This document shows, in pieces, positions 1 through 64,000 of a stretch of 64,000 nucleotides of DNA. This stretch comes from Alphaproteobacteria bacterium (GTDB lineage: Bacteria > Pseudomonadota > Alphaproteobacteria > UBA8366 > GCA-2717185). How positions within the stretch are numbered: the first letter of the stretch is position 1; each line of letters opens with the position of its first letter. The translations under genes and the position numbers were made by a program. Location of the stretch: the NCBI GenBank assembly GCA_040905865.1, contig JBBDQU010000022.1:62001-126000 (forward strand), given 5' to 3'. Below the pieces are notes generated by a model. That model saw only the letters and a list, made by a program, of their open reading frames with translations, searched no databases and was not told where the DNA came from.

Positions 1-2752
1 AATCGGCAACATTTAACGGTTTGCTGAACAGGTAACCTTGCCCGACATCGCAGTTAAGATTTTCCAGAAGGTCGCAAATTTCCGTTGTTTCGACCCCTTC
101 CGCCACGACCTTCATACCGAGGGCGTGCGCGAGCCCGATGGTTGAACGGACAATCGTTTCATTTCCCGCATCTTCCAGGATGGCCATCACGAAACTCTTG
201 TCGATCTTCAGTTCGTCCGCCTGCAGGTCCTTCAGGTAACCCAGCGAGGAATAGCCGGTGCCGAAATCATCGACGGATATCCGGACACCCAGTTCGGAGA
301 GGGCTGTAGTGACTGCCATCGCCGTTGACGGGTCGGCCATCAGCGCATTTTCCGTGACCTCCAGGATCAGCGACGCGGGGTCGGTATTCCATTTTGCCAG
401 CCCGTCAGAAACCATTTCAACGATATGCCGGTCGTTCAGTAAACGGGCCGACATGTTGACGGCGACGTCGATGGTGTGGCCGCTGGCATGCCATCGGGAC
501 AACTGTTCCAGCGCCTTGTCCAGGACCCAATATGTCAATTCGCGGATGACACCCGTCTGCTCCGCCTTGTCGATAAAGTCGTCAGGAAAGATGAAACCGT
601 GGACGGGATGAATCCATCGCACCAGCGCCTCAGTGGCGACAACACGCTGGTCCTTCAGGTTGATCTTGGGCTGGTAGAACAGCACGAGTTCGTCTTCCGC
701 AACGGCGCGGCGCAGGTCTCCCGACAACGTCAGGTAGCGGACGCTGTTGACGTCTTTTTCAACGTCGTAGACGGCAACCCCGGTTTGCGCGGCCTTGGCG
801 ATGTACATGGCGACGTCGGCGCATTTGACCAGGCTCTCGGGCTCGTCGCCATGTTCGGGATACATGGCGATACCGATGCTGCCCCCGACCTCCAGGGTAA
901 GCGACGCAAGTTCGAAAGGCGCCGTAACGGCGCTCAGGATGCGCCGCGATGTGTCGCTGGCATCGGCCGTATTGCGCGCGGAGGGCAGGATCACGGCAAA
1001 TTCGTCGCCGCCAAAGCGAGCGATAGTGTCGGTTTCCGACACGACCGTGCCGAGGCGGATCGCGATCTGTTCCAGCAGGCGGTCGCCCATATGATGACCC
1101 AGCGTGTCGTTGACTTCCTTGAACCGGTCCAGGTCCAGTAGCAGGACCGCGAAGCTGCTTTCCGACTGTGCTGCCTGCGCAATAATTTCGCTTATGCGTT
1201 CCTGGAACATGACCCGGTTGGGAAGGCCTGTCAGGGCGTCATGCCTGGCCTGGTGTTCAAGTGTCTGCCGCTGCTGTTTGCGTTCGGTGATATCGCGAAC
1301 GAATGCTGTGAAAACGGTCTGGTCGTCTTGTTCGACCCTGCTGGCGGATACTTCGGCGGGAAACGAACTTTGTGTGCCTCGTTGTCCCCGCAGTTCGTGC
1401 GGCGCCTCGCCGACATGCAGCTGCCGAGCCAGCTGTTCAGGCGTTTCGCTGCCTGCAAGTTCCGGAAACAGTTTGCCAATATGGCCGCCGACAATATTCG
1501 TTTCACCCTGACCGAATATTTTCATCGCTGCCGGATTGACGGACAGGACGATGCCGGATGGCGCGGTCGTGACGATGCCATCGAAACTGTGCTCGACGAC
1601 ATGGCGCATCATGATGTCCCGGCGGCGGATATCCAGGCTCTGGAAGACCAGTCGGATGGCCTGCTGGTCGCTGCGCCGTATGACCGAGACGACGAAGGAA
1701 AGGATCACGGCCAGGAGCATGGCCGCAGTATCCACAATCACAGGAGCCAGCGCTTGCACGGCATAGGCTGCGCCCAGCACGGCGCACAGGGCGATGCCCG
1801 CGCCGATGGCGCTTTGCCGCCAGGACAGCGCCCTGAACAGGGCGTCCATGCCGAATGTCAGCAGTATGATGAAGAATACCATGGGCCCGGTCGCCAGCGA
1901 GTGCAACGCGCGGCCCTGGACGAGGGTTTCGTATGCCAGGATATGGATCATCGGGCCCGGGACTGTCTGGTATACCGGGACGGCGAGCTGGTCTCCCAGT
2001 TCAACGGCAGTGCTGCCAATCATCATCATTTTTCCGGAGACTGCGGCAGGATCGAATTGCCCCTCCATGATGTCGGCATAAGAGAGCCGAGGTACCGACG
2101 ATGGAACAATGCTGTAGTCGATGCGAAACTCTTCCATATTCTGGAAATTACTGCCGGCAAGGGCTGCGCTCAGGGTTGGTTTGTCGGCATCACGGGTTGA
2201 TATCCGGCGTATCAGCCCGTCCGGATCCGGCCTCACGTTTACGGAGGCGAGCCGCGCATGCTGACGAAACTCGGGAAGCGGCACTGATTCACTGAGAATT
2301 CGAGAACCGTCATCTGCACGGCTCAACTGGCTGAAAGCCGGCAAGGTGACCCGGCCTTCGCTGCGCCTGACAGCATCCTGAAGGATGCGATCTTCCTCCG
2401 GCCGTGATCGCGCGCTGAAATCTATATCAATAGCGATCTGCGTTGCCCCGGCCGCCAGCAGGTTATCTATCACCTGGGCGTGAAAGCGGCGCGGCCAGGG
2501 CCAGATTTCCAGTTTTTCAATGCTTTTCGGGTCAATGGCAACAAGGACGAGGTTGCCGGATGCCGGACGCGGATTCAGCGTGAAACTGAAATCCGATAGT
2601 TTGTTATCAACAACAACTAATCCACCGAGAAGATATATAGCGGTAATGAATGTCGTGACCGCCGCCGCCGGAAGGAATTGCATGACCCGTTGCGGCAGGA
2701 GGCTGCGGCGGCTGGCAGCGTTCGTTTCCGCATCAATTGTCATGCCGGTCAT
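1..2752 (-). CDS. CHASE2-PAS-GGDEF-EAL c-di-GMP enzyme (C-terminus outside window)
   Basis: Open for 917 codons from an ATG at 2752 to the left edge of the window with no stop, so only the last few residues are missing. An N-terminal membrane segment (about residues 24-49) is followed by a periplasmic CHASE2 domain containing GKMMMIGSTAVELGDQ (about 240-255), then more membrane segments and a PAS domain. The GGDEF motif (GGDEF, 581-585) is intact but has SETD where the inhibitory RxxD would be. The EAL domain is complete as far as it is visible: EALVRW (708 on), NMS, DDFGTGYSS, ELKIDKSF, AEGVET and the late GQGY. Both synthesis and hydrolysis of c-di-GMP therefore look possible. It lies downstream of a FecR-domain gene on the same strand (gap 114 bases), so it is probably cotranscribed with it and senses a periplasmic signal. 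Confidence 0.9.
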   Translation of the reverse strand, partial: MTGMTIDAETNAASRRSLLPQRVMQFLPAAAVTTFITAIYLLGGLVVVDNKLSDFSFTLNPRPASGNLVLVAIDPKSIEKLEIWPWPRRFHAQVIDNLLAAGATQIAIDIDFSARSRPEEDRILQDAVRRSEGRVTLPAFSQLSRADDGSRILSESVPLPEFRQHARLASVNVRPDPDGLIRRISTRDADKPTLSAALAGSNFQNMEEFRIDYSIVPSSVPRLSYADIMEGQFDPAAVSGKMMMIGSTAVELGDQLAVPVYQTVPGPMIHILAYETLVQGRALHSLATGPMVFFIILLTFGMDALFRALSWRQSAIGAGIALCAVLGAAYAVQALAPVIVDTAAMLLAVILSFVVSVIRRSDQQAIRLVFQSLDIRRRDIMMRHVVEHSFDGIVTTAPSGIVLSVNPAAMKIFGQGETNIVGGHIGKLFPELAGSETPEQLARQLHVGEAPHELRGQRGTQSSFPAEVSASRVEQDDQTVFTAFVRDITERKQQRQTLEHQARHDALTGLPNRVMFQERISEIIAQAAQSESSFAVLLLDLDRFKEVNDTLGHHMGDRLLEQIAIRLGTVVSETDTIARFGGDEFAVILPSARNTADASDTSRRILSAVTAPFELASLTLEVGGSIGIAMYPEHGDEPESLVKCADVAMYIAKAAQTGVAVYDVEKDVNSVRYLTLSGDLRRAVAEDELVLFYQPKINLKDQRVVATEALVRWIHPVHGFIFPDDFIDKAEQTGVIRELTYWVLDKALEQLSRWHASGHTIDVAVNMSARLLNDRHIVEMVSDGLAKWNTDPASLILEVTENALMADPSTAMAVTTALSELGVRISVDDFGTGYSSLGYLKDLQADELKIDKSFVMAILEDAGNETIVRSTIGLAHALGMKVVAEGVETTEICDLLENLNCDVGQGYLFSKPLNVAD

Positions 2753-2866
2753 TCCGTGCTGGTTACAACAAGTGGCGCGTTATTCCCCGGGACAATGATA
2801 ACCACGCTTTCTGCATGATACGCGTTCGATGTTAAACGCTTCTTAACCGGATGCCCGTCCGCCTTT

Positions 2867-4366
2867 CTAGAACAGGCTCGCTGAGACGGCCGGTGTTGTG
2901 ACAACCGGTGCGGTTACGACTGGGGCCGATACCACGGGAGCCACGACTGGCGGCGGCGTGAAAACGGGCGCGGTCACGACCGGGGCCGATACCACCGGAG
3001 CGACGACTGGCGGCGGCGTGAAAACGGGCGCGGCCACGACCGGTGCCGATACGGCCGGGGCGGACACGACCGGCGCCGACATGACCGGTGCGGACACGAC
3101 CGGCGCCGACACGACCGGTGCGGTCACGACCGGCGCCGATACGGCTGGGGCAGATACGGCCGGCGCCGCTGCTGCCGCCCCTATGGGTGCCGCCGCAGCA
3201 ACTACCGAACCGCTGCTGCCCTGCCCGGCAGCGCCGTTGATACCGGTAACTGGCGCTTGCGCTGCCGCCGCCGCATTTGCCGGGTTAATCGAATTGCTGC
3301 CGCCGTTTCCCGAATTACCACTACCGTTGCCGCCCGCATTTCCATTGCCACCAGAGTTGACCGGGACCGCTGCGGTTGCGAGTGCCGTATCGCTTGCCGG
3401 GACGCCGCCACTACCGTTCCCGCCACCGCCGTTCCCGCCATTGCCGTTCCCGCCATCGTTGTTGGCAACTTCCGGCAATTCAGCTGCCGGGGTTGTTGCC
3501 GGGTTACCGGACACGCTTTTCTCTTCCATTTCACTGCCGGCGTTGAGGCCGGTGCCGACGTCGGTGACAATGAATCCGCCTGTGAGCGTCGCAATATCAA
3601 TCTTGGCGGCGCCGAGTGCCTTGGATATTTTGAGGCCAGATTTAAGCGTACCTTTGCCGGCCGATTTCTTGCTCACTGCGACCTGGCTTTCTGACTTTGC
3701 ATTTTCAGGCTTGGCTTTGGAAGCGGGCGCATCGTCAGATGCCGGGGCCGAATCATCGGATGCCGTTGCGGTGACCTGTGTTTCCTGCACCGGCGCCTTG
3801 TTTCCGGATATTTCCAGCCCGCCGCCCGGCGTCGAAGGCACAACACCGGTCTGACCCGGGCGAACCAGCCCGCTCTGGCCCGATCGGACGTCGTCTACCT
3901 GGACCAGCCCTTCGATGACGTGCACTGCGCTGCCGTTCGTATCGACGCTCACTGTGAAGGTCGTGCCTTTGACAACGGCCGCGAGATACGGTGTCGCAAC
4001 TTCGAAATGCTGTTCCGGCCGGTTGTTCACCTTCAGCAGCAGCGTGCCCAGGTTCTGGAGGATGCGGGTCACCATGCCGCCGGTTTCTGCCGGGATGACG
4101 ATCTCGCTGCCCGGCGACATGGTCATCCGTTCCGCGCCACGGGCCAGAATAACCCTTGCGCCCGCGGCTGTTGTGATTTTGCTGCCGATCCCAACCTGGT
4201 CACCGCCTGCCAGCGGCGATTCTGTGGCGCCGATCGTGTGGCGGGCATCGCCGCTGACAGTCTGCACGGTCCAGGGCAGGCTGTTCTGCGCCAGCACCGT
4301 ATTCGCAAAGAACCCGGTTATCACTATCAGGAGGATGAAGAGGGGGCGGCGATCAAGAAGTCTCAT
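2867..4366 (-). CDS. FecR-domain exported protein with Pro/Val/Ala repeat tail
   Basis: 499 residues. A signal peptide (1-26, ending VLAQ) is followed by a FecR domain at about residues 65-165 with the typical FEVATPYLAAVVKGTTFTV stretch (121-139). This is the domain used by FecR-type periplasmic regulators, but there is no inner-membrane anchor pattern or sigma factor beside it, so it is not a classical iron regulator. The middle is Lys/Ser-rich, then Gly/Asn-rich. The last 150 residues are a low-complexity Ala-Pro-Val region built on a SAPVV/TAPVF unit with two near-identical 20-residue copies. It sits between the CHASE2-GGDEF-EAL gene and, divergently, a two-partner-secretion transporter. 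The repeat tail suggests a cell-surface or wall-spanning role (inference). Confidence 0.8.
   Translation of the reverse strand: MRLLDRRPLFILLIVITGFFANTVLAQNSLPWTVQTVSGDARHTIGATESPLAGGDQVGIGSKITTAAGARVILARGAERMTMSPGSEIVIPAETGGMVTRILQNLGTLLLKVNNRPEQHFEVATPYLAAVVKGTTFTVSVDTNGSAVHVIEGLVQVDDVRSGQSGLVRPGQTGVVPSTPGGGLEISGNKAPVQETQVTATASDDSAPASDDAPASKAKPENAKSESQVAVSKKSAGKGTLKSGLKISKALGAAKIDIATLTGGFIVTDVGTGLNAGSEMEEKSVSGNPATTPAAELPEVANNDGGNGNGGNGGGGNGSGGVPASDTALATAAVPVNSGGNGNAGGNGSGNSGNGGSNSINPANAAAAAQAPVTGINGAAGQGSSGSVVAAAAPIGAAAAAPAVSAPAVSAPVVTAPVVSAPVVSAPVMSAPVVSAPAVSAPVVAAPVFTPPPVVAPVVSAPVVTAPVFTPPPVVAPVVSAPVVTAPVVTTPAVSASLF
2922..3170. repeat. 60-bp tandem repeat plus 15-bp degenerate units in the FecR gene
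   Basis: Two copies of a 60-bp unit lie at 2922-2981 and 2982-3041, differing at a few positions. They are followed to about 3170 by a run of 15-bp units of the type GACACGACCGGCGCC. The unit length is a multiple of three, so copy number can change without breaking the frame of the encoded Pro/Val/Ala tail. Confidence 0.85.
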
Positions 4367-4518
4367 AATTTAAATCCCAGGTCAAAGCGCGACATGCATC
4401 CATATTGGAATAACATCTACTATGGATCCAAAAGGGAATAATCCTCCAAATGGGGTATCATTGATTAATAATTCATTGTTTCTGTTTGATCATTTTAGGA
4501 AAATAAAACGAAAGAACT

Positions 4519-4532
4519 GTTAAAATTTTAAC
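4519..4532. promoter_or_regulatory. 14-bp palindrome in the divergent fecR / tpsB control region
   Basis: GTTAAAATTTTAAC is a perfect palindrome inside the AT-rich 248-base gap between the FecR gene (minus) and the secretion-transporter gene (plus). It is placed where an operator shared by both genes could lie. AT-rich palindromes also arise by chance, and no regulator is assigned. Confidence 0.35.
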
Positions 4533-4614
4533 TAAATTAAGCAACTGTTTAGGCGCCTTATCCTCACTTTAAAGTCGCATTGATCGATGTTTTCCTGTTG
4601 AATACGAGCGCCTT

Positions 4615-6330
4615 ATGCGAAGAGGAAGAAACTTTGGTTTCGATGGTGCAATGACCGGAACCCGGCAAACAATGCGATTGTTCTTCACCGTGTTGGCAGG
4701 TATCTGTTTTACAGCGCTGCCGCTTGGCGCGCAGCAATCGGCGGAGCCTGGTCAGATCGAACGCCAGATTGAGCAGTCGAAGCCCAGCCTGCGACCTGCC
4801 GAAACGGAAATCCGCCTGTTGCCCGACCAGCCCGTGCGAACGGCGGGACCAACCGACGACCGCTTCGTTCTGGCCGCCGTGGTTTTAGACGGCGCCACGG
4901 TGTTCGACCCGGTCGATTTTGCGCCGTATTACGAAGACCTTCTCGCGCGGGAAATCACGCTCGCGGATATTGAGAACATTCTTGCGCGGATCACCAAGAA
5001 ATACCGCGACGAAGGCTATGTCCTTTCACGCGCGATCGCGCCGCCGCAGAATCTTGCCGCCGGCGTCGTGCGAATCACGGTCATAGAGGGCTACGTCGAT
5101 CAAATCATTTACGAAGGGCAGGACTTCCCGCAGGACGCGGTCGATATCTATGCCCGCCGGATAAAAGCGGAGCGGCCGCTGCGTCTGGAGGCGCTGGAGC
5201 GTTCGATCCTCCTGATCAACAATACCGCAGGGCTGCGGGTAGAGCCCCGGCTGCGCGCTATCGACGCGGATAACGGGCGCTACGCTGTGGTGCTGCGGAC
5301 GACCCATACTCCCGTGGACGGCTTTGCCTTCGTTGACAATCGCGGTACGCCGGCGGTCGGTCGGGCCCAGGGCTGGGCAAGCGTGGGGCTGAATGGGTTG
5401 CTGGGCTGGCGCGAGCGCTTCCAGTTCGGCATGTTTACCGTGCCTACTCAGCCAAGCGAACTGATGTATCTGGAGGGATCGTTCACCCAGGCGGTGGGCG
5501 ATGACGGGCTGAGCTACGCGCTCCAACTGTCCCAGACCGCGGTCGATCCGGGATCGGAACAAAACATCCTGGGTGTAGAAAGTGCGGCGACGCATGCCCA
5601 GTTCCGCTTGCGCTATCCGCTCATCCTCGCCAGCAAGCAGAATTTGTGGGTGAAGGGAGCCTTCGATTATCAGGACTCGGTCCAGACGGCATTTGACCGC
5701 ACCACCAGCGACGACCGTCAGCGTGTGTTCCGCGCCGGCTTTGACTACTGGCTGACCCATGGCAGCGGCTCGACGAACCTGACCGCCCAGGTGAGCCAGG
5801 GTCTGAACATCCTCGACGCGACGGAACAGGGATCGCGCAACCTGTCGCTGGCCGACGGGAGGAGCGATTTCACCAAGCTGACCGGTAACATCACGCGGCA
5901 GCAGGCGCTGTTCGGCAATGTCGGGCTCCAGGCGCAGGTCGGCGGACAGTGGTCTGCGCAGCCCCTGCTCGCGGGTGAGGAAATGGGCCTGGGCGGCACC
6001 CAGTATGGCCGTGCCTATGATTTTTCGGAAGTGACCGGCGATAGCGCCGTGGCGGGTTCGCTCGAACTTCATTACACCGCAAATACCGGCATGAAATGGC
6101 TCAGTGCGTATCAGGCCTATACGTTCTACGATCTGGGCTCGGTCTGGAACGACGTCGCCGGCGACGGCACGACTCGTGATTCAGTGTCTTCTGTCGGTGG
6201 CGGCGCCAGATTCATCATTACGCCGCAGTTCCGGATCAATCTGGAAATTGCCAAGCCGCTGACACGGGAAGTCAATACCCGCGACAGTACGGGGACGCGT
6301 GCGTTCCTTAATGTGACGGCGATATTCTGA
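4615..6330 (+). CDS. ShlB/FhaC/HecB-type two-partner secretion outer-membrane transporter (TpsB)
   Basis: 571 residues; the true start may be one of the ATGs at 4651 or 4672, because the hydrophobic signal core begins near residue 20 and ends at LPLGAQQ. After the signal come a POTRA domain (about residues 80-160; FVLAAVVLDG to ITVIEGYVDQIIY) and a beta-barrel ending in phenylalanine (LNVTAIF), as in outer-membrane Omp85/TpsB proteins. The barrel loop that usually carries VRGY reads QYGRAYDF here. Such transporters export a large beta-helical TpsA partner, but no TpsA gene is in the window. The divergent FecR and CHASE2 genes suggest coordinated control. No C-terminal truncation is visible. 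Confidence 0.88.
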   Translation: MRRGRNFGFDGAMTGTRQTMRLFFTVLAGICFTALPLGAQQSAEPGQIERQIEQSKPSLRPAETEIRLLPDQPVRTAGPTDDRFVLAAVVLDGATVFDPVDFAPYYEDLLAREITLADIENILARITKKYRDEGYVLSRAIAPPQNLAAGVVRITVIEGYVDQIIYEGQDFPQDAVDIYARRIKAERPLRLEALERSILLINNTAGLRVEPRLRAIDADNGRYAVVLRTTHTPVDGFAFVDNRGTPAVGRAQGWASVGLNGLLGWRERFQFGMFTVPTQPSELMYLEGSFTQAVGDDGLSYALQLSQTAVDPGSEQNILGVESAATHAQFRLRYPLILASKQNLWVKGAFDYQDSVQTAFDRTTSDDRQRVFRAGFDYWLTHGSGSTNLTAQVSQGLNILDATEQGSRNLSLADGRSDFTKLTGNITRQQALFGNVGLQAQVGGQWSAQPLLAGEEMGLGGTQYGRAYDFSEVTGDSAVAGSLELHYTANTGMKWLSAYQAYTFYDLGSVWNDVAGDGTTRDSVSSVGGGARFIITPQFRINLEIAKPLTREVNTRDSTGTRAFLNVTAIF

Positions 6331-6389
6331 CGCCTATACGCTGGTCGGTCGCGGGCGGCTGGGATGCGGCCCTACCTTCCGGCGCGGTA

Positions 6390-7073
6390 TCAGCCGCGAT
6401 GCAGCCACCAGTTCTTTTCGTTGATCGAATAGATCGGCTTGTAGTGGCGGATGCGGTCGGCGTTGATCACCTGCGAAATCTGGTTGTCGAGAATCAGCGC
6501 TTCGCCATCCAGATAAACCACCAGAACGGCATGAGCGATTTTCAGGTTCAGGTCGTTCAGCACGACAATCCGCATGTCGCTGACCGGCATGCCCAATGCC
6601 CGCAGCGAAATATACTTCGATATCGCGTAATCCTCGCAGTCGCCGTCGCGATCGAAGAACTCCCTGGGCGTCGCCCAGTAATCCTTGATGCCGTAATTGA
6701 CCGGATCGACGATATAGACACGTTCGTTCACATAAACGTTCACTTTCTCGATCTGTTCGCGGCGCGGCAGGTCGGCGATGTCCTCGAGGAACCCCTCCCA
6801 GCGTTCCAGGGCGCAGGTGTTCACCCGCGATACCCGGCATTTTTGGCGGCGCGCATGCAGCTCTGACTCGTAGCGGGCGATCACGCCGGTCCATTTGCTG
6901 AACTTCGTCAGCGTGGCGGAACGGACCTCGCGCGTGCCGAACAGCAGGGGATGGGCGGCGCCGGCTTCCAGGTTTTCGCTGGCCACGGAATACATCGTCG
7001 CGAATGGCGCGGCCAGCGCGATAAATACGCCGGCCAGAAACGTCCTGGCCAGATGCCGGCGGGTTTCTCGCAA
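6390..7073 (-). CDS. LapG-type transglutaminase-like periplasmic cysteine protease
   Basis: 227 residues with an N-terminal signal or anchor segment (about 10-30). The bacterial transglutaminase-like cysteine proteinase fold is clear from DRDGDCEDYA (Cys146), KIAHAVLVVY (His181) and LILDNQ (Asp196), the expected catalytic triad. In Pseudomonas, LapG releases the biofilm adhesin LapA and is held inactive by the c-di-GMP receptor LapD. No LapD or LapA homologue is in this window. The gene is flanked by c-di-GMP-related genes: a GGDEF-EAL protein about 3.6 kb to the left and a degenerate HD-GYP protein divergently 127 bases away. Assignment to the family is firm; the substrate is unknown. Confidence 0.88.
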   Translation of the reverse strand: MRETRRHLARTFLAGVFIALAAPFATMYSVASENLEAGAAHPLLFGTREVRSATLTKFSKWTGVIARYESELHARRQKCRVSRVNTCALERWEGFLEDIADLPRREQIEKVNVYVNERVYIVDPVNYGIKDYWATPREFFDRDGDCEDYAISKYISLRALGMPVSDMRIVVLNDLNLKIAHAVLVVYLDGEALILDNQISQVINADRIRHYKPIYSINEKNWWLHRG

Positions 7074-7200
7074 CGGTGACCCCTAAATCGTGACCCTCAT
7101 TTGAGGCTGGCCGAAAACGTCTAATTATAAATTAACGAATTTAATTAACTGTGCCCCATACATTTAAAACGATTGCCGCCGCGATATTGCGAGGATTGCC

Positions 7201-9306
7201 GTGCAGGACGCGAAAACAGAACCCGATGGCCGCCAGGCCCTGATGCGCATGGTACTGACCGCCCTGGCAATTGTTTTCTCCGCAGGTGTCGGCGTGCTGG
7301 CGGTGTTCCAGTTCACGGATGCGGAGCGGGAGCGCGAACTGAAGCGCTGGCAGCAGCGCCTTGGCATTGTCGCCGACAGCCGCCTCGCCGACGTTGAATC
7401 GTGGATCGAATCGCAGATGGCGGTAATGCGCGATCTCGCGGAAAACGGTTCGCTGCAGCTTTATCTTTCGGTCCTGGCGGAAGCCGATCCCGGCGCCGAC
7501 ACGGCGGAAGCGACCTATCTGCGCAACCTGCTGACAGTGGTGGCCCAGCGCGAAAAATTCGTACCGGGAATTGCACCCGCCGCCGTTTCCGCCAACGTGG
7601 GATCCGTTGGCGTGGCGGGTATCGCGCTACTGAATGGCGAGGGCCGGACCATCGTGGCCAGCCCGTCGATGCCCCTGATCGAAGGGCCGCTGGCGACGTT
7701 CATCGCCGGGGCCGACCGTGGCAAAAGCGCGGTCTCCAGTATTTTTGCCGGTCCGTCAGGGGCGCCGGTCATCGCCTTTCTTGCCCCGATACTCGATGTG
7801 CAGGCGGATGTCGCCACGGATGCGCCGATCGGCCGCGTGCTCGGCGTCAAGCCGGCATCGCCTGAACTCTACGCGCGCCTGAAACAGCCCGGCAGCGTCG
7901 ATGTCACGGCGGAGGCGCTGCTGGTCCAGCGCGACGGCGTGACCGTGGCGTACCTGTCGCCGCAGGCGGACGGCACCGCCCCCCTGGCGCGCCGGCTGGC
8001 GGAGGATACGCCCGAACTCGCGGCCAGTTTCGCCCTGAAATCACCCGGCGGGTTTGCACGCAAACGCGACTACGACGATACTGAAGTTCTCGTCACGTCG
8101 CGCGCCGTCTCGGATGTGCCATGGGTCCTCATGTACAAGGTGGACGTCGCCGAGGCGCTGGCCGAATCGGAATCCCGCATTCAGCAGATCGGCATTGCCT
8201 TCCTGCTGATTATCGGGCTGGTCCTGATCGGCATGGCGGCGCTGTGGTATTACGGCGCCTCGCGCCGCGCGACGGAAGCGGCCCGCCGGTTCGAGAAACT
8301 GGCCGCGGAGTTCCAGAACCAGCGCGATTTCATGCATCTGGTTACCGACAGCCAGCCGAACTCGATCATCATCTACGATCCGGACGGGCATTACCGCTGG
8401 TTCAACAGGGTGGCTGTGGAGCAAAGCGGACTCGACCGGCAGTCGCTGCGCGGCAAGCATGTCAGCAGCATCGTGGGACCGGTCGTCGGCAGGCAGATCG
8501 CGGGCTGGGTCGCGGACTGTCTTGAAGCGGCGAAACCCGCCAGCCACATTCACACCATGCAAGAGGAATCCGGTGAAGAGCGGGTTTACAGTTCCGATCT
8601 GATTCCGATGCCTGTAACGCGGGACGAGCGGCAGGGCGTTCTGGTCGTCTCCCAGGATATCACCGAGGCCGTGCTCGAACGCACCCGACGCGAGCGGATC
8701 ATGCGCCAGCTGGTCAATACGCTGGTCGGCGTGGTCGATCGGCGCGACCCCTATTCGGCCAATCACTCGGTCCGTGTCGGCATGGTGGCGCGGGCGATTG
8801 CCGGGGAAATGAATCTCGATTCCGCCGATGGCGAAGTGGTGGAAATCGCCGGCAACCTGATGAACCTCGGCAAGATCGCGGTTCCGGAATCGGTGCTGAC
8901 CAAGACCGAGGCGCTGACCGAACCCGAAATCCGGATGGTCCGCGACAGCGTCCTCGCCAGCGCCGATCTGGTGGCGGATATCGAATTCGATGGACCCGTC
9001 GCCGAGACAATCCGGCAATTGCAGGAGCATTTCGATGGCACCGGCATGCCGGATGGCCTGAAGGGCGAGGATATCCTGCCGACCGCGCGGATCGTGGCGG
9101 TGGCGAACACCTTTGTCGCGATGGTCAGCGCCCGGTCCTACCGCCAGGGCATGGATTTTGACCGTGCGATGGCGATCCTGCAAAAGGAATCGGGCGCGGC
9201 GTTCGACCGGCGTGCGGTGACGGCGCTGATCCACTATATTGAAAATCGTGACGGGCGAACCGAATGGGCGTCGTTCGGCAATCCCGCGATCACGGAGGAA
9301 CAATAG
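7201..9306 (+). CDS. Membrane sensor with periplasmic Cache-like domain, PAS and degenerate HD-GYP
   Basis: 701 residues from a GTG start preceded by GAGGA. TM1 is at about 15-38 and a large periplasmic region (about 40-325) resembles a double Cache sensor. TM2 is at about 330-352, a PAS domain at about 385-490 and an HD-GYP-type domain at about 500-690. The fold is recognisable (RRDPYSANHSVRVG, LGKIAVPESVL, DGLKGEDILP), but the catalytic HD is replaced by Met-Asn (LMNLGKI, about residue 554) and GYP by GMP (GTGMPDG, about 615). It probably does not hydrolyse c-di-GMP; it may bind it or act by protein contact (inference). The divergent neighbour is the LapG-type protease. Confidence 0.85.
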   Translation: MQDAKTEPDGRQALMRMVLTALAIVFSAGVGVLAVFQFTDAERERELKRWQQRLGIVADSRLADVESWIESQMAVMRDLAENGSLQLYLSVLAEADPGADTAEATYLRNLLTVVAQREKFVPGIAPAAVSANVGSVGVAGIALLNGEGRTIVASPSMPLIEGPLATFIAGADRGKSAVSSIFAGPSGAPVIAFLAPILDVQADVATDAPIGRVLGVKPASPELYARLKQPGSVDVTAEALLVQRDGVTVAYLSPQADGTAPLARRLAEDTPELAASFALKSPGGFARKRDYDDTEVLVTSRAVSDVPWVLMYKVDVAEALAESESRIQQIGIAFLLIIGLVLIGMAALWYYGASRRATEAARRFEKLAAEFQNQRDFMHLVTDSQPNSIIIYDPDGHYRWFNRVAVEQSGLDRQSLRGKHVSSIVGPVVGRQIAGWVADCLEAAKPASHIHTMQEESGEERVYSSDLIPMPVTRDERQGVLVVSQDITEAVLERTRRERIMRQLVNTLVGVVDRRDPYSANHSVRVGMVARAIAGEMNLDSADGEVVEIAGNLMNLGKIAVPESVLTKTEALTEPEIRMVRDSVLASADLVADIEFDGPVAETIRQLQEHFDGTGMPDGLKGEDILPTARIVAVANTFVAMVSARSYRQGMDFDRAMAILQKESGAAFDRRAVTALIHYIENRDGRTEWASFGNPAITEEQ

Positions 9307-9319
9307 TCTCTGGCCCTGC

Positions 9320-10066
9320 ATGTTCGAGCGCTTCAAGACAGGTTTTCACAGCCGGCCGCCGGCCGATACGCGTGTCTACGCGGTGGGCGATATTCACGGC
9401 CATGTGGATCGGCTGGCCGAACTGCAATCGCTGATTGCCGACGATGCGGCGACGGCGCCGGAACGCCGCCGGGTTGTCGTGTATGTCGGCGATTATTTCG
9501 ACAGGGGCCCGGATTCCGCAAGCGTCATAGATCGGCTGATCGATCGGCCGATTTCGGGATTCGACAGCGTCTTTCTGAAAGGCAATCACGAAGATATTGT
9601 CCTGAAGTTTCTGGACGGCGACCTGGAATCGGGCGCGAACTGGATCGCCTTTGGCGGCGATGCGACGCTGCGCAGCTACGGGGTGGATTGTCAGGGGGCG
9701 ATGCCCGATTACTCCGATCTCGTGGCGCACCGTCAGGCGTTTGCGGCGAACTTCCCCGCCCGTCACCGGCGGTTTCTGGAAACGCTGTCGCTGTCGCATG
9801 TCGAAGGGGATTATGCCTTCGTCCATGCGGGGGTGCGGCCCGGCCGGCCCCTGGCGGATCAGCGACCGGCGGACCTGATGTGGATTCGCGAGGAATTCAC
9901 CGATTCCGACAACGACCACGGCCATGTCATCGTGCATGGCCATACGCCCGTGACCCAGGTGGTGAACCGGCGCAACCGGATCGGCATCGATACTGGCGCG
10001 GGCTATGGCAGGGAACTGACAGCGGTGGTGCTGTCGGAAACGCGGCGGTCGTTTCTTCAGGCCTGA
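9320..10066 (+). CDS. Serine/threonine-type metallophosphoesterase
   Basis: 248 residues from an ATG at 9320, just after the preceding gene; a longer reading overlapping that gene is less likely because the fold begins soon after this Met. Calcineurin-like phosphoesterase motifs appear in order: GDIHGH, GDYFDRGPDS, GNHE and VHGHTPV, which supply the di-metal ligands. The PP2A/ApaH-like arrangement suggests a protein phosphatase or diadenosine polyphosphate hydrolase, and the substrate cannot be told from sequence. It sits 13 bases downstream of the HD-GYP gene and may share its transcript. Confidence 0.85.
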   Translation: MFERFKTGFHSRPPADTRVYAVGDIHGHVDRLAELQSLIADDAATAPERRRVVVYVGDYFDRGPDSASVIDRLIDRPISGFDSVFLKGNHEDIVLKFLDGDLESGANWIAFGGDATLRSYGVDCQGAMPDYSDLVAHRQAFAANFPARHRRFLETLSLSHVEGDYAFVHAGVRPGRPLADQRPADLMWIREEFTDSDNDHGHVIVHGHTPVTQVVNRRNRIGIDTGAGYGRELTAVVLSETRRSFLQA

Positions 10067-10128
10067 TCCGCAGTCATGCGGCGGGTCTTGCACGGCGCCG
10101 GGGAATGGATTAGCCACGCGACAGTGAA

Positions 10129-11610
10129 ATGCAGGACATGGCGGCGGGCATGACGGAAATTTCGGAAATAGCGGCCCTGGTGGGCCGGATGGACGGCGCT
10201 CGGGTGCTGTGCGTCGGCGACCTGATGCTCGACCGGTTCGTGACCGGTCGGGTCGAACGGGTATCGCCCGAAGCGCCCATCCCGGTGCTGCTGGTCGAGG
10301 ACGAAGCGGAAATGATCGGCGGCGCAGGCAATGTGGTGCGCAACCTCGTCGCCTTCGGCGCGTCGGCCGCGCTGGTCGCGGCGGTCGGCGATGACGCGTC
10401 CGGCGCGGCGCTGGCGACGCTGCTGGGCGCGACCCGCGGCGCCGAGGCGCATCTCGTGGCCGTCCCCGGACGCCGGACGACCATCAAGACGCGCTTTGTG
10501 ACCGGCGGGCAGCAATTGCTGCGCGCCGATCACGAAGCCCCGGTGACGATCGACGAGTCCGGGCGCAAGACCCTGCGGGACCGCGCGGCGGCGGCGCTGG
10601 CCGATTGCGCCGCGCTGGTGCTGTCGGATTACGGCAAGGGCGTTCTCGATCCGGGTCTGATCGCGGCGCTGATTGCCGCCGCGAATGACGCGGGCAAGCC
10701 GGTTGTCGTCGATCCCAAGGGCGCGGATTATGCCCGATATCGCGGCGCGACGCTGGTGACGCCGAACCGTGCCGAACTGGCGGAAGCCAGTGGTCTGCCG
10801 GTGGACGGCGACGATGCCATCGTCGCGGCCTGCCGCCGGATCATTGCCGATTGCGGCGTCCGCGCGGTGCTGGCGACACGCAGCGAACAGGGCATGACGC
10901 TGGTGCAGGGCGACAGGGTGGATCATCTGGCCGCCCGGGCCCGGGCGGTGTTCGACGTGTCGGGCGCCGGCGATACGGTGGCGGCGGCGCTGGGCGCCGG
11001 CCTGGCGCTGGGGGCGCCGATGCTGCTGGCGGCGCGGCTGGCGAATACGGCGGCCGGGGTCGCGGTCGGCAAGGTCGGTACCGCGGCGGCCTATGCCGGC
11101 GAAATCCTCGCGGCGCTGCACGAGGAGGAATTCCTGACCGGCGAGGCCAAGGTGGCGACGCTGGCTTCGGCGCGCGACCGCACCGATGGATGGCGCGCCC
11201 AGGGCCGCCGGATCGGATTTACGAATGGCTGTTTCGATCTGCTGCATCCTGGCCATATTTCGCTGCTCAATCAGGCGCGGGCACAATGCGACCGGCTGAT
11301 CGTCGGCCTGAACAGCGATGCATCGGTCAGGCGGCTGAAGGGGCCGGCGCGTCCGGTGCAGAACGAAGCGGGCCGCGCCGCGGTGCTGGCGTCGCTCAGC
11401 GCGGTGGATCTCGTCGTGGTCTTCGCCGAAGACACGCCGCTGAACCTGATCTCCGCCCTGCGGCCGGATATTCTGGTCAAGGGCGCCGATTACACGGTCG
11501 ATACGGTTGTCGGCCGCGACGAGGTCGAATCCTGGGGCGGCAAGGTGGTCCTGGCGGAGATTCTGGACGGTCACAGCACCACCGAAACGCTGCGCCGTCT
11601 CGGCAAGTAA
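10129..11610 (+). CDS. hldE: Bifunctional heptose-7-phosphate kinase / heptose-1-phosphate adenylyltransferase
   Basis: 493 residues, the usual length for the fused enzyme. The N-terminal half (about 20-330) is a PfkB/ribokinase-type sugar kinase with GGAGNVVRN and the catalytic DVSGAGDTV. The C-terminal third (about 350-480) is a nucleotidyltransferase with FTNGCFDLLHPGH and the NSDASVRRLKG motif. It makes ADP-D-glycero-beta-D-manno-heptose for the LPS inner core in the cytoplasm. Start choice is uncertain among nearby in-frame ATGs at 10129, 10138 and 10150. kdsB, another LPS core gene, lies about 42 kb away in this window. Confidence 0.95.
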   Translation: MQDMAAGMTEISEIAALVGRMDGARVLCVGDLMLDRFVTGRVERVSPEAPIPVLLVEDEAEMIGGAGNVVRNLVAFGASAALVAAVGDDASGAALATLLGATRGAEAHLVAVPGRRTTIKTRFVTGGQQLLRADHEAPVTIDESGRKTLRDRAAAALADCAALVLSDYGKGVLDPGLIAALIAAANDAGKPVVVDPKGADYARYRGATLVTPNRAELAEASGLPVDGDDAIVAACRRIIADCGVRAVLATRSEQGMTLVQGDRVDHLAARARAVFDVSGAGDTVAAALGAGLALGAPMLLAARLANTAAGVAVGKVGTAAAYAGEILAALHEEEFLTGEAKVATLASARDRTDGWRAQGRRIGFTNGCFDLLHPGHISLLNQARAQCDRLIVGLNSDASVRRLKGPARPVQNEAGRAAVLASLSAVDLVVVFAEDTPLNLISALRPDILVKGADYTVDTVVGRDEVESWGGKVVLAEILDGHSTTETLRRLGK

Positions 11611-11619
11611 CCGCATGAC

Positions 11620-12081
11620 CTAAAGGCCGGCGATCATGCGCCGGTCGGCCATTCGCATCAGCCGCGTTGCGGCGGTGCGGGCGAACAGCAGGGTCAGCGC
11701 CCGGCGGCGCGCCGGGTTCATCGACATTTCCGGCGCGGGCCGGACGATTTCGCCGCCATAACCGTCCGCGAACATGACGCCGCAGCCTTCCGGCAGTATC
11801 CGAACGGGAAATTCGGGCGGCACGGCGAAATAGAACCGGTCGCAAAAGCCGGTATAGTCCGGCCATTTGCCGTCGGCGCGAAAATCGGCGATGGATGACT
11901 TGATCTCCACGATGGTGAAGGCGCCGTCCGGCCCCAGGCCGATTACATCGGCGCGCCGCCGGGTCCGCAGCTTGAACTCGAACAGGCAGTCCGCGTCCAT
12001 ATTGCGCAGCAGCCGGGCAACACCCCGGGCGATCTCCGTGGCGATGCTGGTATCGCGTGAATTGTCGGTGTTTCCCGGCAT
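11620..12081 (-). CDS. mmcB: MmcB family putative DNA-repair protein
   Basis: 153 residues from an ATG at 12081; an upstream extension is possible but looks non-conserved. The sequence LLRNMDADCLFEFKLRTRRRADVIGL followed by FTIVEIKSSIADFRADGKW is the PD-(D/E)XK-like core typical of MmcB. This alphaproteobacterial family is linked in Caulobacter to the mitomycin C damage response. The Asp and Glu-x-Lys residues of the nuclease-like motif are present. The gene is convergent with hldE. Confidence 0.8.
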   Translation of the reverse strand: MPGNTDNSRDTSIATEIARGVARLLRNMDADCLFEFKLRTRRRADVIGLGPDGAFTIVEIKSSIADFRADGKWPDYTGFCDRFYFAVPPEFPVRILPEGCGVMFADGYGGEIVRPAPEMSMNPARRRALTLLFARTAATRLMRMADRRMIAGL

Positions 12082-12218
12082 GCATATAGATATACCAGAT
12101 TGAATTTTGGAACAAAACAGGTACAATGGTCGAAATCGGGGCAAAACCGGTTGAGGGCGCCGTCGGCAAGTGAAATAACAGGTGCAACAATCGGAAAGAC
12201 AAAAGCAGGTAGAAAGGC

Positions 12219-12593
12219 ATGCGACGGTTGAAAATGGTTATCGGTTCCGTTGAAATCGAAGCGGAACTCTTCGATACGCCGACCGCGGACGCGCTGTATG
12301 CCGCCCTGCCCTTTGAATCCACGGCTGGCATCTGGGGCGATGAGGTATATTTCGCGACTCCCGTCAGCGTGCCGGCGGAACCGGATGCCCGCACTGTCGT
12401 CGAGGCGGGCGAACTGGCGTTCTGGCTGGCTGGCGATTCGATCGCCATCGGCTTCGGGCCGACGCCGATTTCCCGGGACGGCGAAATCCGCCTTGCGTCG
12501 CCGGCGAATATCTGGGGCCGCGCGCTGGACGACGTCCGTCTTTTGTCGTCCGTGACAGGTGGATCACCCATTTGGGTGACGGTGGTCGATTGA
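12219..12593 (+). CDS. Small cyclophilin-like fold protein (DUF369 type)
   Basis: 124 residues starting at an ATG preceded by AGAAAGG. The pattern IEAELFDTPTADALYAALPF, GIWGDEVYF, LAFWLAGDSIAIGFGPTP and SPANIWGRA matches the compact cyclophilin-like beta-barrel family found alone in many bacteria and archaea. Prolyl isomerase activity has not been shown for the family in general, so no reaction is assigned. It is divergent from mmcB. Confidence 0.75.
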   Translation: MRRLKMVIGSVEIEAELFDTPTADALYAALPFESTAGIWGDEVYFATPVSVPAEPDARTVVEAGELAFWLAGDSIAIGFGPTPISRDGEIRLASPANIWGRALDDVRLLSSVTGGSPIWVTVVD

Positions 12594-12788
12594 GAAACCA
12601 TTAATAATGGCTAACCAGTGTGCCCGGCAGGATTGGCATGATCGTCGGCGGCGCCCTGCGGGCGGATCGGCGCAGCCATTTGCAGTGTGTGCGTTCCGGA
12701 CAATATTGGAGAAGGTTTGAAGCTGTTCGTAAGGACCGGTTTTCCACGGGGAAGGCAAAATTGGCGGGCTGAAGGGGAAAACGTTTCC

Positions 12789-15656
12789 ATGGTGACCAGC
12801 ATATACAGGCCGGTACTGATTCCGGTGGCGTGCCGTCGTCGCGCGGTTCGCACCGCGTGGATCGCGGTGTCGCTGCTTCTGTCGATAATCGTCTTTTCCG
12901 GTTCCGGCGCGCTTCGTGCGGCGCCGACCGAAGGTGGCGACAACAACCTGTATGAAAACGCCCTCACCCGCTTCAATGAAGAGGATTTCGAGGGATCCAT
13001 CATCCAGCTGAAAAACGTGTTGCAGCAGAATCCTGCTGACCTGGCGGCGCGCATACTGATCGGCAAGGCCTATCTGCGGCTCGGGAATGCCGTATCGGCG
13101 GAGAAGGAACTGCGCCGGGCCCTGGTGGAGGGGGGCGACGAGGAGTTGCTGATTGTGCCGCTGGCCAGTGCGACATACCTGCTGGAACGCTATGATGAGG
13201 TCATCGAAAAGTTTGTGCCGGAACGGCGCAGCATGGAAGTAGAGGCCGGCCTCCGCATTGTCCGCGGTCAGGCCTATCTCGCGCGTCTGGACCTGGAGGA
13301 GGCGGAAGAGTCGTTCGAGAAGGCGGCGGCGCTGCGACCCGATGAAAGCATGCCGATGGTCGGGCTCGCGGAAGTGTATCTGGCGCGGTCAGAAGTTCAT
13401 GCCGCCCTGAATATGGCGAACCGGGCGGTTGTCGCCGCACCGGGGAATTTCCTTGCCTGGGCTGTGGATGCCCGGGCCAAACGGCGCATCGGCCGGGAGG
13501 CGGATGCGCTGATCAGCTATGACAAGGCGATAGAGTTACAGCCTGAATATGTCGAGGCGCGGGCGTCGCGCGCGATGATTCTCCTCAAGATGGGCCGTTT
13601 CGAGGAAAGCGCCGCGGATCTTGCGATGGTGCAGGAGAGCGATCCTGAAAACCCGTTCGGTCCCTATCTCGAGGCATTGTTGAAGCTGCGGCAAAAAGAT
13701 ACGGCGGGTTTCCTCGACGGATTGCATAAAACCGATACGCTGCTGCGTGGCCTGGATCGGAAACACCTGTTGGGCGATCCGGACAAGCTGCTGCTTGCGG
13801 CGGTGGTGAATCTGGCGCTCAAGAATTACAATGATGCGTTTAATTACAGCCGCGAGTATGTCGGCCGCGACCGGTATCACCCCGGCGCCCGGAAAATCCT
13901 GGGTGAACTGCTGCTGCGCCAGGGCAAGGTGCTGGAAGCGATAGCGCAGCTCGAAATGGCCGCGAAGCTGGCGCCGGACGACGTCGGAATCATGCGGCAG
14001 CTGGGATTGGCCTATCTGCAGCACGGCCGCTACGAAGACGCGAATATCACGCTCAAATCCGCCGCGGCATTGCAGCCGGAGGAAACGACGCTGCAGATGA
14101 TGCTTGCCGGCAGCCAGTTGCAGAGCGGTAACCGGGACGAGGCCGTCGCCGGACTGGAAGCGGCGATAGCCAAGGATCCCGCAGCGCTGCGTCCCGGCGT
14201 GATGCTGGCCATGATCAGGATGCGCGATCGCGATTTCGATGGCGTCATCCAGGTTTCACGGCAACTGGTCGAACATCATGCGACGAACCCGGTCCTGTAT
14301 AATTTCATCGGCACCGCGTTATACGCCAAGGGCGAGGATGCGGAAGCACGGGAAAATCTGCTGCGCGCGGTAGCGCTCAATCCGGAATATCTCGCGGCGC
14401 ATCGTAACCTGGTACAGATCGACCTTCGGGAAGGCGACAAGGCCGCCGCGAAGGCGCGGCTGGAATCCATGATGAAAATGCCCGGCGCCGGCGTGCAGCC
14501 CCTGACCGAACTGGCGGCGCTCGCGACCGGCGAAGGCAACCTGCGCGAAGCGGTTTCCCTGCTGTCCAAGGCGCGGGAACAGGAACCCGATAACCTGGCC
14601 GTCCAGATCGAACTGATCCAGATGCTCGGCCGGTCCGGGGACGGCGATGCGGCGCTGCGCAACGCCCGCAAGCTCCGGGACAGGTTTCCGGAAAATCCCG
14701 ATGTCATGGAGCAGCTGGGCCTGGCCGAGTCCGCGTTCGGAAAGTCCGAAGATGCGGCTGTCGCCTATCGCCGCATGGCGAGCCTGATCCGCGACGATGC
14801 CGACGGTCTGCTGAAGGCGGCCCGCTATCAGGTTGCCGCGGGCGACCTGACGGGTGCCTATGAGACCCTGAACCGGGCGCTTGTCACGAACGGCGATCAT
14901 CTGGGCGCCCTGGAGGCGATCGTCAGCGTCGAATCCCGCCTCAAGCGGTTTGACGACGCCCTGGCGCGTGCGGCACTGCTGACGAGCCGGTTTCCGGACA
15001 ACCCGCTAGGCGACAAGCTGCGCGGCGATGTCCATGTCCGTCAGCAGCGCTATGGCGATGCGGCCCTGGCCTATCGCGATGCACTGGCGATTCAGGTTTC
15101 CGGCGACCTGCTGATCCGGCAGTATCTGGCGCGGCGGAAATCGGGAATCGAGGCGCCGACGCTGGCGCCGCTGGAAGCCTGGGTGGCCAAAAACCCGAAA
15201 GACTATCCGGCGCGTGCCGCGCTGGCGGCGGGTTATCTGAGCGCGAAGAATATCCCGGCGGCGCGGGCGCTGTACGAGGAATTGAATCGGGAAGAGCCGA
15301 ACGATCCCATGGTTTTGAATAACCTCGCGGAAATTTACCTTGAAGCCGGCGACAAGCGGGCGCTGGCTCTCGCGGAAGCGGCCTACAATCTGGCGCCGCG
15401 GCAGCCGGAAACGCTGGATACGCTCGGCTGGATCCATGTGCGGCAAGGGGAGGCGGCAAAGGGCCTGGAACTGCTGCGCGCCGCCTATTCACGGGCGTCC
15501 CGCCGGCCTAGCATCCGCTATCATCTGGCCGTGGCGCTTAGCCAGCTGGGCCGAAATGACGAGGCGCGCAGCCATCTGAACGATATCCTGAAAATGAACG
15601 AGCTTGGCGACCTCGAGGCTGAGGCCAAACGCCTCCTCGAACAGATAGGCGGATGA
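12789..15656 (+). CDS. Large TPR protein of the PEP-CTERM/exosortase system (PrsT-like)
   Basis: 955 residues from the ATG at 12789, which places a signal peptide (about residues 20-45) directly at the N-terminus; a longer start at 12687 would put 34 extra residues ahead of it. The body is almost entirely tetratricopeptide repeats, opening with YENALTRFNEEDFEGSIIQ and continuing to FYLEAGDKRALALAEAA-type repeats, in the length range of the PEP-CTERM-associated TPR family (PrsT). The family is described as lipoproteins, but here the signal ends SGSGALRAAP without a lipobox cysteine. A PEP-CTERM substrate gene follows 309 bases downstream. It is thought to take part in exopolysaccharide and surface-protein export; the exact role is unknown. 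Confidence 0.82.
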   Translation: MVTSIYRPVLIPVACRRRAVRTAWIAVSLLLSIIVFSGSGALRAAPTEGGDNNLYENALTRFNEEDFEGSIIQLKNVLQQNPADLAARILIGKAYLRLGNAVSAEKELRRALVEGGDEELLIVPLASATYLLERYDEVIEKFVPERRSMEVEAGLRIVRGQAYLARLDLEEAEESFEKAAALRPDESMPMVGLAEVYLARSEVHAALNMANRAVVAAPGNFLAWAVDARAKRRIGREADALISYDKAIELQPEYVEARASRAMILLKMGRFEESAADLAMVQESDPENPFGPYLEALLKLRQKDTAGFLDGLHKTDTLLRGLDRKHLLGDPDKLLLAAVVNLALKNYNDAFNYSREYVGRDRYHPGARKILGELLLRQGKVLEAIAQLEMAAKLAPDDVGIMRQLGLAYLQHGRYEDANITLKSAAALQPEETTLQMMLAGSQLQSGNRDEAVAGLEAAIAKDPAALRPGVMLAMIRMRDRDFDGVIQVSRQLVEHHATNPVLYNFIGTALYAKGEDAEARENLLRAVALNPEYLAAHRNLVQIDLREGDKAAAKARLESMMKMPGAGVQPLTELAALATGEGNLREAVSLLSKAREQEPDNLAVQIELIQMLGRSGDGDAALRNARKLRDRFPENPDVMEQLGLAESAFGKSEDAAVAYRRMASLIRDDADGLLKAARYQVAAGDLTGAYETLNRALVTNGDHLGALEAIVSVESRLKRFDDALARAALLTSRFPDNPLGDKLRGDVHVRQQRYGDAALAYRDALAIQVSGDLLIRQYLARRKSGIEAPTLAPLEAWVAKNPKDYPARAALAAGYLSAKNIPAARALYEELNREEPNDPMVLNNLAEIYLEAGDKRALALAEAAYNLAPRQPETLDTLGWIHVRQGEAAKGLELLRAAYSRASRRPSIRYHLAVALSQLGRNDEARSHLNDILKMNELGDLEAEAKRLLEQIGG

Positions 15657-15965
15657 ACTGCAAATGCGAATCGAATTCCAATCCCCGGACCGCACGTGAC
15701 GGAATTCTTTACATCGTTAGCGAAGCGTGAATTTCAAATTAAGCCATTGAAATACAAGAGTAAAAATTGTATAAATTGGGTGCGACTCTGATAAAAGTGT
15801 CGAAAAACTTTACAGAATCACCCCTGATGTTCTGGAAAAATCCAGTAAGACATTGAAAAGACAGCCATGTCAGGATATGGCATAAAGCTTGCTTGATATA
15901 TGAGGTGGCAAGGTGGTTTTGGGAAAGATGTTGGATTAAGGGGCGTTACGGGATTGGATGCGACG
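15657..15965. other. 309-base intergenic region ahead of the PEP-CTERM gene
   Basis: AT-rich non-coding stretch between the TPR gene and the PEP-CTERM protein gene. It contains the sigma-54 promoter match at 15878-15893. I see no convincing terminator for the TPR gene and no further gene in it. Confidence 0.7.
15878..15893 (+). promoter_or_regulatory. Predicted sigma-54 (RpoN) promoter of the PEP-CTERM gene
   Basis: TGGCATAAAGCTTGCT matches the -24/-12 consensus TGGCACG-N4-TTGCW with correct spacing of the invariant GG and GC. Transcription would start near 15904, leaving a leader of about 60 bases before the ATG at 15966. PEP-CTERM genes in other bacteria are known to be driven by RpoN with the PrsK/PrsR regulators, so the context supports the match. 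Confidence 0.7.
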
Positions 15966-16871
15966 ATGAAGAAGATTATTTTGAGGGGACTTACCGCCCT
16001 TGCCATTGTGGGCATGGCGGCGCCGGTTTCGGCGGCGAATTGGGTTATCGATTTTGATCAGGACAGCGACGGGAACACGTTGGCGGGCGACGCGATTTTC
16101 GGTGACAAGGGCGCCCTTAATGATTCAGGCAATAACACCTTTCAGCGCTATCTCGACGGTATTCAGGGAGCGGCGGATGGCCTGGGTGTCCGGATCAGTG
16201 CGGGCAGGACTTCCAATTACTGGTATGGCAGCAAGGCGACTTTTGCCGTCGGTTACGATAGTTCTTCCGCTTCCATAGGTGAGGATCCGGATCTTGAGGA
16301 ATCCTATAACGGACGGAACGGCTTCAAGACTTCCGGTACCGGAATCGGCGGCTCGGCGCTTGCGACAACGGGTTACCGGAACATCCTGATTATTCAGGAA
16401 GACGGTGATTGCGGTTCTAAAACTTACTATAGTTCCAACACTGGCGGCGTCTGTGGCTATTCCTCGGGGACCGACGCGGACGATGAGGAAAAAGGCGGCG
16501 TTTTGAAATTCGACTTTACGGAAGCGGTCGATCTCGTCGGAATGAATATCTTCGATATCGAGGAAGAGACCAGCAGCAACGATTATATGGGCAAGGTCTG
16601 GTTCCTGGACGACACCACCAATGACTGGGCCTCGCTCGACATTCCGAAGATTGGCGATTCCACCGTGGCGTTCCTGGACTTCGGAAATCTTGGCGAGAAC
16701 ATCATTTCGATGATGGTCAAATGCGCCGGTTCCTGCGCGATCGACAATATCGCCGGCGCGACGGACGACCCGCCGGGCAGCGGCGTTCCCGAACCGGGCG
16801 CGATGGCGCTCTTCGGTGTGGGGATTGCCGGCCTGGCGCTGGTACGCCGGCGCCGCAGGCTGGCCGCCTGA
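15966..16871 (+). CDS. PEP-CTERM sorting-domain exported protein
   Basis: 301 residues. A signal peptide ends at VSAAN (about residue 20). The mature part is acidic and rich in Asp, Ser and Gly, with two cysteine pairs (GDCGSK...GGVCGY and KCAGSCAID). The C-terminus is a textbook PEP-CTERM tripartite signal: VPEP near residue 278, a short hydrophobic helix (MALFGVGIAGLAL) and an arginine cluster VRRRRRLAA. Exosortase would cut at this signal and release the protein to the surface or matrix. No exosortase gene is in the window. I chose this ATG because the signal peptide begins there. A strong terminator follows. Confidence 0.88.
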   Translation: MKKIILRGLTALAIVGMAAPVSAANWVIDFDQDSDGNTLAGDAIFGDKGALNDSGNNTFQRYLDGIQGAADGLGVRISAGRTSNYWYGSKATFAVGYDSSSASIGEDPDLEESYNGRNGFKTSGTGIGGSALATTGYRNILIIQEDGDCGSKTYYSSNTGGVCGYSSGTDADDEEKGGVLKFDFTEAVDLVGMNIFDIEEETSSNDYMGKVWFLDDTTNDWASLDIPKIGDSTVAFLDFGNLGENIISMMVKCAGSCAIDNIAGATDDPPGSGVPEPGAMALFGVGIAGLALVRRRRRLAA

Positions 16872-16922
16872 TACAGGGTCAGGCGGTCTGACGACCGCAG
16901 TACCGTAACGTTTCCCAAAATT

Positions 16923-16953
16923 AAGCCCGCATCTTCGTGATGCGGGCTTTTTT
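16923..16953 (+). terminator. Rho-independent terminator after the PEP-CTERM gene
   Basis: Perfect 10-bp stem AGCCCGCATC / GATGCGGGCT with loop TTCGT, followed by a run of six T. It ends the PEP-CTERM transcript about 50 bases after the stop codon and could also serve the convergent gene on the other strand, where the upstream A residues are fewer. Confidence 0.93.
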
Positions 16954-17005
16954 GGTACAAGCGGCGGCGGCACATATCGGGCGCCATGGCCCGCGGGAGA
17001 TCCGG

Positions 17006-18154
17006 CTACACCGTTTCCATGGATTTCCTGTCGACGCTGTAGAAGGACGTCAGCCCGTCAAACAGTTCCCGGAACTGTGCATGGCGTAATTCCGCGCCAT
17101 ATTGCTCCACATACCATTTCCAGAGATTGACGCTATGCGTCGCCACGGAAACATGCGCCGCGAGGCTCAGATAGGAATTCTCCGAGCTTTCCAGAAACGA
17201 GATGAACTTCTGCGGCTTGTCCTCATCGACGAACAGATTGTAGCTGCGCTCATATTCGCCCAGAACCTGATGCGCGGCTACATAGCCTTCCCGCATTTTC
17301 TGTCGCAGAATTTCCCGCTTTGCCCGAATTTGCGCAAGTTCTTCCTTTGAAAGGCTGATATGGTCCACCGGAAAACAAAGCTGGTTGTGCCCCGCCCATT
17401 TGAATAGGGTTTTCAGTTTTTCCTGAACCTCATGGAACCGCACCTGATAATAACAGACCGCCTTCCAGGCAAAAAACACTTCCGGCGCCTTCTCGGGCGC
17501 GATCTGCATTGCCTTGATGAAAGGTTCGATTCCGTCGACATCCTTCGCCTGCCAGATCTTCATCAGGAAGCGTTCGACATACTGCTCGCGGGCCGGAACA
17601 TCGGCACCACCCGCCAGGGACGACAAAGCCTTGGTGACCAGCCTGGAAATCTTTTCCCGTATCGGCAGGCGGATCTTGTCCCATTCCGCCTTTGAAATTG
17701 CGAAATAGGCGCTGTGAATTGTCTCCTCCAGCCCCATCTGTTCCGCCTTGCTGCGCAGCATGAACGGATCCAGGCTGTGCATCGAATCGAATAATTTCAA
17801 TATTCTCAGGTCGGCGCCGATCCGGTCGAGCACTTCCTTGCTTGCATTACCCTGGCTGATCTTGAACGCCAGTGCAGTGTAAAAGCCGCTGTCGCTGAAA
17901 TTGAGCGACTCACCGCCCTCATAGATATTGTCGTAATCATAGGGGAAATAGACCAGCGTATTGATAATCATCGGCTGCCGCGCTGTTGGCAGCGATTTCT
18001 CGAACTGCTTCAACAGGACGGATTTGTTCAGGATATCCGTTTCAAACAGTTTGCCGACCGCATCGCCGGCCGGAATTTCCTTGCCGATGGAATAGCAGTC
18101 CAGTGCGATTGCCCGGCCCGAGTCGATTATGTTTCGTAGTTGCGAGCGGTTCAT
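17006..18154 (-). CDS. Protein of unknown function, second of an unknown pair
   Basis: 382 residues from an ATG at 18154; longer readings add a Cys/Phe-rich stretch that looks non-coding. I do not recognise the family. It looks soluble and mostly helical, with no signal peptide or membrane segment. A notable segment is NTLVYFPYDYDNIYEGGES (about residues 62-80). It lies 158 bases downstream of, and on the same strand as, another unrecognised gene, and is convergent with the PEP-CTERM gene. Codon use looks like the neighbours, with slightly lower G+C. Whether the pair works with the PEP-CTERM genes is unknown. Confidence 0.75.
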   Translation of the reverse strand: MNRSQLRNIIDSGRAIALDCYSIGKEIPAGDAVGKLFETDILNKSVLLKQFEKSLPTARQPMIINTLVYFPYDYDNIYEGGESLNFSDSGFYTALAFKISQGNASKEVLDRIGADLRILKLFDSMHSLDPFMLRSKAEQMGLEETIHSAYFAISKAEWDKIRLPIREKISRLVTKALSSLAGGADVPAREQYVERFLMKIWQAKDVDGIEPFIKAMQIAPEKAPEVFFAWKAVCYYQVRFHEVQEKLKTLFKWAGHNQLCFPVDHISLSKEELAQIRAKREILRQKMREGYVAAHQVLGEYERSYNLFVDEDKPQKFISFLESSENSYLSLAAHVSVATHSVNLWKWYVEQYGAELRHAQFRELFDGLTSFYSVDRKSMETV

Positions 18155-18312
18155 AATTGCCGGGTGAAGGATACCGGTGCTGAGAAACCTCAACCTAATA
18201 TAGCAGCAAAAAAACGTCAGTACAGAAAACTTAAATTCCGGCTTCCTTAGAACTCCAAGCTGCACCCCACCATGGCAAAACTGACGATACAATAACAGGG
18301 CGTGAATCTGCT

Positions 18313-19353
18313 TTAGCGATGCTCCGCAAGACGGGCGGACCGTTCGATACTCTTGATCCGATCGATCCCCGGCTTGATATAGGCCGTAATATAATCCACC
18401 AAAACCTGATTCGACGTTTCCGACTCCCCGAACTTCTCCTCATATCCCTGAATCTTGACATACAGGCCGCACAACATGCCGCCGATCGTGCCATGATTGC
18501 TTTCTATCATGATCTTGACCTTGCGAAACGTCTCCTCACTCAGGTTCTGCCACATTGATTCCGTATGCTTGTCGAAGGATTGTATGCGCCCGGCGATATG
18601 CGCCATGATTTCGTTCAGGTCCAAACTGACATTCGTCAGCATATCCTTCAGGTGCCGGTCGCTACGGCATATCTCGTCCCGTTTCAGTTCTTCTATTCGC
18701 CTCAACAGAGCGTCGAGACGCGGCACAAGCCGGTCAAACTGATCCTTGAAATATGCCAGCGACAGGAACACGTCCCCGTAATCCGTGAGAAACGCCGGCA
18801 GCTTGGCCAGAATGATTTTAAGCCTCCCTGCCAGACGATTGAGGTTCTCGCGCGCCGTCCTGTTGTCGCCCCTGTTGAAGCTTGCGATCAGGTCGCTGAT
18901 GCTCGCCAGCCCGATCTGTTCATCCTGTGAATAAATCAGGTCCATCAGCGGGCGGGTAAAGACCCTCATATATCGGTCAAGTTCCTGACGCCGCCTGTCC
19001 GACAGGCGCAGATCGTCAATATTCTCGACCTCGATGCCTAAACCGCGCAACTGCATCCGCAGAGTGTAGACATCGAAACTCTGCATCAGGCTCAACTTCG
19101 CAATCAGCACACCGTCCGGATGCTTTTCGCCGACGGGCCAGTCAAACATGCGGGCAAGGCGGGACGGATCGACCTGCCCGCTGCCTGTATCGCTGTCGTG
19201 AAACAGTTCAACCATGCTGTCGCCGCGCGCATTCTTGATCATCCGCGCGTGTCGCAGCCCCGGGGTTTTCAGGGGCAGGAAATGCATTGGCAGGATATGG
19301 AGAGAATCTATCTCCGAGTTCAGATCCCGGTCACCTGGTATTACAGATGTCAT
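18313..19353 (-). CDS. Protein of unknown function, first of an unknown pair
   Basis: 346 residues. No family is recognised, and no signal peptide or membrane segment is visible. The sequence is helical and charged, with likely coiled-coil segments in the middle (RLDALLRRIEELKRDE and the following region, roughly residues 205-265). The N-terminal third contains PDGVLIAKLSLMQSFDVYTLRMQL (about 78-101). The 257 bases upstream are AT-rich and probably hold the promoter. It is the first gene of a two-gene minus-strand unit with the gene ending at 17006. Confidence 0.72.
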   Translation of the reverse strand: MTSVIPGDRDLNSEIDSLHILPMHFLPLKTPGLRHARMIKNARGDSMVELFHDSDTGSGQVDPSRLARMFDWPVGEKHPDGVLIAKLSLMQSFDVYTLRMQLRGLGIEVENIDDLRLSDRRRQELDRYMRVFTRPLMDLIYSQDEQIGLASISDLIASFNRGDNRTARENLNRLAGRLKIILAKLPAFLTDYGDVFLSLAYFKDQFDRLVPRLDALLRRIEELKRDEICRSDRHLKDMLTNVSLDLNEIMAHIAGRIQSFDKHTESMWQNLSEETFRKVKIMIESNHGTIGGMLCGLYVKIQGYEEKFGESETSNQVLVDYITAYIKPGIDRIKSIERSARLAEHR

Positions 19354-19610
19354 ATTATCCGCATTCTTTCGCGATTCCGTGGCCGTATAGGCATCGTAAT
19401 ATGCCTGATGTACCCAAATTTCGTTAAATCTTCGAAAACGTCCGGGCGAGAAACTTCAATCAGTTAAATAAAATTACTGCAGTATCGAAGCTGGTCAAAT
19501 GCTGAACAAGTAATACTAGCTTTCATACGCCGAAATATTGAAAATCTTAAGTAGTATCACATGCCTTATATTCTTGGGCTGATCAAAATCATGCCGGCGC
19601 CGCGCTTCTG

Positions 19611-20498
19611 TCAGGTTGCCCCGTTCCGGTCGCTACGCGTAATAATAATCAGCCCCGCGGCAACCGCTACCATGCCGGCCCCCAATGGCCAGGTAAAGGA
19701 CTCCGACAGAAGAACCGCACTGAGGGCGACGCCCGAAACGGGGCTGATGAAACCAAAACTCAACATGACGCTGGGGCTGTACAGTTTCAGAAAATAGGCG
19801 ACGATCATGAAACCGAATCCGGCGATCACGACTCCCTGGTATGCCAGTCCGGCAAGGGGCACCCAGCCTGCGTTTTCCCAGGCAATGGTCTCCAGCAGGG
19901 CGCCGGACCCGGCGAACACCGGCAGCGACAGGACCATCTGCCAATAGATGACCCGGAACGGGTCGATCCGCCGCACCAGTGTCGCGTTGAATACCTGGCG
20001 CGATCCGAGCAGCGCGGCGGCCAGCAGCGTGATCAGGTTTCCCCAACCCAGGCTGGCCACATCCGGCATTCGGCCGTCGGTCAGTACGATGGCGACTCCG
20101 AAAAAAGCGATACACAGGCCCGCCGTCTTCGCCACGGTGAGCCGGTCATTGGCAATGACGAAATGCGATGTCACCGCGGCAAAAAGGGGGAAGGTCGACA
20201 ACAGGACCGAAGCGCTCATCCCCGTGGTCATCGAAATGCCGAAATTCATCGCGGCAATCTGGATGATGAACAACGCGGCGCCCGCCAGAATGCCTAACCA
20301 CTCCCCGGATTCCGGGCGCAGCCGGATACCGCGGCACTGCGCATAAATCAGGATGCACCCGGCGCCGATCAGGAACCGAAAGAACGCACTCCACAGCGGC
20401 GGAAAGGCCTCAAGCCCCAATTTGATCGCCACCGTGTTGGCGCCCCAGAGGGTCTGCAGGAAAACCGCGGCAATTATGGCGCTAAGGGGAATGGCCAT
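19611..20498 (-). CDS. EamA-family (DMT superfamily) transporter
   Basis: 295 residues from an ATG at 20498 with AAGG upstream. Ten hydrophobic helices form two EamA repeats (LQTLWGANTVAIKLGLEAFPPLWSAFFRF at the start, and a second repeat from about residue 150). Drug/metabolite-type exporters of this kind move small organic molecules across the inner membrane, and the substrate cannot be inferred. It starts 8 bases after the decayed hydrogenase small-subunit gene on the same strand, so it probably used that operon's promoter. Confidence 0.85.
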   Translation of the reverse strand: MAIPLSAIIAAVFLQTLWGANTVAIKLGLEAFPPLWSAFFRFLIGAGCILIYAQCRGIRLRPESGEWLGILAGAALFIIQIAAMNFGISMTTGMSASVLLSTFPLFAAVTSHFVIANDRLTVAKTAGLCIAFFGVAIVLTDGRMPDVASLGWGNLITLLAAALLGSRQVFNATLVRRIDPFRVIYWQMVLSLPVFAGSGALLETIAWENAGWVPLAGLAYQGVVIAGFGFMIVAYFLKLYSPSVMLSFGFISPVSGVALSAVLLSESFTWPLGAGMVAVAAGLIIITRSDRNGAT

Positions 20499-20506
20499 GA
20501 TGCGCC

Positions 20507-20938
20507 TTATGCCGAAGCCAGCAGTGCAAGCAGGCTTTCCGGAAGCCGACCCGGCGATGGCGGGCACCCGGGGACATGCAGGTTCACTGGAATGACATTG
20601 CGGGCCACGCCGACAACTGCCCGGCTGCCGGCGAAGCAGCCGCCATCGCGGGCGCAATCGCCGCATGGCACGACCCATTTCGGCGACGGCGAGGCGACAA
20701 ACCGGATCCCGAATCGCTCGATATCGTGGAACGCATTGTTCAATGCATGTATTTCCAGTTCGCAGCCATTGCAGGACCCTGCATCGATTTCTCGGATCGA
20801 CAGGCGCCGCTGCCCGGCACGGCCAACCGATTCGGCGCGTTCGACAGGCGCCTCCTGTCCCGGCGGCGGGGCCGCCTCGGTCAGCGGCGACCGGAACGGG
20901 CTTTCCAGCAGGTGCCTACGCATGGGCCGAAAACTCAC
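20507..20938 (-). pseudogene. NuoB/HycG-like hydrogenase small subunit with internal deletion
   Basis: 143 residues from a GTG that overlaps the stop of the upstream hydrogenase large-subunit fragment (GTGA). The four [4Fe-4S] cysteines remain: CNGC, GDC and GCPP. Between RFVASP and PKWVV the family normally has about 30 more residues, including the LLVTGPVT strand, and these are missing in frame. The reading frame is open but the fold core is interrupted, and its large-subunit partner is broken, so I call it a pseudogene. It resembles the small subunit of group 4 [NiFe] hydrogenases or complex I NuoB; the real respiratory nuoB is expected elsewhere in the genome. Confidence 0.72.
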
Positions 20939-21250
20939 AAATCATGTCCGGAACAGGAACAGTTGAAGGACGTGTTACATAACGGAAAATCGGCGACGAT
21001 GTTGCCTTCGACCACGGCTTCGAGCAACGGCCACTGGAACCATGAGGCATCGCGCAGATGGCATCGGTCGACCACGCCGTCCTCACACAGCCGCAATCAT
21101 ACCAGAACATCGCCCCGGAAGGCTTCGACAATCGCCAGCCCCTCGCCGCCGCCGGTCGACTCAACCTTTGGCGTGATGTTCACATACGAACAAAGGCAGG
21201 CGCGAAGGAAATGGCGCGTATCTGCCGCAGCGGCGCGAAGCATGTCCGCC
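20935..21250 (-). pseudogene. C-terminal fragment of a group 4 [NiFe]-hydrogenase-like large subunit, with in-frame stop
   Basis: One minus-strand frame reads GGGEGLAIVEAFRGDVLV, then TGA, then LRLCEDG, RCHLRDASWFQWPLLEA, EGNIVADFPLCNTSFNCSC and SGHDL, then stop. This is the C-terminal end of HycE/HyfG-type large subunits (family motif ADFPLCNKSFNCSYSG). The TGA near 21097-21099 stands where a tryptophan (TGG) is expected. Everything N-terminal of about 21250, including the first nickel-binding region, is absent, and the tRNA-Arg gene lies 60 bases further on. The terminal stop overlaps the GTG of the small-subunit gene, as in intact operons. The left edge of the homology is approximate. Confidence 0.78.
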
Positions 21251-21307
21251 GGACGTGGATATCCGCGCCGGGAACCGGTCCGGCCGACGGTACGATATAA
21301 AAGGAAG

Positions 21308-21384
21308 TGGCGCGCCCGGGAGAATTCGAATCCCCAACCTCCTGATCCGTAGTCAGACGCTCTATCCAATTGAGCTACGGGCGC
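21308..21384 (-). tRNA. tRNA-Arg (ACG)
   Basis: 77 bases including the encoded CCA. The acceptor stem GCGCCCG/CGGGCGC is perfect. The D arm reads GCTCAATTGGATAGAGC, the anticodon loop CTACGGA gives anticodon ACG, and the T arm carries GATTCGAATTC in GGGGATTCGAATTCTCCC. The ACG anticodon is deaminated to ICG by TadA and reads CGU/CGC/CGA. It lies directly beside the hydrogenase remnant. Confidence 0.96.
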
Positions 21385-21631
21385 GAATGGCTGCGCCTCG
21401 CGGGCGCAACGGCGCGGAACCTACTCAATAGGGCACCGCTTCGCAAGGCCCTATGTTGACTGAGGTCTCATTTTCCGGTGCCGAAAAGCGGCTTGTCCCC
21501 AGATCGACCCTCCATTAGTATCCGCAGAGTCTGATAATAAAATCTGCGTTTATTGACAGTTTATGTTAATGAAAAAGCAGTCTATTGCTGTTAACAATAA
21601 AACTTCAGTAATCCCGGGGCTAAGTATTATA

Positions 21632-22813
21632 ATGGAATTTCGGGGCTATACCGTAGGTCTTCTGGCGGCATTCCTGCTTGCAGGGTGCAGCGGGGCCGAT
21701 GAAGCATTGTGGCCGACCCTGTCCGGGTCGGATCCCGCGGGCGCGCCGCCGCCGGCCGCTTCGACCGTATCCACAACCGCGCCTGCGTCGCAGCGACTCG
21801 ATATTCCCGAGCCGCAGCCATCCGTTTACGCCGCGCCCGTCCAGACAAGCCAGGCGCCCGTGGAACGGACGATTGCCGCCCCCGTGGCCGGTACGCCGAC
21901 GGGTACTTTTGTCGGCCGCAAGGTCGAACAGATGCGCAACGACCTGATCAAGCTGCAGGATTCGGTGGCCGGCCTTAATTCCCGGATGCTGCAGATCACC
22001 AATGAAAACGTGGCCGCGTCGCAGCGCTATCATGCCATCGTGGCGGATATGAACGCCAGACTGCAGATCGGCACCACGCCGGGCAATCCGGTCATGGTGA
22101 AGCAGTGGAACGATGCGCAGCAGCAGCTTGAGCATATCGCGGAGAGTCTGGGCCATATGGACAAGCTGTCCAATGATGCGGCCGGCGAAGCGGGCCTCGC
22201 CGCATGGCTGCTCGACAGCGTGCGCGCCACCTTCACGCTGAGCGGCGCCGTTGACGAAGATCACCGGCAACTGCGGATTCTCGAGGACGAAGTCAACGGC
22301 ACCGTCGTGCTGATCGACCGGCTGCTGAACGAATTGAGCGAGGATATCTCGCGCCAGACGACCTATGTCGCCAATGAACGCCGCAATATCACGACCATGT
22401 CGCTGGCGGTGAAGAATGGCGAACTGTACGGCACCAGCCTGGTCAATCGCGCCTTTGCGCAAAGCCAGAACCTGGCCAGCGCCGCCGCGCAGGCGTCCGG
22501 CCCGGCCGTGGGCGAGCGCCCGCTGGTCGTCATTCGTTTCGACCGGCCTGATATTCCTTACCAGCAGGCGCTGTACAATGCGATCAGCCGGGCGCTGGAA
22601 CGTAAACCCGATGCGTCCTTCGATCTGGTTGCCGTGACGCCGAAACGGGGCAGCGCGGCGCAGACGGCGCTGAACAGCACGCAGACCAAGCGCAATGCGG
22701 AAGCCGTGCTGCGGACACTGGCGGATATGGGGCTGCCGGGGAACCGCGTGAAGCTGTCGGCGACGACAAGTCCCGATGTCGAAGCGAACGAGGTTCAGAT
22801 TTTCGTACGCTGA
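21632..22813 (+). CDS. Lipoprotein with coiled coil and OmpA-like C-terminus
   Basis: 393 residues from the ATG at 21632, which opens a lipoprotein signal with lipobox LLAGC (Cys about residue 18). A Pro/Ala-rich linker (about 25-90) is followed by a helical, probably coiled-coil region (about 95-290: VGRKVEQMRNDLIKLQDSVAGL, then DEDHRQLRILEDEVNG). The C-terminal 90 residues (RPLVVIRFDRPDIPY, TQTKRNAEAVLRTLADMGLPGNRV) resemble an OmpA/Pal-like peptidoglycan-binding fold, although its usual NxxLSxxRA core is altered. Predicted to be anchored in the outer membrane facing the periplasm. No specific function is recognised. Confidence 0.78.
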   Translation: MEFRGYTVGLLAAFLLAGCSGADEALWPTLSGSDPAGAPPPAASTVSTTAPASQRLDIPEPQPSVYAAPVQTSQAPVERTIAAPVAGTPTGTFVGRKVEQMRNDLIKLQDSVAGLNSRMLQITNENVAASQRYHAIVADMNARLQIGTTPGNPVMVKQWNDAQQQLEHIAESLGHMDKLSNDAAGEAGLAAWLLDSVRATFTLSGAVDEDHRQLRILEDEVNGTVVLIDRLLNELSEDISRQTTYVANERRNITTMSLAVKNGELYGTSLVNRAFAQSQNLASAAAQASGPAVGERPLVVIRFDRPDIPYQQALYNAISRALERKPDASFDLVAVTPKRGSAAQTALNSTQTKRNAEAVLRTLADMGLPGNRVKLSATTSPDVEANEVQIFVR

Positions 22814-22918
22814 TTGCCGGTTTGCCGCAGGAATTCGTCGCCTGATCGCCCGAATTAAATGTATGCTGGCGCAAGGCCGGTGCGTCGCACCGTGCCCGTA
22901 CTGAAGCCGGTGCCGGCT

Positions 22919-23341
22919 ATGAAAGCGCTATCGTTCCTGGTTATTGCCATTCTGGCCGTTGCATCGCCGGCGGCCGCGGAGGATTCCGGTCGCCGCGAGC
23001 GTATCGTCAGGGTAATTCAGCAACAGCTCGATGCCTTTGGCCGCGACGATGGCGAGGCGGCGTTCAGCCATGCCTCCCCCGACATCCAGGCCCGGTTCGG
23101 AACGGCGGCGAATTTCATGGAAGCGGTCGCGAGCGATTATGCGGCCCTGCTGCGACCCCGCTCCGTGACCTTTCTGGACGTGTTTGACGTAAAACAGACC
23201 GGCGGCGTCGTCCAGCGTGTCCTGCTGACCGGGCCGGACGGCGCGCAGATCATGGCGCTGTACACGATGATGCAGTTGGAATCCGGGGCGTGGCGGATCT
23301 CGGGGTGCCTGCTGGTGCCGGCGCCGGGCAACCCCGCGTGA
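22919..23341 (+). CDS. DUF4864 exported protein
   Basis: 140 residues with a signal peptide ending SPAAAED. The pattern IQQQLDAFGRDDGEAAFSHASPDIQARFGTAANFMEAV and the late GAWRISGCLLVPAP match the DUF4864 family, small periplasmic proteins with an NTF2-like fold. The function of the family is not known. The start was chosen at 22919 because it places the signal peptide at the N-terminus. It lies 106 bases after the lipoprotein gene and is convergent with panC. Confidence 0.8.
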   Translation: MKALSFLVIAILAVASPAAAEDSGRRERIVRVIQQQLDAFGRDDGEAAFSHASPDIQARFGTAANFMEAVASDYAALLRPRSVTFLDVFDVKQTGGVVQRVLLTGPDGAQIMALYTMMQLESGAWRISGCLLVPAPGNPA

Positions 23342-23479
23342 CCGCGCCCGGGGAATGCCCGCCGGCTGATGGTCGAAATCTTTGTGACCGAGGCCAGTCA
23401 GGAAACCCGGACCCTGTTTCCACGGGATATCGAACCGGCTTATGCCGAACCGAGTTCCAGCCGCCGCTGAATGGTTCGA

Positions 23480-24403
23480 TCAGGCGCGTACCGGTACCGG
23501 AATATTGTCGATAAGGCGCGTCGAACCCAGCACGGCCGCGACCAGGGCCCGCGCCGGACGATCCACCCCTTCCAGGGGCGCCAGCGTCTCCGCGTCGCAG
23601 ATCGCCAGGTAATCGACCCGCGCAAAACCGCTTCTGGCCAGCGTCGCCCGGCCACGCGCGGTGGCGTCTTCACAGGGCTCGCCCGCGGCCGCGGCGGCCG
23701 CGGTTTCCTGCAGGGTCTGGTGCAGCAGGGGCGCAATCGCGCGTTCTTCCGGGGTCAGGTACCAGTTACGCGAAGACATGGCGAGCCCGTCATTTTCGCG
23801 GATTGTCGGCACGCCGACGATCTGCACGGGAATGTCGAGATCGCGGACCATGCGCCGGATGACCTGAAGCTGCTGATAATCCTTTTCACCAAAATAGGCC
23901 CGGTCCGGCAATGACTGCATGAACAGCTTGTTTACGACGGTCGCGACGCCGCCGAAAAAATGCGGCCGCGATGCGCCGCACAGACCCGCGGTGATTCCCG
24001 AAACAGTGACGCTGGTGGAAAACCCTTCGGCATACATCTCGGCGACATCGGGGGCGAACAGCAGGTCCGTCTTCACCCGGTCCAGCTTGGCGATATCATC
24101 GGCTTCGTCGCGCGGATAGGCTTCGAAATCCTCGGTGGGGGCGAATTGCGCCGGATTGACAAAGATCGTCGCAACCACCCGGTCGCATTCCCGCAGCGCC
24201 GTCTGCACCAGGGACAGATGCCCTTCATGCAGGGCCCCCATGGTTGGCACAAGGCCGATGGTCTCGCCGTTTTTCCGCCAGGCCCGCGTATGCGCGCGAA
24301 GGCTTTCGATATCGCGGACGACGGTGATTTTCGTGCTTTTCGCCGTTGTCACGCCGCCCACTGGCGGGGTGGCTATTAATCCGGTTTTGATTTTGGCGCC
24401 CAT
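23480..24403 (-). CDS. panC: Pantothenate synthetase
   Basis: 307 residues from an ATG at 24403 with CAGGAAA upstream. It joins pantoate and beta-alanine using ATP to make pantothenate for coenzyme A. The motifs PTMGALHEGHLSLV (HIGH-like), FVNPAQFAPTEDFEAYPR, FFGGVATVVNKLF, YFGEKDYQQLQVIRRM and AMSSRN are all intact. There is an N-terminal extension of about 25 residues before the conserved core. panB is not adjacent. Confidence 0.95.
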   Translation of the reverse strand: MGAKIKTGLIATPPVGGVTTAKSTKITVVRDIESLRAHTRAWRKNGETIGLVPTMGALHEGHLSLVQTALRECDRVVATIFVNPAQFAPTEDFEAYPRDEADDIAKLDRVKTDLLFAPDVAEMYAEGFSTSVTVSGITAGLCGASRPHFFGGVATVVNKLFMQSLPDRAYFGEKDYQQLQVIRRMVRDLDIPVQIVGVPTIRENDGLAMSSRNWYLTPEERAIAPLLHQTLQETAAAAAAGEPCEDATARGRATLARSGFARVDYLAICDAETLAPLEGVDRPARALVAAVLGSTRLIDNIPVPVRA

Positions 24404-24577
24404 TTTTGCGATTTTCCTGTATCGGGATGCGTCACATTCCGCTTTGGCGGCGGCACAATAAGCCCAATTGTTGCGGAGCACAATAATTGTGCATCCGGGT
24501 AATATCCCGAGCCCTCTGCCATATCCCCGGGGCTTCCAAGACTTTACAATGCTGTCTGCAATATCCGGGATAACGAC

Positions 24578-26317
24578 ATGCTGGTCTCGCTGCGCCGCTG
24601 CGCCTTTCTTATCGGTATCCTGCTTGTCGGCTGGGCGCCGTCGGGCGCTGCCCAGCACGCGGAGCCCGAAGCGGCAAGCGGGTTCACCCCGAAGCAGGCG
24701 GTTACCGCAAAATCCTTCATGGTCGCGGCCGCCAACCCGCTGGCGGCCCGGGCGGGTTACGACATTCTGAATCGCGGCGGCAGCGCCATCGACGCCGCCA
24801 TTGCGGTTCAGATGGTGCTGAATCTCGTCGAACCGCAGAGTTCCGGAATCGGCGGCGGGGGCTTCCTGCTGCACTGGGATGCGGCGGCAAAGTCGCTGGC
24901 CAGTTACGATGGTCGGGAAACCGCACCGGCCGCCGTGGGCGAAGACCTGTTCCTGGGACCTGACGGGGACCTCGTGGACCGGTGGGATGCCCGTGTCGGC
25001 GGCCGTTCGGTCGGGGTGCCGGGCGTTCTGCGGATGCTCGAAGCGGCGCACCGGGACCATGGCGTGCTGCCCTGGGCGGATCTCTTCACCCCGGCAATCG
25101 AACTGGCCGAAGCCGGTTTCGACATTTCACCCCGGCTGCACAGGCTGGCCGGCGAATCGAGACATCTGCAACGCTACCGCGCGGCGCGCGAATACCTGTT
25201 CGATGCCGCCGGAACGCCGCTGCCGGTCGGTCACCGGCTCGTCAACAGGCCGTTCGCGCGAACGCTGCGGCTGATCGCGGCGGAAGGCGCCGACGCTTTT
25301 TATACCGGCGCCATTGCGCACGACATTGTCGCCGCCATTGCGACGCCGGAAAATCCGGGGCTCATGACCCTGGCCGATCTGGCGGGTTATGAAGCGAAAC
25401 AGCGCGATCCGGTCTGCGCGCCCTATCGCCTCTATCGGATTTGCGGGATGGGGCCGCCATCGACCGGCGGGCTGACCGTCGCCATGATTCTCATGTTGCT
25501 GGAACCATTCGACCTGAAGGCGCTGGGCGCACGGTCGCCGGCAGCCGTGCATCTGTATACCCAGGCGGCGCGGCTCGCCTATGCGGACCGTAACCGGTAT
25601 ATGGGCGATGCGGATGTCACGCCGGTTCCGGCGAAATCCCTGCTGGACCCGGAATACCTGCGTCGGCGCGGCGCGCTGATCGATCCGGAAAAGGACATGG
25701 GTACAGCGCCGCCCGGCGACCTGCCCGAGCAGGCCGGACGCGGCGGCGAAACGGATGAGCAACCGTCCACATCGCATATGTCGATTGTCGATGCGCGGGG
25801 CAATGCGGTGTCGTTCACCACCTCCATCGCCATCGGTTTCGGGTCCCGCGTCATGGCGGGGGGGTTTTTCCTGAACAACCAGCTGACCGATTTCGCCTTC
25901 CGCCCGCGCAGGGATGGGGTGGCGCATATCAATCGCGCCGGGCCCGGCAAGCGGCCGCGCTCGTCCATGTCACCGACCCTGATTTTCGGCCCTGATGGCG
26001 AATTACGTCTTGCGGTCGGGTCGCCGGGTGGTACGAGTATCATCGGCTATGTCGCGAAGACGGTTATAGCGGTGCTGGACTGGGACATGGATATCCAGTC
26101 GGCTATTTCCCTGCCGCATTTCGCAAACAGAAACAGCAAGGATACGGAATTGGAAAAGGACACGGCGGCGGAAACCTATCGCGCCGCGCTGATGGCGCTG
26201 GGCCATGATATCGCCATTCGCAGCCATACGTCCGGCCTGCACGGCATCGAAGTCACGCCGCGCGGCCTGGTCGGCGGAGCCGATCCGCGCCGTGAAGGCG
26301 TGGTGATGGGGCGCTGA
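24578..26317 (+). CDS. ggt: Gamma-glutamyltransferase
   Basis: 579 residues with a Sec signal peptide ending GAAQ (about residue 25), indicating a periplasmic enzyme. The N-terminal motif GGSAIDAAIAVQMVLNLVEPQSSGIGGGGFLL is characteristic. The autocleavage site lies in EQPSTSHMSIVDARGNAVSFT (about residue 400), where the Thr in TSHMS would be the nucleophile of the mature small subunit. GPGKRPRSSMSPT follows, as in the active enzymes. It cleaves or transfers the gamma-glutamyl group of glutathione and related peptides. Its stop overlaps the next gene (TGATG). Confidence 0.95.
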   Translation: MLVSLRRCAFLIGILLVGWAPSGAAQHAEPEAASGFTPKQAVTAKSFMVAAANPLAARAGYDILNRGGSAIDAAIAVQMVLNLVEPQSSGIGGGGFLLHWDAAAKSLASYDGRETAPAAVGEDLFLGPDGDLVDRWDARVGGRSVGVPGVLRMLEAAHRDHGVLPWADLFTPAIELAEAGFDISPRLHRLAGESRHLQRYRAAREYLFDAAGTPLPVGHRLVNRPFARTLRLIAAEGADAFYTGAIAHDIVAAIATPENPGLMTLADLAGYEAKQRDPVCAPYRLYRICGMGPPSTGGLTVAMILMLLEPFDLKALGARSPAAVHLYTQAARLAYADRNRYMGDADVTPVPAKSLLDPEYLRRRGALIDPEKDMGTAPPGDLPEQAGRGGETDEQPSTSHMSIVDARGNAVSFTTSIAIGFGSRVMAGGFFLNNQLTDFAFRPRRDGVAHINRAGPGKRPRSSMSPTLIFGPDGELRLAVGSPGGTSIIGYVAKTVIAVLDWDMDIQSAISLPHFANRNSKDTELEKDTAAETYRAALMALGHDIAIRSHTSGLHGIEVTPRGLVGGADPRREGVVMGR

Positions 26318-27498
26318 TGACCATGTATCCTGCCATTCGCCTGCTGCCGGGGCGGCACAAGCGCGTCAAGACCGGCCATCCCTGGGTATTTTCCAACGAA
26401 ATCGCCCGGTCGGAAGCCGCGTTCGAAACCGGCGCCCTCGTTAATGTCGTCGGCGACAATGGTGAGAATTTCGGGACGGCGATATACAATCCGCACACGC
26501 TGCTGGCGGGCCGTATCGTGGACCGGCGGGGCGATGTCGCGCTGGATGCGGATTATTTCGAGGCTCGCCTGCGGGCTGCGCTGGTTTTACGTGACCGGAT
26601 GTTTTCCGAGCCCTATTACCGGCTGATCCATGCTGAAGCGGACGGGCTGCCGGGGCTGATCATCGACCGCTATGCCGACGCAGCGGTGATCCAGTTCAAC
26701 ACGGCGGGGATGGACCGGCTGACCGATACGGTGGTTGCCGCACTGGACCGGGTGTTTGCCGCCGGGACCGTCATCCTGCGCAATGACAGCGCCAGCCGCG
26801 AGATGGAAGGGCTTCCGAAAATTGTGACGGTGCTGCGGGGCGATGGCGACACGCCGGTTCTTGTGCGGGAAAATGGTGCGGAATTTACCACCCATCCCGC
26901 GGCCGGGCAGAAAACCGGCTGGTTCTATGACCAGCGGTCTAACCGCGGCTTCATCGCGTCCCTCGCCGCGAATGCCCGGATGATCGATGTCTTCTGCTAT
27001 GGCGGCGGGTTTGCGATCCAGGCGCTTCGGGCCGGCGCGGCAAGCGCGACGCTGGTCGACCGTTCCGCTACGGCGCTGGACGATGCCGCGGCATCGGCGG
27101 CGCGGAACGGCGTCGACAGCTGCTGCAGTGTCATCAAGGCTGATGCCTTTGAGGAAATGGAACGGCAGGATGCCGCCGGCGAGCGATACGATATTGTTGT
27201 CGCCGATCCGCCTGCCTTTGTCCGGACGCGCAAGGATATCGGGGCGGGCAGCCGCGTCTACCAGAAGATGGCGCGGCTGGCGGCGCGGCTTGTGGCGCCG
27301 GGCGGGATACTGTTCGTCGCGTCGTGTTCGCATCACATGACGCCCGACATGTTCCGCGAGGCGGTTCGCAAGGGAATTGGCGATGCCCGGCGTAGCGGCC
27401 GGATCCTGCGCGACGCGGGGGCCGGTCCCGACCATCCGGTTCATCCCCACCTGCCCGAATCGTCGTATCTGAAATCCCTCACCCTGGCGCTGGACTGA
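26317..27498 (+). CDS. rlmI: RlmI-type 23S rRNA (cytosine-C5) methyltransferase
   Basis: 393 residues; the start ATG overlaps the ggt stop by one base, so the two are translationally coupled. An N-terminal PUA domain (LLPGRHKRVKTGHPWVFSNEI) is followed by the RlmI central domain and a SAM-binding methyltransferase core: GWFYDQRSNRGF, IDVFCYGGGFAIQALRAGA and VADPPAFVR, with a late SCSHHM. RlmI methylates C1962 of 23S rRNA in E. coli. The SCSHHM cysteine fits the family catalytic motif. Confidence 0.9.
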   Translation: MTMYPAIRLLPGRHKRVKTGHPWVFSNEIARSEAAFETGALVNVVGDNGENFGTAIYNPHTLLAGRIVDRRGDVALDADYFEARLRAALVLRDRMFSEPYYRLIHAEADGLPGLIIDRYADAAVIQFNTAGMDRLTDTVVAALDRVFAAGTVILRNDSASREMEGLPKIVTVLRGDGDTPVLVRENGAEFTTHPAAGQKTGWFYDQRSNRGFIASLAANARMIDVFCYGGGFAIQALRAGAASATLVDRSATALDDAAASAARNGVDSCCSVIKADAFEEMERQDAAGERYDIVVADPPAFVRTRKDIGAGSRVYQKMARLAARLVAPGGILFVASCSHHMTPDMFREAVRKGIGDARRSGRILRDAGAGPDHPVHPHLPESSYLKSLTLALD

Positions 27499-27504
27499 TC
27501 CGGC

Positions 27505-28863
27505 TCACGCTATCGGTAGCGTCAGCCGGAAGGTCGTGCCGGTTTCGCCGGTGGCGTCGAGCTTGAGATCCCCGCCGTGATTGCGCATCAACTCCCGCGC
27601 AATGGCCAGACCGAGGCCTGTGCCACCGGCGCGGGCCGACCCTTCGAACGGTTCGAACAGCCGTTTGCGCGCCCGTTCGGGCATTCCGGGCCCGTTATCC
27701 TGCACCAGAAGGGCGACCATGCCGTTCGCAACATCGGAACGGATAATCACATCGGTTGCCCCGGCCTCCGCCGAGTTCTGCAATATATTGCCGAGGACCC
27801 GCAGAATCTGGCCGCGGTCCGCGTACACCGTCAGCGCGGCGTCCACCGCGCATTCGACGGTCATCGGATTGCCCTTCGACACATACCGGGTGGCCCGAAC
27901 GTCGGCGACGAGCGACGCCAGGGGAAACCGGCTGAACCGCATGGCGGTGTGGTCGTGGCGAACATAATCCAGCGTGTCGTCGCACAGGGCGACGGCGCGG
28001 TCTATCGCGGAAATCAGCGTCGGCGTGACGCGCCGGACTTCGGGATCCTCGCTGTTTTCCAGCCGGTCGGAGACCAGCAGGGCCGAGGACAGGATGCCGC
28101 GCAGGTCATGATTGATCTTTGCGACACCCGTGCCGAGCGCGGCAAGCCGACCCTTTTGCCGCAGGGAGGCGCGCAGGACGCCCTGCATGGCTGCAAGTTC
28201 GTGCTGGGCGACACCAATTTCATCGCTGCGCGTCGACGGTTCGATAATATTGCGCAGGTCATCCGGGTCTTCGCGAAAGCGGGTCATGCTTTCGGTGATC
28301 CGGCGCATCGGCCGAACCATCAGCCAGTGCAGAGAAAGATAGACCAGTCCCGCAGTAAACAGCGATATTACCAGCGAAAGCAGGAAAACGCGCCAGCCAA
28401 AGGCTATCAGCGCCGCCTGCAGGGGCCGTTCCTCGATAACCACCTCGATAATCGTTTCGGAATCCTGCGGCGACGGACCGATGATACGCACTACCCGGGC
28501 TTCCGTCCGGCTCAGCACCATGAGCGCGTCCATGATGAGTTCGACCGGACCGCGTTCCACAAGGTCAATCGTTTCCTGCAATGGCGGAGGTGTATCCCTG
28601 GCCAGGACGAGTTTCGCCCCGCCACGGTGAACGTTTATTGCATAGGCGTCCACGTGCGCCAGCAATTCCTCGCGCATCCGGTCATCGACCATGCCTTCCG
28701 GCGCGACGTCCAGCGCCAGGATGGCCAGATGCGCCGCGCTCAGCCGTTCCGTCAGCCAGTCATGGTAGAACCGCGCCACGGACGGCACGAAGATCATAAT
28801 TTCCGCGACCATGACAAACAGAACGGTCAGAACCAGAAGGCGTGCTGAAAGGCTGCGCATCAT
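27505..28863 (-). CDS. Orphan sensor histidine kinase (HAMP-HisKA-HATPase)
   Basis: 452 residues. TM1 (about 8-30), a periplasmic loop of about 130 residues and TM2 (about 162-185) are followed by a HAMP domain (MVRPMRRITESMTRF), then the H box AKINHDLRGILSSALL (phosphoacceptor His about residue 256). The ATP-binding domain carries the N box NILQNSAEAGA, DNGPGMPERARKRLFEPF and GTGLGLAIARELM. There is no response regulator beside it. A second in-frame Met follows the first. It lies 64 bases downstream of the TVP38-like gene on the same strand. The signal is unknown. Confidence 0.9.
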   Translation of the reverse strand: MMRSLSARLLVLTVLFVMVAEIMIFVPSVARFYHDWLTERLSAAHLAILALDVAPEGMVDDRMREELLAHVDAYAINVHRGGAKLVLARDTPPPLQETIDLVERGPVELIMDALMVLSRTEARVVRIIGPSPQDSETIIEVVIEERPLQAALIAFGWRVFLLSLVISLFTAGLVYLSLHWLMVRPMRRITESMTRFREDPDDLRNIIEPSTRSDEIGVAQHELAAMQGVLRASLRQKGRLAALGTGVAKINHDLRGILSSALLVSDRLENSEDPEVRRVTPTLISAIDRAVALCDDTLDYVRHDHTAMRFSRFPLASLVADVRATRYVSKGNPMTVECAVDAALTVYADRGQILRVLGNILQNSAEAGATDVIIRSDVANGMVALLVQDNGPGMPERARKRLFEPFEGSARAGGTGLGLAIARELMRNHGGDLKLDATGETGTTFRLTLPIA

Positions 28864-28927
28864 GGTTTCTACTTCACCTGTTCACGCGATGCGCCGACGA
28901 TCATCCGCCTGGGGCTGTGCCGGTTCG

Positions 28928-29680
28928 TCAACTGCCCCGCCGCTTCGCTTTCAGCTTCTTGTACAGGATCGGCGCGAGTGACAGAAGCGCCAAGCCGGAC
29001 AGGGCCAGGACGATATCCGGTGTCAGGATTCCCGACACCGTAAAGGGTTTGCCGCTGTCGAAGATGCTGCCCAGCCCGGCGCCGACCTGCGCGAAAACCA
29101 CCGTGCCGGGGATGATGCCGATCAGCGTGGCGGGGATATAGGTCCGAAGCGATACGCCGAGGAAAGCCGGAACCAGGTTGACCACGAAAAACGGAAACAG
29201 CGGTATCAGCCGAAGGACGAGCAGATAGCTGAAGGCATTTTCCCGGAAGCCGGCTTCCATTTTCCGCAGCGAGGGGCCCATGCGGCGGCGCAGGGCGTCA
29301 CCCAGGGCTGTTCTGGCAATCAGAAACAGCAAGGTTGCACCGATTGTCGCGGAAATCACGACATAGCCGGTACCCAGAAATGGTCCGAAAAGGAACCCGC
29401 CAGTAATTGTCAGAAAGGCGCCCCCCGGCAGGGAGAAGGCGACAACGACGATATACACGACGGAATACAGCAGTGCGGCAGCGATGGAATATCGCTCGAC
29501 CAGATCGAGCAGGATTTCGCGGTTTTCGCGCAACAGATCGAAACTGAAATAGGCGTCCAGCCCGAAGGCGTAATAGGCGCCCAGCCCCGCGAGCAACAGG
29601 GCAACCGGCCAAAAGCGTCTGATGCCGAATGGCGAGTTTCCGCCTCCTTTCGACTGTGAATCGGCATATGGATCGTTCAC
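28928..29680 (-). CDS. TVP38/TMEM64 (DedA/VTT-domain) membrane protein
   Basis: 250 residues from a GTG at 29680 with GGAAGGA upstream at good spacing; an ATG 90 bases upstream would add a charged extension of unlikely value. Several membrane segments flank the VTT signature: FSLPGGAFLTITGGFLFGPFLG, then RENAFSYLLVLRLIPLFPFFVVNLVPAFLG and TLIGIIPGTVVFAQVGAGLG. Members of this superfamily are implicated in lipid or polyprenyl-phosphate scrambling and membrane homeostasis, but this one is not specifically assigned. It shares its strand with the histidine kinase downstream. Confidence 0.87.
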   Translation of the reverse strand: MNDPYADSQSKGGGNSPFGIRRFWPVALLLAGLGAYYAFGLDAYFSFDLLRENREILLDLVERYSIAAALLYSVVYIVVVAFSLPGGAFLTITGGFLFGPFLGTGYVVISATIGATLLFLIARTALGDALRRRMGPSLRKMEAGFRENAFSYLLVLRLIPLFPFFVVNLVPAFLGVSLRTYIPATLIGIIPGTVVFAQVGAGLGSIFDSGKPFTVSGILTPDIVLALSGLALLSLAPILYKKLKAKRRGS

Positions 29681-29840
29681 GTGATATCTGTCCTTCCCGA
29701 ATCGCCGCCATGCCCGGGTCCCGCATGCCCGTTTCATGGCCCGGGCCGAGTTGTAGCAGACCGACCGCACCGGATTGACTTGATGTAACGCACAATTTAT
29801 ACAGCGGCCAGATTTTCAAGCCAGAATTCGGAGAGCCACC

Positions 29841-29975
29841 GTGAAACGCACCTTTCAGCCCAGTCGTCTTGTCCGTAAGCGGCGCCACGGGTTTCGTAGC
29901 CGGATGGCCACAACCGGCGGCCGTACAGTCCTCGCGCGGCGCCGTGCGAGAGGCCGTAAGCGCCTCTCTGCCTGA
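29841..29975 (+). CDS. rpmH: 50S ribosomal protein L34
   Basis: 44 residues, the usual size, from a GTG start preceded by GGAGAG. The sequence [26 protein letters not shown], then [17 protein letters not shown], is a full L34. It heads the conserved rpmH-rnpA-yidD-yidC operon. The GTG start and small size make it easy to miss. Confidence 0.97.
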
Positions 29976-30000
29976 ACGCCAGCCGCCAAGATTGTAGCGC

Positions 30001-30354
30001 ATGCGCACGCCGTACGACCGTTTGAAGCGGCGTGCGGATTTTGTGCGTGTCACGAGGGCGCGCCAGAGTTCTGCGGCATCGGGGCTGGTGTTGCAGGTGC
30101 TGGCGCACCAGGCGTCCGATAGCGCCCTGCGCGTCGGTATCACGGCGAGCCGCAAGACCGGAAACGCGGTTCAGCGGAATCGGGCCAAGCGACGCTTGCG
30201 GGCGCTTGCGGAACAGGTTATGCCCCGCCATGCGAAGCGGGGCCATGACTACGTAATGATAGCACGACACAATACGGCCGTCCGGCCATTCGATGAATTG
30301 ATAAGGGACCTTGAATCGGTATTGAAGCGGCTCAAGGTATGGCGGGATGGATAG
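30001..30354 (+). CDS. rnpA: Ribonuclease P protein component
   Basis: 117 residues. The basic protein subunit of RNase P binds the 5' leader of pre-tRNA. The RNR motif region ([22 protein letters not shown], about 46-67) and the N-terminal [10 protein letters not shown] are present. It overlaps the start of yidD by 8 bases and follows rpmH by 25 bases. Confidence 0.96.
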
Positions 30355-30655
30355 ACACGTGGAGACGGACCGGATACCGGTCCCGGCAACCCTTGCGGCG
30401 CGCGCGCTGCGACTTCTGATTCGGATCTATCAATTGGTTGTGTCGCCGCTGCTACCGGCGCATTGCCGGTATTGGCCGACCTGCTCGAATTATGCAAAAA
30501 CCGCGATACACGATCACGGGGCGCTGGCGGGCGGATGGCTGGCCGTTCGGCGGCTTGGGCGATGCCATCCCTGGGGCGGCAGCGGTTATGATCCGGTCCC
30601 GGAACGCCGCAAGACGCGCGCCCACCGAAAAGGCGAATGGGAACAACACGTATGA
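30347..30655 (+). CDS. yidD: Membrane protein insertion efficiency factor
   Basis: 102 residues. YidD family signature: [28 protein letters not shown], then [33 protein letters not shown]. The cysteines typical of the family are present (CRYWPTC, RCHPW). It assists YidC-dependent insertion at the inner membrane. Start overlaps rnpA and stop overlaps yidC (ATGA), so the operon is tightly coupled. Confidence 0.95.
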
Positions 30656-32475
30656 GTGATCAGAGAAACGTTCTTGTGGCCATCGTCATTTCCATCATGA
30701 TTCTGGTGGGCTGGAATTATTTTATCGAGGCGCCGAAACAGGAACAGCGCCAACAGGCGCAGCAACAGCAGCAACAGCAGAATCAGGCGGGGCAGATCGG
30801 TCAGCCCGGCGGTCAGCAATTGACCCCGACTCTGCCGGATGGCACACCCGCACCCATGATACCGGTGGGACCGGGTCCGAATCTCGACGCGGCGGGCGTG
30901 GCAACACCGGCCCCCGACGCGATGCAGAGCCGGGCTGCGGCGTTGTCGCAGACTCCCCGCGTCAGGGTTGATTCGCCCCGGGTTCGGGGATCCATTTCCC
31001 TGCAGGGCGCCCGGATCGACGATCTGGTGCTGAAGGACTATCGCGAGACCCTCGATCCGGACAGCGCGAATATCGTCCTGCTGCATCCGACAAAGGGCGA
31101 CACGCCCTATTACGCGAGCTTCGGATGGATCGGCCCGAAGGAAATCGTCCTGCCGTCCTTCGATACGGTGTGGCAGGCGAGCGGTTCCGTGTTGTCCGCG
31201 CAATCGCCCGTCACGTTGTCGTGGGACAATGGCGCCGGCCTGCTGTTCGAACAGATATTTTCAATCGACGAGAATTACATGATCCGGAACGTGCAGCGCG
31301 TCCGGAATTCCACGGGAACCCCGGTGACCCTTACGCCATTCGGGCTGATTTCGCGGACCGGGACTCCCAATATAGAGGGTTTTTTCATCCTGCATGAGGG
31401 CCCCATCGGTGTCCTGGACGAGATTTTGCATGAAATTGACTACGAGGATTTGCGCGACAAGGGCGCGCAGCAGTTCGATGTCACCAGCGGCTGGCTCGGG
31501 ATAACCGACAAGTACTGGCTGGTCGCGCTGATTCCCGACAACAGCGGACCGGTCAAGGTACGATACATCGCGGATATGAAGGGCCCCCGGCCGCTTTATC
31601 AGACGGATTACGTTTCTGCTGCGCAGACGGTCCCGGCGGGCGGGTCGACCGAGACGTCGAGCCATCTGTTCGCGGGCGCCAAGGAAGTGCGTCTTCTGGA
31701 CAAATATGAAGCCGAACAGGGCATTTACGATTTTGACAAGGCGGTCGATTTCGGCTGGCTCTATTATCTCACGAAACCGATTTTCTATGCGATCGACTGG
31801 CTGTACGGCCATCTGGGGAATTTCGGGCTGGCAATTCTGGCGCTGACCGTTTTCGTGAAGCTGCTGTTTTTCCCGCTTGCCAACAAGTCCTATGTCTCGA
31901 TGAGCAAGATGAAGCTCCTGCAGCCGCGCCTGCTCGAACTGCGCGAGAAATATGGCGACGACCGGGCGAAACTGAACCAGGAAATGATGGCGCTGTACAA
32001 GAAGGAAGGCGCCAATCCGGCGGCCGGCTGTCTGCCGATTCTTGTTCAGATCCCGGTTTTCTTTGCCCTCTACAAGGTGCTGTTCGTCAATATCGAGATG
32101 CGGCATGCGCCGTTCTTCGGCTGGATTCATGATCTTTCCGCCCCGGATCCGGCGGGTATCCTGACCGGATTCGGTTTCTTCCCCTGGGATGTTCCGGCCG
32201 TTCTCACGCTCGCCAATATCGGTATCTGGCCGCTCATCATGGGCCTGACCATGTATCTGCAGCAGAAGCTGAACCCGGCCCCCACCGATCCGGTGCAGGC
32301 CAAGGTGTTCATGTTCATGCCGCTGATCTTCATGTTCATGCTGGCCGGTTTCCCGGCAGGGCTGGTTATTTACTGGGCCTGGAACAATACGCTGTCGATT
32401 GCCCAGCAATATGTGATCATGCGCCGCCAGGGTGTCGCGATTGGCGGCGGCTCCACCAAGGGAAAGACAAGCTGA
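30652..32475 (+). CDS. yidC: Membrane protein insertase YidC
   Basis: 607 residues from the ATG at 30652, which overlaps the yidD stop (ATGA); an ATG 15 bases earlier is possible. The first membrane segment ([18 protein letters not shown]) is followed by a Gln-rich linker, a periplasmic P1 beta domain (about 100-360) and the Oxa1-like core of five helices ([30 protein letters not shown] to [19 protein letters not shown]). It inserts inner-membrane proteins alone or with SecYEG. Confidence 0.97.
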
Positions 32476-33122
32476 CCTTCGAATTTTCTGACGCGGAAAT
32501 CGAGGAGGGACGGCTCCTTTTTGCGCAGCAGTGCGACTTCGTCATGGGCGTGGCCAGTCTTGCGGGACTGCCGCCCGACGGCTTGGCCGAAGTCGCTTTT
32601 GCCGGCCGTTCCAATGTCGGAAAATCGAGCCTCGTGAATGCGCTGACCGGCCGCAAGACGCTGGCCCGGACAAGCAATTCGCCGGGCCGCACGCAACAGA
32701 TCAATTTTTTCGATCTCGGCGGCAGGCTCATGCTGGTCGACCTGCCGGGATACGGCTATGCGCGCGCGGCGAAATCGGACGTGCATGCCTGGACCAGCCT
32801 GGTCCGCGACTACCTGCGTGGCCGCGTTGGTTTGCGGCGGATATGCCTGCTGATCGACAGCCGTCATGGCCTGAAGGCAAATGACGCGGAAATCATGGAT
32901 ATGCTGGACAAGGCGGCGGTGCCCTATCAGATCGTTCTGACGAAAACGGACAAGGTAAAAGCGGGCGCCCTGTCGGCGTGCGTCGCCGATATCACCGGTA
33001 AACTGAAAAAACGCGCGGCCGCCATTCCGGAAATTCTGGTGACCAGTTCGCGCACCGGTGACGGCGTCGCCGAAATGCGGACGGTTTTGTCGATGGTGGC
33101 GGCGCCAAAGCCTTTGCTGTAA
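32472..33122 (+). CDS. engB: Ribosome-biogenesis GTPase YihA/EngB, with apparent CTG start
   Basis: 216 residues if started at CTG 32472, which overlaps the yidC stop (CTGA); 192 if started at the first ATG, 32544. The 24 codons between them read [23 protein letters not shown], which resembles the normal N-terminus of alphaproteobacterial EngB and completes the first beta strand. There is no ATG, GTG or TTG in frame to supply it, while GGGAAAG lies just upstream of the CTG. The G motifs are intact: AGRSNVGKSSL (G1), DLPGYG (G3), LTKTDK (G4), and the TSNSPGRTQQINFF switch. It assists 50S subunit assembly. The start is the only uncertain point. Confidence 0.9.
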   Translation: MTFEFSDAEIEEGRLLFAQQCDFVMGVASLAGLPPDGLAEVAFAGRSNVGKSSLVNALTGRKTLARTSNSPGRTQQINFFDLGGRLMLVDLPGYGYARAAKSDVHAWTSLVRDYLRGRVGLRRICLLIDSRHGLKANDAEIMDMLDKAAVPYQIVLTKTDKVKAGALSACVADITGKLKKRAAAIPEILVTSSRTGDGVAEMRTVLSMVAAPKPLL

Positions 33123-33167
33123 AATTTACGACCGCAGCGTCATTGCTGCCGCAATCGGGACGGAAAC

Positions 33168-34076
33168 ATGAACGACAGCAGTAAAATTCAGCGCGAAGAA
33201 TGGCTTGCGAAGGCCGATATCCTGACCGAGGCGCTACCCTATATGCGGCAATATGCCGGCCAGACCATCGTCGTCAAATATGGCGGCCATGCGATGGGCG
33301 ATGCCGCGCTGTCCAGCGCCTTCGCACGCGATGTCGTGCTGCTGAAGCAGGTCGGTCTTCATCCGGTTGTAGTGCATGGCGGCGGCCCGCAGATCGGGGC
33401 GATGCTGGAACGGCTGAAAATCAAAAGCGAATTCGTCGACGGATTGCGGGTGACGGATGCGGCAACGGTTGAAATCGTGGAAATGGTCCTGTCCGGCAGT
33501 ATCAACAAGGAAATTGTTGCGGCAATTGCCGGCGCCGGCGGGCGTGCGGCAGGTCTGTCCGGCAAGGACGCCGGGCTGATTCAGGCGACCAAGCTGACGC
33601 GGACGACCCGCGACGAGGATTCCAGTATCGAGCGTGTGCTCGACCTTGGATTCGTGGGCCAGCCGACCAGGATCGACCCCCGTATCCTGAACGTATTTGC
33701 CTCGTCCGAGATAATACCCGTGATCGCGCCACTCGGGCTGGGCGCGGATGGTGAAACCTTCAATATCAATGCGGATACGGCGGCGGGCGCCATCGCCATC
33801 GCCACAGGGGCGTCGAGGCTTCTGCTGCTGACGGATGTCGAAGGCGTTCTGGACAAGAACAGGGTCCTGATCAAGGAAATGAATGTCGCGGAAGCCCGCG
33901 CCCGCATGGCGGACGGCACCCTGACCGGCGGCATGATCCCGAAGGTCGAAACCTGCATCGAGGCGATTGAAGGGGGGGTCGAGGCGGCCGTCATCGTCGA
34001 TGGACGGACGCTGCATGCGACCCTGCTGGAAATATTTACGGCGCATGGTTCCGGCACGATGATCCGCAACGGCTGA
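33168..34076 (+). CDS. argB: Acetylglutamate kinase
   Basis: 302 residues. Amino-acid kinase family enzyme of arginine synthesis that phosphorylates N-acetylglutamate. Seen: [51 protein letters not shown] and LTDVEGVLD, with [10 protein letters not shown] near the end. It follows engB by 45 bases, the usual alphaproteobacterial order, and ends the housekeeping operon. Confidence 0.96.
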
Positions 34077-34144
34077 AGCAGGTCGGGTTTTCGCGTCCGG
34101 AACAGCCGTTCCAGAGAACCGGCGGCTTTATCCCATTGCCCGGA

Positions 34145-35419
34145 TCAATTTCGTTCTGCTGCAGTCCTGACGCCCGAATCCCCGAAAGACGCGAGCTTTG
34201 CCTCCATGTCTTCCGGGGGCATGGGATATGAATCGAGTTTCGACGACCGCACGACATCGGCGGGTGCGAGCTTCAGAAGCGTGAATTGAATCTGCATGGC
34301 AATTTGCATGTCCAGCCCCGCCTTCCAGCACAGGGCGACAACACCCTGTCCGCTTTGCGCCTTGAATATCCGCTCAACGGTACCTGCGTTCGTTCCTGAC
34401 CGCAGTTCCAGCGCTGTTTGAACGAAGCGACTGTCATTTTTCGTGACGGCGCGACGGATCGCCTGATCGTCAAGCGCATCCGATGCAAACAGCGCGATGG
34501 CGCGCTGTTGCGATTCGATCTCCTTTGCAGACAACGGACGCGTTACGACCGTGGGCGGAGGAGAAGACACGGCATTGAGGCGGCATTTTACGGCTTCCTT
34601 GACGGCCGCCATGGTCTTCTCGGTAAGATCGGTGCGGTTGCTGAGTTTTTCCAGCAACGTTTGTGCGACAAATCCGGCAATTCTCCGGGCCGGCCCCGCC
34701 GGCAGCGTCGGGCGGTGCACCAGCGGCGCGTGCCATGCTTCGATGCCCGGCGCCGAGTCGATCAGCATGTCCAGGGTTTCCTCGCGAACCTGGGCGCTGG
34801 GATTGGCCAGCAGATCGGCAATCGCTTCATGATCCTTTGTGACGGCAATCGCGTCGCAAACGTCTTCGTCCAGCGCCTCGCGCCTGGCAATGGCGCATAA
34901 AGCTTCCTGGACCGGCGCGCTCTTTATCAGCGCCAGCAGGTCCTCATTGGTCAGGATCGGCGAGCATTCGAGAACCGGGAGACAGACCTGCAGGTCGCTG
35001 TCGTTCGCCAGTTGCAAAATAAGGTGATGCGGAACGTCCAGCGCGTCCTTCAGCGCCTCGGCGACGACGGCGCGGACCCGGCTGACTTCGTCCGATGCGA
35101 GAACTTCGATAACGTCCAGTACCGCGCGCCGCATGGTGTCCTGCTGCGCCGCTGAAACTTTTGGAAAAAGGCGGCTGATCTTGGAAGCCAGAACGCAGCG
35201 GACATCGTCGTCCGCGTCCCGCGCCAGAATAAAATCGGCCTGGTGCGGCGCCGAAGCGTTTGCCGCAATGCACTGGCGAATTCCGGAGTCCGGGTCATCG
35301 GCCAGGAAGTACAGAATTTCAGGACGCGTTTCCTGGTGAGACGCGATGGCGCGTCGTTCCCCGACGCTGCCGCTACGGGCCAGACGCCTGGAAGCCTCGT
35401 AGGAAATGGTCTGTTGCAT
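34145..35419 (-). CDS. DUF2336 (HEAT-repeat-like) protein
   Basis: 424 residues. Helical repeats resembling HEAT repeats run through the N-terminal two thirds (AIASHQETRPEILYFLADDPDSGIRQCIAANAS, ILARDADDDVRCVLASKIS, LANDSDLQVCLPVLE), which fits the alphaproteobacterial DUF2336 family. No enzyme motif, signal peptide or membrane segment is visible. The function of the family is unknown. It is 14 bases downstream of a diguanylate cyclase gene on the same strand, so the two are almost certainly cotranscribed. Confidence 0.82.
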   Translation of the reverse strand: MQQTISYEASRRLARSGSVGERRAIASHQETRPEILYFLADDPDSGIRQCIAANASAPHQADFILARDADDDVRCVLASKISRLFPKVSAAQQDTMRRAVLDVIEVLASDEVSRVRAVVAEALKDALDVPHHLILQLANDSDLQVCLPVLECSPILTNEDLLALIKSAPVQEALCAIARREALDEDVCDAIAVTKDHEAIADLLANPSAQVREETLDMLIDSAPGIEAWHAPLVHRPTLPAGPARRIAGFVAQTLLEKLSNRTDLTEKTMAAVKEAVKCRLNAVSSPPPTVVTRPLSAKEIESQQRAIALFASDALDDQAIRRAVTKNDSRFVQTALELRSGTNAGTVERIFKAQSGQGVVALCWKAGLDMQIAMQIQFTLLKLAPADVVRSSKLDSYPMPPEDMEAKLASFGDSGVRTAAERN

Positions 35420-35433
35420 CCTACCCTGTTTCC

Positions 35434-37152
35434 TCAGGCGCCGTGCCGGCCGCTGCGTCTATGCCGGGCTATGGCGATATCCTGTTTGTTGTTGTTCTTT
35501 GCCCTGTACATGGCTTCATCGGCGCGTGACATCAACTCCTCTGGCGTCTCGGGATAGTCGTGTTCGAACAACGCAATGCCAATTGACAGCCCCAGCTGTT
35601 TTCCCGGTGTCCGGATAGGCGAATCGCACAGGATCCGTTTGCTGGCCAGTACGGTCCGGGCCCGGCGAAAGGCCGTTTCCTTGTCCACGTTTTCCAGCCA
35701 GACCACGAATTCATCGCCGCCCAGCCGCGCAACAAAATCATAGCTCCGCGTTATACCGGTCAGTATCCCTGAAAGCCGTTTCAGGACCTGGTCGCCGGCT
35801 TCATGACCAAGGGTGTCGTTCACATGTTTGAAATTATTCAGGTCGAGATACAGGATCGCGCTGCTGGCGCGGTTGCGTTGCGTCCGCTCCATTGCCGGCC
35901 TCAATTCTTGCAGGAATGCCCGGCGGTTGAACAGGCCGGTCAGCGGATCCGTCCGGGATAGCCGCACGAGTTCCTGCTGGTCGTTTATCTGTTGCAGGGC
36001 GATGCCCAGTTGCCCCGCGACCGCCTGCAGCAGCAGCTTGTCGTCATCGTCCCACGGCGGAGTGGCCGCGCTGCGGCACAGCAATGTCGCACCGTTCGGC
36101 GCTTCCCGGTAATGCGTCGGTTCGACAAGTATCCGGAAACCGTCCAGCAGCGTCTCCTGGGTCCCGATGGCGCGATCCAGGCTGTTTATCGCCGCCGCCA
36201 GATGGCGGCCATTTGGTACGACGCCGTGTTTTGCGGCCAGGGTCAGTTTGCCGGACTCGCCGACCTTGAAGACGGCGCAGGATGTGGCGGACCGGGCTTG
36301 ACTCACTGATTTTACCGCTGCGTTCAGCATGTTGCCCGGCTTCGCTTCGTTGCGAACGGCTTCGACGATATAGGAGATGATCTGTTCGCGCTTCTTGTGG
36401 CGGGTCAACTCGTTCTCGCGCACGCGGTCGGCGGTGACGTCCCGGCAGACGCCGCGCACGCCGGTCAGGCTGCCATCGGCATGGCGCAGCGGTATGGCGC
36501 TGGCGAGCACGCAAACAGGATTGTCGGTTGCGTCCTTCAGCCACAATTCCACATGTTCCAGCAGTTCTTCGGTTTCGAACACGAAATTCTGCGGCACCGC
36601 GTCGGGAACGTACAAAAACGATCGCGCGGGCCGGCCGACGATTTCGCTGGCGGCAAACCCCATGGCGCCCCGCGGGGATACAAAGGTATAGATACCGTTT
36701 GCATCCGTTTCCCAGGCAAAATCGCTGGAAATTTCGACCAGGTCCTTGTAGCGCTGGCGCGATTCGACCAGTGCCGTCCGCATGTTGACGTCAAGCGTTG
36801 CTGTCCGCCCCAGTATGACGACGTTGCCGTCGCCAACCGCCATGAAGGCGGCGTCGATACTCTGGCTGGCGCCGTCGATATCGATCGAGAACATGTATTT
36901 CAGTGTCGCGCCGCGCCGCATCGCCTGCGCGCAAAGTTCATTTACCTTTTCAAGCTGCGACACCTGCGGAAGTTGCAGCAGGCAGGCGGCGAGCCGTTCG
37001 CCTTCCGCGTTCAGGGCTGTCGGCGGGCCAATGCCGTCGCACAACAGTGCCGGGCCCGGATAGTTGACGAGAATGGCATGCGAGACCCTGATCGTATCAG
37101 GAGGTATCCGCGTGGCGTGATCTTCTATGGATGCGACCCTGGCCGTCACCAT
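35434..37152 (-). CDS. PAS-GAF diguanylate cyclase
   Basis: 572 residues without membrane segments. A PAS-like N-terminus (about 20-110) is followed by a second PAS (RYKDLVEISSDFAWETDANGIYTF, about 133-156), a GAF-like region (about 270-390) and a GGDEF domain (about 405-565). The active site is GGDEF, and the inhibitory I-site RSYD lies five residues before it, so product feedback is expected. It makes c-di-GMP from GTP in the cytoplasm. It is coupled to a DUF2336 gene downstream, and the pair interrupts the usual argB-to-dapD order. Confidence 0.9.
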   Translation of the reverse strand: MVTARVASIEDHATRIPPDTIRVSHAILVNYPGPALLCDGIGPPTALNAEGERLAACLLQLPQVSQLEKVNELCAQAMRRGATLKYMFSIDIDGASQSIDAAFMAVGDGNVVILGRTATLDVNMRTALVESRQRYKDLVEISSDFAWETDANGIYTFVSPRGAMGFAASEIVGRPARSFLYVPDAVPQNFVFETEELLEHVELWLKDATDNPVCVLASAIPLRHADGSLTGVRGVCRDVTADRVRENELTRHKKREQIISYIVEAVRNEAKPGNMLNAAVKSVSQARSATSCAVFKVGESGKLTLAAKHGVVPNGRHLAAAINSLDRAIGTQETLLDGFRILVEPTHYREAPNGATLLCRSAATPPWDDDDKLLLQAVAGQLGIALQQINDQQELVRLSRTDPLTGLFNRRAFLQELRPAMERTQRNRASSAILYLDLNNFKHVNDTLGHEAGDQVLKRLSGILTGITRSYDFVARLGGDEFVVWLENVDKETAFRRARTVLASKRILCDSPIRTPGKQLGLSIGIALFEHDYPETPEELMSRADEAMYRAKNNNKQDIAIARHRRSGRHGA

Positions 37153-37345
37153 TCTGCCTCGAACTGCTGTTTCTGCGACACGACGAAACCTGAGGAAAAG
37201 CGCCGTCCGTGTGACAGGCTAATTGGAAATCATTAATCAATGGTTAGGCATATCGTCGGGAACTGGCCGCGATCCGAAATTTTGCCTTGCCACAGTGTTG
37301 CTCAGAGGGCTTGTCTCGACCCGGCGCTTGACGCAATCTCCGCCC

Positions 37346-38035
37346 ATGCAGAAAAAGACCCCGATGAAATCGCCCTTTCACGAGACCGATTGCTGGATTT
37401 TCGATCTCGATAATACGCTGTATCCCGCGTCCTGCGATCTCTTCAGCCAGATCGATGTCCGGATGGGCTCGTTTATTTCCGACCTGCTGGGGGTCGACCT
37501 TGTCGAAGCCCGGCGCATTCAAAAACAGTATTATTACGAGCACGGCACGACGCTGGCCGGGCTGATGGCGAACGAAGGGGTTCACCCGGACGCGTTCCTG
37601 GAATTTGTCCACGATATTGACGTGACGCCCATTCCGCCCAGCCCGGCCTTGTGCGATGCGCTGTCGCAACTGCCCGGACGGTGCATCGTCTATACGAACG
37701 GATCGCGGCGGCACGCGGAAAATGTGATGACGCGGCTTGGCGTTACCGATGCCTTTGCGGGAATTTATGACATTATCGCATCCGGATACCGGCCGAAACC
37801 GTCACCGGAACCCTATGCCGATATGATCCGGCTGTTTGAAATAGACCCGACCCGCGCGGTCATGTTCGAGGATATTCACCGGAACCTGAAACCCGCCCAC
37901 GACCTGGGCATGGGGACCGTGCTGATCCGCACCGAACGCCATCCGCTGGATCTGGAGGAAGACGACCATATCCATCATGTGGCGGATGACCTGCTGGCCT
38001 GGCTGCAGGCAATCCTGGCGGAGGAAGCGGCATGA
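37346..38035 (+). CDS. HAD-family pyrimidine 5'-nucleotidase
   Basis: 229 residues from the ATG at 37346 (an in-frame ATG at 37364 is equally possible; upstream sequence looks non-coding). HAD motifs: WIFDLDNTLYPASC (nucleophile Asp), IVYTNGSRRHAE, the Lys in RPKPSPEPY, and VMFEDIHRNL. The YYYEHGTTLAGLM cap segment is typical of the bacterial/yeast SDT1-like pyrimidine 5'-nucleotidases. It stands just before dapD, a common alphaproteobacterial arrangement. Confidence 0.87.
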   Translation: MQKKTPMKSPFHETDCWIFDLDNTLYPASCDLFSQIDVRMGSFISDLLGVDLVEARRIQKQYYYEHGTTLAGLMANEGVHPDAFLEFVHDIDVTPIPPSPALCDALSQLPGRCIVYTNGSRRHAENVMTRLGVTDAFAGIYDIIASGYRPKPSPEPYADMIRLFEIDPTRAVMFEDIHRNLKPAHDLGMGTVLIRTERHPLDLEEDDHIHHVADDLLAWLQAILAEEAA

Positions 38036-38110
38036 CGGCGCCGGGTTGACTTGCCCCGGCGAGGCGACCAAATTCGGCGCCGCTTTATATAGTTGAAAGG
38101 CTGGACGGAT

Positions 38111-38956
38111 ATGAGTCACGACGATTTGCGGCAGACGATCGACGCTGCCTGGGAAGCGCGCGATACGGTTTCCCTGAAAACGACAGGGGCCGTTCGCGAA
38201 GCGGTCGGCGATACCCTGGATCTCCTCGATTCCGGCCAGGAACGGGTCGCTGAGAAGATCGGCGGCGTCTGGCAGATAAATCAGTGGCTCAAGAAGGCGG
38301 TGCTGCTGTCCTTTCGCCTGAACGACATGGAAACCATCGCCGGCGGGCCGGGTAGAAATACGCCCTGGTGGGACAAGGTTCCATCCAAGTTCGAGGGCTG
38401 GACCGGTGACAATTTCCGCAGCGCCGGTTTCCGGGCGGTTCCGGGTTGCATCGTGCGGCATTCGGCCTATATCGCGCCGCAGGTCGTGGTGATGCCCAGC
38501 TTCGTCAATCTCGGCGCCTATGTCGATTCGGGAACGATGGTCGATACCTGGGTGACCGTCGGATCCTGTGCGCAGATCGGCAAGAACTGTCACCTCTCCG
38601 GCGGCGTCGGCATCGGCGGCGTACTGGAACCGCTGCAGGCCGACCCGGTCATTATCGAGGACAACTGCTTCATCGGCGCCCGTTCCGAAGTGGTTGAAGG
38701 CGTCATTGTCGAGGAAGGCTCCGTGCTGTCCATGGGCTGTTTCATCAGCGCCTCGACGAAGATCGTGGACCGCGCCACGGGCGAAATCCATATCGGCCGC
38801 GTACCCGCCTACTCGGTCGTCGTGCCCGGCAGCCTGCCGGGGCGGGCCGACCCGTCCGGCGCGCCGGTGCCGAGCCTGTATTGCGTCGTCATCGTCAAGA
38901 CCGTGGATGCGCAGACCCGATCGAAAACCTCGATCAACGACCTGTTGCGGGACTGA
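38111..38956 (+). CDS. dapD: Tetrahydrodipicolinate N-succinyltransferase
   Basis: 281 residues from the ATG at 38111. The enzyme transfers succinyl from succinyl-CoA to tetrahydrodipicolinate in the lysine/meso-DAP pathway. The left-handed beta-helix hexapeptide repeats run from about residue 105 ([45 protein letters not shown]). [15 protein letters not shown] and [15 protein letters not shown] are family motifs. dapE starts 4 bases after its stop. Confidence 0.96.
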
Positions 38957-38960
38957 TCCG

Positions 38961-40106
38961 GTGCATGAAGCCGTCGCCCTGTCGCGTGACCTGATCCGCT
39001 GTCCCAGCGTGACGCCGGCGGAAGGCGGGGCGCTGGACCTGTTGCAGTCGACCCTGGAAGGCATGGGTTTTGTCTGTCACCGGCTGCCGTTTTCGGCGGA
39101 GGGGACGCCGGATGTCGATAACCTCTATGCCCGCTATGGGACGGCCCGGCCGAATTTCTGTTTCGCCGGCCATACAGATGTCGTTCCGACGGGGCCGACG
39201 GACGCCTGGAGCGTCGACCCGTTCGCCGCGGAAATCCGCGACGGCATTCTGTATGGCCGCGGCGCCACCGACATGAAAAGCGCCATTGCGGCCTTCGTGG
39301 TCGCGGTGCGGCGATTGCTGCGGAAAAATACGCCCGAAGGATCGATCAGCCTGCTGATCACGGGCGACGAGGAAGGGCCCTCGGTCAACGGCACCAAGAA
39401 GATGCTGCAATGGCTGGCGGAGAACGGGCAGGAAATCGACATTTGTATTGTCGGTGAACCGACCAATCCGACTCGGCTCGGCGAGATGATGAAGATCGGC
39501 CGGCGCGGCAGCATGAACGGCTGGCTGACCATTCACGGCGAACAGGGACATACCGCGTATCCGCATCTGGCGGACAACGCGGCGCACCGGATCGTCGACA
39601 TGCTGAAGGCCATCACGTCGGAACCGCTGGATCAGGGCTCCGATCATTTCCAGCCATCGACCCTGCAGGTTTCGACCATAGATGTCGGCAATCCGACGAC
39701 GAACGTCATTCCCGGCGAAGCGCGGGCGACCTTCAACATCCGCTTCAACGACCTGCACAGCTCCGCCACGCTGACCGAATGGCTGCACAGGACCTTCGAT
39801 GCCGCCATCGGCAAGGGCGGAAAATACGACCTTCGGATCGAGGTCAGCGGCGAATCCTTCCTGACGCCGCCCGGCCGGCTCAGCGATATCATATCCGACG
39901 CCTGCGAAAAGGTGCTCGGCGAACGGCCGGAACTCAGCACCACGGGCGGCACGTCCGATGCCCGGTTCATCAAGGATTACTGCCCGGTCGCGGAATTCGG
40001 CCTGGTGGGACAGACCATGCACAAGGCCGACGAACAGGTCGCCGTGCGGGATATCGAAAACCTGACCGATATTTACGAAGCCGTGCTGCACGGCTATTTC
40101 AGATGA
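38961..40106 (+). CDS. dapE: Succinyl-diaminopimelate desuccinylase
   Basis: 381 residues from a GTG at 38961, 4 bases after the dapD stop. M20 zinc peptidase family: [11 protein letters not shown] (metal His/Asp), [29 protein letters not shown], and the dimerisation domain with [15 protein letters not shown]. It removes succinate from N-succinyl-LL-DAP. The stop overlaps the next gene (ATGA). Confidence 0.95.
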
Positions 40107-40672
40107 TTTCCCGCCACGAGGTGCTGATTTCGCTTTACGGCGCCTGGCGTCTGTTCATCCGCGACCCGCGCGGCATTGACTGGCTGGACGATTCGATCGA
40201 CGGCTACTGGAAATCGTTTTTCTGCGCCGTCGTCATCCTTCCGGGATACATCATCTGGGTCGCGCTCGGCTCGGGCGAGCTGTACCAGGATGTCGGGTTT
40301 CTCCGCATCGCTTCGGTCGAAATGATCGCCTACGTGATCAGCTGGGTGGCATGGCCGCTCGTCATGGCCTATATCGCGCCGGCAATCGGCAAGGACGACC
40401 GCTACATCCGTTATATCGTCGCCTTCAACTGGTCGGCGGCAATCCAGATTGTCCTGTACCTTCTGGTCCTGTTTCTCGGCGTGGTTATCAGGGTTCCGCC
40501 GGGTTTCGCCGCGTTCTTCGCCTTCTTCGTCCTGATCGTCATACTGGTCTATCACTGGTTCATCCTGCGGATCGCCCTGGAAGCCTCGCCGGGCGGGGCG
40601 GTCGGTCTGGTCATCGGCGAGCTGGTGCTGGGTCAGTTCATCCGCGGAATGAGCCACGGCATGCTGCACTGA
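40103..40672 (+). CDS. Small polytopic membrane protein, unknown function
   Basis: 189 residues whose ATG overlaps the dapE stop (ATGA). Four or five membrane segments are visible ([75 protein letters not shown]). This resembles the YIP1-like helical membrane proteins found after dapE in related genomes. No catalytic motif is seen. Translational coupling to dapE suggests long-standing linkage. Confidence 0.8.
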
Positions 40673-40690
40673 GAGCGATACTAACAGGCG

Positions 40691-40733
40691 ATAACATGTT
40701 CGCAGGTTCCATTCAAACCTGCGAACATGTTAT
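40691..40733. repeat. Perfect 18-bp inverted repeat with 7-base loop
   Basis: ATAACATGTTCGCAGGTT (40691-40708), loop CCATTCA, then the exact reverse complement at 40716-40733. No T-run follows on either strand, so it is not a standard intrinsic terminator. It stands exactly at the junction between the dapE operon and the lower-G+C kinase/methyltransferase pair. Confidence 0.9.
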
Positions 40734-40797
40734 ATCTTCAAAAAGCTAGATCAGATCATGTCAGCTAAACCGTTAATCAGGGAAATTTAAGCGTCCT

Positions 40798-41754
40798 ATG
40801 GAAGACCTTAACTTCGCTGACATTCGCCGCACCCTTGAACATACTGGTGTCCTCAGCCCGGATATGCAGCTTTCGATAAGTCCAATCGACCGTGAAATGT
40901 CGCGTTTATGGCAGATCACCATTCCAGATCCTACCGGGGCGACCGGACGTTACTTCGTCAAGAGGGTTGGTTCCTCAGTCACCCGGCAGACCATAAGTAC
41001 GGAACGGCAGGCCCTCATTCTGAAGTCGTTTGAAGATTCCTTCGCGGGCGTCAGGTACTTCGATTCCCTTTACGTTGGCTATTGCAAGGACACCGCTATG
41101 GTTGTCCTCAAAAAATCTCCGCTGCCTTCGCTTATCGACAACATTGCCGGGCTGAAGCCCCGGCAAGCACTAAAAGGCTACCCTGACCTGCGCAACGGAG
41201 TAAAACTGGCGGGGCGATGGCTTCGACACTGGCATGATGCTACCCGGCATACCGGTAGTATTACCGAACAACTGGATAGCTACGTCCAAGCACGGCCTGC
41301 CGCCTTTGGCGCGTTACCCTACTCAACCAGAGAGAAAATCAAATACATGGTGCAGTCGTGCTCCAATCATGAAATCGCAACAACACATAGCGACTTCACC
41401 CTTTTCAATATACTGTCCGATGGAAGCAGGATTTCCGTTATCGATCCTGGAATTTGGGAGTGGACGGAAATGTCGCCTTGTTGGGACGTCTGCACGTTTT
41501 TAATATCCCTTGAGGAGCAAACCCGCTTTCGCTGGAGGAACCCTGTCTTATCCGTTCCTAGGATTCTGGATAAACTAAAGGCCGAGTTCACACATGCATA
41601 TGGCGATGAACATCTTACGAACTCCAATATATACTTAACCTGTGCGGCGGTTCGACACTCTACTTTATTCTTTAGCTGCCCACCCGGCGATGTAAAACGT
41701 AAGATGTGGCACAGGCAAAAACTGGAAAAACATATAAGCCATTTTTGTGATTAA
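40798..41754 (+). CDS. APH-like (aminoglycoside/choline kinase fold) phosphotransferase
   Basis: 318 residues. The kinase-like fold is indicated by TTHSDFTLFNILSDG (catalytic Brenner motif, about residues 198-212) followed by ISVIDPGIWEW (metal-binding Asp). The N-terminal lobe includes GRYFVKRVG with the likely ATP-binding lysine. The substrate is not evident; sugars, lipids and small amines are all used by this superfamily. The G+C content and codon use are visibly lower than in dapE and truA, and a methyltransferase gene follows 50 bases later, so the two probably entered together and may modify the same glycan (inference). Confidence 0.7.
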   Translation: MEDLNFADIRRTLEHTGVLSPDMQLSISPIDREMSRLWQITIPDPTGATGRYFVKRVGSSVTRQTISTERQALILKSFEDSFAGVRYFDSLYVGYCKDTAMVVLKKSPLPSLIDNIAGLKPRQALKGYPDLRNGVKLAGRWLRHWHDATRHTGSITEQLDSYVQARPAAFGALPYSTREKIKYMVQSCSNHEIATTHSDFTLFNILSDGSRISVIDPGIWEWTEMSPCWDVCTFLISLEEQTRFRWRNPVLSVPRILDKLKAEFTHAYGDEHLTNSNIYLTCAAVRHSTLFFSCPPGDVKRKMWHRQKLEKHISHFCD

Positions 41755-41804
41755 TAACAGGACGCTATCTGGCCGTATGTCCCATGGATGAATGAAGAGT
41801 AGTC

Positions 41805-42842
41805 ATGAGATTTCTGGAAAAATTTGCTTGTCCCAAATGCGGCGCAAACCTCGAGGCCGAGAGCAACGACCTGTGTTGTCGCGAGTGCCGTTCCACATAC
41901 GCCATCAAAGACGGCGTTTGCAGCTTCATGGTGGATGAGAGCAGCCACGGTGAATTCGACCGTGAGACAATGCAAAAGATCCTTTCATTTGCCAGGGAAA
42001 ACGGGTGGCGCCGCGCGGTTGACGAAATCATCAAGCCGATACGGCCCAGAGTCGTCCAGCTAATCACGGGTCAGGAGCGGGATCTGTCCATAGCGCCGAT
42101 CACGGACGGCGGCGAATGTGTTCTCGATTTTGGTTCCGGCTATGGCGGCGTTTCGCGCGCGCTGGCCAAGAAATTCGATAAGGTCATTGCCCTGGATGGC
42201 TCGATGGAACGCGTCTCGTTTCTCTCCATCATGATCGAGCAGGATAAGATCGAGAACATCCAGCCTGTCTGTCACAGCCAGCTGCTGCACCTGCCGTTCT
42301 CGAAGAATGCGTTTGACGCCGTTGTCATGGTCGGCGTGTTCGAGTATCTGCCATTAAGCCTACCTGACATGACAATAGCGGCTGCGCACAAGGCATTTCT
42401 TCAGTCGCTTCTGAATATCCTGAAGCCCGGTGGCCGGCTGTTGATCCATTCGAAAAACCGGTTTGGCTGGAACTACCTTTTGGGTGGGCGAGATCATAAC
42501 GGCATACGGTTCGGTCCTGCGCTTCCCGTTGCTGTCTCGGATATGGCGATGCGTCTCTCCGGGCGCGGTCGCTATCGCATCGTTAACTACAGCAACAGGC
42601 AATACAGAAAAATCCTGCGCAACGCCGGGTTCGAGGTTGCAAAAATGTTCTGGCCGGTTCCCGGCTATCAGAATCCCAATTATCTCGTAGATCTGGATGG
42701 AAACGTGCCCCAACAGTTAGCCGGCTTTGAGCCCGGGTACAACTCACGCTCCAAACAGGCGGCTTTTGGGCTGTTGGCAAGAACTGGTCTGTTGCCTCAC
42801 TTCGTGCCAAATTTGGGCATTTTAGCAGTCAAGCCCCGTTAA
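41805..42842 (+). CDS. SAM-dependent methyltransferase with N-terminal zinc ribbon
   Basis: 345 residues. An N-terminal Trm112-like zinc ribbon has Cys pairs CPKCG and CCREC (about residues 9-29). The class I methyltransferase core shows CVLDFGSGYGGVSRALA (motif I, about 107-123), VIALDGS and FDAVVMVGVFEYL, then LKPGGRLLIHSKNR. Architectures of this type are common in polysaccharide and LPS gene sets. It forms a low-G+C pair with the upstream kinase. The substrate is unknown. Confidence 0.8.
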   Translation: MRFLEKFACPKCGANLEAESNDLCCRECRSTYAIKDGVCSFMVDESSHGEFDRETMQKILSFARENGWRRAVDEIIKPIRPRVVQLITGQERDLSIAPITDGGECVLDFGSGYGGVSRALAKKFDKVIALDGSMERVSFLSIMIEQDKIENIQPVCHSQLLHLPFSKNAFDAVVMVGVFEYLPLSLPDMTIAAAHKAFLQSLLNILKPGGRLLIHSKNRFGWNYLLGGRDHNGIRFGPALPVAVSDMAMRLSGRGRYRIVNYSNRQYRKILRNAGFEVAKMFWPVPGYQNPNYLVDLDGNVPQQLAGFEPGYNSRSKQAAFGLLARTGLLPHFVPNLGILAVKPR

Positions 42843-43025
42843 CACGTGAATCTGCTGTCATGAACCTCTGGGCTGTGTACAAACAGTCAAAGGATTACGG
42901 TAAGGTGCGTTTCTTTATCCAACATGAATGGACCTGCTCCATTTCACCAGAGGCAATTGTTCTTTGTCAGCCATTATCGCCTCAAACCTGATGTGCTGCG
43001 GCCGCGCTTTCGGAAGACGGACACC

Positions 43026-43196
43026 ATGGCCGGTCTGCTGAAACGGATTCTGTTGACGTTGATTGCGCTGGTGGTGCTGGTCATCGTGCATGAATCCTTT
43101 GGCACGATATCGGCGGTTGTCGTGGTCGGCGTCGGCTTTCTGCTCTATATCTTCTGGATTACCCTGCGGCAGATGCGGGACGACGATTCTGATTAA
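43026..43196 (+). CDS. Small single- or double-pass membrane protein
   Basis: 56 residues: GLLKRILLTLIALVVLVIVHE, then ISAVVVVGVGFLLYIFWITL and a charged tail RQMRDDDSD. Two hydrophobic stretches are visible, and it looks like a small inner-membrane protein. No family is recognised. A longer upstream reading adds 34 residues without coding character. It is convergent with truA. Confidence 0.6.
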   Translation: MAGLLKRILLTLIALVVLVIVHESFGTISAVVVVGVGFLLYIFWITLRQMRDDDSD

Positions 43197-43218
43197 GGCA
43201 AATCGTGATCAACTGGAT

Positions 43219-43956
43219 TCAGTAGATCACCCTGGTCAGGAAAAGACCCGTCGGCGGCGCGGTCGGCCCGCCGGCGGTCCGGTCGCGGGCCTCCAGCGCC
43301 GTTCGCACGCGCTCGGGCGGCCACGACCCCTCGCCGACCATTTTCAGCGTCCCGGCCAGAATCCGCACCTGATTGTGCAGGAAGGACCGCGCTTCCGCAG
43401 TGACATGAACCTCCTCGCCGGCCCGCGTGACGCGGACGGCGGTCAGCGTTTTCACGGCGGTTTCCGACTGGCAGTGAATCGAGCGGAAGCTGGTGAAGTC
43501 GTGCTTGCCGACCAGCACCTGCGCCGCCGCGTGCATCGCCTCGGCATCGAGCGGCCGCACCACATGCCAGACCCGGCCTTTCTCCAGCGATGGCGGGCCG
43601 CGACGGTTCAGGATCCGGTACAGGTAGTGCCGCCCGGTGGCAGAAAACCGGGCGTGAAAATCGTCCGGCACGGCTTCCGCTTCCAGCACCGACACGGCGA
43701 GGCCCTTCAGGTGATAATTCATGGCGTCGCGTACCGTGCCGGCGTCGGTGTCGCCATCCAGGTCGAAATGGGCGACCTGGGCCAGCGCATGAACGCCTGA
43801 ATCCGTGCGTCCGGCGCCATGCACCGTGACGGCGGCGCCGGTGAATCCCTTTATGGCGTCCTCCAGCGCGGCCTGTACCGAATAGCCATTGTCCTGCCGC
43901 TGCCAGCCGACAAACGGATCGCCATCATATTCAACGGTGATTTTCCAGCGGGTCAT
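43219..43956 (-). CDS. truA: tRNA pseudouridine(38-40) synthase
   Basis: 245 residues. TruA motifs: [18 protein letters not shown], the catalytic Asp in [15 protein letters not shown] (about residue 52), [14 protein letters not shown] and [15 protein letters not shown]. It makes pseudouridine at positions 38-40 of the tRNA anticodon stem. Its ATG overlaps the fmt stop by 4 bases, and the order def-fmt-truA is conserved. Confidence 0.96.
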
Positions 43957-44879
43957 GGCAGGACGGCTCCCTTTGGCAGGTCGTATCCGCGCAGGAACGA
44001 ATCGGTGTCCACAGGGCCACGGCCGCCGCGCTGCACGGTCAGCAGTCGCAGGGCGCCCTCGCCACAGGCGACTGTCAACCGGTCGTCCAGGATCGTGCCG
44101 GGCGCACCGCTTCCCGCCGCCGGAACCGCCGCCAGCACCTTGATCCGCTGGCCATTATGTTCGAACCAGGCGCCCGGCCAGGGCGTATAGGCCCGCACGG
44201 CCCGCGCCAGTTCCGCCGCCGTCCGGGTCCAGTCGATTCGGCCTTCGTCGCGCGACAGCTTTTTCGCGTAGCAGACGCCGTCTCCCGGTTGCGGCGTTGC
44301 CTGGGCGGTTCCGGCGGCAACGCTGTCCAGCGCCGCGACGATCATGCGCGCGCCGAGCGCCGCCAGCACGGCATGCAGATTTTCGGCCGTGGTTTCTTCG
44401 GTAATGGGCAATGCCTTGCGGCTGATGATATCGCCGGTATCCAGCCCTTCATCCATCCGCATGATGGTGACGCCGGTTTCGCGGTCGCCGGCCAGGATCG
44501 CCCGGTGGATCGGCGCCGCGCCGCGCCAGCGCGGCAGCAGCGACGCATGGATATTGAAACAGCCCAGCCGGGGCGCATCCAGCACCGCTTTCGGCAGGAT
44601 CAGCCCGTAGGCGGCAACCACGGCGGCATCCAGATTCAGCGCGGAGAATTCATCCTGCGCTGTGGTATCGCGCAGCGATACGGGTGTCCGGACCGGAATA
44701 CCCTGTGATTCCGCATGGGCATGCACGGGGGACAAACGTTCCTTCTGGCCGCGGCCGGCGGGACGGGGCGGCTGGCTGTAGACGCAGGCGATGTCATGGC
44801 CGGCTTCCTTTAGCGCCGCAAGCGCCGGCACCGCAAAGTCCGGCGTGCCCATATAGGCCAGGCGCAGGCGGGCCGCCAT
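43953..44879 (-). CDS. fmt: Methionyl-tRNA formyltransferase
   Basis: 308 residues. Formyl-transferase motifs: [14 protein letters not shown] at the start, [24 protein letters not shown] (catalytic Asn/His and SLLPxxRG), and [17 protein letters not shown]. The C-terminal OB-like domain follows about residue 210. It formylates initiator Met-tRNA. It starts 5 bases after the def stop. Confidence 0.96.
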
Positions 44880-44884
44880 GGCGG

Positions 44885-45412
44885 CTACTCGGCCGCGCTG
44901 GACAGGTTCAGCTTTTTGGTCTTGGTCAGCTTGCGCAGGATCATGTTGCGCTTCAGCGCGGAGATGTGATCGACGAACAGCAGCCCGTCGAGATGGTCCA
45001 TTTCATGCTGGATACAGGTCGCCAGCAACCCCTCCGCTTCCATCTGACATGTGTTGCCGTTCTCGTCCAGATAGCGGACTTCGATCCGTTCGGGGCGTTC
45101 CACGTCGGCATAGTGTTCCGGCAGGGACAGGCAACCCTCTTCATGGATCCAGGTTTCCGCCGACACGCCCAGCAGTTCCGGATTGGCCATCTTGTAGGGC
45201 TTGCGTTCTTCGTCCTTGCCGGCGACATCCACGACGATGACCCTTTTGGTCACGCCGATCTGCGGCGCGGCCAGACCGATGCCGGGGGCCAGATACATCG
45301 TTTCCAGCATATCCGCCATCAGCCGGACGACTTCCGAATCGACTTCCCTGACGGGGGCGCATTTCATTTTCAACCGGCGGTCCGGCGCCACGATAATCGG
45401 TAAAACGGCCAT
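44885..45412 (-). CDS. def: Peptide deformylase
   Basis: 175 residues. All three metal-site motifs are intact: [10 protein letters not shown] (about 45), [10 protein letters not shown] (about 92) and [12 protein letters not shown] (about 138). It removes the N-formyl group from nascent proteins. It heads the def-fmt-truA operon and is divergent from rmuC. Confidence 0.96.
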
Positions 45413-45527
45413 ATTGCTTCAATGATGCTTAAAGGAGGCACTTACCTATGGTCGAAACCCGAGTTCGTCAAGGCAGGGCGCGCGACTCGGTCTATACTCG
45501 CCACGAAAGCCACTTGGGAGAACATGG

Positions 45528-46994
45528 ATGGATCCGCTGATACTTGTACTCGGCGCGGCGCTCGCCATTGCTGTCATTCTGGGCGCCATGCGCGTGCGGG
45601 GACTGGACCGGCAACTGGCGGTGGTACATGCCGATCTGGCGGCGGAGCGCGACCGCAACCGCATCGCCAATGATGCGGTCAATGACCACATGCGCCGCAC
45701 CACCGAAGCCGAAACCCGCCTCGCCCTGGCCGAGTCGCAATTGACGGACAGCCTGACCCGACAGGCGAAACAGGCGGCTGAACTGGAAACCGCGAAACAG
45801 GCGCGCGCGGCGGCGGAACAGGCGACGGCGCTGGCGCAACAGCAGACCGAAGCTATCCGGGCCAGCATGACCGACTGGGAAAAGACCAAGGAGGAAGCAC
45901 TGGCGGCGGCGCGATCGGCAATGCTGAAAACGGCGGCGGATATGTCGAGCAAGCTGCTGGAGGACCACAAGCGCGAATCGAAAACGGCGAAGGAGGAGGG
46001 CGAAAAGCGGGTCAGCGAGGCGACGAAGCAACTGCTGACGCAGTTCGAAACGCTGTCGCGGACCGTGTCCTCCTTGCATGATCAGGTCGGCCAGAGCCGT
46101 GAGACCGTCAATCTGATTGAACGGGCCCTGTCGAATCCGAGCAGCGCCGGCTATGCCGCCGAAACCGTGCTGGAAAACACGCTGAAATCCTTTGGCCTGA
46201 TAGCCGGTCGGGATTATGTCCTGCAATACACAGTCGATTCCGGCGAAGGCGGTCGGCTGCGCCCGGACGCGCTGGTTTTCCTGCCGGGCGATACGGTACT
46301 GGTGGTGGACAGCAAGGCCTCGAAACACCTTCTGGATCTCGCGCGCGCCGAGGATGAAATGTCCGAATCGGCGGCGAACGTCCGCCTGGCCGCCAGCATG
46401 AACCAGCACCTGCGCGATCTGGCGGGACGACAGTATCGCGCCGCGATCCAGGCGGATTACAAGGCCGCCGGTCATGGGCGAGAGGCAAGGCAGTTGATCA
46501 GCATCATGTGGCTGCCCAATGACGGCGCAGTGGAGAAAGTGCAGCGGGCGGACCCCGATTTCCAGCGCAAGGCGTCGCAGCAGAACATTTACGTGGCCGG
46601 TCCGAACAGTCTCTGGACCGCGATGGGGGTCGCGGGCCTGCACATCAACCTGGGCCGGCAGGCGGAAAACCGCGACCGGATCGTCGAAACCGTCCACGAG
46701 TTGATCGAAAGCGTGACGGTTATGCTCACTCATGTCGGCGGGGTGGGGCGCGGGTTGAAGTCGGCGGCGACCGCCTATGGAAAACTGTCCGGGTCGATCA
46801 ATTCGCGCGTTCTGCCCCGCGCCCGGAAGCTGATCGATCAGGGGATCGAGGCGCCATCGAAGGGATTGCCGAAGGCGCTGCCCGGTTTTCAGGTAGTGGA
46901 GACAGACTCACCGGATGCCATCGATACCGATTCGAATGTTGTCGATTCCCGGAGGGAGCTGCCGCCACCCGCCGCCGATCAGGTTAGAACTTAA
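45528..46994 (+). CDS. rmuC: DNA recombination protein RmuC
   Basis: 488 residues. An N-terminal membrane segment (LILVLGAALAIAVILGAM) is followed by a long Ala/Glu/Gln-rich coiled coil (about 25-150). The RmuC nuclease-like domain contains GYAAETVLENTLKSFGLIAGRDY, RLRPDALVFLPGDTVLVVDSKASK and HLRDLAGRQY. RmuC limits recombination at inverted repeats in E. coli. The last 11 bases overlap the convergent DUF4139 gene. Confidence 0.92.
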   Translation: MDPLILVLGAALAIAVILGAMRVRGLDRQLAVVHADLAAERDRNRIANDAVNDHMRRTTEAETRLALAESQLTDSLTRQAKQAAELETAKQARAAAEQATALAQQQTEAIRASMTDWEKTKEEALAAARSAMLKTAADMSSKLLEDHKRESKTAKEEGEKRVSEATKQLLTQFETLSRTVSSLHDQVGQSRETVNLIERALSNPSSAGYAAETVLENTLKSFGLIAGRDYVLQYTVDSGEGGRLRPDALVFLPGDTVLVVDSKASKHLLDLARAEDEMSESAANVRLAASMNQHLRDLAGRQYRAAIQADYKAAGHGREARQLISIMWLPNDGAVEKVQRADPDFQRKASQQNIYVAGPNSLWTAMGVAGLHINLGRQAENRDRIVETVHELIESVTVMLTHVGGVGRGLKSAATAYGKLSGSINSRVLPRARKLIDQGIEAPSKGLPKALPGFQVVETDSPDAIDTDSNVVDSRRELPPPAADQVRT

Positions 46995-48402
46995 CCCGGA
47001 CCCGGTAGGCCAGTTCCGCCTTGCCGCCGGCCGGGACGGTCACATCCCAGGACGCTTCGCCGGCCGACTTCTTGCTGTGGGGCTGCGATTCGGCAAGCAT
47101 CGTCCAGTCGCCGGGGATACGCTCGATGACCGACACCGAAACGTCCGTGGCTTTGGCGTTGCGCAGCGTGATCGCATGCGCGGTTTCGGAAACCCCGCGC
47201 GGCAGGCCGTCGCGGCGGAAGTCGGTCTGCCGCCTCTCGCTGACGATATCCACGGCCTTGCCAACCGTGACAAATAACTTTTCGTCCGGTGCGGTATAGG
47301 AGACCGCGTCCTCGCCGACCAGGATCGGACCGCCCGAATCGCTGGCGTAAAACCGCATCGTACCTGCCGGCAGCCCCCTGCCCAGCCCGTCCGCGGCCTC
47401 ATTCGTGAAGCGGAACCGGATCGACGGGTTGTCGACAGTTTCCCCGGATAGCTGCTGTCCGTAATGCGCCCCGTTGCTGACCAGCCGATATTCCTTCGCC
47501 ACCGGGACCCGGGTCGCGGACAACAGTGAAAGCTGACGGGTTTCATTACCGCCGACGGAAATCATGCGGTTGAAATCGAAAACATGCAGGTCTGACACGA
47601 CCGACTGGGCCGGCGCGTCCGCGGCGACCATGGCCTGTACCGTCATTTCCTTGGCGCGCGGGTCAAGCCCGCTGCTTTCGCGGTTTATCGATCCGGATAC
47701 GAGGCGCAGCTTCGCATTGTCGAACGGGACACCGGAATCATTGGTCAGACTGACCCAACCTGCCAGTTGGATGGCCGTTTCTTCGGCATTGAGTTCGGCG
47801 ACATAATCCGCCCGCCAGTTCAGCCCGCCCGTCAGGTATCGCAACACGAGTTGGCCGGACGCCGCCTCGCCGCCGCCCGCGAGATCCAGCACCAGCGTCG
47901 GCGCCGCGCGCAGCCCGGGCGGCAGGGCGCCAAAGGCGATCCGGTCCGTGCTGACGGTCCGGATGCCGCCGTCAATCCGAACCAGTGCTTCACGGCCATT
48001 GGCCCGCAGCACCTCTGCGGGGACAAGCGTTTCCGCGCCGGTTGCGGGGTTTGTCCGGATAACCTCGACCGTTTTGCCGACCGAGGCGGCGAGAATCGCT
48101 TCCGGCGACAGAACCCCTGTTTCGAATACCTGGCCGGTGACGCGCAGGCTGTCCGCCGGGGTCCCCGTGGCCAGAACGGTCTGCGGCATGATCGCGGGGG
48201 GCACATCGACGACCGCCAGGCGCTCCGTTTCCCGTCGCAGGGTAAGGCGTCGTTCCTCGCTGACCAGCGTCAGGTTCCCCTGATAGACTGTCAATGACAG
48301 GGCGGTTCGGTCATTCGCCGTGGTGGCCTGCTCCTCCGCCCGTAAATCGGCGACGGCAAGGGGCAGTATCAGAAGCAGGGCTGCAAGCGGTCTGTAAGCC
48401 AA
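46984..48402 (-). CDS. DUF4139 exported protein
   Basis: 472 residues with a signal peptide ending AVADLRAEE. The N-terminus (LSLTVYQGNLTLVSEERRL) and the middle LRYLTGGLNWRADYVAELNAEETAIQLAGWVSLTNDSG are typical of DUF4139, a beta-rich periplasmic or surface family. The C-terminus has the repeated beta pattern ITLRNAKATDVSVSVIERIPGDW. No enzyme activity is known for the family. It overlaps rmuC tail-to-tail by 11 bases. Confidence 0.85.
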   Translation of the reverse strand: MAYRPLAALLLILPLAVADLRAEEQATTANDRTALSLTVYQGNLTLVSEERRLTLRRETERLAVVDVPPAIMPQTVLATGTPADSLRVTGQVFETGVLSPEAILAASVGKTVEVIRTNPATGAETLVPAEVLRANGREALVRIDGGIRTVSTDRIAFGALPPGLRAAPTLVLDLAGGGEAASGQLVLRYLTGGLNWRADYVAELNAEETAIQLAGWVSLTNDSGVPFDNAKLRLVSGSINRESSGLDPRAKEMTVQAMVAADAPAQSVVSDLHVFDFNRMISVGGNETRQLSLLSATRVPVAKEYRLVSNGAHYGQQLSGETVDNPSIRFRFTNEAADGLGRGLPAGTMRFYASDSGGPILVGEDAVSYTAPDEKLFVTVGKAVDIVSERRQTDFRRDGLPRGVSETAHAITLRNAKATDVSVSVIERIPGDWTMLAESQPHSKKSAGEASWDVTVPAGGKAELAYRVRVKF

Positions 48403-48498
48403 TGATTTTCTCCTCTGTCGGCGGGATGGCGGGGCGATATTCTTTGATATAGCCCGATCAAGGCGGTTAGACGCCCCGATTGCGGCGGATTGGTGACG

Positions 48499-49086
48499 TC
48501 ATAGCGGGCGGCGGGCCCGTAATGCGGCGGTCAGCGTGCCGTCGTCCAGGTAATCCAGTTCGCCGCCGACCGGCACGCCATGCGCCAGTCGCGTCACCGC
48601 CACGCCGCTATGCGCCAGCCGGTCGGTCAGGTAATGCGCGGTCGTCTGGCCATCGACGGTGAGGTTGGTGGCGAGGATGACTTCGCTGAACGCGCCCGCG
48701 TCGGCGCGGGCGATGAGCCCCCCGATGTTCAGGTCTTCCGGCCCGATGCCGTCCAGCGCGGAAAGCCGGCCGCCGAGAACGTGATACCGGCCGGAATACG
48801 TGCCGGTCCGTTCCAGCGCCCACAGGTCCGCCACGTCTTCCACGACGCAGATGATCGTGGCGTCTCGTTCCGGGTCGGCGCAGACGGCGCAGGGGTCGAT
48901 GGTATCGATATTGCCGCAGGTGCCGCAGGTGCGGATGGCGGCGGCGGCCTCGCCCAGCGCCCGCGCCAGCGGCGCCATCAGCGTTTCGGGTTTCCGGATC
49001 AGATGCAGCGCCGCACGGCGCGCGGAACGCGGGCCCAGACCGGGCAGCCGCGACAGCAATTGAATCAGATGTTCGACTTCGCGCAT
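48499..49086 (-). CDS. recR: Recombination mediator RecR
   Basis: 195 residues from an ATG at 49086, matching the usual length. The N-terminal [23 protein letters not shown] (HhH motif) is followed by a four-cysteine zinc finger, [16 protein letters not shown], and a Toprim domain ([14 protein letters not shown] to [19 protein letters not shown]). It acts with RecF/RecO in gap repair. It follows ybaB by 22 bases in the dnaX operon. Confidence 0.95.
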
Positions 49087-49108
49087 GAATGCGTCAGGCG
49101 GCGCGGCG

Positions 49109-49432
49109 CTAGAACGGCAGCTTGAAGCCGGGCGGAAGCTCAAGTCCGCCCATCGCTTTGGACGATTCTTCCTTCATATGCGCATCCACCTTCGTGCGGG
49201 CATCGTTATGGGCGGCGACTACCAGGTCTTCCAGGACTTCGGCATCCGCCGGGTCGATCAGCGACGGATCGATCCTGATCCCGCGCATTTCGCCCTTGCC
49301 GTTAAGGGTGACGACAACCATGCCCGCCGCGGACTGGCCGGTAATTTCCACGTCGGCGAGTCGCTGTTGCATCTCCGCCATCCTGGTCTGCATTTCCTGC
49401 GCCTGTTTCATCAACTGGCCAAGATTTTTCAT
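49109..49432 (-). CDS. ybaB: YbaB/EbfC nucleoid-associated protein
   Basis: 107 residues. [25 protein letters not shown] and [33 protein letters not shown] are a standard YbaB/EbfC protein, a small dimeric DNA-binding protein. Its ATG overlaps the dnaX stop by 4 bases and recR follows, the near-universal arrangement. Confidence 0.96.
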
Positions 49433-51279
49433 AATTGTTTCTTCTCCATGTTTTCCGCCGGTCTTCTGCCGGGCCGGTCAACGACCTTGATGACGCGGGC
49501 GCCGGGGAAGGCTTCCTTGACGGCAGTGACCAGGGGATTGCTGTTGGCTTCGGCAAACCGGGCCGCTTCCGCCGCGTCCCGCTGCTCGGACAACGTGGGG
49601 GCGCCTTCCGCATCTGAAATGCTGACGATCCACCGTTCGCCGGTCCAGTCCGACAGGAAGTGTCCCATGCGGTTGGCGAGATCCTTTGGCGCATGCGGTC
49701 CGGGCCGGAATTCGATGCGTCCCGGCGAAAAATGGACCAGGTGTACGTCCTGGCGCAGATGCGCGGTCAGGATGCCTTCGCGCTTTTCATCGAACAGGCT
49801 GACGACCTCGTCATAACTTTGCGGGCTCAGAACGCCGGGTATCTCGACCGGCATGTCGTCGGGGTCGAAATCGGCCGACGGGCCGATATCGTCATAGGAA
49901 TCGATATCCGGCATCGGCGGTTCGTCCGGATACTGTTCGGGACGGGGGTCACGCGCCGCCACGGCGCGGCCGCCGCCGGATTCGGACCCTGCCGCGACTG
50001 TCATTTGCGGGGCGGCGGGCGCGATTGCCGGTTCATGCCGCGGCCGGGCGGCCGTGGTTGCCGCCGGCGCGGGTTGCGGTGCGGCGACGGACGGCGCGGC
50101 GGTGGCCTCCGATCCGTCTTTCAGGGTTTTCAATAATTCGGCCGGCGGCGGCATGTCGGCTGCATGGGTCATGCGGATCAGCACCATTTCCGCCGCCGAC
50201 AGGGGCGACGGGGCGATCTGCGTTTCGCCAAGCCCCTTCAGCAGCATCTGCCAGCATCGCGTCAGGACCGGCATGGTCAGCGCCCTGGACATTTGCGCGC
50301 CCTTGCTGCGCTCCTCCTCGGGAACGCCCGGTTCCTCCGCCAGCGCCGGGGCGATCTTGACCCGGGTCAGCCAATGGGTCAGTTCCAGCAGGTCTTCCAG
50401 GATGACAATCGGGTCGGCGCCGTTGCGGTACATTTCCTGGAACCGGTCCAGCGCGGCGGGGGTGTCGCCGGACATCAGCGTATCGAACAGGTCGAAAACG
50501 GCGCTGCGATCGGCAAGGCCCAGCATGTCGCGGATCTGCGCCGCCGTGACCGTATCGGCCGAGAGGGCTATGGCCTGATCCAGCAGCGACAGCCCGTCGC
50601 GGACCGATCCGTCGGCGGCGCGGGCAATGATATCGACGGCGGCGTCTTCGATCTGCACGCCTTCCTTTTCGGCGATGGAGCGGAAATGCGGCGCCAGCAG
50701 TTCCCGTTCCACCCGGCGCAGGTCGAACCGCTGGCATCGCGACAGCACGGTGACCGGAACCTTGCGTATTTCGGTCGTCGCAAAAACGAAGATGACATGT
50801 TCCGGCGGTTCTTCCAGCGTCTTCAGCAACCCGTTGAAGGCCTGCCGCGACAGCATGTGGACTTCGTCGATGATATAGACCTTGTAGCGCGCGGAAACCG
50901 GCTTGTAGCGGACGCCTTCGATCAGGTCGCGGATATCGTCGATGCCGGTGCGGCTGGCCGCGTCCATTTCAATAACATCGACATGCCGGTCCTCGGCAAT
51001 GGCCATGCAATTGTTGCAGGCACCGCAGGGCGCAATGGTGGGGCCGCCCGCGCCGTCGGGCCCGACGCAGTTCAGGGCGCGGGCGATGATCCTGGCGGTC
51101 GTGGTTTTGCCAACGCCACGCACCCCGGTCAGGATGAAGGCATGGGCGATGCGGCCGGAGGAAATGGCATTCGACAGCGTGCGAACCAGCGCTTCCTGGC
51201 CAATCAACTCGTCGAATCCGCGCGGCCGGTATTTACGTGCGAGAACGCGGTACGCGCCGGGTTGGGGGCTGTCGGTCAT
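49429..51279 (-). CDS. dnaX: DNA polymerase III subunit gamma/tau
   Basis: 616 residues. AAA+ clamp-loader ATPase: Walker [16 protein letters not shown] (about 51), a zinc-binding set including CGACNNC, Walker [10 protein letters not shown], sensor [19 protein letters not shown] with the SRC motif, then the domain III region. A Pro/Ala-rich linker (about 390-480) leads to the tau-type C-terminal domain. The 4.5S RNA gene lies directly upstream on the same strand. I did not identify a clear frameshift site for gamma. Confidence 0.95.
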
Positions 51280-51321
51280 ATCCTCAGAAAATGCCTGTCA
51301 CCGCGCAAGGGAAATAAAAGT

Positions 51322-51418
51322 GGAAGACTGGACGCGCAACCCGGATCGAACTCGTTACGGCTGCTTCCTTCCGGACCTGACCGGTTTGGCGAGGGATCCG
51401 TCCACGCGCCAGCCTTCC
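51322..51418 (-). ncRNA. ffs: 4.5S (small SRP) RNA
   Basis: 97 bases. The minus strand contains the diagnostic apical loop AGGTCCGGAAGGAAGCAGCC. The ends GGAAGGCTGG and CCAGTCTTCC pair over ten positions with one G-U, giving the hairpin of the bacterial small SRP RNA. It pairs with Ffh for membrane-protein targeting. The position just upstream of dnaX is common in alphaproteobacteria. The transcript ends are inferred from the stem. Confidence 0.95.
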
Positions 51419-51517
51419 GTAGACACTATATCAGGACTCAACCCCACCCGGGCAAGAGGAGTCGTCCGCGGCGCGGATCATTTGCGCCGCCTGTAAAAGC
51501 GTGGCACTGTCAGGTCC

Positions 51518-52420
51518 ATGAAATCGCCTAATTTTTACGCGTCCGGCGGCATGGATCGCGCGGCGCATCTTCGCGCCAACGAAGCCTGGATCGCCGAACA
51601 GCTCGCCAGTCGGGAAACCCGCATCGTACCGTTATGGCGCACCCAGAATTTCCTGCGGCACGGCCCGTCGCCGGAAGTCGCCGTCCTTGAATCGAGCCGT
51701 GGCCTGCTGATGGGCGCCCAGATGGTGGTCTTTCTTGGCCTGATCGACGGGCGGCCGCATTTCGCCGCCGATTTTTCGGGATATGACGACCCGCCACTGG
51801 CGGAGCATGGCCATTTCCGCGATATGCGCGGGGTCGGCCAGTTGCTGCCGCATCGGGAAGGGGCGCTGCTGGTCTATGCCCGTGCCGCCATTCAGTGGCA
51901 TGCGCGGCACCGGTTCTGCGGCATTTGCGGCAGTCCGACGGAAAGCAGGCAATCGGGACATATCCGGCAATGCACGGATCCGGAATGCGCCACGCAGTTT
52001 TTTCCGCGCCTCGACCCCGCGGTCATCATGCTGATCCACGACGGCGGCGACAGACTGATTCTGGGCCGGCAGCGCAACTGGGCGCGGGGACAGCATTCCG
52101 TTCTTGCCGGTTTTGTCGAATCGGGCGAATCGCTGGAAGACGCAGTCGCCCGGGAAGTCTTCGAGGAAGCCGGCGTGCGGATTACGGATATTCAGTATCA
52201 TTCGTCGCAGCCCTGGCCGTTCCCGTCGTCCATCATGCTGGGCTTTTCGGCGCGGGCGACGGATCTGACGCTGAACGTGGACCGGGAAGAACTGGAAGAC
52301 GCTGCCTGGTTTACCCGCGATCAGCTGTTGAGTTCGCCCGAAAACGACAGCTTTCGCCTGCCGCGGAAGGATTCGATTTCGCGCCGCCTGATCGAGGACT
52401 GGATGCGCGGCGAAATCTGA
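51518..52420 (+). CDS. nudC: NAD(+) diphosphatase / NADH pyrophosphatase
   Basis: 300 residues. A zinc ribbon (FCGICGSPTES and the paired Cys in QCTDPECATQFFPRLDPAVI) precedes the Nudix box GFVESGESLEDAVAREVFEEAGV. The diagnostic SQPWPFPSS motif of NudC follows. It cleaves NAD(H), and in other bacteria decaps NAD-RNA. Start at 51518; the gene is divergent from ffs. Confidence 0.94.
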   Translation: MKSPNFYASGGMDRAAHLRANEAWIAEQLASRETRIVPLWRTQNFLRHGPSPEVAVLESSRGLLMGAQMVVFLGLIDGRPHFAADFSGYDDPPLAEHGHFRDMRGVGQLLPHREGALLVYARAAIQWHARHRFCGICGSPTESRQSGHIRQCTDPECATQFFPRLDPAVIMLIHDGGDRLILGRQRNWARGQHSVLAGFVESGESLEDAVAREVFEEAGVRITDIQYHSSQPWPFPSSIMLGFSARATDLTLNVDREELEDAAWFTRDQLLSSPENDSFRLPRKDSISRRLIEDWMRGEI

Positions 52421-52424
52421 CCGA

Positions 52425-53279
52425 TCAGCGTTTCGCGTAGCGCTGCGGATTTGCCGGATAGACGCCCAGCACCTTCACCTGGCGGCTGAAAAAGCCCAGT
52501 TCCTCCAGCGCCAGCCGGACCGAGGTATCGCTCGGGTGGCCTTCGATATCGGCATAGAACTGCGTTGCGGTGAATTCCCCGTTGATCATGTAGGATTCCA
52601 GCTTCGTCATGTTCACGCCGTTGGTCGCGAAACCGCCCATTGCCTTGTACAGCGCGGCCGGCACGTTGCGGACCTGAAAAACGAAGGACGTGATGATGGG
52701 TCCGGATTCCGGGTCCGGATCGATCGGTTCGTTCGACATGATGATGAACCGGGTCGTGTTGTTGGCGTAGTCTTCCATGTCGCGGCGCAGGATATCGAGC
52801 CCGTAAATTTCCGCTGCGAGATGGGATGACAGCGCGCCCTGCCTTGGGTCGGGATTTTCGGACAGGTCCTTTGCCGCCCCCGCGTTGTCCGCGTGTGTCA
52901 TCGGCTTCAGGCCCAGTTTCCGCAGCGTTTCACGGCATTGCGACAGCGATTGATGATGGCTGTATACATATTCAAGGCTTTCGATCTTCACGCCCGGATT
53001 GGCCAGCAGCAGGTAATTCACCGGCTGGAAATGTTCGGCGATGATGTGCAGCCTTGAATCCGGCAACAGGTGATGGATATCGGCGACTCGCCCCGCTGTC
53101 GAATTTTCAATCGGGATCATTGCCAGCCGGGCTTCGCCATCGCGAACGGCGGCGAAAACGTCCTCGAAGGACGGACAGGGCAGCGGCGTCATGTCAGGGT
53201 ACACGGCGCGGCAGGCCATGTCCGAATTCGCCCCGGGCTGGCCCTGATAGGCGATAGTATTGTTCGATGCGGCTGCCAT
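52425..53279 (-). CDS. pheA: Prephenate dehydratase
   Basis: 284 residues from an ATG at 53279 with GGAACAG upstream. Monofunctional enzyme of phenylalanine synthesis. IAYQGQPGANSDMACRAVYP, PIENSTAGRVADIHHLL and YANNTTRFIIMS (catalytic TRF) are present, followed by an ACT domain with MTKLESYMINGEF (phenylalanine sensing). It is convergent with nudC and lies downstream of kdsB on the same strand. Confidence 0.95.
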   Translation of the reverse strand: MAAASNNTIAYQGQPGANSDMACRAVYPDMTPLPCPSFEDVFAAVRDGEARLAMIPIENSTAGRVADIHHLLPDSRLHIIAEHFQPVNYLLLANPGVKIESLEYVYSHHQSLSQCRETLRKLGLKPMTHADNAGAAKDLSENPDPRQGALSSHLAAEIYGLDILRRDMEDYANNTTRFIIMSNEPIDPDPESGPIITSFVFQVRNVPAALYKAMGGFATNGVNMTKLESYMINGEFTATQFYADIEGHPSDTSVRLALEELGFFSRQVKVLGVYPANPQRYAKR

Positions 53280-53307
53280 GTTTTTTTCTGTTCCGTTGCG
53301 ATGCGAA

Positions 53308-54051
53308 TCAGGGCGCGAGTACCTGCCGCGCCCTGTCGAGATCGGCGGGAGTATCGACACCGAGCGGAACAGTGTCAACGAGCGCCAGGTCTATCCGCAT
53401 GCCCGCTTCCAGCGCGCGAAGCTGCTCCAGTCGCTCCCGCTGTTCCAGGATACCGGTGGGCAGCGCCACGAATCGTTCCAGCGCCGCGCGGCGATATGCG
53501 TACAGCCCGATATGGTGATACAGCGGCCCGTCGCCCCACGGTGCGGTGGCCCGGCTGAAATAGAGGGCGCGACCCGTTGTCGCATCCGGTGCGACGGCGG
53601 CGATCGCCTTCACGATATTCGGGTTGGTTTTTTCGGCTTCGACGACGATTTCGACGCCCAGCGTCGCGATGTCCACGCTGCTGTTTTGCAGGGGTGCGAA
53701 GACGGCGCGGACCGCGTCGGCGGCAATGGTCGGCAGGTCGCCCTGGATATTGACAACGGCATCGTATCTGCCGTCCGGGTCACAGGTTTGCAGGGCCTCG
53801 TGAATGCGGTCCGATCCGGAAGGATGGCCGGGATCGGTCAAAACGGCCTTTCCGCCCGCGGCCAGCACCGATTCGACAATTTTCGCCTCCGCGGCGGCGA
53901 CGATGACCGGCCCGATATCCGCTTCCATCGCGCGGCGCCAGACATGCACGATCATGGTGTCGCCGTGGATATCGGCCAGCGGCTTGTCCGGCAGGCGGGT
54001 GGATGCCAGCCGCGCGGGGATGATGACAATCGGATTTTTCGGTAATGACAT
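53308..54051 (-). CDS. kdsB: 3-deoxy-manno-octulosonate cytidylyltransferase
   Basis: 247 residues from an ATG at 54051. CMP-Kdo synthetase motifs: [41 protein letters not shown] and the late [12 protein letters not shown]. It activates Kdo for LPS inner-core synthesis. It runs toward pheA (28-base gap) and is divergent from the cytochrome c gene, an arrangement seen in other alphaproteobacteria. Confidence 0.95.
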
Positions 54052-54275
54052 GTAAACCAGCGCCTGTGACAATCGGTCTGAATAGTGGCGGCGGACCACA
54101 GTTTTTGACCTGCTTTGGCCGCCATCGCGCGAGATTGCATTCCGCGCCGATGCAGATTATACCGCTGGCGTGGGATGGCGTAGGGGTATTTCCGCCGGAA
54201 CTGTGCCGTGCTGCGAATTTCGATCATTTGGCCTTGTCAGGATCGTCAGGCGTTGGGGTGAAAGAGGGAACAGAC

Positions 54276-54815
54276 ATGAACAGTGATCCGCTTTTTTTGA
54301 ACAAGGTCATTGGCGCGGTGCTTTTTGCCGGCCTGATCGCGATGACCGGCGGGTTCGTCGCAGACATGTTTTACAACCCGCAAGAACTCGAATCGCCGGT
54401 TTACGCTATCGGCGGAAATGCGCCGGTTGAAACCCAGACGGCGGAAGAACCTGCGGGTCCGGAACCTATTGCGGGAATCTGGGCAGCGGCCGATGTTGCC
54501 GCCGGGGAACAGGTGGCGAAGAAATGCACGGCCTGTCACTCCTTTACCAAGGACGGCCCGAACAAGGTCGGTCCGAACCTGTGGGGCGTCGTCGGCGGCC
54601 CGCGGGCCGAGGCGGAAGGCTTCAGCTTTTCCAGCGCTCTCAGGGAAATGGGCGGAACCTGGAGCGTGGCGGACCTGAACGAGTTCCTGTTCAGGCCCAA
54701 GCAGTTTGCCCCGGGCACGAAGATGAATTTCGTCGGCTTGAAGAAGCCCGAGGAACGCGCCGAAATCGTCCGCTACATGCGCGACCTGTCGGACTCGCCG
54801 ATTCCGCTGGAGTAG
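54276..54815 (+). CDS. Membrane-anchored class I cytochrome c
   Basis: 179 residues from an ATG preceded by AGAGGGAA. An N-terminal anchor (VIGAVLFAGLIAMTGGFVADM) and an acidic Pro/Glu linker precede a single c-type haem site CTACH (about residue 85) and the distal Met in PGTKMNFVGL (about 150). This matches the CycM-like membrane cytochromes c that donate electrons to terminal oxidases. It is divergent from kdsB. Confidence 0.93.
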   Translation: MNSDPLFLNKVIGAVLFAGLIAMTGGFVADMFYNPQELESPVYAIGGNAPVETQTAEEPAGPEPIAGIWAAADVAAGEQVAKKCTACHSFTKDGPNKVGPNLWGVVGGPRAEAEGFSFSSALREMGGTWSVADLNEFLFRPKQFAPGTKMNFVGLKKPEERAEIVRYMRDLSDSPIPLE

Positions 54816-54841
54816 GACGGCGCCGCGGGAGGGCAGCAGGT

Positions 54842-55621
54842 ATGAATCGCTGTCCTGTGGAATACATCGATATTGCCGGAAAACTGGCTGATGCGGCACG
54901 GCCTGTCGCGCAGCGGTATTTCCGCGCCCCCCTCGAGATTGAAACGAAATCCGACGATACACCGGTTACCCGCGCCGACCGGGAGGTTGAGGCGGCGATG
55001 CGTGACATTCTGCGCGCCAGTTGTCCGGATCATGGTGTTGTCGGCGAGGAATTGGGCGGCATACCCGCAAGGCACGGCGTGCAGTGGATCCTCGACCCTA
55101 TCGACGGAACTTCTGCCTTTGCTTCCGGTGTCGCGATGTTCTGTACGCTGATCGGCCTCGCCATCGACGGGCGGTTCGTGCTCGGGCTGGTCGATCAGCC
55201 GATCTCCAAAGAGCGCTGGCTTGGCGCCGTTGGCCGGGACACAACCCTCAACGGCGCACCGGCGCGGGTCAGCGGCTGTACGGAACTTTCGATGGCCCGG
55301 CTGTTCACGACCGCGCCGGAATATTATTCGCGCGCTGGCGCGCTGGCGGCGTTTCACCGGGTGCGCGACGAGGTTCGCTTCACCCGTTACGGGACCGATT
55401 GCTATGCGCTGGGCCTGCTGGCGTCCGGCCACGCCGATCTGGTGATCGAAACCGGCCTTCATGTCTGGGATTTCGCGGCGCCGGCGGCGGTGGTCCGGCA
55501 GGCAGGCGGCGTGATCACGGACTGGCGGGGCGAACCGCTGTCGCCGCAATCGGACGGCAGCATCGTGGCGGCGAGCACGCCGGCCCTGCATGAAGCGGCA
55601 CTCAGGCGTCTCGCCGGGTGA
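54842..55621 (+). CDS. hisN: Inositol-monophosphatase-family enzyme, probable histidinol-phosphatase
   Basis: 259 residues. Mg-dependent phosphatase motifs: the acidic Glu in GVVGEELGG, ILDPIDGTSAFASG and the late VWDFAAPAAVVRQAGG. The DGTSAFASG form and overall length fit the HisN histidinol-phosphate phosphatases of alphaproteobacteria better than SuhB or CysQ, though the substrate is not proven by sequence. It begins 26 bases after the cytochrome c gene. Confidence 0.82.
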   Translation: MNRCPVEYIDIAGKLADAARPVAQRYFRAPLEIETKSDDTPVTRADREVEAAMRDILRASCPDHGVVGEELGGIPARHGVQWILDPIDGTSAFASGVAMFCTLIGLAIDGRFVLGLVDQPISKERWLGAVGRDTTLNGAPARVSGCTELSMARLFTTAPEYYSRAGALAAFHRVRDEVRFTRYGTDCYALGLLASGHADLVIETGLHVWDFAAPAAVVRQAGGVITDWRGEPLSPQSDGSIVAASTPALHEAALRRLAG

Positions 55622-55765
55622 CCCGTCAAGGAAAGCGTGACCGGTGACTCCGGATAGTTTTCCCGGTCATAAACTGGACATTGGCGGCGCAAAAGCCCAC
55701 GTATCGTTCTGCATTTCCGTTATGCTATTCGATAACGCCGTATGAGCCATGTCAGGGAGCCGAAC

Positions 55766-57601
55766 GTGACCCGTATTCTCGGTGCCGCAATCGCCAGCGT
55801 GTTGATCGCCTTCTCTCCCGCGTCGGCGCAGACAACGGTCAGCCACGGCATCGCCATGCATGGCGACCTGAAATACCCGGCCGGTTTCAAGCATTTCGAT
55901 TACGTCAATCCGGACGCGCCCAAGGGCGGTGAACTGCGAAGCTGGGCGTCAGGCGGCTTTGACACCTTCAATCCTTTCGTCATCAAGGGACGCCCGGCGG
56001 GCGGTATCGGGCTGCTGTTCGAATCGCTGATGGTATCCTCCGCCGACGAGCCGTTCAGCAAATACGGGTTGCTGGCGGAATCGGTTGAAATGCCGGAAGA
56101 CCGGTCCTGGATTACGTTTACCCTTCGCGCCGATGCCAGATGGCATGACGGCAAGCCGGTTACGGTCGATGACGTGATCTGGAGTTTCGAGACGCTCAAG
56201 GAAAAGGGGCAGCCGCTTTACCGTTATTATTACGCGAATGTCGAAACGCCGGTGAAGACGGGCGAGCGGACGGTGAAGTTCACGTTTACCGGCGGCGTCA
56301 ATCGCGAACTGCCTCTGATTGTCGGGGAGGCGCCGGTCCTGCCGAAACATTACTGGGACGGCCGGGATTTCGAGGCCACGACCCTGGAACCACCGCTTGG
56401 CAGCGGTCCGTACCGGATTCTGAGCTTCGAGCCGGACCGGGAAGTCGTGTATGAGCGCGTCAGGGATTACTGGGGCGCCGACCATCCGACGCAGAAGGGC
56501 CTGTGGAATTTCGACCGCGTCCGCTACGACTATTACCGTGATTCCACCGTCGCCATCGAGGCGCTGAAATCCGGCGCCTTCGATTACAGGCTCGAAAATT
56601 CGGCAAAGGACTGGGCGACGGCCTATGACGTTCCGGCGGTCCGGGACGGCAGGCTCGTCAAATCCACCTTCGAGCACAATCGCACCGCCGGGATGCAGGG
56701 CTTCGTGATGAACCAGCGCCGCGACATGTTCAAGAACCCGGATGTCCGGCAGGCGCTTTCCTATGCGTTCGATTTTGAATGGTCCAACAAGGCGCTGTTC
56801 TATGGCCAGTATGTCCGGACCAGAAGCTATTTCGACAATTCGGAACTGGCGGCGCGGGGCCTGCCGGAGGGCGAGGTTCTCACGATTCTGGAGCCGTATC
56901 GCGGACGAATTCCCGATGAGGTGTTCACTACCGTCTTCAACCCACCGGAAACTGACGGATCGGGGAATATCCGCCGGAACCTGCGCGTGGCGCTCAGGCT
57001 GCTGGGAGAGGCCGGCTGGACGGTCGCCCCGGATACCAAGAAGCTGACAAACGAGGCGACGGGCAGGCCGATGACCTTCGAAATCCTTCTGGTCAGCCCG
57101 TTGTTCGAACGGATTGCGCTGCCCTATGTCGCGAATCTCAAACGCCTGGGAATCGAAGCCAGAGTCCGGACCGTGGATTCCTCGCAGTACAAGGAGCGGC
57201 TCGACCGGTTCGATTTCGACATGATCGTTGGCAATTTCGGACAATCCGCATCGCCCGGAAACGAACAGCGCGAATTCTGGGGGTCGGCCGCGGCGGAGCG
57301 CGAAGGCAGCCGCAATTTAGCCGGTATCCGGGATCCGGTTGTCGACGAATTGATCGAAAAGGTGATTGCCGCGTCAGACCGCGATGAACTGGTCAACAGC
57401 GTCCGCGCGCTCGATTACGTGCTCCAGTGGCAGCATCTCGTCGTGCCGCAATGGCACATTCCGTATGACCGCTATGTCTACTGGGACCGGTTCGGACGCC
57501 CCGATACCATTCCCGACAGCGGCGTGCAGATATTCAGCTGGTGGATCGATCCGGCGAAGGATGCCGCCCTGCCGCAGTTGCAGCGATTCAGAAGCCCGTA
57601 A
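55766..57601 (+). CDS. yejA: Periplasmic solute-binding protein of a Yej-type peptide ABC transporter
   Basis: 611 residues from a GTG at 55766, chosen because CAGGGAG lies at ideal spacing; an ATG at 55742 is the alternative. The signal peptide ends SPASAQ. The SBP family 5 (oligopeptide/YejA) pattern is present: GDLKYPAGFKHFDYVNPDAPKGG, TFTLRADARWHDGKPVTVDDVIWSFE, and DVRQALSYAFDFEW. First gene of a four-gene transporter operon. YejABEF imports peptides such as microcin C in E. coli. Confidence 0.9.
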   Translation: MTRILGAAIASVLIAFSPASAQTTVSHGIAMHGDLKYPAGFKHFDYVNPDAPKGGELRSWASGGFDTFNPFVIKGRPAGGIGLLFESLMVSSADEPFSKYGLLAESVEMPEDRSWITFTLRADARWHDGKPVTVDDVIWSFETLKEKGQPLYRYYYANVETPVKTGERTVKFTFTGGVNRELPLIVGEAPVLPKHYWDGRDFEATTLEPPLGSGPYRILSFEPDREVVYERVRDYWGADHPTQKGLWNFDRVRYDYYRDSTVAIEALKSGAFDYRLENSAKDWATAYDVPAVRDGRLVKSTFEHNRTAGMQGFVMNQRRDMFKNPDVRQALSYAFDFEWSNKALFYGQYVRTRSYFDNSELAARGLPEGEVLTILEPYRGRIPDEVFTTVFNPPETDGSGNIRRNLRVALRLLGEAGWTVAPDTKKLTNEATGRPMTFEILLVSPLFERIALPYVANLKRLGIEARVRTVDSSQYKERLDRFDFDMIVGNFGQSASPGNEQREFWGSAAAEREGSRNLAGIRDPVVDELIEKVIAASDRDELVNSVRALDYVLQWQHLVVPQWHIPYDRYVYWDRFGRPDTIPDSGVQIFSWWIDPAKDAALPQLQRFRSP

Positions 57602-57628
57602 CACCGGAACGGCGGAAGTACAAAACAG

Positions 57629-58738
57629 ATGCTGCCCTATATCATCCGCCGACTGCTGCTGGTCATTCCGACGCTTTTTGTCATCATGGCGATCAATTTC
57701 GCGATCGTGCAATTTGCGCCCGGCGGCCCGGTGGAACAGATCCTGGCGGAACTGGAGGGGACGGCGGTCAGCGCCACCGCGCGCATCGGCGGCCCGGCCG
57801 GCACGGAGGTCGGCGGCGGCGGTCCGGCCGGGGGGGATGCGTCATCCGGCGGCGGCCGGTACCGTGGGGCACAGGGGCTGGATCCCGCGTTTATCGCGAG
57901 CATCGAAAAGCAGTTCGGTTTCGACAAGCCGCCCCTGGAGCGGTTCTTCCTGATGCTCGCCAATTACGCCACATTCGATTTCGGCAAGAGCTTCTTCCGC
58001 GACAGCACCGTCGTCGACCTGGTGATGAGCAAGATGCCGGTTTCGATTTCGCTCGGGTTATGGACCACCCTGCTGGTCTATCTGATCTCCATTCCGCTGG
58101 GAATCGCCAAGGCTGTCCGCGACGGGACCCGTTTCGACATTTGGACCAGTACCGTGGTGATTATCGGCAACGCGGTGCCGTCGTTCCTGTTCGCGATCCT
58201 GCTGATCGTTGTCTTCGCCGGCGGGCAGTACCTGGACTGGTTTCCCCTGCGCGGGCTGGTCTCCGACAACTGGGAGACCATGTCATGGCCGGCGCGGATC
58301 GCCGATTACTTCTGGCATCTGGCCCTGCCGCTGACCGCCCTGCTGATCGGGTCCTTCGCGACCCTGACCCTGTTGACCAAGAATTCCTTTCTGGAGGAAA
58401 TCAACAAACAGTTCGTCGTCACCGCGCGGGCCAAGGGGCTGACGGAGCGCCGGGTGCTGTACGGGCACGTCTTCCGCAACGCCATGCTGATCGTTATCGC
58501 CGGCTTTCCGTCCGCCTTCATCGGCATCCTGTTTACCAGTACGCTGCTGATCGAGATCATCTTCTCGCTGGACGGGCTGGGACTGCTGGGGTTCGAGGCG
58601 GTGATCAACCGCGATTATCCGATCATGTTCGCAACCCTGTATTTTTTCACCCTGCTGGGCCTGCTGATGGGAATCGTCAGCGACGTGATGTACATGCTGA
58701 TCGACCCGCGCATCGATTTCGAAAGCCGCCAGTCATGA
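57629..58738 (+). CDS. yejB: ABC transporter permease YejB
   Basis: 369 residues. The N-terminus [37 protein letters not shown] is typical of YejB/DppB permeases. A Gly-rich insertion (about 55-80) precedes [23 protein letters not shown]. The EAA loop [21 protein letters not shown]-type sequence is at about 250. Six membrane helices. The stop overlaps yejE (ATGA). Confidence 0.93.
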
Positions 58739-59799
58739 CGGACATGCCGATCCGTCGGGACCGGTTTCTCGGCATACCGATCCGCCCGCTGACCCGTCGC
58801 CGTATCGCGAATTTCGTCGCCAACCGGCGGGGCTTCTGGTCGCTGTGGATATTCCTTGCGTTGTTTTTTCTGTCGCTCTTTGCGGAGCTGATTGCGAACG
58901 ACCGGCCGATCCTCATCCGTTTCGACGGCGGCTTCTACTTTCCGGTCATGGCGTCCTACGCCGAAACCGAGTTCGGCGGCGAGTTTCCGACCGAAGCCGA
59001 TTACACGGATCCGTTCGTGGTCGAACTCATCGAGGAAAAAGGCTGGATCCTCTGGCCGCCGATCCGGTTTCGCTACGATACGAATATCACCGATCTGGAG
59101 GCGCCGGCGCCGTCGGCGCCATCCCTGCGAAACTGGCTCGGCACCGACGACCAGTCGCGCGACGTGGTGGCGCGGATCATTTACGGATTCCGGATATCGG
59201 TTCTGTTCGGGCTTCTTCTGACGATTCTCAGCTCCGCCATCGGGATCGCGGTCGGCGCCATCCAGGGGTTTTTCGGCGGGCTGATCGACCTTTTCGGGCA
59301 GCGGCTGATCGAAATCTGGGGCGGGTTGCCGACGCTTTATATCCTCATCATCATGGCCAGCATCGTGACGCCGAGTTTCTGGCTGCTGCTGGGGCTGCTG
59401 CTGCTGTTCAGCTGGACGGCGCTGGTCAGTCTCGTGCGGGCGGAGGTGCTGCGGGCGCGCAACTTTGAATATGTGAAGGCGGCGCGGGCGCTGGGTATTC
59501 CGAACCGCACGATCATGTTCCGCCATGTTTTGCCCAACGCGATGGTCGCGACCCTGACCTTCCTGCCGTTCATCACCTCGGGCGCGCTGATCACGCTGAC
59601 GTCGCTCGACTTCCTCGGCTTCGGCCTGCCGGCGGGTTCGCCGTCGCTTGGCGAACTGCTGAAACAGGGCAAGGAAAACCTGCAGGCGCCCTGGCTGGGC
59701 ATTACCGGGTTCGTCGTAATCAGCCTGATGCTGACGCTCATGGTATTCATCGGCGAGGCGGTGCGCGATGCATTCGACCCGCGCAAGGCGCAGCGATAG
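58735..59799 (+). CDS. yejE: ABC transporter permease YejE
   Basis: 354 residues; ATG overlaps the yejB stop by 4 bases. After the first membrane helix ([20 protein letters not shown]) there is a periplasmic segment with [20 protein letters not shown] and [27 protein letters not shown], both YejE/DppC signatures. The EAA loop is [26 protein letters not shown]. It pairs with YejB to form the channel. Confidence 0.93.
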
Positions 59800-59808
59800 G
59801 ATCGGGAC

Positions 59809-61452
59809 ATGGACGAACAGGACCTTCTTGTCGTTGACGATCTTTCGGTCTGTTTCGACACGCCCGGCGGCACGGTCGATGCGGTAAAACATGCTTCCTT
59901 TACGATCGGACGGGGCGAAACCCTGGCGCTGGTCGGCGAATCCGGCTCGGGAAAATCGGTCACGGCGCTGTCGATCCTGCAACTGCTGCCCTATCCCGTG
60001 GCGCGTCACCCGAACGGTTCGATCCGGTTCAAGGGCTCGGAACTCGTCGGCGCCGACGAAGCGGCGATGCGCGCGGTGCGCGGCAACCGGATATCGATGA
60101 TATTTCAGGAACCGATGACATCGCTCAATCCGCTGCACACGATCGAAAAGCAGATCGCCGAAACCCTGACCCTGCACAAGGGAATGTCCGGGAGTCAGGC
60201 CCGCTCGCGCGTGCTGGAGCTTCTGAATCTTGTCGGCGTGCAGAATGCCGAACAGCGGCTTACCGCCTATCCGCACGAATTGTCCGGCGGCCAGCGCCAG
60301 CGGGTCGTGATTGCCATGGCGCTGGCGAACGAACCCGACCTGCTGATTGCCGACGAACCGACGACCGCGCTGGATGTCACCATCCAGGCGCAGATCCTGA
60401 AGCTGCTGAAGGACCTGCAGCAGGAACTCGGCATGGCGATGCTGTTCATAACCCATGACCTCGGCATCGTTCGCAAGATCGCGGACAAGGTCTGCGTGAT
60501 GTGCAACGGCGAAATTGTCGAGGCCGGGCCGACGGCGGAAATCTTCGCCCGTCCGGCGCATGACTATACGCGGCATCTTCTGGCGGCGGAACCGAAGGGC
60601 AGCAAGTCCGAACCCTCGCCGGACGCGCCCGTCGTCATCACAGGGAGTGACATCAAGGTTTGGTTCCCGATCAAGAAAGGCGTCTTCCGGCGGACCGTAG
60701 ACCATGTGAAGGCGGTGAACGGAATCACGGTAACCGTGCGCCAGGGCCAGACGGTCGGTGTGGTCGGCGAATCCGGTTCCGGCAAGACGACGCTGGGCAT
60801 GGCGCTGCTGCGGCTCGAACGGTCTACCGGCAGCATCGAATTCGGTGGGCGCGATATACAGGGCCTTCCGGAGGACAAGCTGCGGCCGATGCGACGGGAA
60901 ATGCAGGTCGTCTTCCAGGATCCCTACGGTTCGCTGTCGCCCCGCATGTCGATTGGCGAGATCGTGGCGGAAGGCCTGAAGGTACACAGCGATTCCCGCG
61001 ATGCGGCCGGTCTCGACGCGCAGGTCGTCGAAGCGCTGCGCGAAGTAGGGCTCGAACCGGAGAGCCGGTTCCGGTATCCGCATGAATTTTCCGGCGGCCA
61101 GCGCCAGCGAATCGCCATTGCCCGCGCCATTGTACTGAAGCCGAAATTCATCGTGCTCGACGAGCCGACGTCGGCGCTGGACATGTCGGTGCAGGCACAG
61201 ATCGTAGACCTGCTGGCCGACCTGCAACGCCGGCACGGGCTCGCTTACATGTTTATCAGTCACGATCTGAAGGTCGTCCGCGCGCTGGCGGACCATGTCA
61301 TTGTCATGAAGGATGGCGTGGTCGTCGAACAGGGACCGGCCGACGTGATTTTCGACAATCCCTCCGAACCCTATACAAAGGCGCTGATGGCGGCGGCCTT
61401 CGACCTGGAATTCGACGAACAGGCGGTCGCCAGCGGCGTCGTGAACGTGTGA
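59809..61452 (+). CDS. yejF: Dual ABC ATPase YejF
   Basis: 547 residues with two complete ABC domains. The first has Walker [13 protein letters not shown] (about 45) and signature [15 protein letters not shown]. The second, after about 280, has [12 protein letters not shown] and [15 protein letters not shown]. Both Walker B regions ([23 protein letters not shown]) are intact. It energises the YejBE channel. Ends 12 bases before the reductase gene. Confidence 0.95.
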
Positions 61453-61464
61453 GTATGTGAAACC

Positions 61465-62394
61465 ATGGCCCTGATCATCAAATCCGATTTTGCCCGCGAC
61501 GATATCTGGCGCGACGCCTTTGGCGGGGTCGCGCCCGAACTCGATTGCCGGAGCTGGACCTCGCCGGGCGACGTGGCGGATATCGAATACGCCTTCGTCT
61601 GGAAACCGGAAAAAGGCGCCCTGCGCCAGTTCCCGAACCTGAAATGCATTTTCTCCATCGGCGCCGGGGTCGACCATCTGCTCGGCGATACCGGGTTGCC
61701 CGATGGCGTGCCGGTGGTGCGCATGGTCGAACCGGAACTGACGCGGGGCATGGCGGAATACGTGGCGCTGCATGTGCTGCGCTATCACCGCGAGGTCCCG
61801 ACCCTGGAACAGGCGCAGCGCGACCGTGTGTGGAATGAGCTGATCGTTCCGACGGCGCCGGACCGCCGCGTCGGCATCATGGGGTTCGGTGTGCTCGGGC
61901 AGGCGTCGGCGCAGGCGCTGGGCGCCTTCGGGTTCGACATGGCCTGTTGGTCGCGCACACGAAAGGCGTTCCCCGGCGGGCAGTCCTTTCATGGCGCAGA
62001 CGGGTTGAAGCCCTTTCTGGCGCGAACGGAAATTCTTGTCTGTCTGCTGCCGCTGACGCCGGAAACAGAGGGGATCCTGGACCGCGAACTGTTTGCCGCC
62101 CTGCCGCGCGGGGCCTGGCTGATCAATGCGGCGCGCGGCGGCCATCAGAACGAGGACGATATCCTGCAGGCGCTGGATTCGGGACACCTCGCCGGGGCAA
62201 CGCTGGATGTGTTCCGCAATGAACCCCTGCCGGCGGACCATCCCTTCTGGTCGCATCCCCGGGTGACCGTCACCGCACATATCGCCAGCGTTACCCAGCC
62301 GCATTCGGCGGCGGCGGAAGTGGTTGCCAATATCCACCGTATTGAGCGGGGCGAACCGCCGCGCAACACGGTGGACATTCAGGCCGGGTACTGA
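61465..62394 (+). CDS. ghrA: D-isomer-specific 2-hydroxyacid dehydrogenase (glyoxylate/hydroxypyruvate reductase A type)
   Basis: 309 residues. The NAD(P)-binding motif is VGIMGFGVLGQASAQALGAFGF (about 133-155). Catalytic Arg is in LINAARGGHQ (about 225), Glu near DVFRNEPLP and His in TAHIASVTQ (about 276). The length and order of motifs match GhrA, which reduces glyoxylate and hydroxypyruvate. It follows the yej genes in the same direction with a 12-base gap and is probably cotranscribed. Confidence 0.85.
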   Translation: MALIIKSDFARDDIWRDAFGGVAPELDCRSWTSPGDVADIEYAFVWKPEKGALRQFPNLKCIFSIGAGVDHLLGDTGLPDGVPVVRMVEPELTRGMAEYVALHVLRYHREVPTLEQAQRDRVWNELIVPTAPDRRVGIMGFGVLGQASAQALGAFGFDMACWSRTRKAFPGGQSFHGADGLKPFLARTEILVCLLPLTPETEGILDRELFAALPRGAWLINAARGGHQNEDDILQALDSGHLAGATLDVFRNEPLPADHPFWSHPRVTVTAHIASVTQPHSAAAEVVANIHRIERGEPPRNTVDIQAGY

Positions 62395-62430
62395 GCAGGG
62401 GCGTGCGCCACACGCCCGTGGAGGAAACCC

Positions 62431-63780
62431 GTGAATCTGCATGCCATGCTCCTGGGCCGTGAGGCCGACGACAACCCGGTTCGGGTCGGCCTGATCGGCG
62501 CCGGAAAGTTCGGGTCGATGTATCTGTCGCAGGCGCGGCGGACGCCGGGGATTCACATCCTGGGAATCGCCGACCTGTCGCCCGCCCGGGCGCGCGCGGC
62601 GCTGGCGAATGTCGGATGGCCGGCAGCGCAATACGGCGCGGCATCCTATGACGAGGCGCGCCGGAATGGGGCGACATACATTTCCGACGATGCCGAGGCG
62701 CTGATCCGCGAAGCCGACGTGGTCATCGATTCGACCGGCCATCCCGCGGCCGGAATCCGGCACGCCCTGCAGGCCTGCGAACACGGCACCCATATCGTGA
62801 TGGTCAATGTCGAAGCGGACGTGCTGGCCGGACCGCTGCTGGCGGAACGTGCGAAATCCGCCGGGATCGTCTACACCATGGCCTATGGCGATCAGCCGGC
62901 GCTGATCTGCGAACTGGTCGACTGGGCGCGCGCCTGCGGTTTTTCGGTCACCTGCGCGGGCAAAGGTACGAAATTCCTGCCGTCGTTTCACGGCTCCACG
63001 CCGGACACTGTGTGGGACTATTACGGACTGACGGCGGAACAGGCGGCGGCGGGCGGCATGAACCCGCAGATGTTCAACTCCTTCCTCGACGGTACGAAAT
63101 CCGGCATTGAAATGGCCGCGGTTGCGAACGCGACCGGGCTGTCGCCGCCGCGCGACGGCCTTTCCTTCCCGCCCTGCGGGGTGCATGACCTGCCGCACAT
63201 CCTGCGCCCGCGCGACGATGGCGGGTTACTGGATGGCAAGGGCATGGTCGAGGTCATCTCCAGCGAGGAGCGCGACGGGCGCCCCGTTGTCGGCGATCTG
63301 CGCTGGGGCGTCTATGTCACGTTCGAGGCGCCCAGCGATTATGTGGCCCGCTGCTTTTCGGAATACGGGCTGTTGACCGACAGCACGGGGCGGTACAGCA
63401 CAATGTTCAAGCCATACCACCTGATCGGCCTCGAACTGGGCATATCCGTCGCCAGTGCGGCGCTGCGCGGCGAACCGACCGGTGTCTCCCGGGCCTGGCG
63501 GGGCGATGCGGTGGCGACCGCGAAGCGGGACCTGGCGGCGGGCGAAGTACTGGATGGCGAAGGCGGTTTCACGGTCTGGGGCAGACTGATGCAGGCCGAG
63601 GATTCCCTGGCGAGAGGCGCGTTGCCGATCGGGCTGGCGCATGGCGTCAAGCTGAAAAAAGCCATCGCACAGGGGCAGACGGTCTGCTGGCAGGACGTGG
63701 CATATGATGAGGACGATGCGACGGTTGTCTTTCGCCGTGAAATGGAAATGCAGAACCGTCGCAATGCCGCTTCGAAATAG
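62431..63780 (+). CDS. NAD(P)-dependent oxidoreductase with SAF-like C-terminus
   Basis: 449 residues from a GTG with GGAGG upstream at good spacing. An N-terminal Rossmann domain of the homoserine dehydrogenase/Gfo-Idh type (VGLIGAGKFGSMYLSQA, about 19-35) precedes VVIDSTGHPAAGIRHAL, and a central catalytic-like domain carries YGDQPALICELVDWARACGF. The C-terminal part (WRGDAVATAKRDLAAGEVLDGEGGFTVWG, about 355-385) looks like a SAF domain. The reaction is not assigned; sugar-acid metabolism is the usual context for this architecture. It follows ghrA and probably shares its transcript. Confidence 0.78.
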   Translation: MNLHAMLLGREADDNPVRVGLIGAGKFGSMYLSQARRTPGIHILGIADLSPARARAALANVGWPAAQYGAASYDEARRNGATYISDDAEALIREADVVIDSTGHPAAGIRHALQACEHGTHIVMVNVEADVLAGPLLAERAKSAGIVYTMAYGDQPALICELVDWARACGFSVTCAGKGTKFLPSFHGSTPDTVWDYYGLTAEQAAAGGMNPQMFNSFLDGTKSGIEMAAVANATGLSPPRDGLSFPPCGVHDLPHILRPRDDGGLLDGKGMVEVISSEERDGRPVVGDLRWGVYVTFEAPSDYVARCFSEYGLLTDSTGRYSTMFKPYHLIGLELGISVASAALRGEPTGVSRAWRGDAVATAKRDLAAGEVLDGEGGFTVWGRLMQAEDSLARGALPIGLAHGVKLKKAIAQGQTVCWQDVAYDEDDATVVFRREMEMQNRRNAASK

Positions 63781-63869
63781 CCGCACATGGAAGTCGTTAT
63801 TAAGAACTGCTACAGGGTTGCCGCGATAGTCATTGCCGCCATGCTTTCCGTTGTTGAAGGAGTATCCTA

Positions 63870-64000
63870 GTGCCGGATGGGCCCCTGTTCGCATACCGCG
63901 AGTTGCGCCGCGATGGCGCCTTGAAGTCCGATACCATGCAGGAACTGGCCGTCGAGAAATTCCAGAGCCTGCATAACGGATTGAAGGGCTATGAACCTGC
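63870..64000 (+). CDS. zapE: Cell-division ATPase ZapE, N-terminal part (3' end outside window)
   Basis: 43 codons visible to the right edge, from a GTG preceded by GAAGGAG at good spacing. The N-terminus PDGPLFAYRELRRDG followed by MQELAVEKFQSLHNGLKGYEP matches the start of AFG1/ZapE ATPases in alphaproteobacteria (pattern DGPLxxYR...QExAxEKxQ.LHxxLxGY). ZapE is an FtsZ-associated ATPase. The Walker motifs lie beyond the window, so the call rests on the N-terminus alone. Confidence 0.72.
   Translation, partial: MPDGPLFAYRELRRDGALKSDTMQELAVEKFQSLHNGLKGYEP

Follow-up and report, generated by a model that had tools for sequence, protein, structure and literature searches.

Methylphosphate capping of the O9a and O7 glycans is described as the task of one large protein, which combines both catalytic domains with a coiled coil and, in O7, also with glycosyltransferases (PMC3482155, PMC11231755). 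PMC3482155 describes WbdD (E. coli O9a) as carrying a eukaryotic-type kinase along with a coiled coil and as recruiting WbdA; the WbdD homologue of E. coli O8 is said there to methylate sugar hydroxyls directly. For ORF6-O7 of K. pneumoniae, PMC11231755 reports that in vitro the acceptor is phosphorylated and the phosphate then methylated. This enzyme is a single polypeptide with a coiled coil, a CBM-like domain and two GT2 modules, encoded in an ABC-transporter cluster. Its orthologues are listed from cyanobacteria as well as from alpha- and gammaproteobacteria; all of them have a coiled coil, and some end after it (PMC11231755).

In the window (the whole stretch of 64,000 nucleotides that was analysed) an APH-type kinase of 318 aa (40798..41754, + strand) is followed by a zinc-ribbon methyltransferase of 345 aa (41805..42842, + strand). 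In line with the original placement between a dapE operon and truA-fmt-def, this island is flanked by core genes: NCBIfam assigns dapD and dapE to its left and truA, fmt and def to its right. The two genes fill an acquired low-G+C segment (40681..43018, no strand assigned), recognised by its absence from related genomes and by G+C and codon usage. The segment is missing from all three congeners examined (G001, G002 and G003). In G001, which has a nucleotide identity to the window of 87-88% on both flanks, the alignment stops at window position 40672 and resumes at 43026 with 20 nt in between. The last bases common to both, read by eye, are CGATA (40676-40680) on the left and GGACAC (43019-43024) on the right, so that the extra DNA spans approximately 40681-43018, or ~2,338 bp (~2.34 kb) with edges good to a few nt. 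Of the predicted extent (40681-42860) the left edge therefore holds and the right edge does not: the extra DNA runs ~160 nt further. In G002 and G003 the same two flanking genes adjoin at 23-25 nt (by eye), and the proposed check for an empty site in close relatives is thus positive in each congener (20-25 nt). The left neighbour, beside dapE, is a protein of 189 aa (40103..40672, +); the right neighbour, beside truA, is a small protein of 56 aa (43026..43196, +) with a start conserved in G001 and G003. Neither has a Pfam match.

The repeat search found a perfect 18-bp inverted repeat with a 7-nt loop (40691..40733, no strand assigned) at the segment's left edge, in a region with an RNA fold z-score of -4.73 (40673-40797). 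Allowing up to 2 mismatches, it is the single full copy in the genome. An intrinsic terminator was considered and rejected since the hairpin has no T tract, and Rfam gave no match within 40000-44000. A transposon or integrative element was rejected as well: two genes fill the segment and no repeat pair linking both edges was found, the left-edge hairpin being single-copy.

The lower G+C that had been predicted is borne out: 0.499 for the kinase and 0.544 for the methyltransferase (0.514 for 40673-43025) against 0.613 for the whole window. With a GC3 of 0.547 the kinase is a clear outlier from the 40 other window ORFs (mean 0.739, sd 0.045, minimum 0.649). The methyltransferase is low in both GC3 (0.655) and G+C, yet inside the range of the other ORFs, two of which (at 17009-19353) have a comparable G+C of 0.530 and 0.546. 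The suggested analysis of codon bias gave the two genes the lowest fit of 42 window ORFs (0.505 and 0.561; median 0.706), a ranking that is approximate because the set was chosen greedily by length and contains some wrong-frame ORFs. Furthermore, the kinase is present in two out of 59 genomes, one of which is that of the window. From the empty sites, the atypical codon usage and this scarcity we infer the segment's route of arrival, namely the horizontal gain proposed at the outset.

Using the methyltransferase as query we found five relatives, in G005 (recovered with the kinase query too), G157, G417, Halorussus limi and G454. Related pairs are rare and occupy differing genomic places. In all five an ORF with the kinase motif is adjacent, overlapping or fused, as in the window (whose pair, being given, is no independent case in this count). 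Near generic methyltransferase loci such an ORF was found in none of 92 cases among the matches listed, with a motif that was written after the kinases of the family had been seen. These controls comprise the 74 generic methyltransferases (some of them at short loci) among at least 75 loci of a genome-contig scan (the remaining one, L042, is a family member) and 18 further loci with only ~1.5 kb of flank from the search that found G005 (0/74 and 0/18). A Pseudomonas fusion (P. asturiensis) forms a sixth relative of the methyltransferase and was counted apart; its kinase region does not fit the motif, the His being replaced. Gene order varies: the kinase comes first in G005, the genes are convergent in G157, the methyltransferase comes first in G417 and (overlapping the kinase) in H. 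limi, and the two are fused in G454. For G417 the kinase frame was taken from stop to stop, as the longest ATG/GTG start gives 207 aa. Two Deinococcus records, which match 20% of the length of the G454 fusion, and 13 records matching the G417 methyltransferase, none over 80% of it, were left out of the family.

Of 72,556 plasmid records the methyltransferase matched two at 1e-5, one from H. limi and one from P. asturiensis (P0003), and the kinase matched none. No relative of either protein was found in viral_contigs with two short peptide patterns per scan. One gut phage record weakly matches the G157 methyltransferase (25% over 64% of that protein). In the titles and abstract starts of the open-licence PMC literature we found no paper on a stand-alone pair of zinc-ribbon methyltransferase and APH kinase.

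In composition only G005 resembles the window, with a G+C of 0.418 (kinase) and 0.443 (methyltransferase) against 0.583 for the rest of the locus. Corresponding values are 0.501, 0.489 and 0.538 for G157, 0.469, 0.437 and 0.480 for G417, 0.491, 0.505 and 0.518 for H. limi, and 0.614 for the G454 fusion against 0.622. Relatives of normal composition had been named beforehand as evidence against horizontal gain. The genes of G417, H. limi and G454 do match their surroundings, which would fit an older residence there, while the empty sites of the congeners stand.

Three of the pairs are embedded in glycan loci. In G157 the pair belongs to an alphaproteobacterial exopolysaccharide cluster, alongside a glycosyltransferase, Wzy_C, two flippases, two sulfotransferases and a deacetylase. 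In G417 it lies in a nonulosonic-acid cluster with genes for UDP-GlcNAc 2-epimerase, NeuB and a cytidylyltransferase. The pair of the archaeon H. limi (plasmid locus L120) resembles that of the window in joining a zinc-ribbon methyltransferase to an APH kinase, which overlap here and have two glycosyltransferase genes, a flippase gene and a sulfatase-fold gene as neighbours; it differs in being archaeal, in placing the methyltransferase first and in a methyltransferase identity of 20% to that of the window. The glycan-modifying role suggested originally thus gains from these neighbourhoods, though not from those of the window, G005 and G454: here the pair is outside polysaccharide clusters, in G005 between core genes. 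Homologues acting on non-glycan substrates, which would have counted against this role, were searched for and none was found. Given the absence of the segment in congeners and the several distant relatives in surface-polysaccharide clusters, the two proteins probably serve to tag a surface sugar with methyl phosphate.

For the kinase of the window Pfam gives no match at E 0.1, whereas those of G005, G157, H. limi and G417 exceed the APH cut-off (PF01636, 23.2 bits), so the 'APH-fold' label first given to it holds for these four relatives; the G454 fusion has no APH match at E 0.1 either. The window kinase carries the catalytic loop H197-x-D199...N204...D216, of which H197, D199 and N204 are invariant across five aligned kinases, and shares K55 with the G005 kinase. 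Its catalytic and metal-binding motif, HSDFTLFNILSDGSRISVIDPG, was located by motif scan at 41386..41451 (+). In the PDB, the matches listed for the kinase profile are protein kinases, aligned over the catalytic loop only (E 0.002 or worse). The two AlphaFold models obtained (pLDDT 36.5 and 43.5) were too poor to use. An antibiotic-type phosphotransferase with a methyltransferase might also form a small-molecule or self-resistance pair. Membership of four relatives in the APH family agrees with this, as does the G454 fusion, which weakly matches a macrolide 2'-phosphotransferase in the PDB (E 0.036), but the named flanking genes are housekeeping genes, three relatives lie within glycan clusters and no resistance family is among the NCBIfam matches listed for the kinases, which makes such a pair very unlikely.

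The methyltransferase is, by its sequence, a class I SAM methyltransferase with a Trm112-like ribbon, in agreement with the zinc-ribbon methyltransferase originally predicted: Methyltransf_23 (50.3 bits) and Methyltransf_11 (49.5 bits) are above cut-off, Trm112p (20.4 bits) is just under its cut-off of 22, and an N-terminal zinc ribbon CxxC...CxxC is present at residues 9-28 (41829..41888, +). By eye the ribbon is found in five of seven aligned methyltransferases, with shifted cysteines in G005; in those of G417 and P. asturiensis P0003 it was not found. PADLOC assigns the window protein (E 3.7e-19) and the G454 fusion (4.8e-14) to mad2, and the G157 kinase weakly to PD-T4-6 (6e-4), as might be expected of an anti-phage defence pair working inside the cell and not on its surface. 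For the window methyltransferase, however, the match is limited to the SAM core (residues 101-220), against a model of 492 positions; PADLOC gives none for the window kinase, and the glycan contexts do not fit. We regard this function as highly improbable.

In the PDB, the methyltransferase profile has phosphoethanolamine-type N-methyltransferases as its first and third matches, and the kinases of H. limi (E 0.04) and G417 (E 0.035) weakly match Choline_kinase. Both observations would suit a phosphocholine route for glycan decoration, in which the kinase acts on ethanolamine or choline and the methyltransferase N-methylates phosphoethanolamine. Nevertheless, the PDB matches cover the generic SAM core, the Choline_kinase scores are under cut-off and the segment is too small for genes of the LicC or LicD type, which are tied to this route; it is accordingly most unlikely.

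Arg258 of the methyltransferase (42576..42578, +) is identical in all seven aligned proteins, including that of P. asturiensis, and is a candidate phosphate-binding residue by analogy with Arg203 of WbdD (as given in PMC3482155). This residue bears on whether the two enzymes share an acceptor. Alternatively, the kinase might phosphorylate one sugar position and the methyltransferase O-methylate another hydroxyl of the same glycan, in which case the same glycan contexts (G157, G417 and H. limi) would be expected and the O8 homologue of WbdD, said to methylate sugar hydroxyls (PMC3482155), would be a precedent. Adjacency or fusion in five out of five relatives and Arg258 in seven out of seven proteins fit a shared acceptor better, and the nearest characterised enzyme, ORF6-O7, is reported to methylate phosphate (PMC11231755). 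We consider such uncoupled chemistry possible, if rather unlikely.

ORF6-O7 was compared through P0003, a proxy for the Klebsiella protein and its probable orthologue judging by sequence: its SAM site has the six residues described for ORF6-O7, at the same six positions, although its kinase-loop Asp stands at 443 instead of 441 (PMC11231755). A six-member methyltransferase profile aligned with the P0003 methyltransferase by hhalign at 99.2% (E 1.2e-19, score 136.9, columns 91-305), against 98.1%, 98.4% and 85.9% (scores 96.5, 106.9 and 46.1) for three generic methyltransferases. As two of these three controls exceed 98%, the link to P0003 is weakened and the lead is moderate; it suggests that the window methyltransferase is closer kin to an O7-terminator-like protein than to generic methyltransferases. 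In the kinase the similarity is confined to the catalytic loop (hhalign 2-3% for the P0003 kinase region, and likewise 9% for the G454 fusion). Like ORF6-O7, whose kinase is APH-like (AmiN-like), the window pairs a methyltransferase with a putative APH-type kinase, but as two short, separate proteins with a zinc ribbon and no GT domain, outside any recognised glycan cluster; the fused layout with coiled coil, GT modules and Wzt_C exporter is not seen.

Even so, ORF6-O7 fits better than WbdD, with which the pair had first been compared. What stands of that comparison is the class of proposed chemistry (a kinase, then a methyltransferase, on the glycan end); WbdD is a fusion with a eukaryotic-type kinase, while here the proteins are separate and four relatives are of the APH family. 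As closest relative WbdD was rejected on kinase type, and the 60 PDB matches listed for each of the methyltransferase and kinase profiles (out of 230 and 214) include no WbdD entry. Chain termination in the O9a style, to which the pair had been likened, is not supported. A terminator of that kind would halt polymerisation and license export by an ABC transporter, and besides the chemistry class, the Wzm/Wzt-type genes beside the P. asturiensis relative point that way (P0003, which carries two GT2 modules, comes after genes for an ABC-2 permease and a Wzt_C ATPase). Judged from their length (318 and 345 aa), however, the two proteins could hardly accommodate a long coiled coil, flippase genes adjoin the pair in G157 and H. 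limi, and the window's genome has no Wzt_C domain by a search that is positive in 2 of 14 control genomes. We therefore find chain termination improbable.

Overall, we tentatively favour the reading that the pair is a horizontally acquired, stand-alone methylphosphate cassette that modifies a surface or exported glycan, and hold it to be quite plausible. The APH-type kinase would use ATP to phosphorylate a hydroxyl of a glycan under construction in the cytoplasm, and the zinc-ribbon methyltransferase would then transfer a methyl group from SAM to that phosphate. The product would be a methyl-phosphate cap or side decoration. The order of these reactions, phosphate as the methyl acceptor, the identity of the sugar and a glycan encoded elsewhere in the genome are what we infer here.

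In contrast to the large proteins of O9a and O7, the window has the two catalytic parts on their own. They are encoded by a rare gene pair that lies among housekeeping genes, and an archaeon has a counterpart within a glycan cluster. More speculatively, and with distinctly less confidence, a free-standing methylphosphate cassette might spread across bacteria and archaea without being tied to polysaccharide loci and act in trans on the glycan of its new host, switching the surface (for example against phage adsorption) in one two-gene step. If the chemistry holds, a gene search could predict which uncultured bacteria and haloarchaea carry methylphosphate on their glycans, the spread of methylphosphate caps would become testable, and there would be reason not to take such kinases for antibiotic-resistance enzymes despite the family name in H. 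limi (aminoglycoside phosphotransferase).

The kinase (40798-41754) and methyltransferase (41805-42842) ORFs lie on the same strand with a 50-nt gap between them, in a draft genome of 4.37 Mb. Left of the pair lie dapD-dapE and then a gene for a 189-aa protein, right of it a gene for a 56-aa protein and then truA-fmt-def. In the closest congener (G001) the alignment stops at position 40672 (88.2% identity) and resumes at position 43026 (87.3%), with 20 nt in between, and in the congeners G003 and G002 the left and right flanking genes are directly adjacent; the segment is therefore absent from 3/3 congeners compared. Judged by these alignments it appears to have been gained by this genome, not lost from its congeners, in line with the horizontal gain proposed in the original prediction. 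The two genes also have the lowest codon-usage fits among the 42 ORFs of the window. In the dapE matches of G003 (locus L026) and G002 (locus L025) we observe one TGA each, possibly due to errors in the draft assemblies or to the places where the alignments end.

The acquired DNA has at its left edge a perfect inverted repeat of 18 bp with a 7-nt loop (40691-40733). The 125 nt around it fold better than all 200 shuffles, it is the sole full copy in the genome (up to 2 mismatches allowed), and it shows no T tract. The hairpin may be a transcription stop acquired together with this DNA, or it may be left over from the segment's arrival. Elsewhere in the window, two neighbouring ORFs of lower G+C (17009-19353; 0.530 and 0.546) have no Pfam match and are possibly another acquired stretch.

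Related pairs are arranged in various ways. In the genome G005 the order is kinase then methyltransferase (31% and 45% identical to those of the window), flanked by an ABC ATPase gene, which we take to be of the ABC-F type, and an ftsH-type gene; by eye, the N-terminal part of this kinase is apparently readable in another frame from an upstream ATG (locus L033 11290-11415, minus strand), which suggests a frame break or sequencing error. In G157 the two genes are convergent (methyltransferase 49% identical) within a cluster of a group-1 glycosyltransferase, DUF5935/Wzy_C, two Polysacc_synt_3 flippases, two sulfotransferases, another methyltransferase, a polysaccharide deacetylase, an RTX-repeat gene and one gene without Pfam match. 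G417 has the order methyltransferase then kinase; its methyltransferase (26% identical) has no zinc ribbon, and its neighbours form a nonulosonic-acid type cluster (UDP-GlcNAc 2-epimerase, NeuB, cytidylyltransferase, DegT aminotransferase and formyltransferase genes), with 4/10 scanned genes lacking a Pfam match. On a plasmid of the archaeon Halorussus limi the methyltransferase stop overlaps the kinase start, and the neighbourhood includes two glycosyltransferase genes, a flippase gene and one of sulfatase fold. This methyltransferase gene (locus L120 7971-9008) is missing from the incomplete PLSDB feature table, though it overlaps an annotated aminoglycoside phosphotransferase family gene. 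Finally, G454 (locus L123 8577-11669) encodes a fused 620-aa protein, a zinc-ribbon methyltransferase followed by an APH-type catalytic loop, whose kinase half has no Pfam APH match at E 0.1. Next to the fusion lie a TPR gene and another APH gene that is separate from it, outside any recognised polysaccharide cluster, in a stretch with flagellar-looking genes.

The window pair was given at the outset, and these five others were found with the methyltransferase as query. A kinase-motif ORF is adjacent, overlapping or fused in 5/5 of them and at none of the generic methyltransferase loci (0/74 among the matches listed, some with short flanks, and 0/18 from a 59-genome search, with about 1.5 kb of flank), the motif having been written after the family's kinases were seen. 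A Pseudomonas asturiensis plasmid protein, likewise found by its methyltransferase, fails the motif test because its kinase loop lacks the His; counting it in gives 5/6. The varied order and strand suggest that the two genes were joined more than once and were not inherited as a single block.

The family is rare. Among 59 genomes (the window's own counted) the kinase occurs in 2, the window's and G005. The methyltransferase has some match in 30/59 at E 0.001, and rises above the generic SAM-core level in the same two only (E 1e-99 or better; next best 4.5e-6). Methyltransferase profiles recover 3/385 genomes of a class sample at E 1e-25 (window, G157, G417), 2/43 of an order sample (window, G005) and 2/398 of a phylum sample at 1e-20 (window, G454); around other carriers the counts are 1/4, 1/48 and 1/27, the carrier itself every time (samples overlap, and the own genome is counted where listed). 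G+C lies far under the surroundings for the G005 pair (0.418 and 0.443 vs 0.583), slightly under for G157, and close to them for G417, H. limi and G454. A gut bacteriophage record (MT836085.1 7030-7662) weakly matches the G157 methyltransferase, at 25% along 64% of its length (E 3e-12).

For function, the closest lead is ORF6 of Klebsiella pneumoniae O7. According to PMC11231755 this protein joins a methyltransferase to a kinase domain like AmiN (the amicoumacin kinase), a coiled coil and two GT2 modules; supplied with ATP and SAM it yields phosphorylated and methyl-phosphorylated acceptor, and D441A gives no product. The 1457-aa P. asturiensis protein (methyltransferase, kinase-like stretch, two GT2 modules), whose gene immediately follows those for an ABC-2 permease and a Wzt_C ATPase, is probably the orthologue of ORF6: compared through the positions named in that text, it has all six (Y28, Y66, G91, G93, E112, Y158) and a kinase-loop Asp at 443, against 441 in ORF6. 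Our six-member methyltransferase profile aligns with its methyltransferase by hhalign (99.2%, E 1.2e-19, score 136.9, columns 91-305) through KNRFGW-like and PDYxxP-like segments after the SAM core. Three generic methyltransferases score 96.5 (98.1%, E 1.1e-13), 106.9 (98.4%, E 9.9e-15, ending at column 225) and 46.1 (85.9%, E 5.2e-6), so the P. asturiensis protein leads by a moderate margin. Arg258, identical in 7/7 aligned methyltransferases, might correspond to R203, H132 and H133 of the E. coli O9a chain terminator WbdD, which are assigned to phosphate (PMC3482155).

On the kinase side, four relatives belong to the APH family (Pfam) and catalytic residues are present. Alignment with the P. 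asturiensis protein and with the G454 fusion is confined to the catalytic loop, and the PDB search gave catalytic-loop matches to protein kinases (best 60 of 214 matches). By sequence, this side of an O7-type link looks weaker than the methyltransferase side.

An anti-phage defence pair acting inside the cell is a minor alternative: in PADLOC the window methyltransferase matches mad2 (66.9 bits, E 3.7e-19), above its Pfam Methyltransf_11 score, and the G157 kinase weakly matches PD-T4-6, but the mad2 match covers the SAM core only. A phosphocholine route seems very improbable, and a small-molecule role equally so. The most economical reading is that the kinase would phosphorylate a sugar hydroxyl and the methyltransferase would then methylate that phosphate, on an acceptor glycan presumably made elsewhere in the genome. 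Given the short proteins, a search of the window's genome that found no Wzt_C, and the flippase genes beside two relatives, side or end decoration of this glycan is more likely than chain termination.
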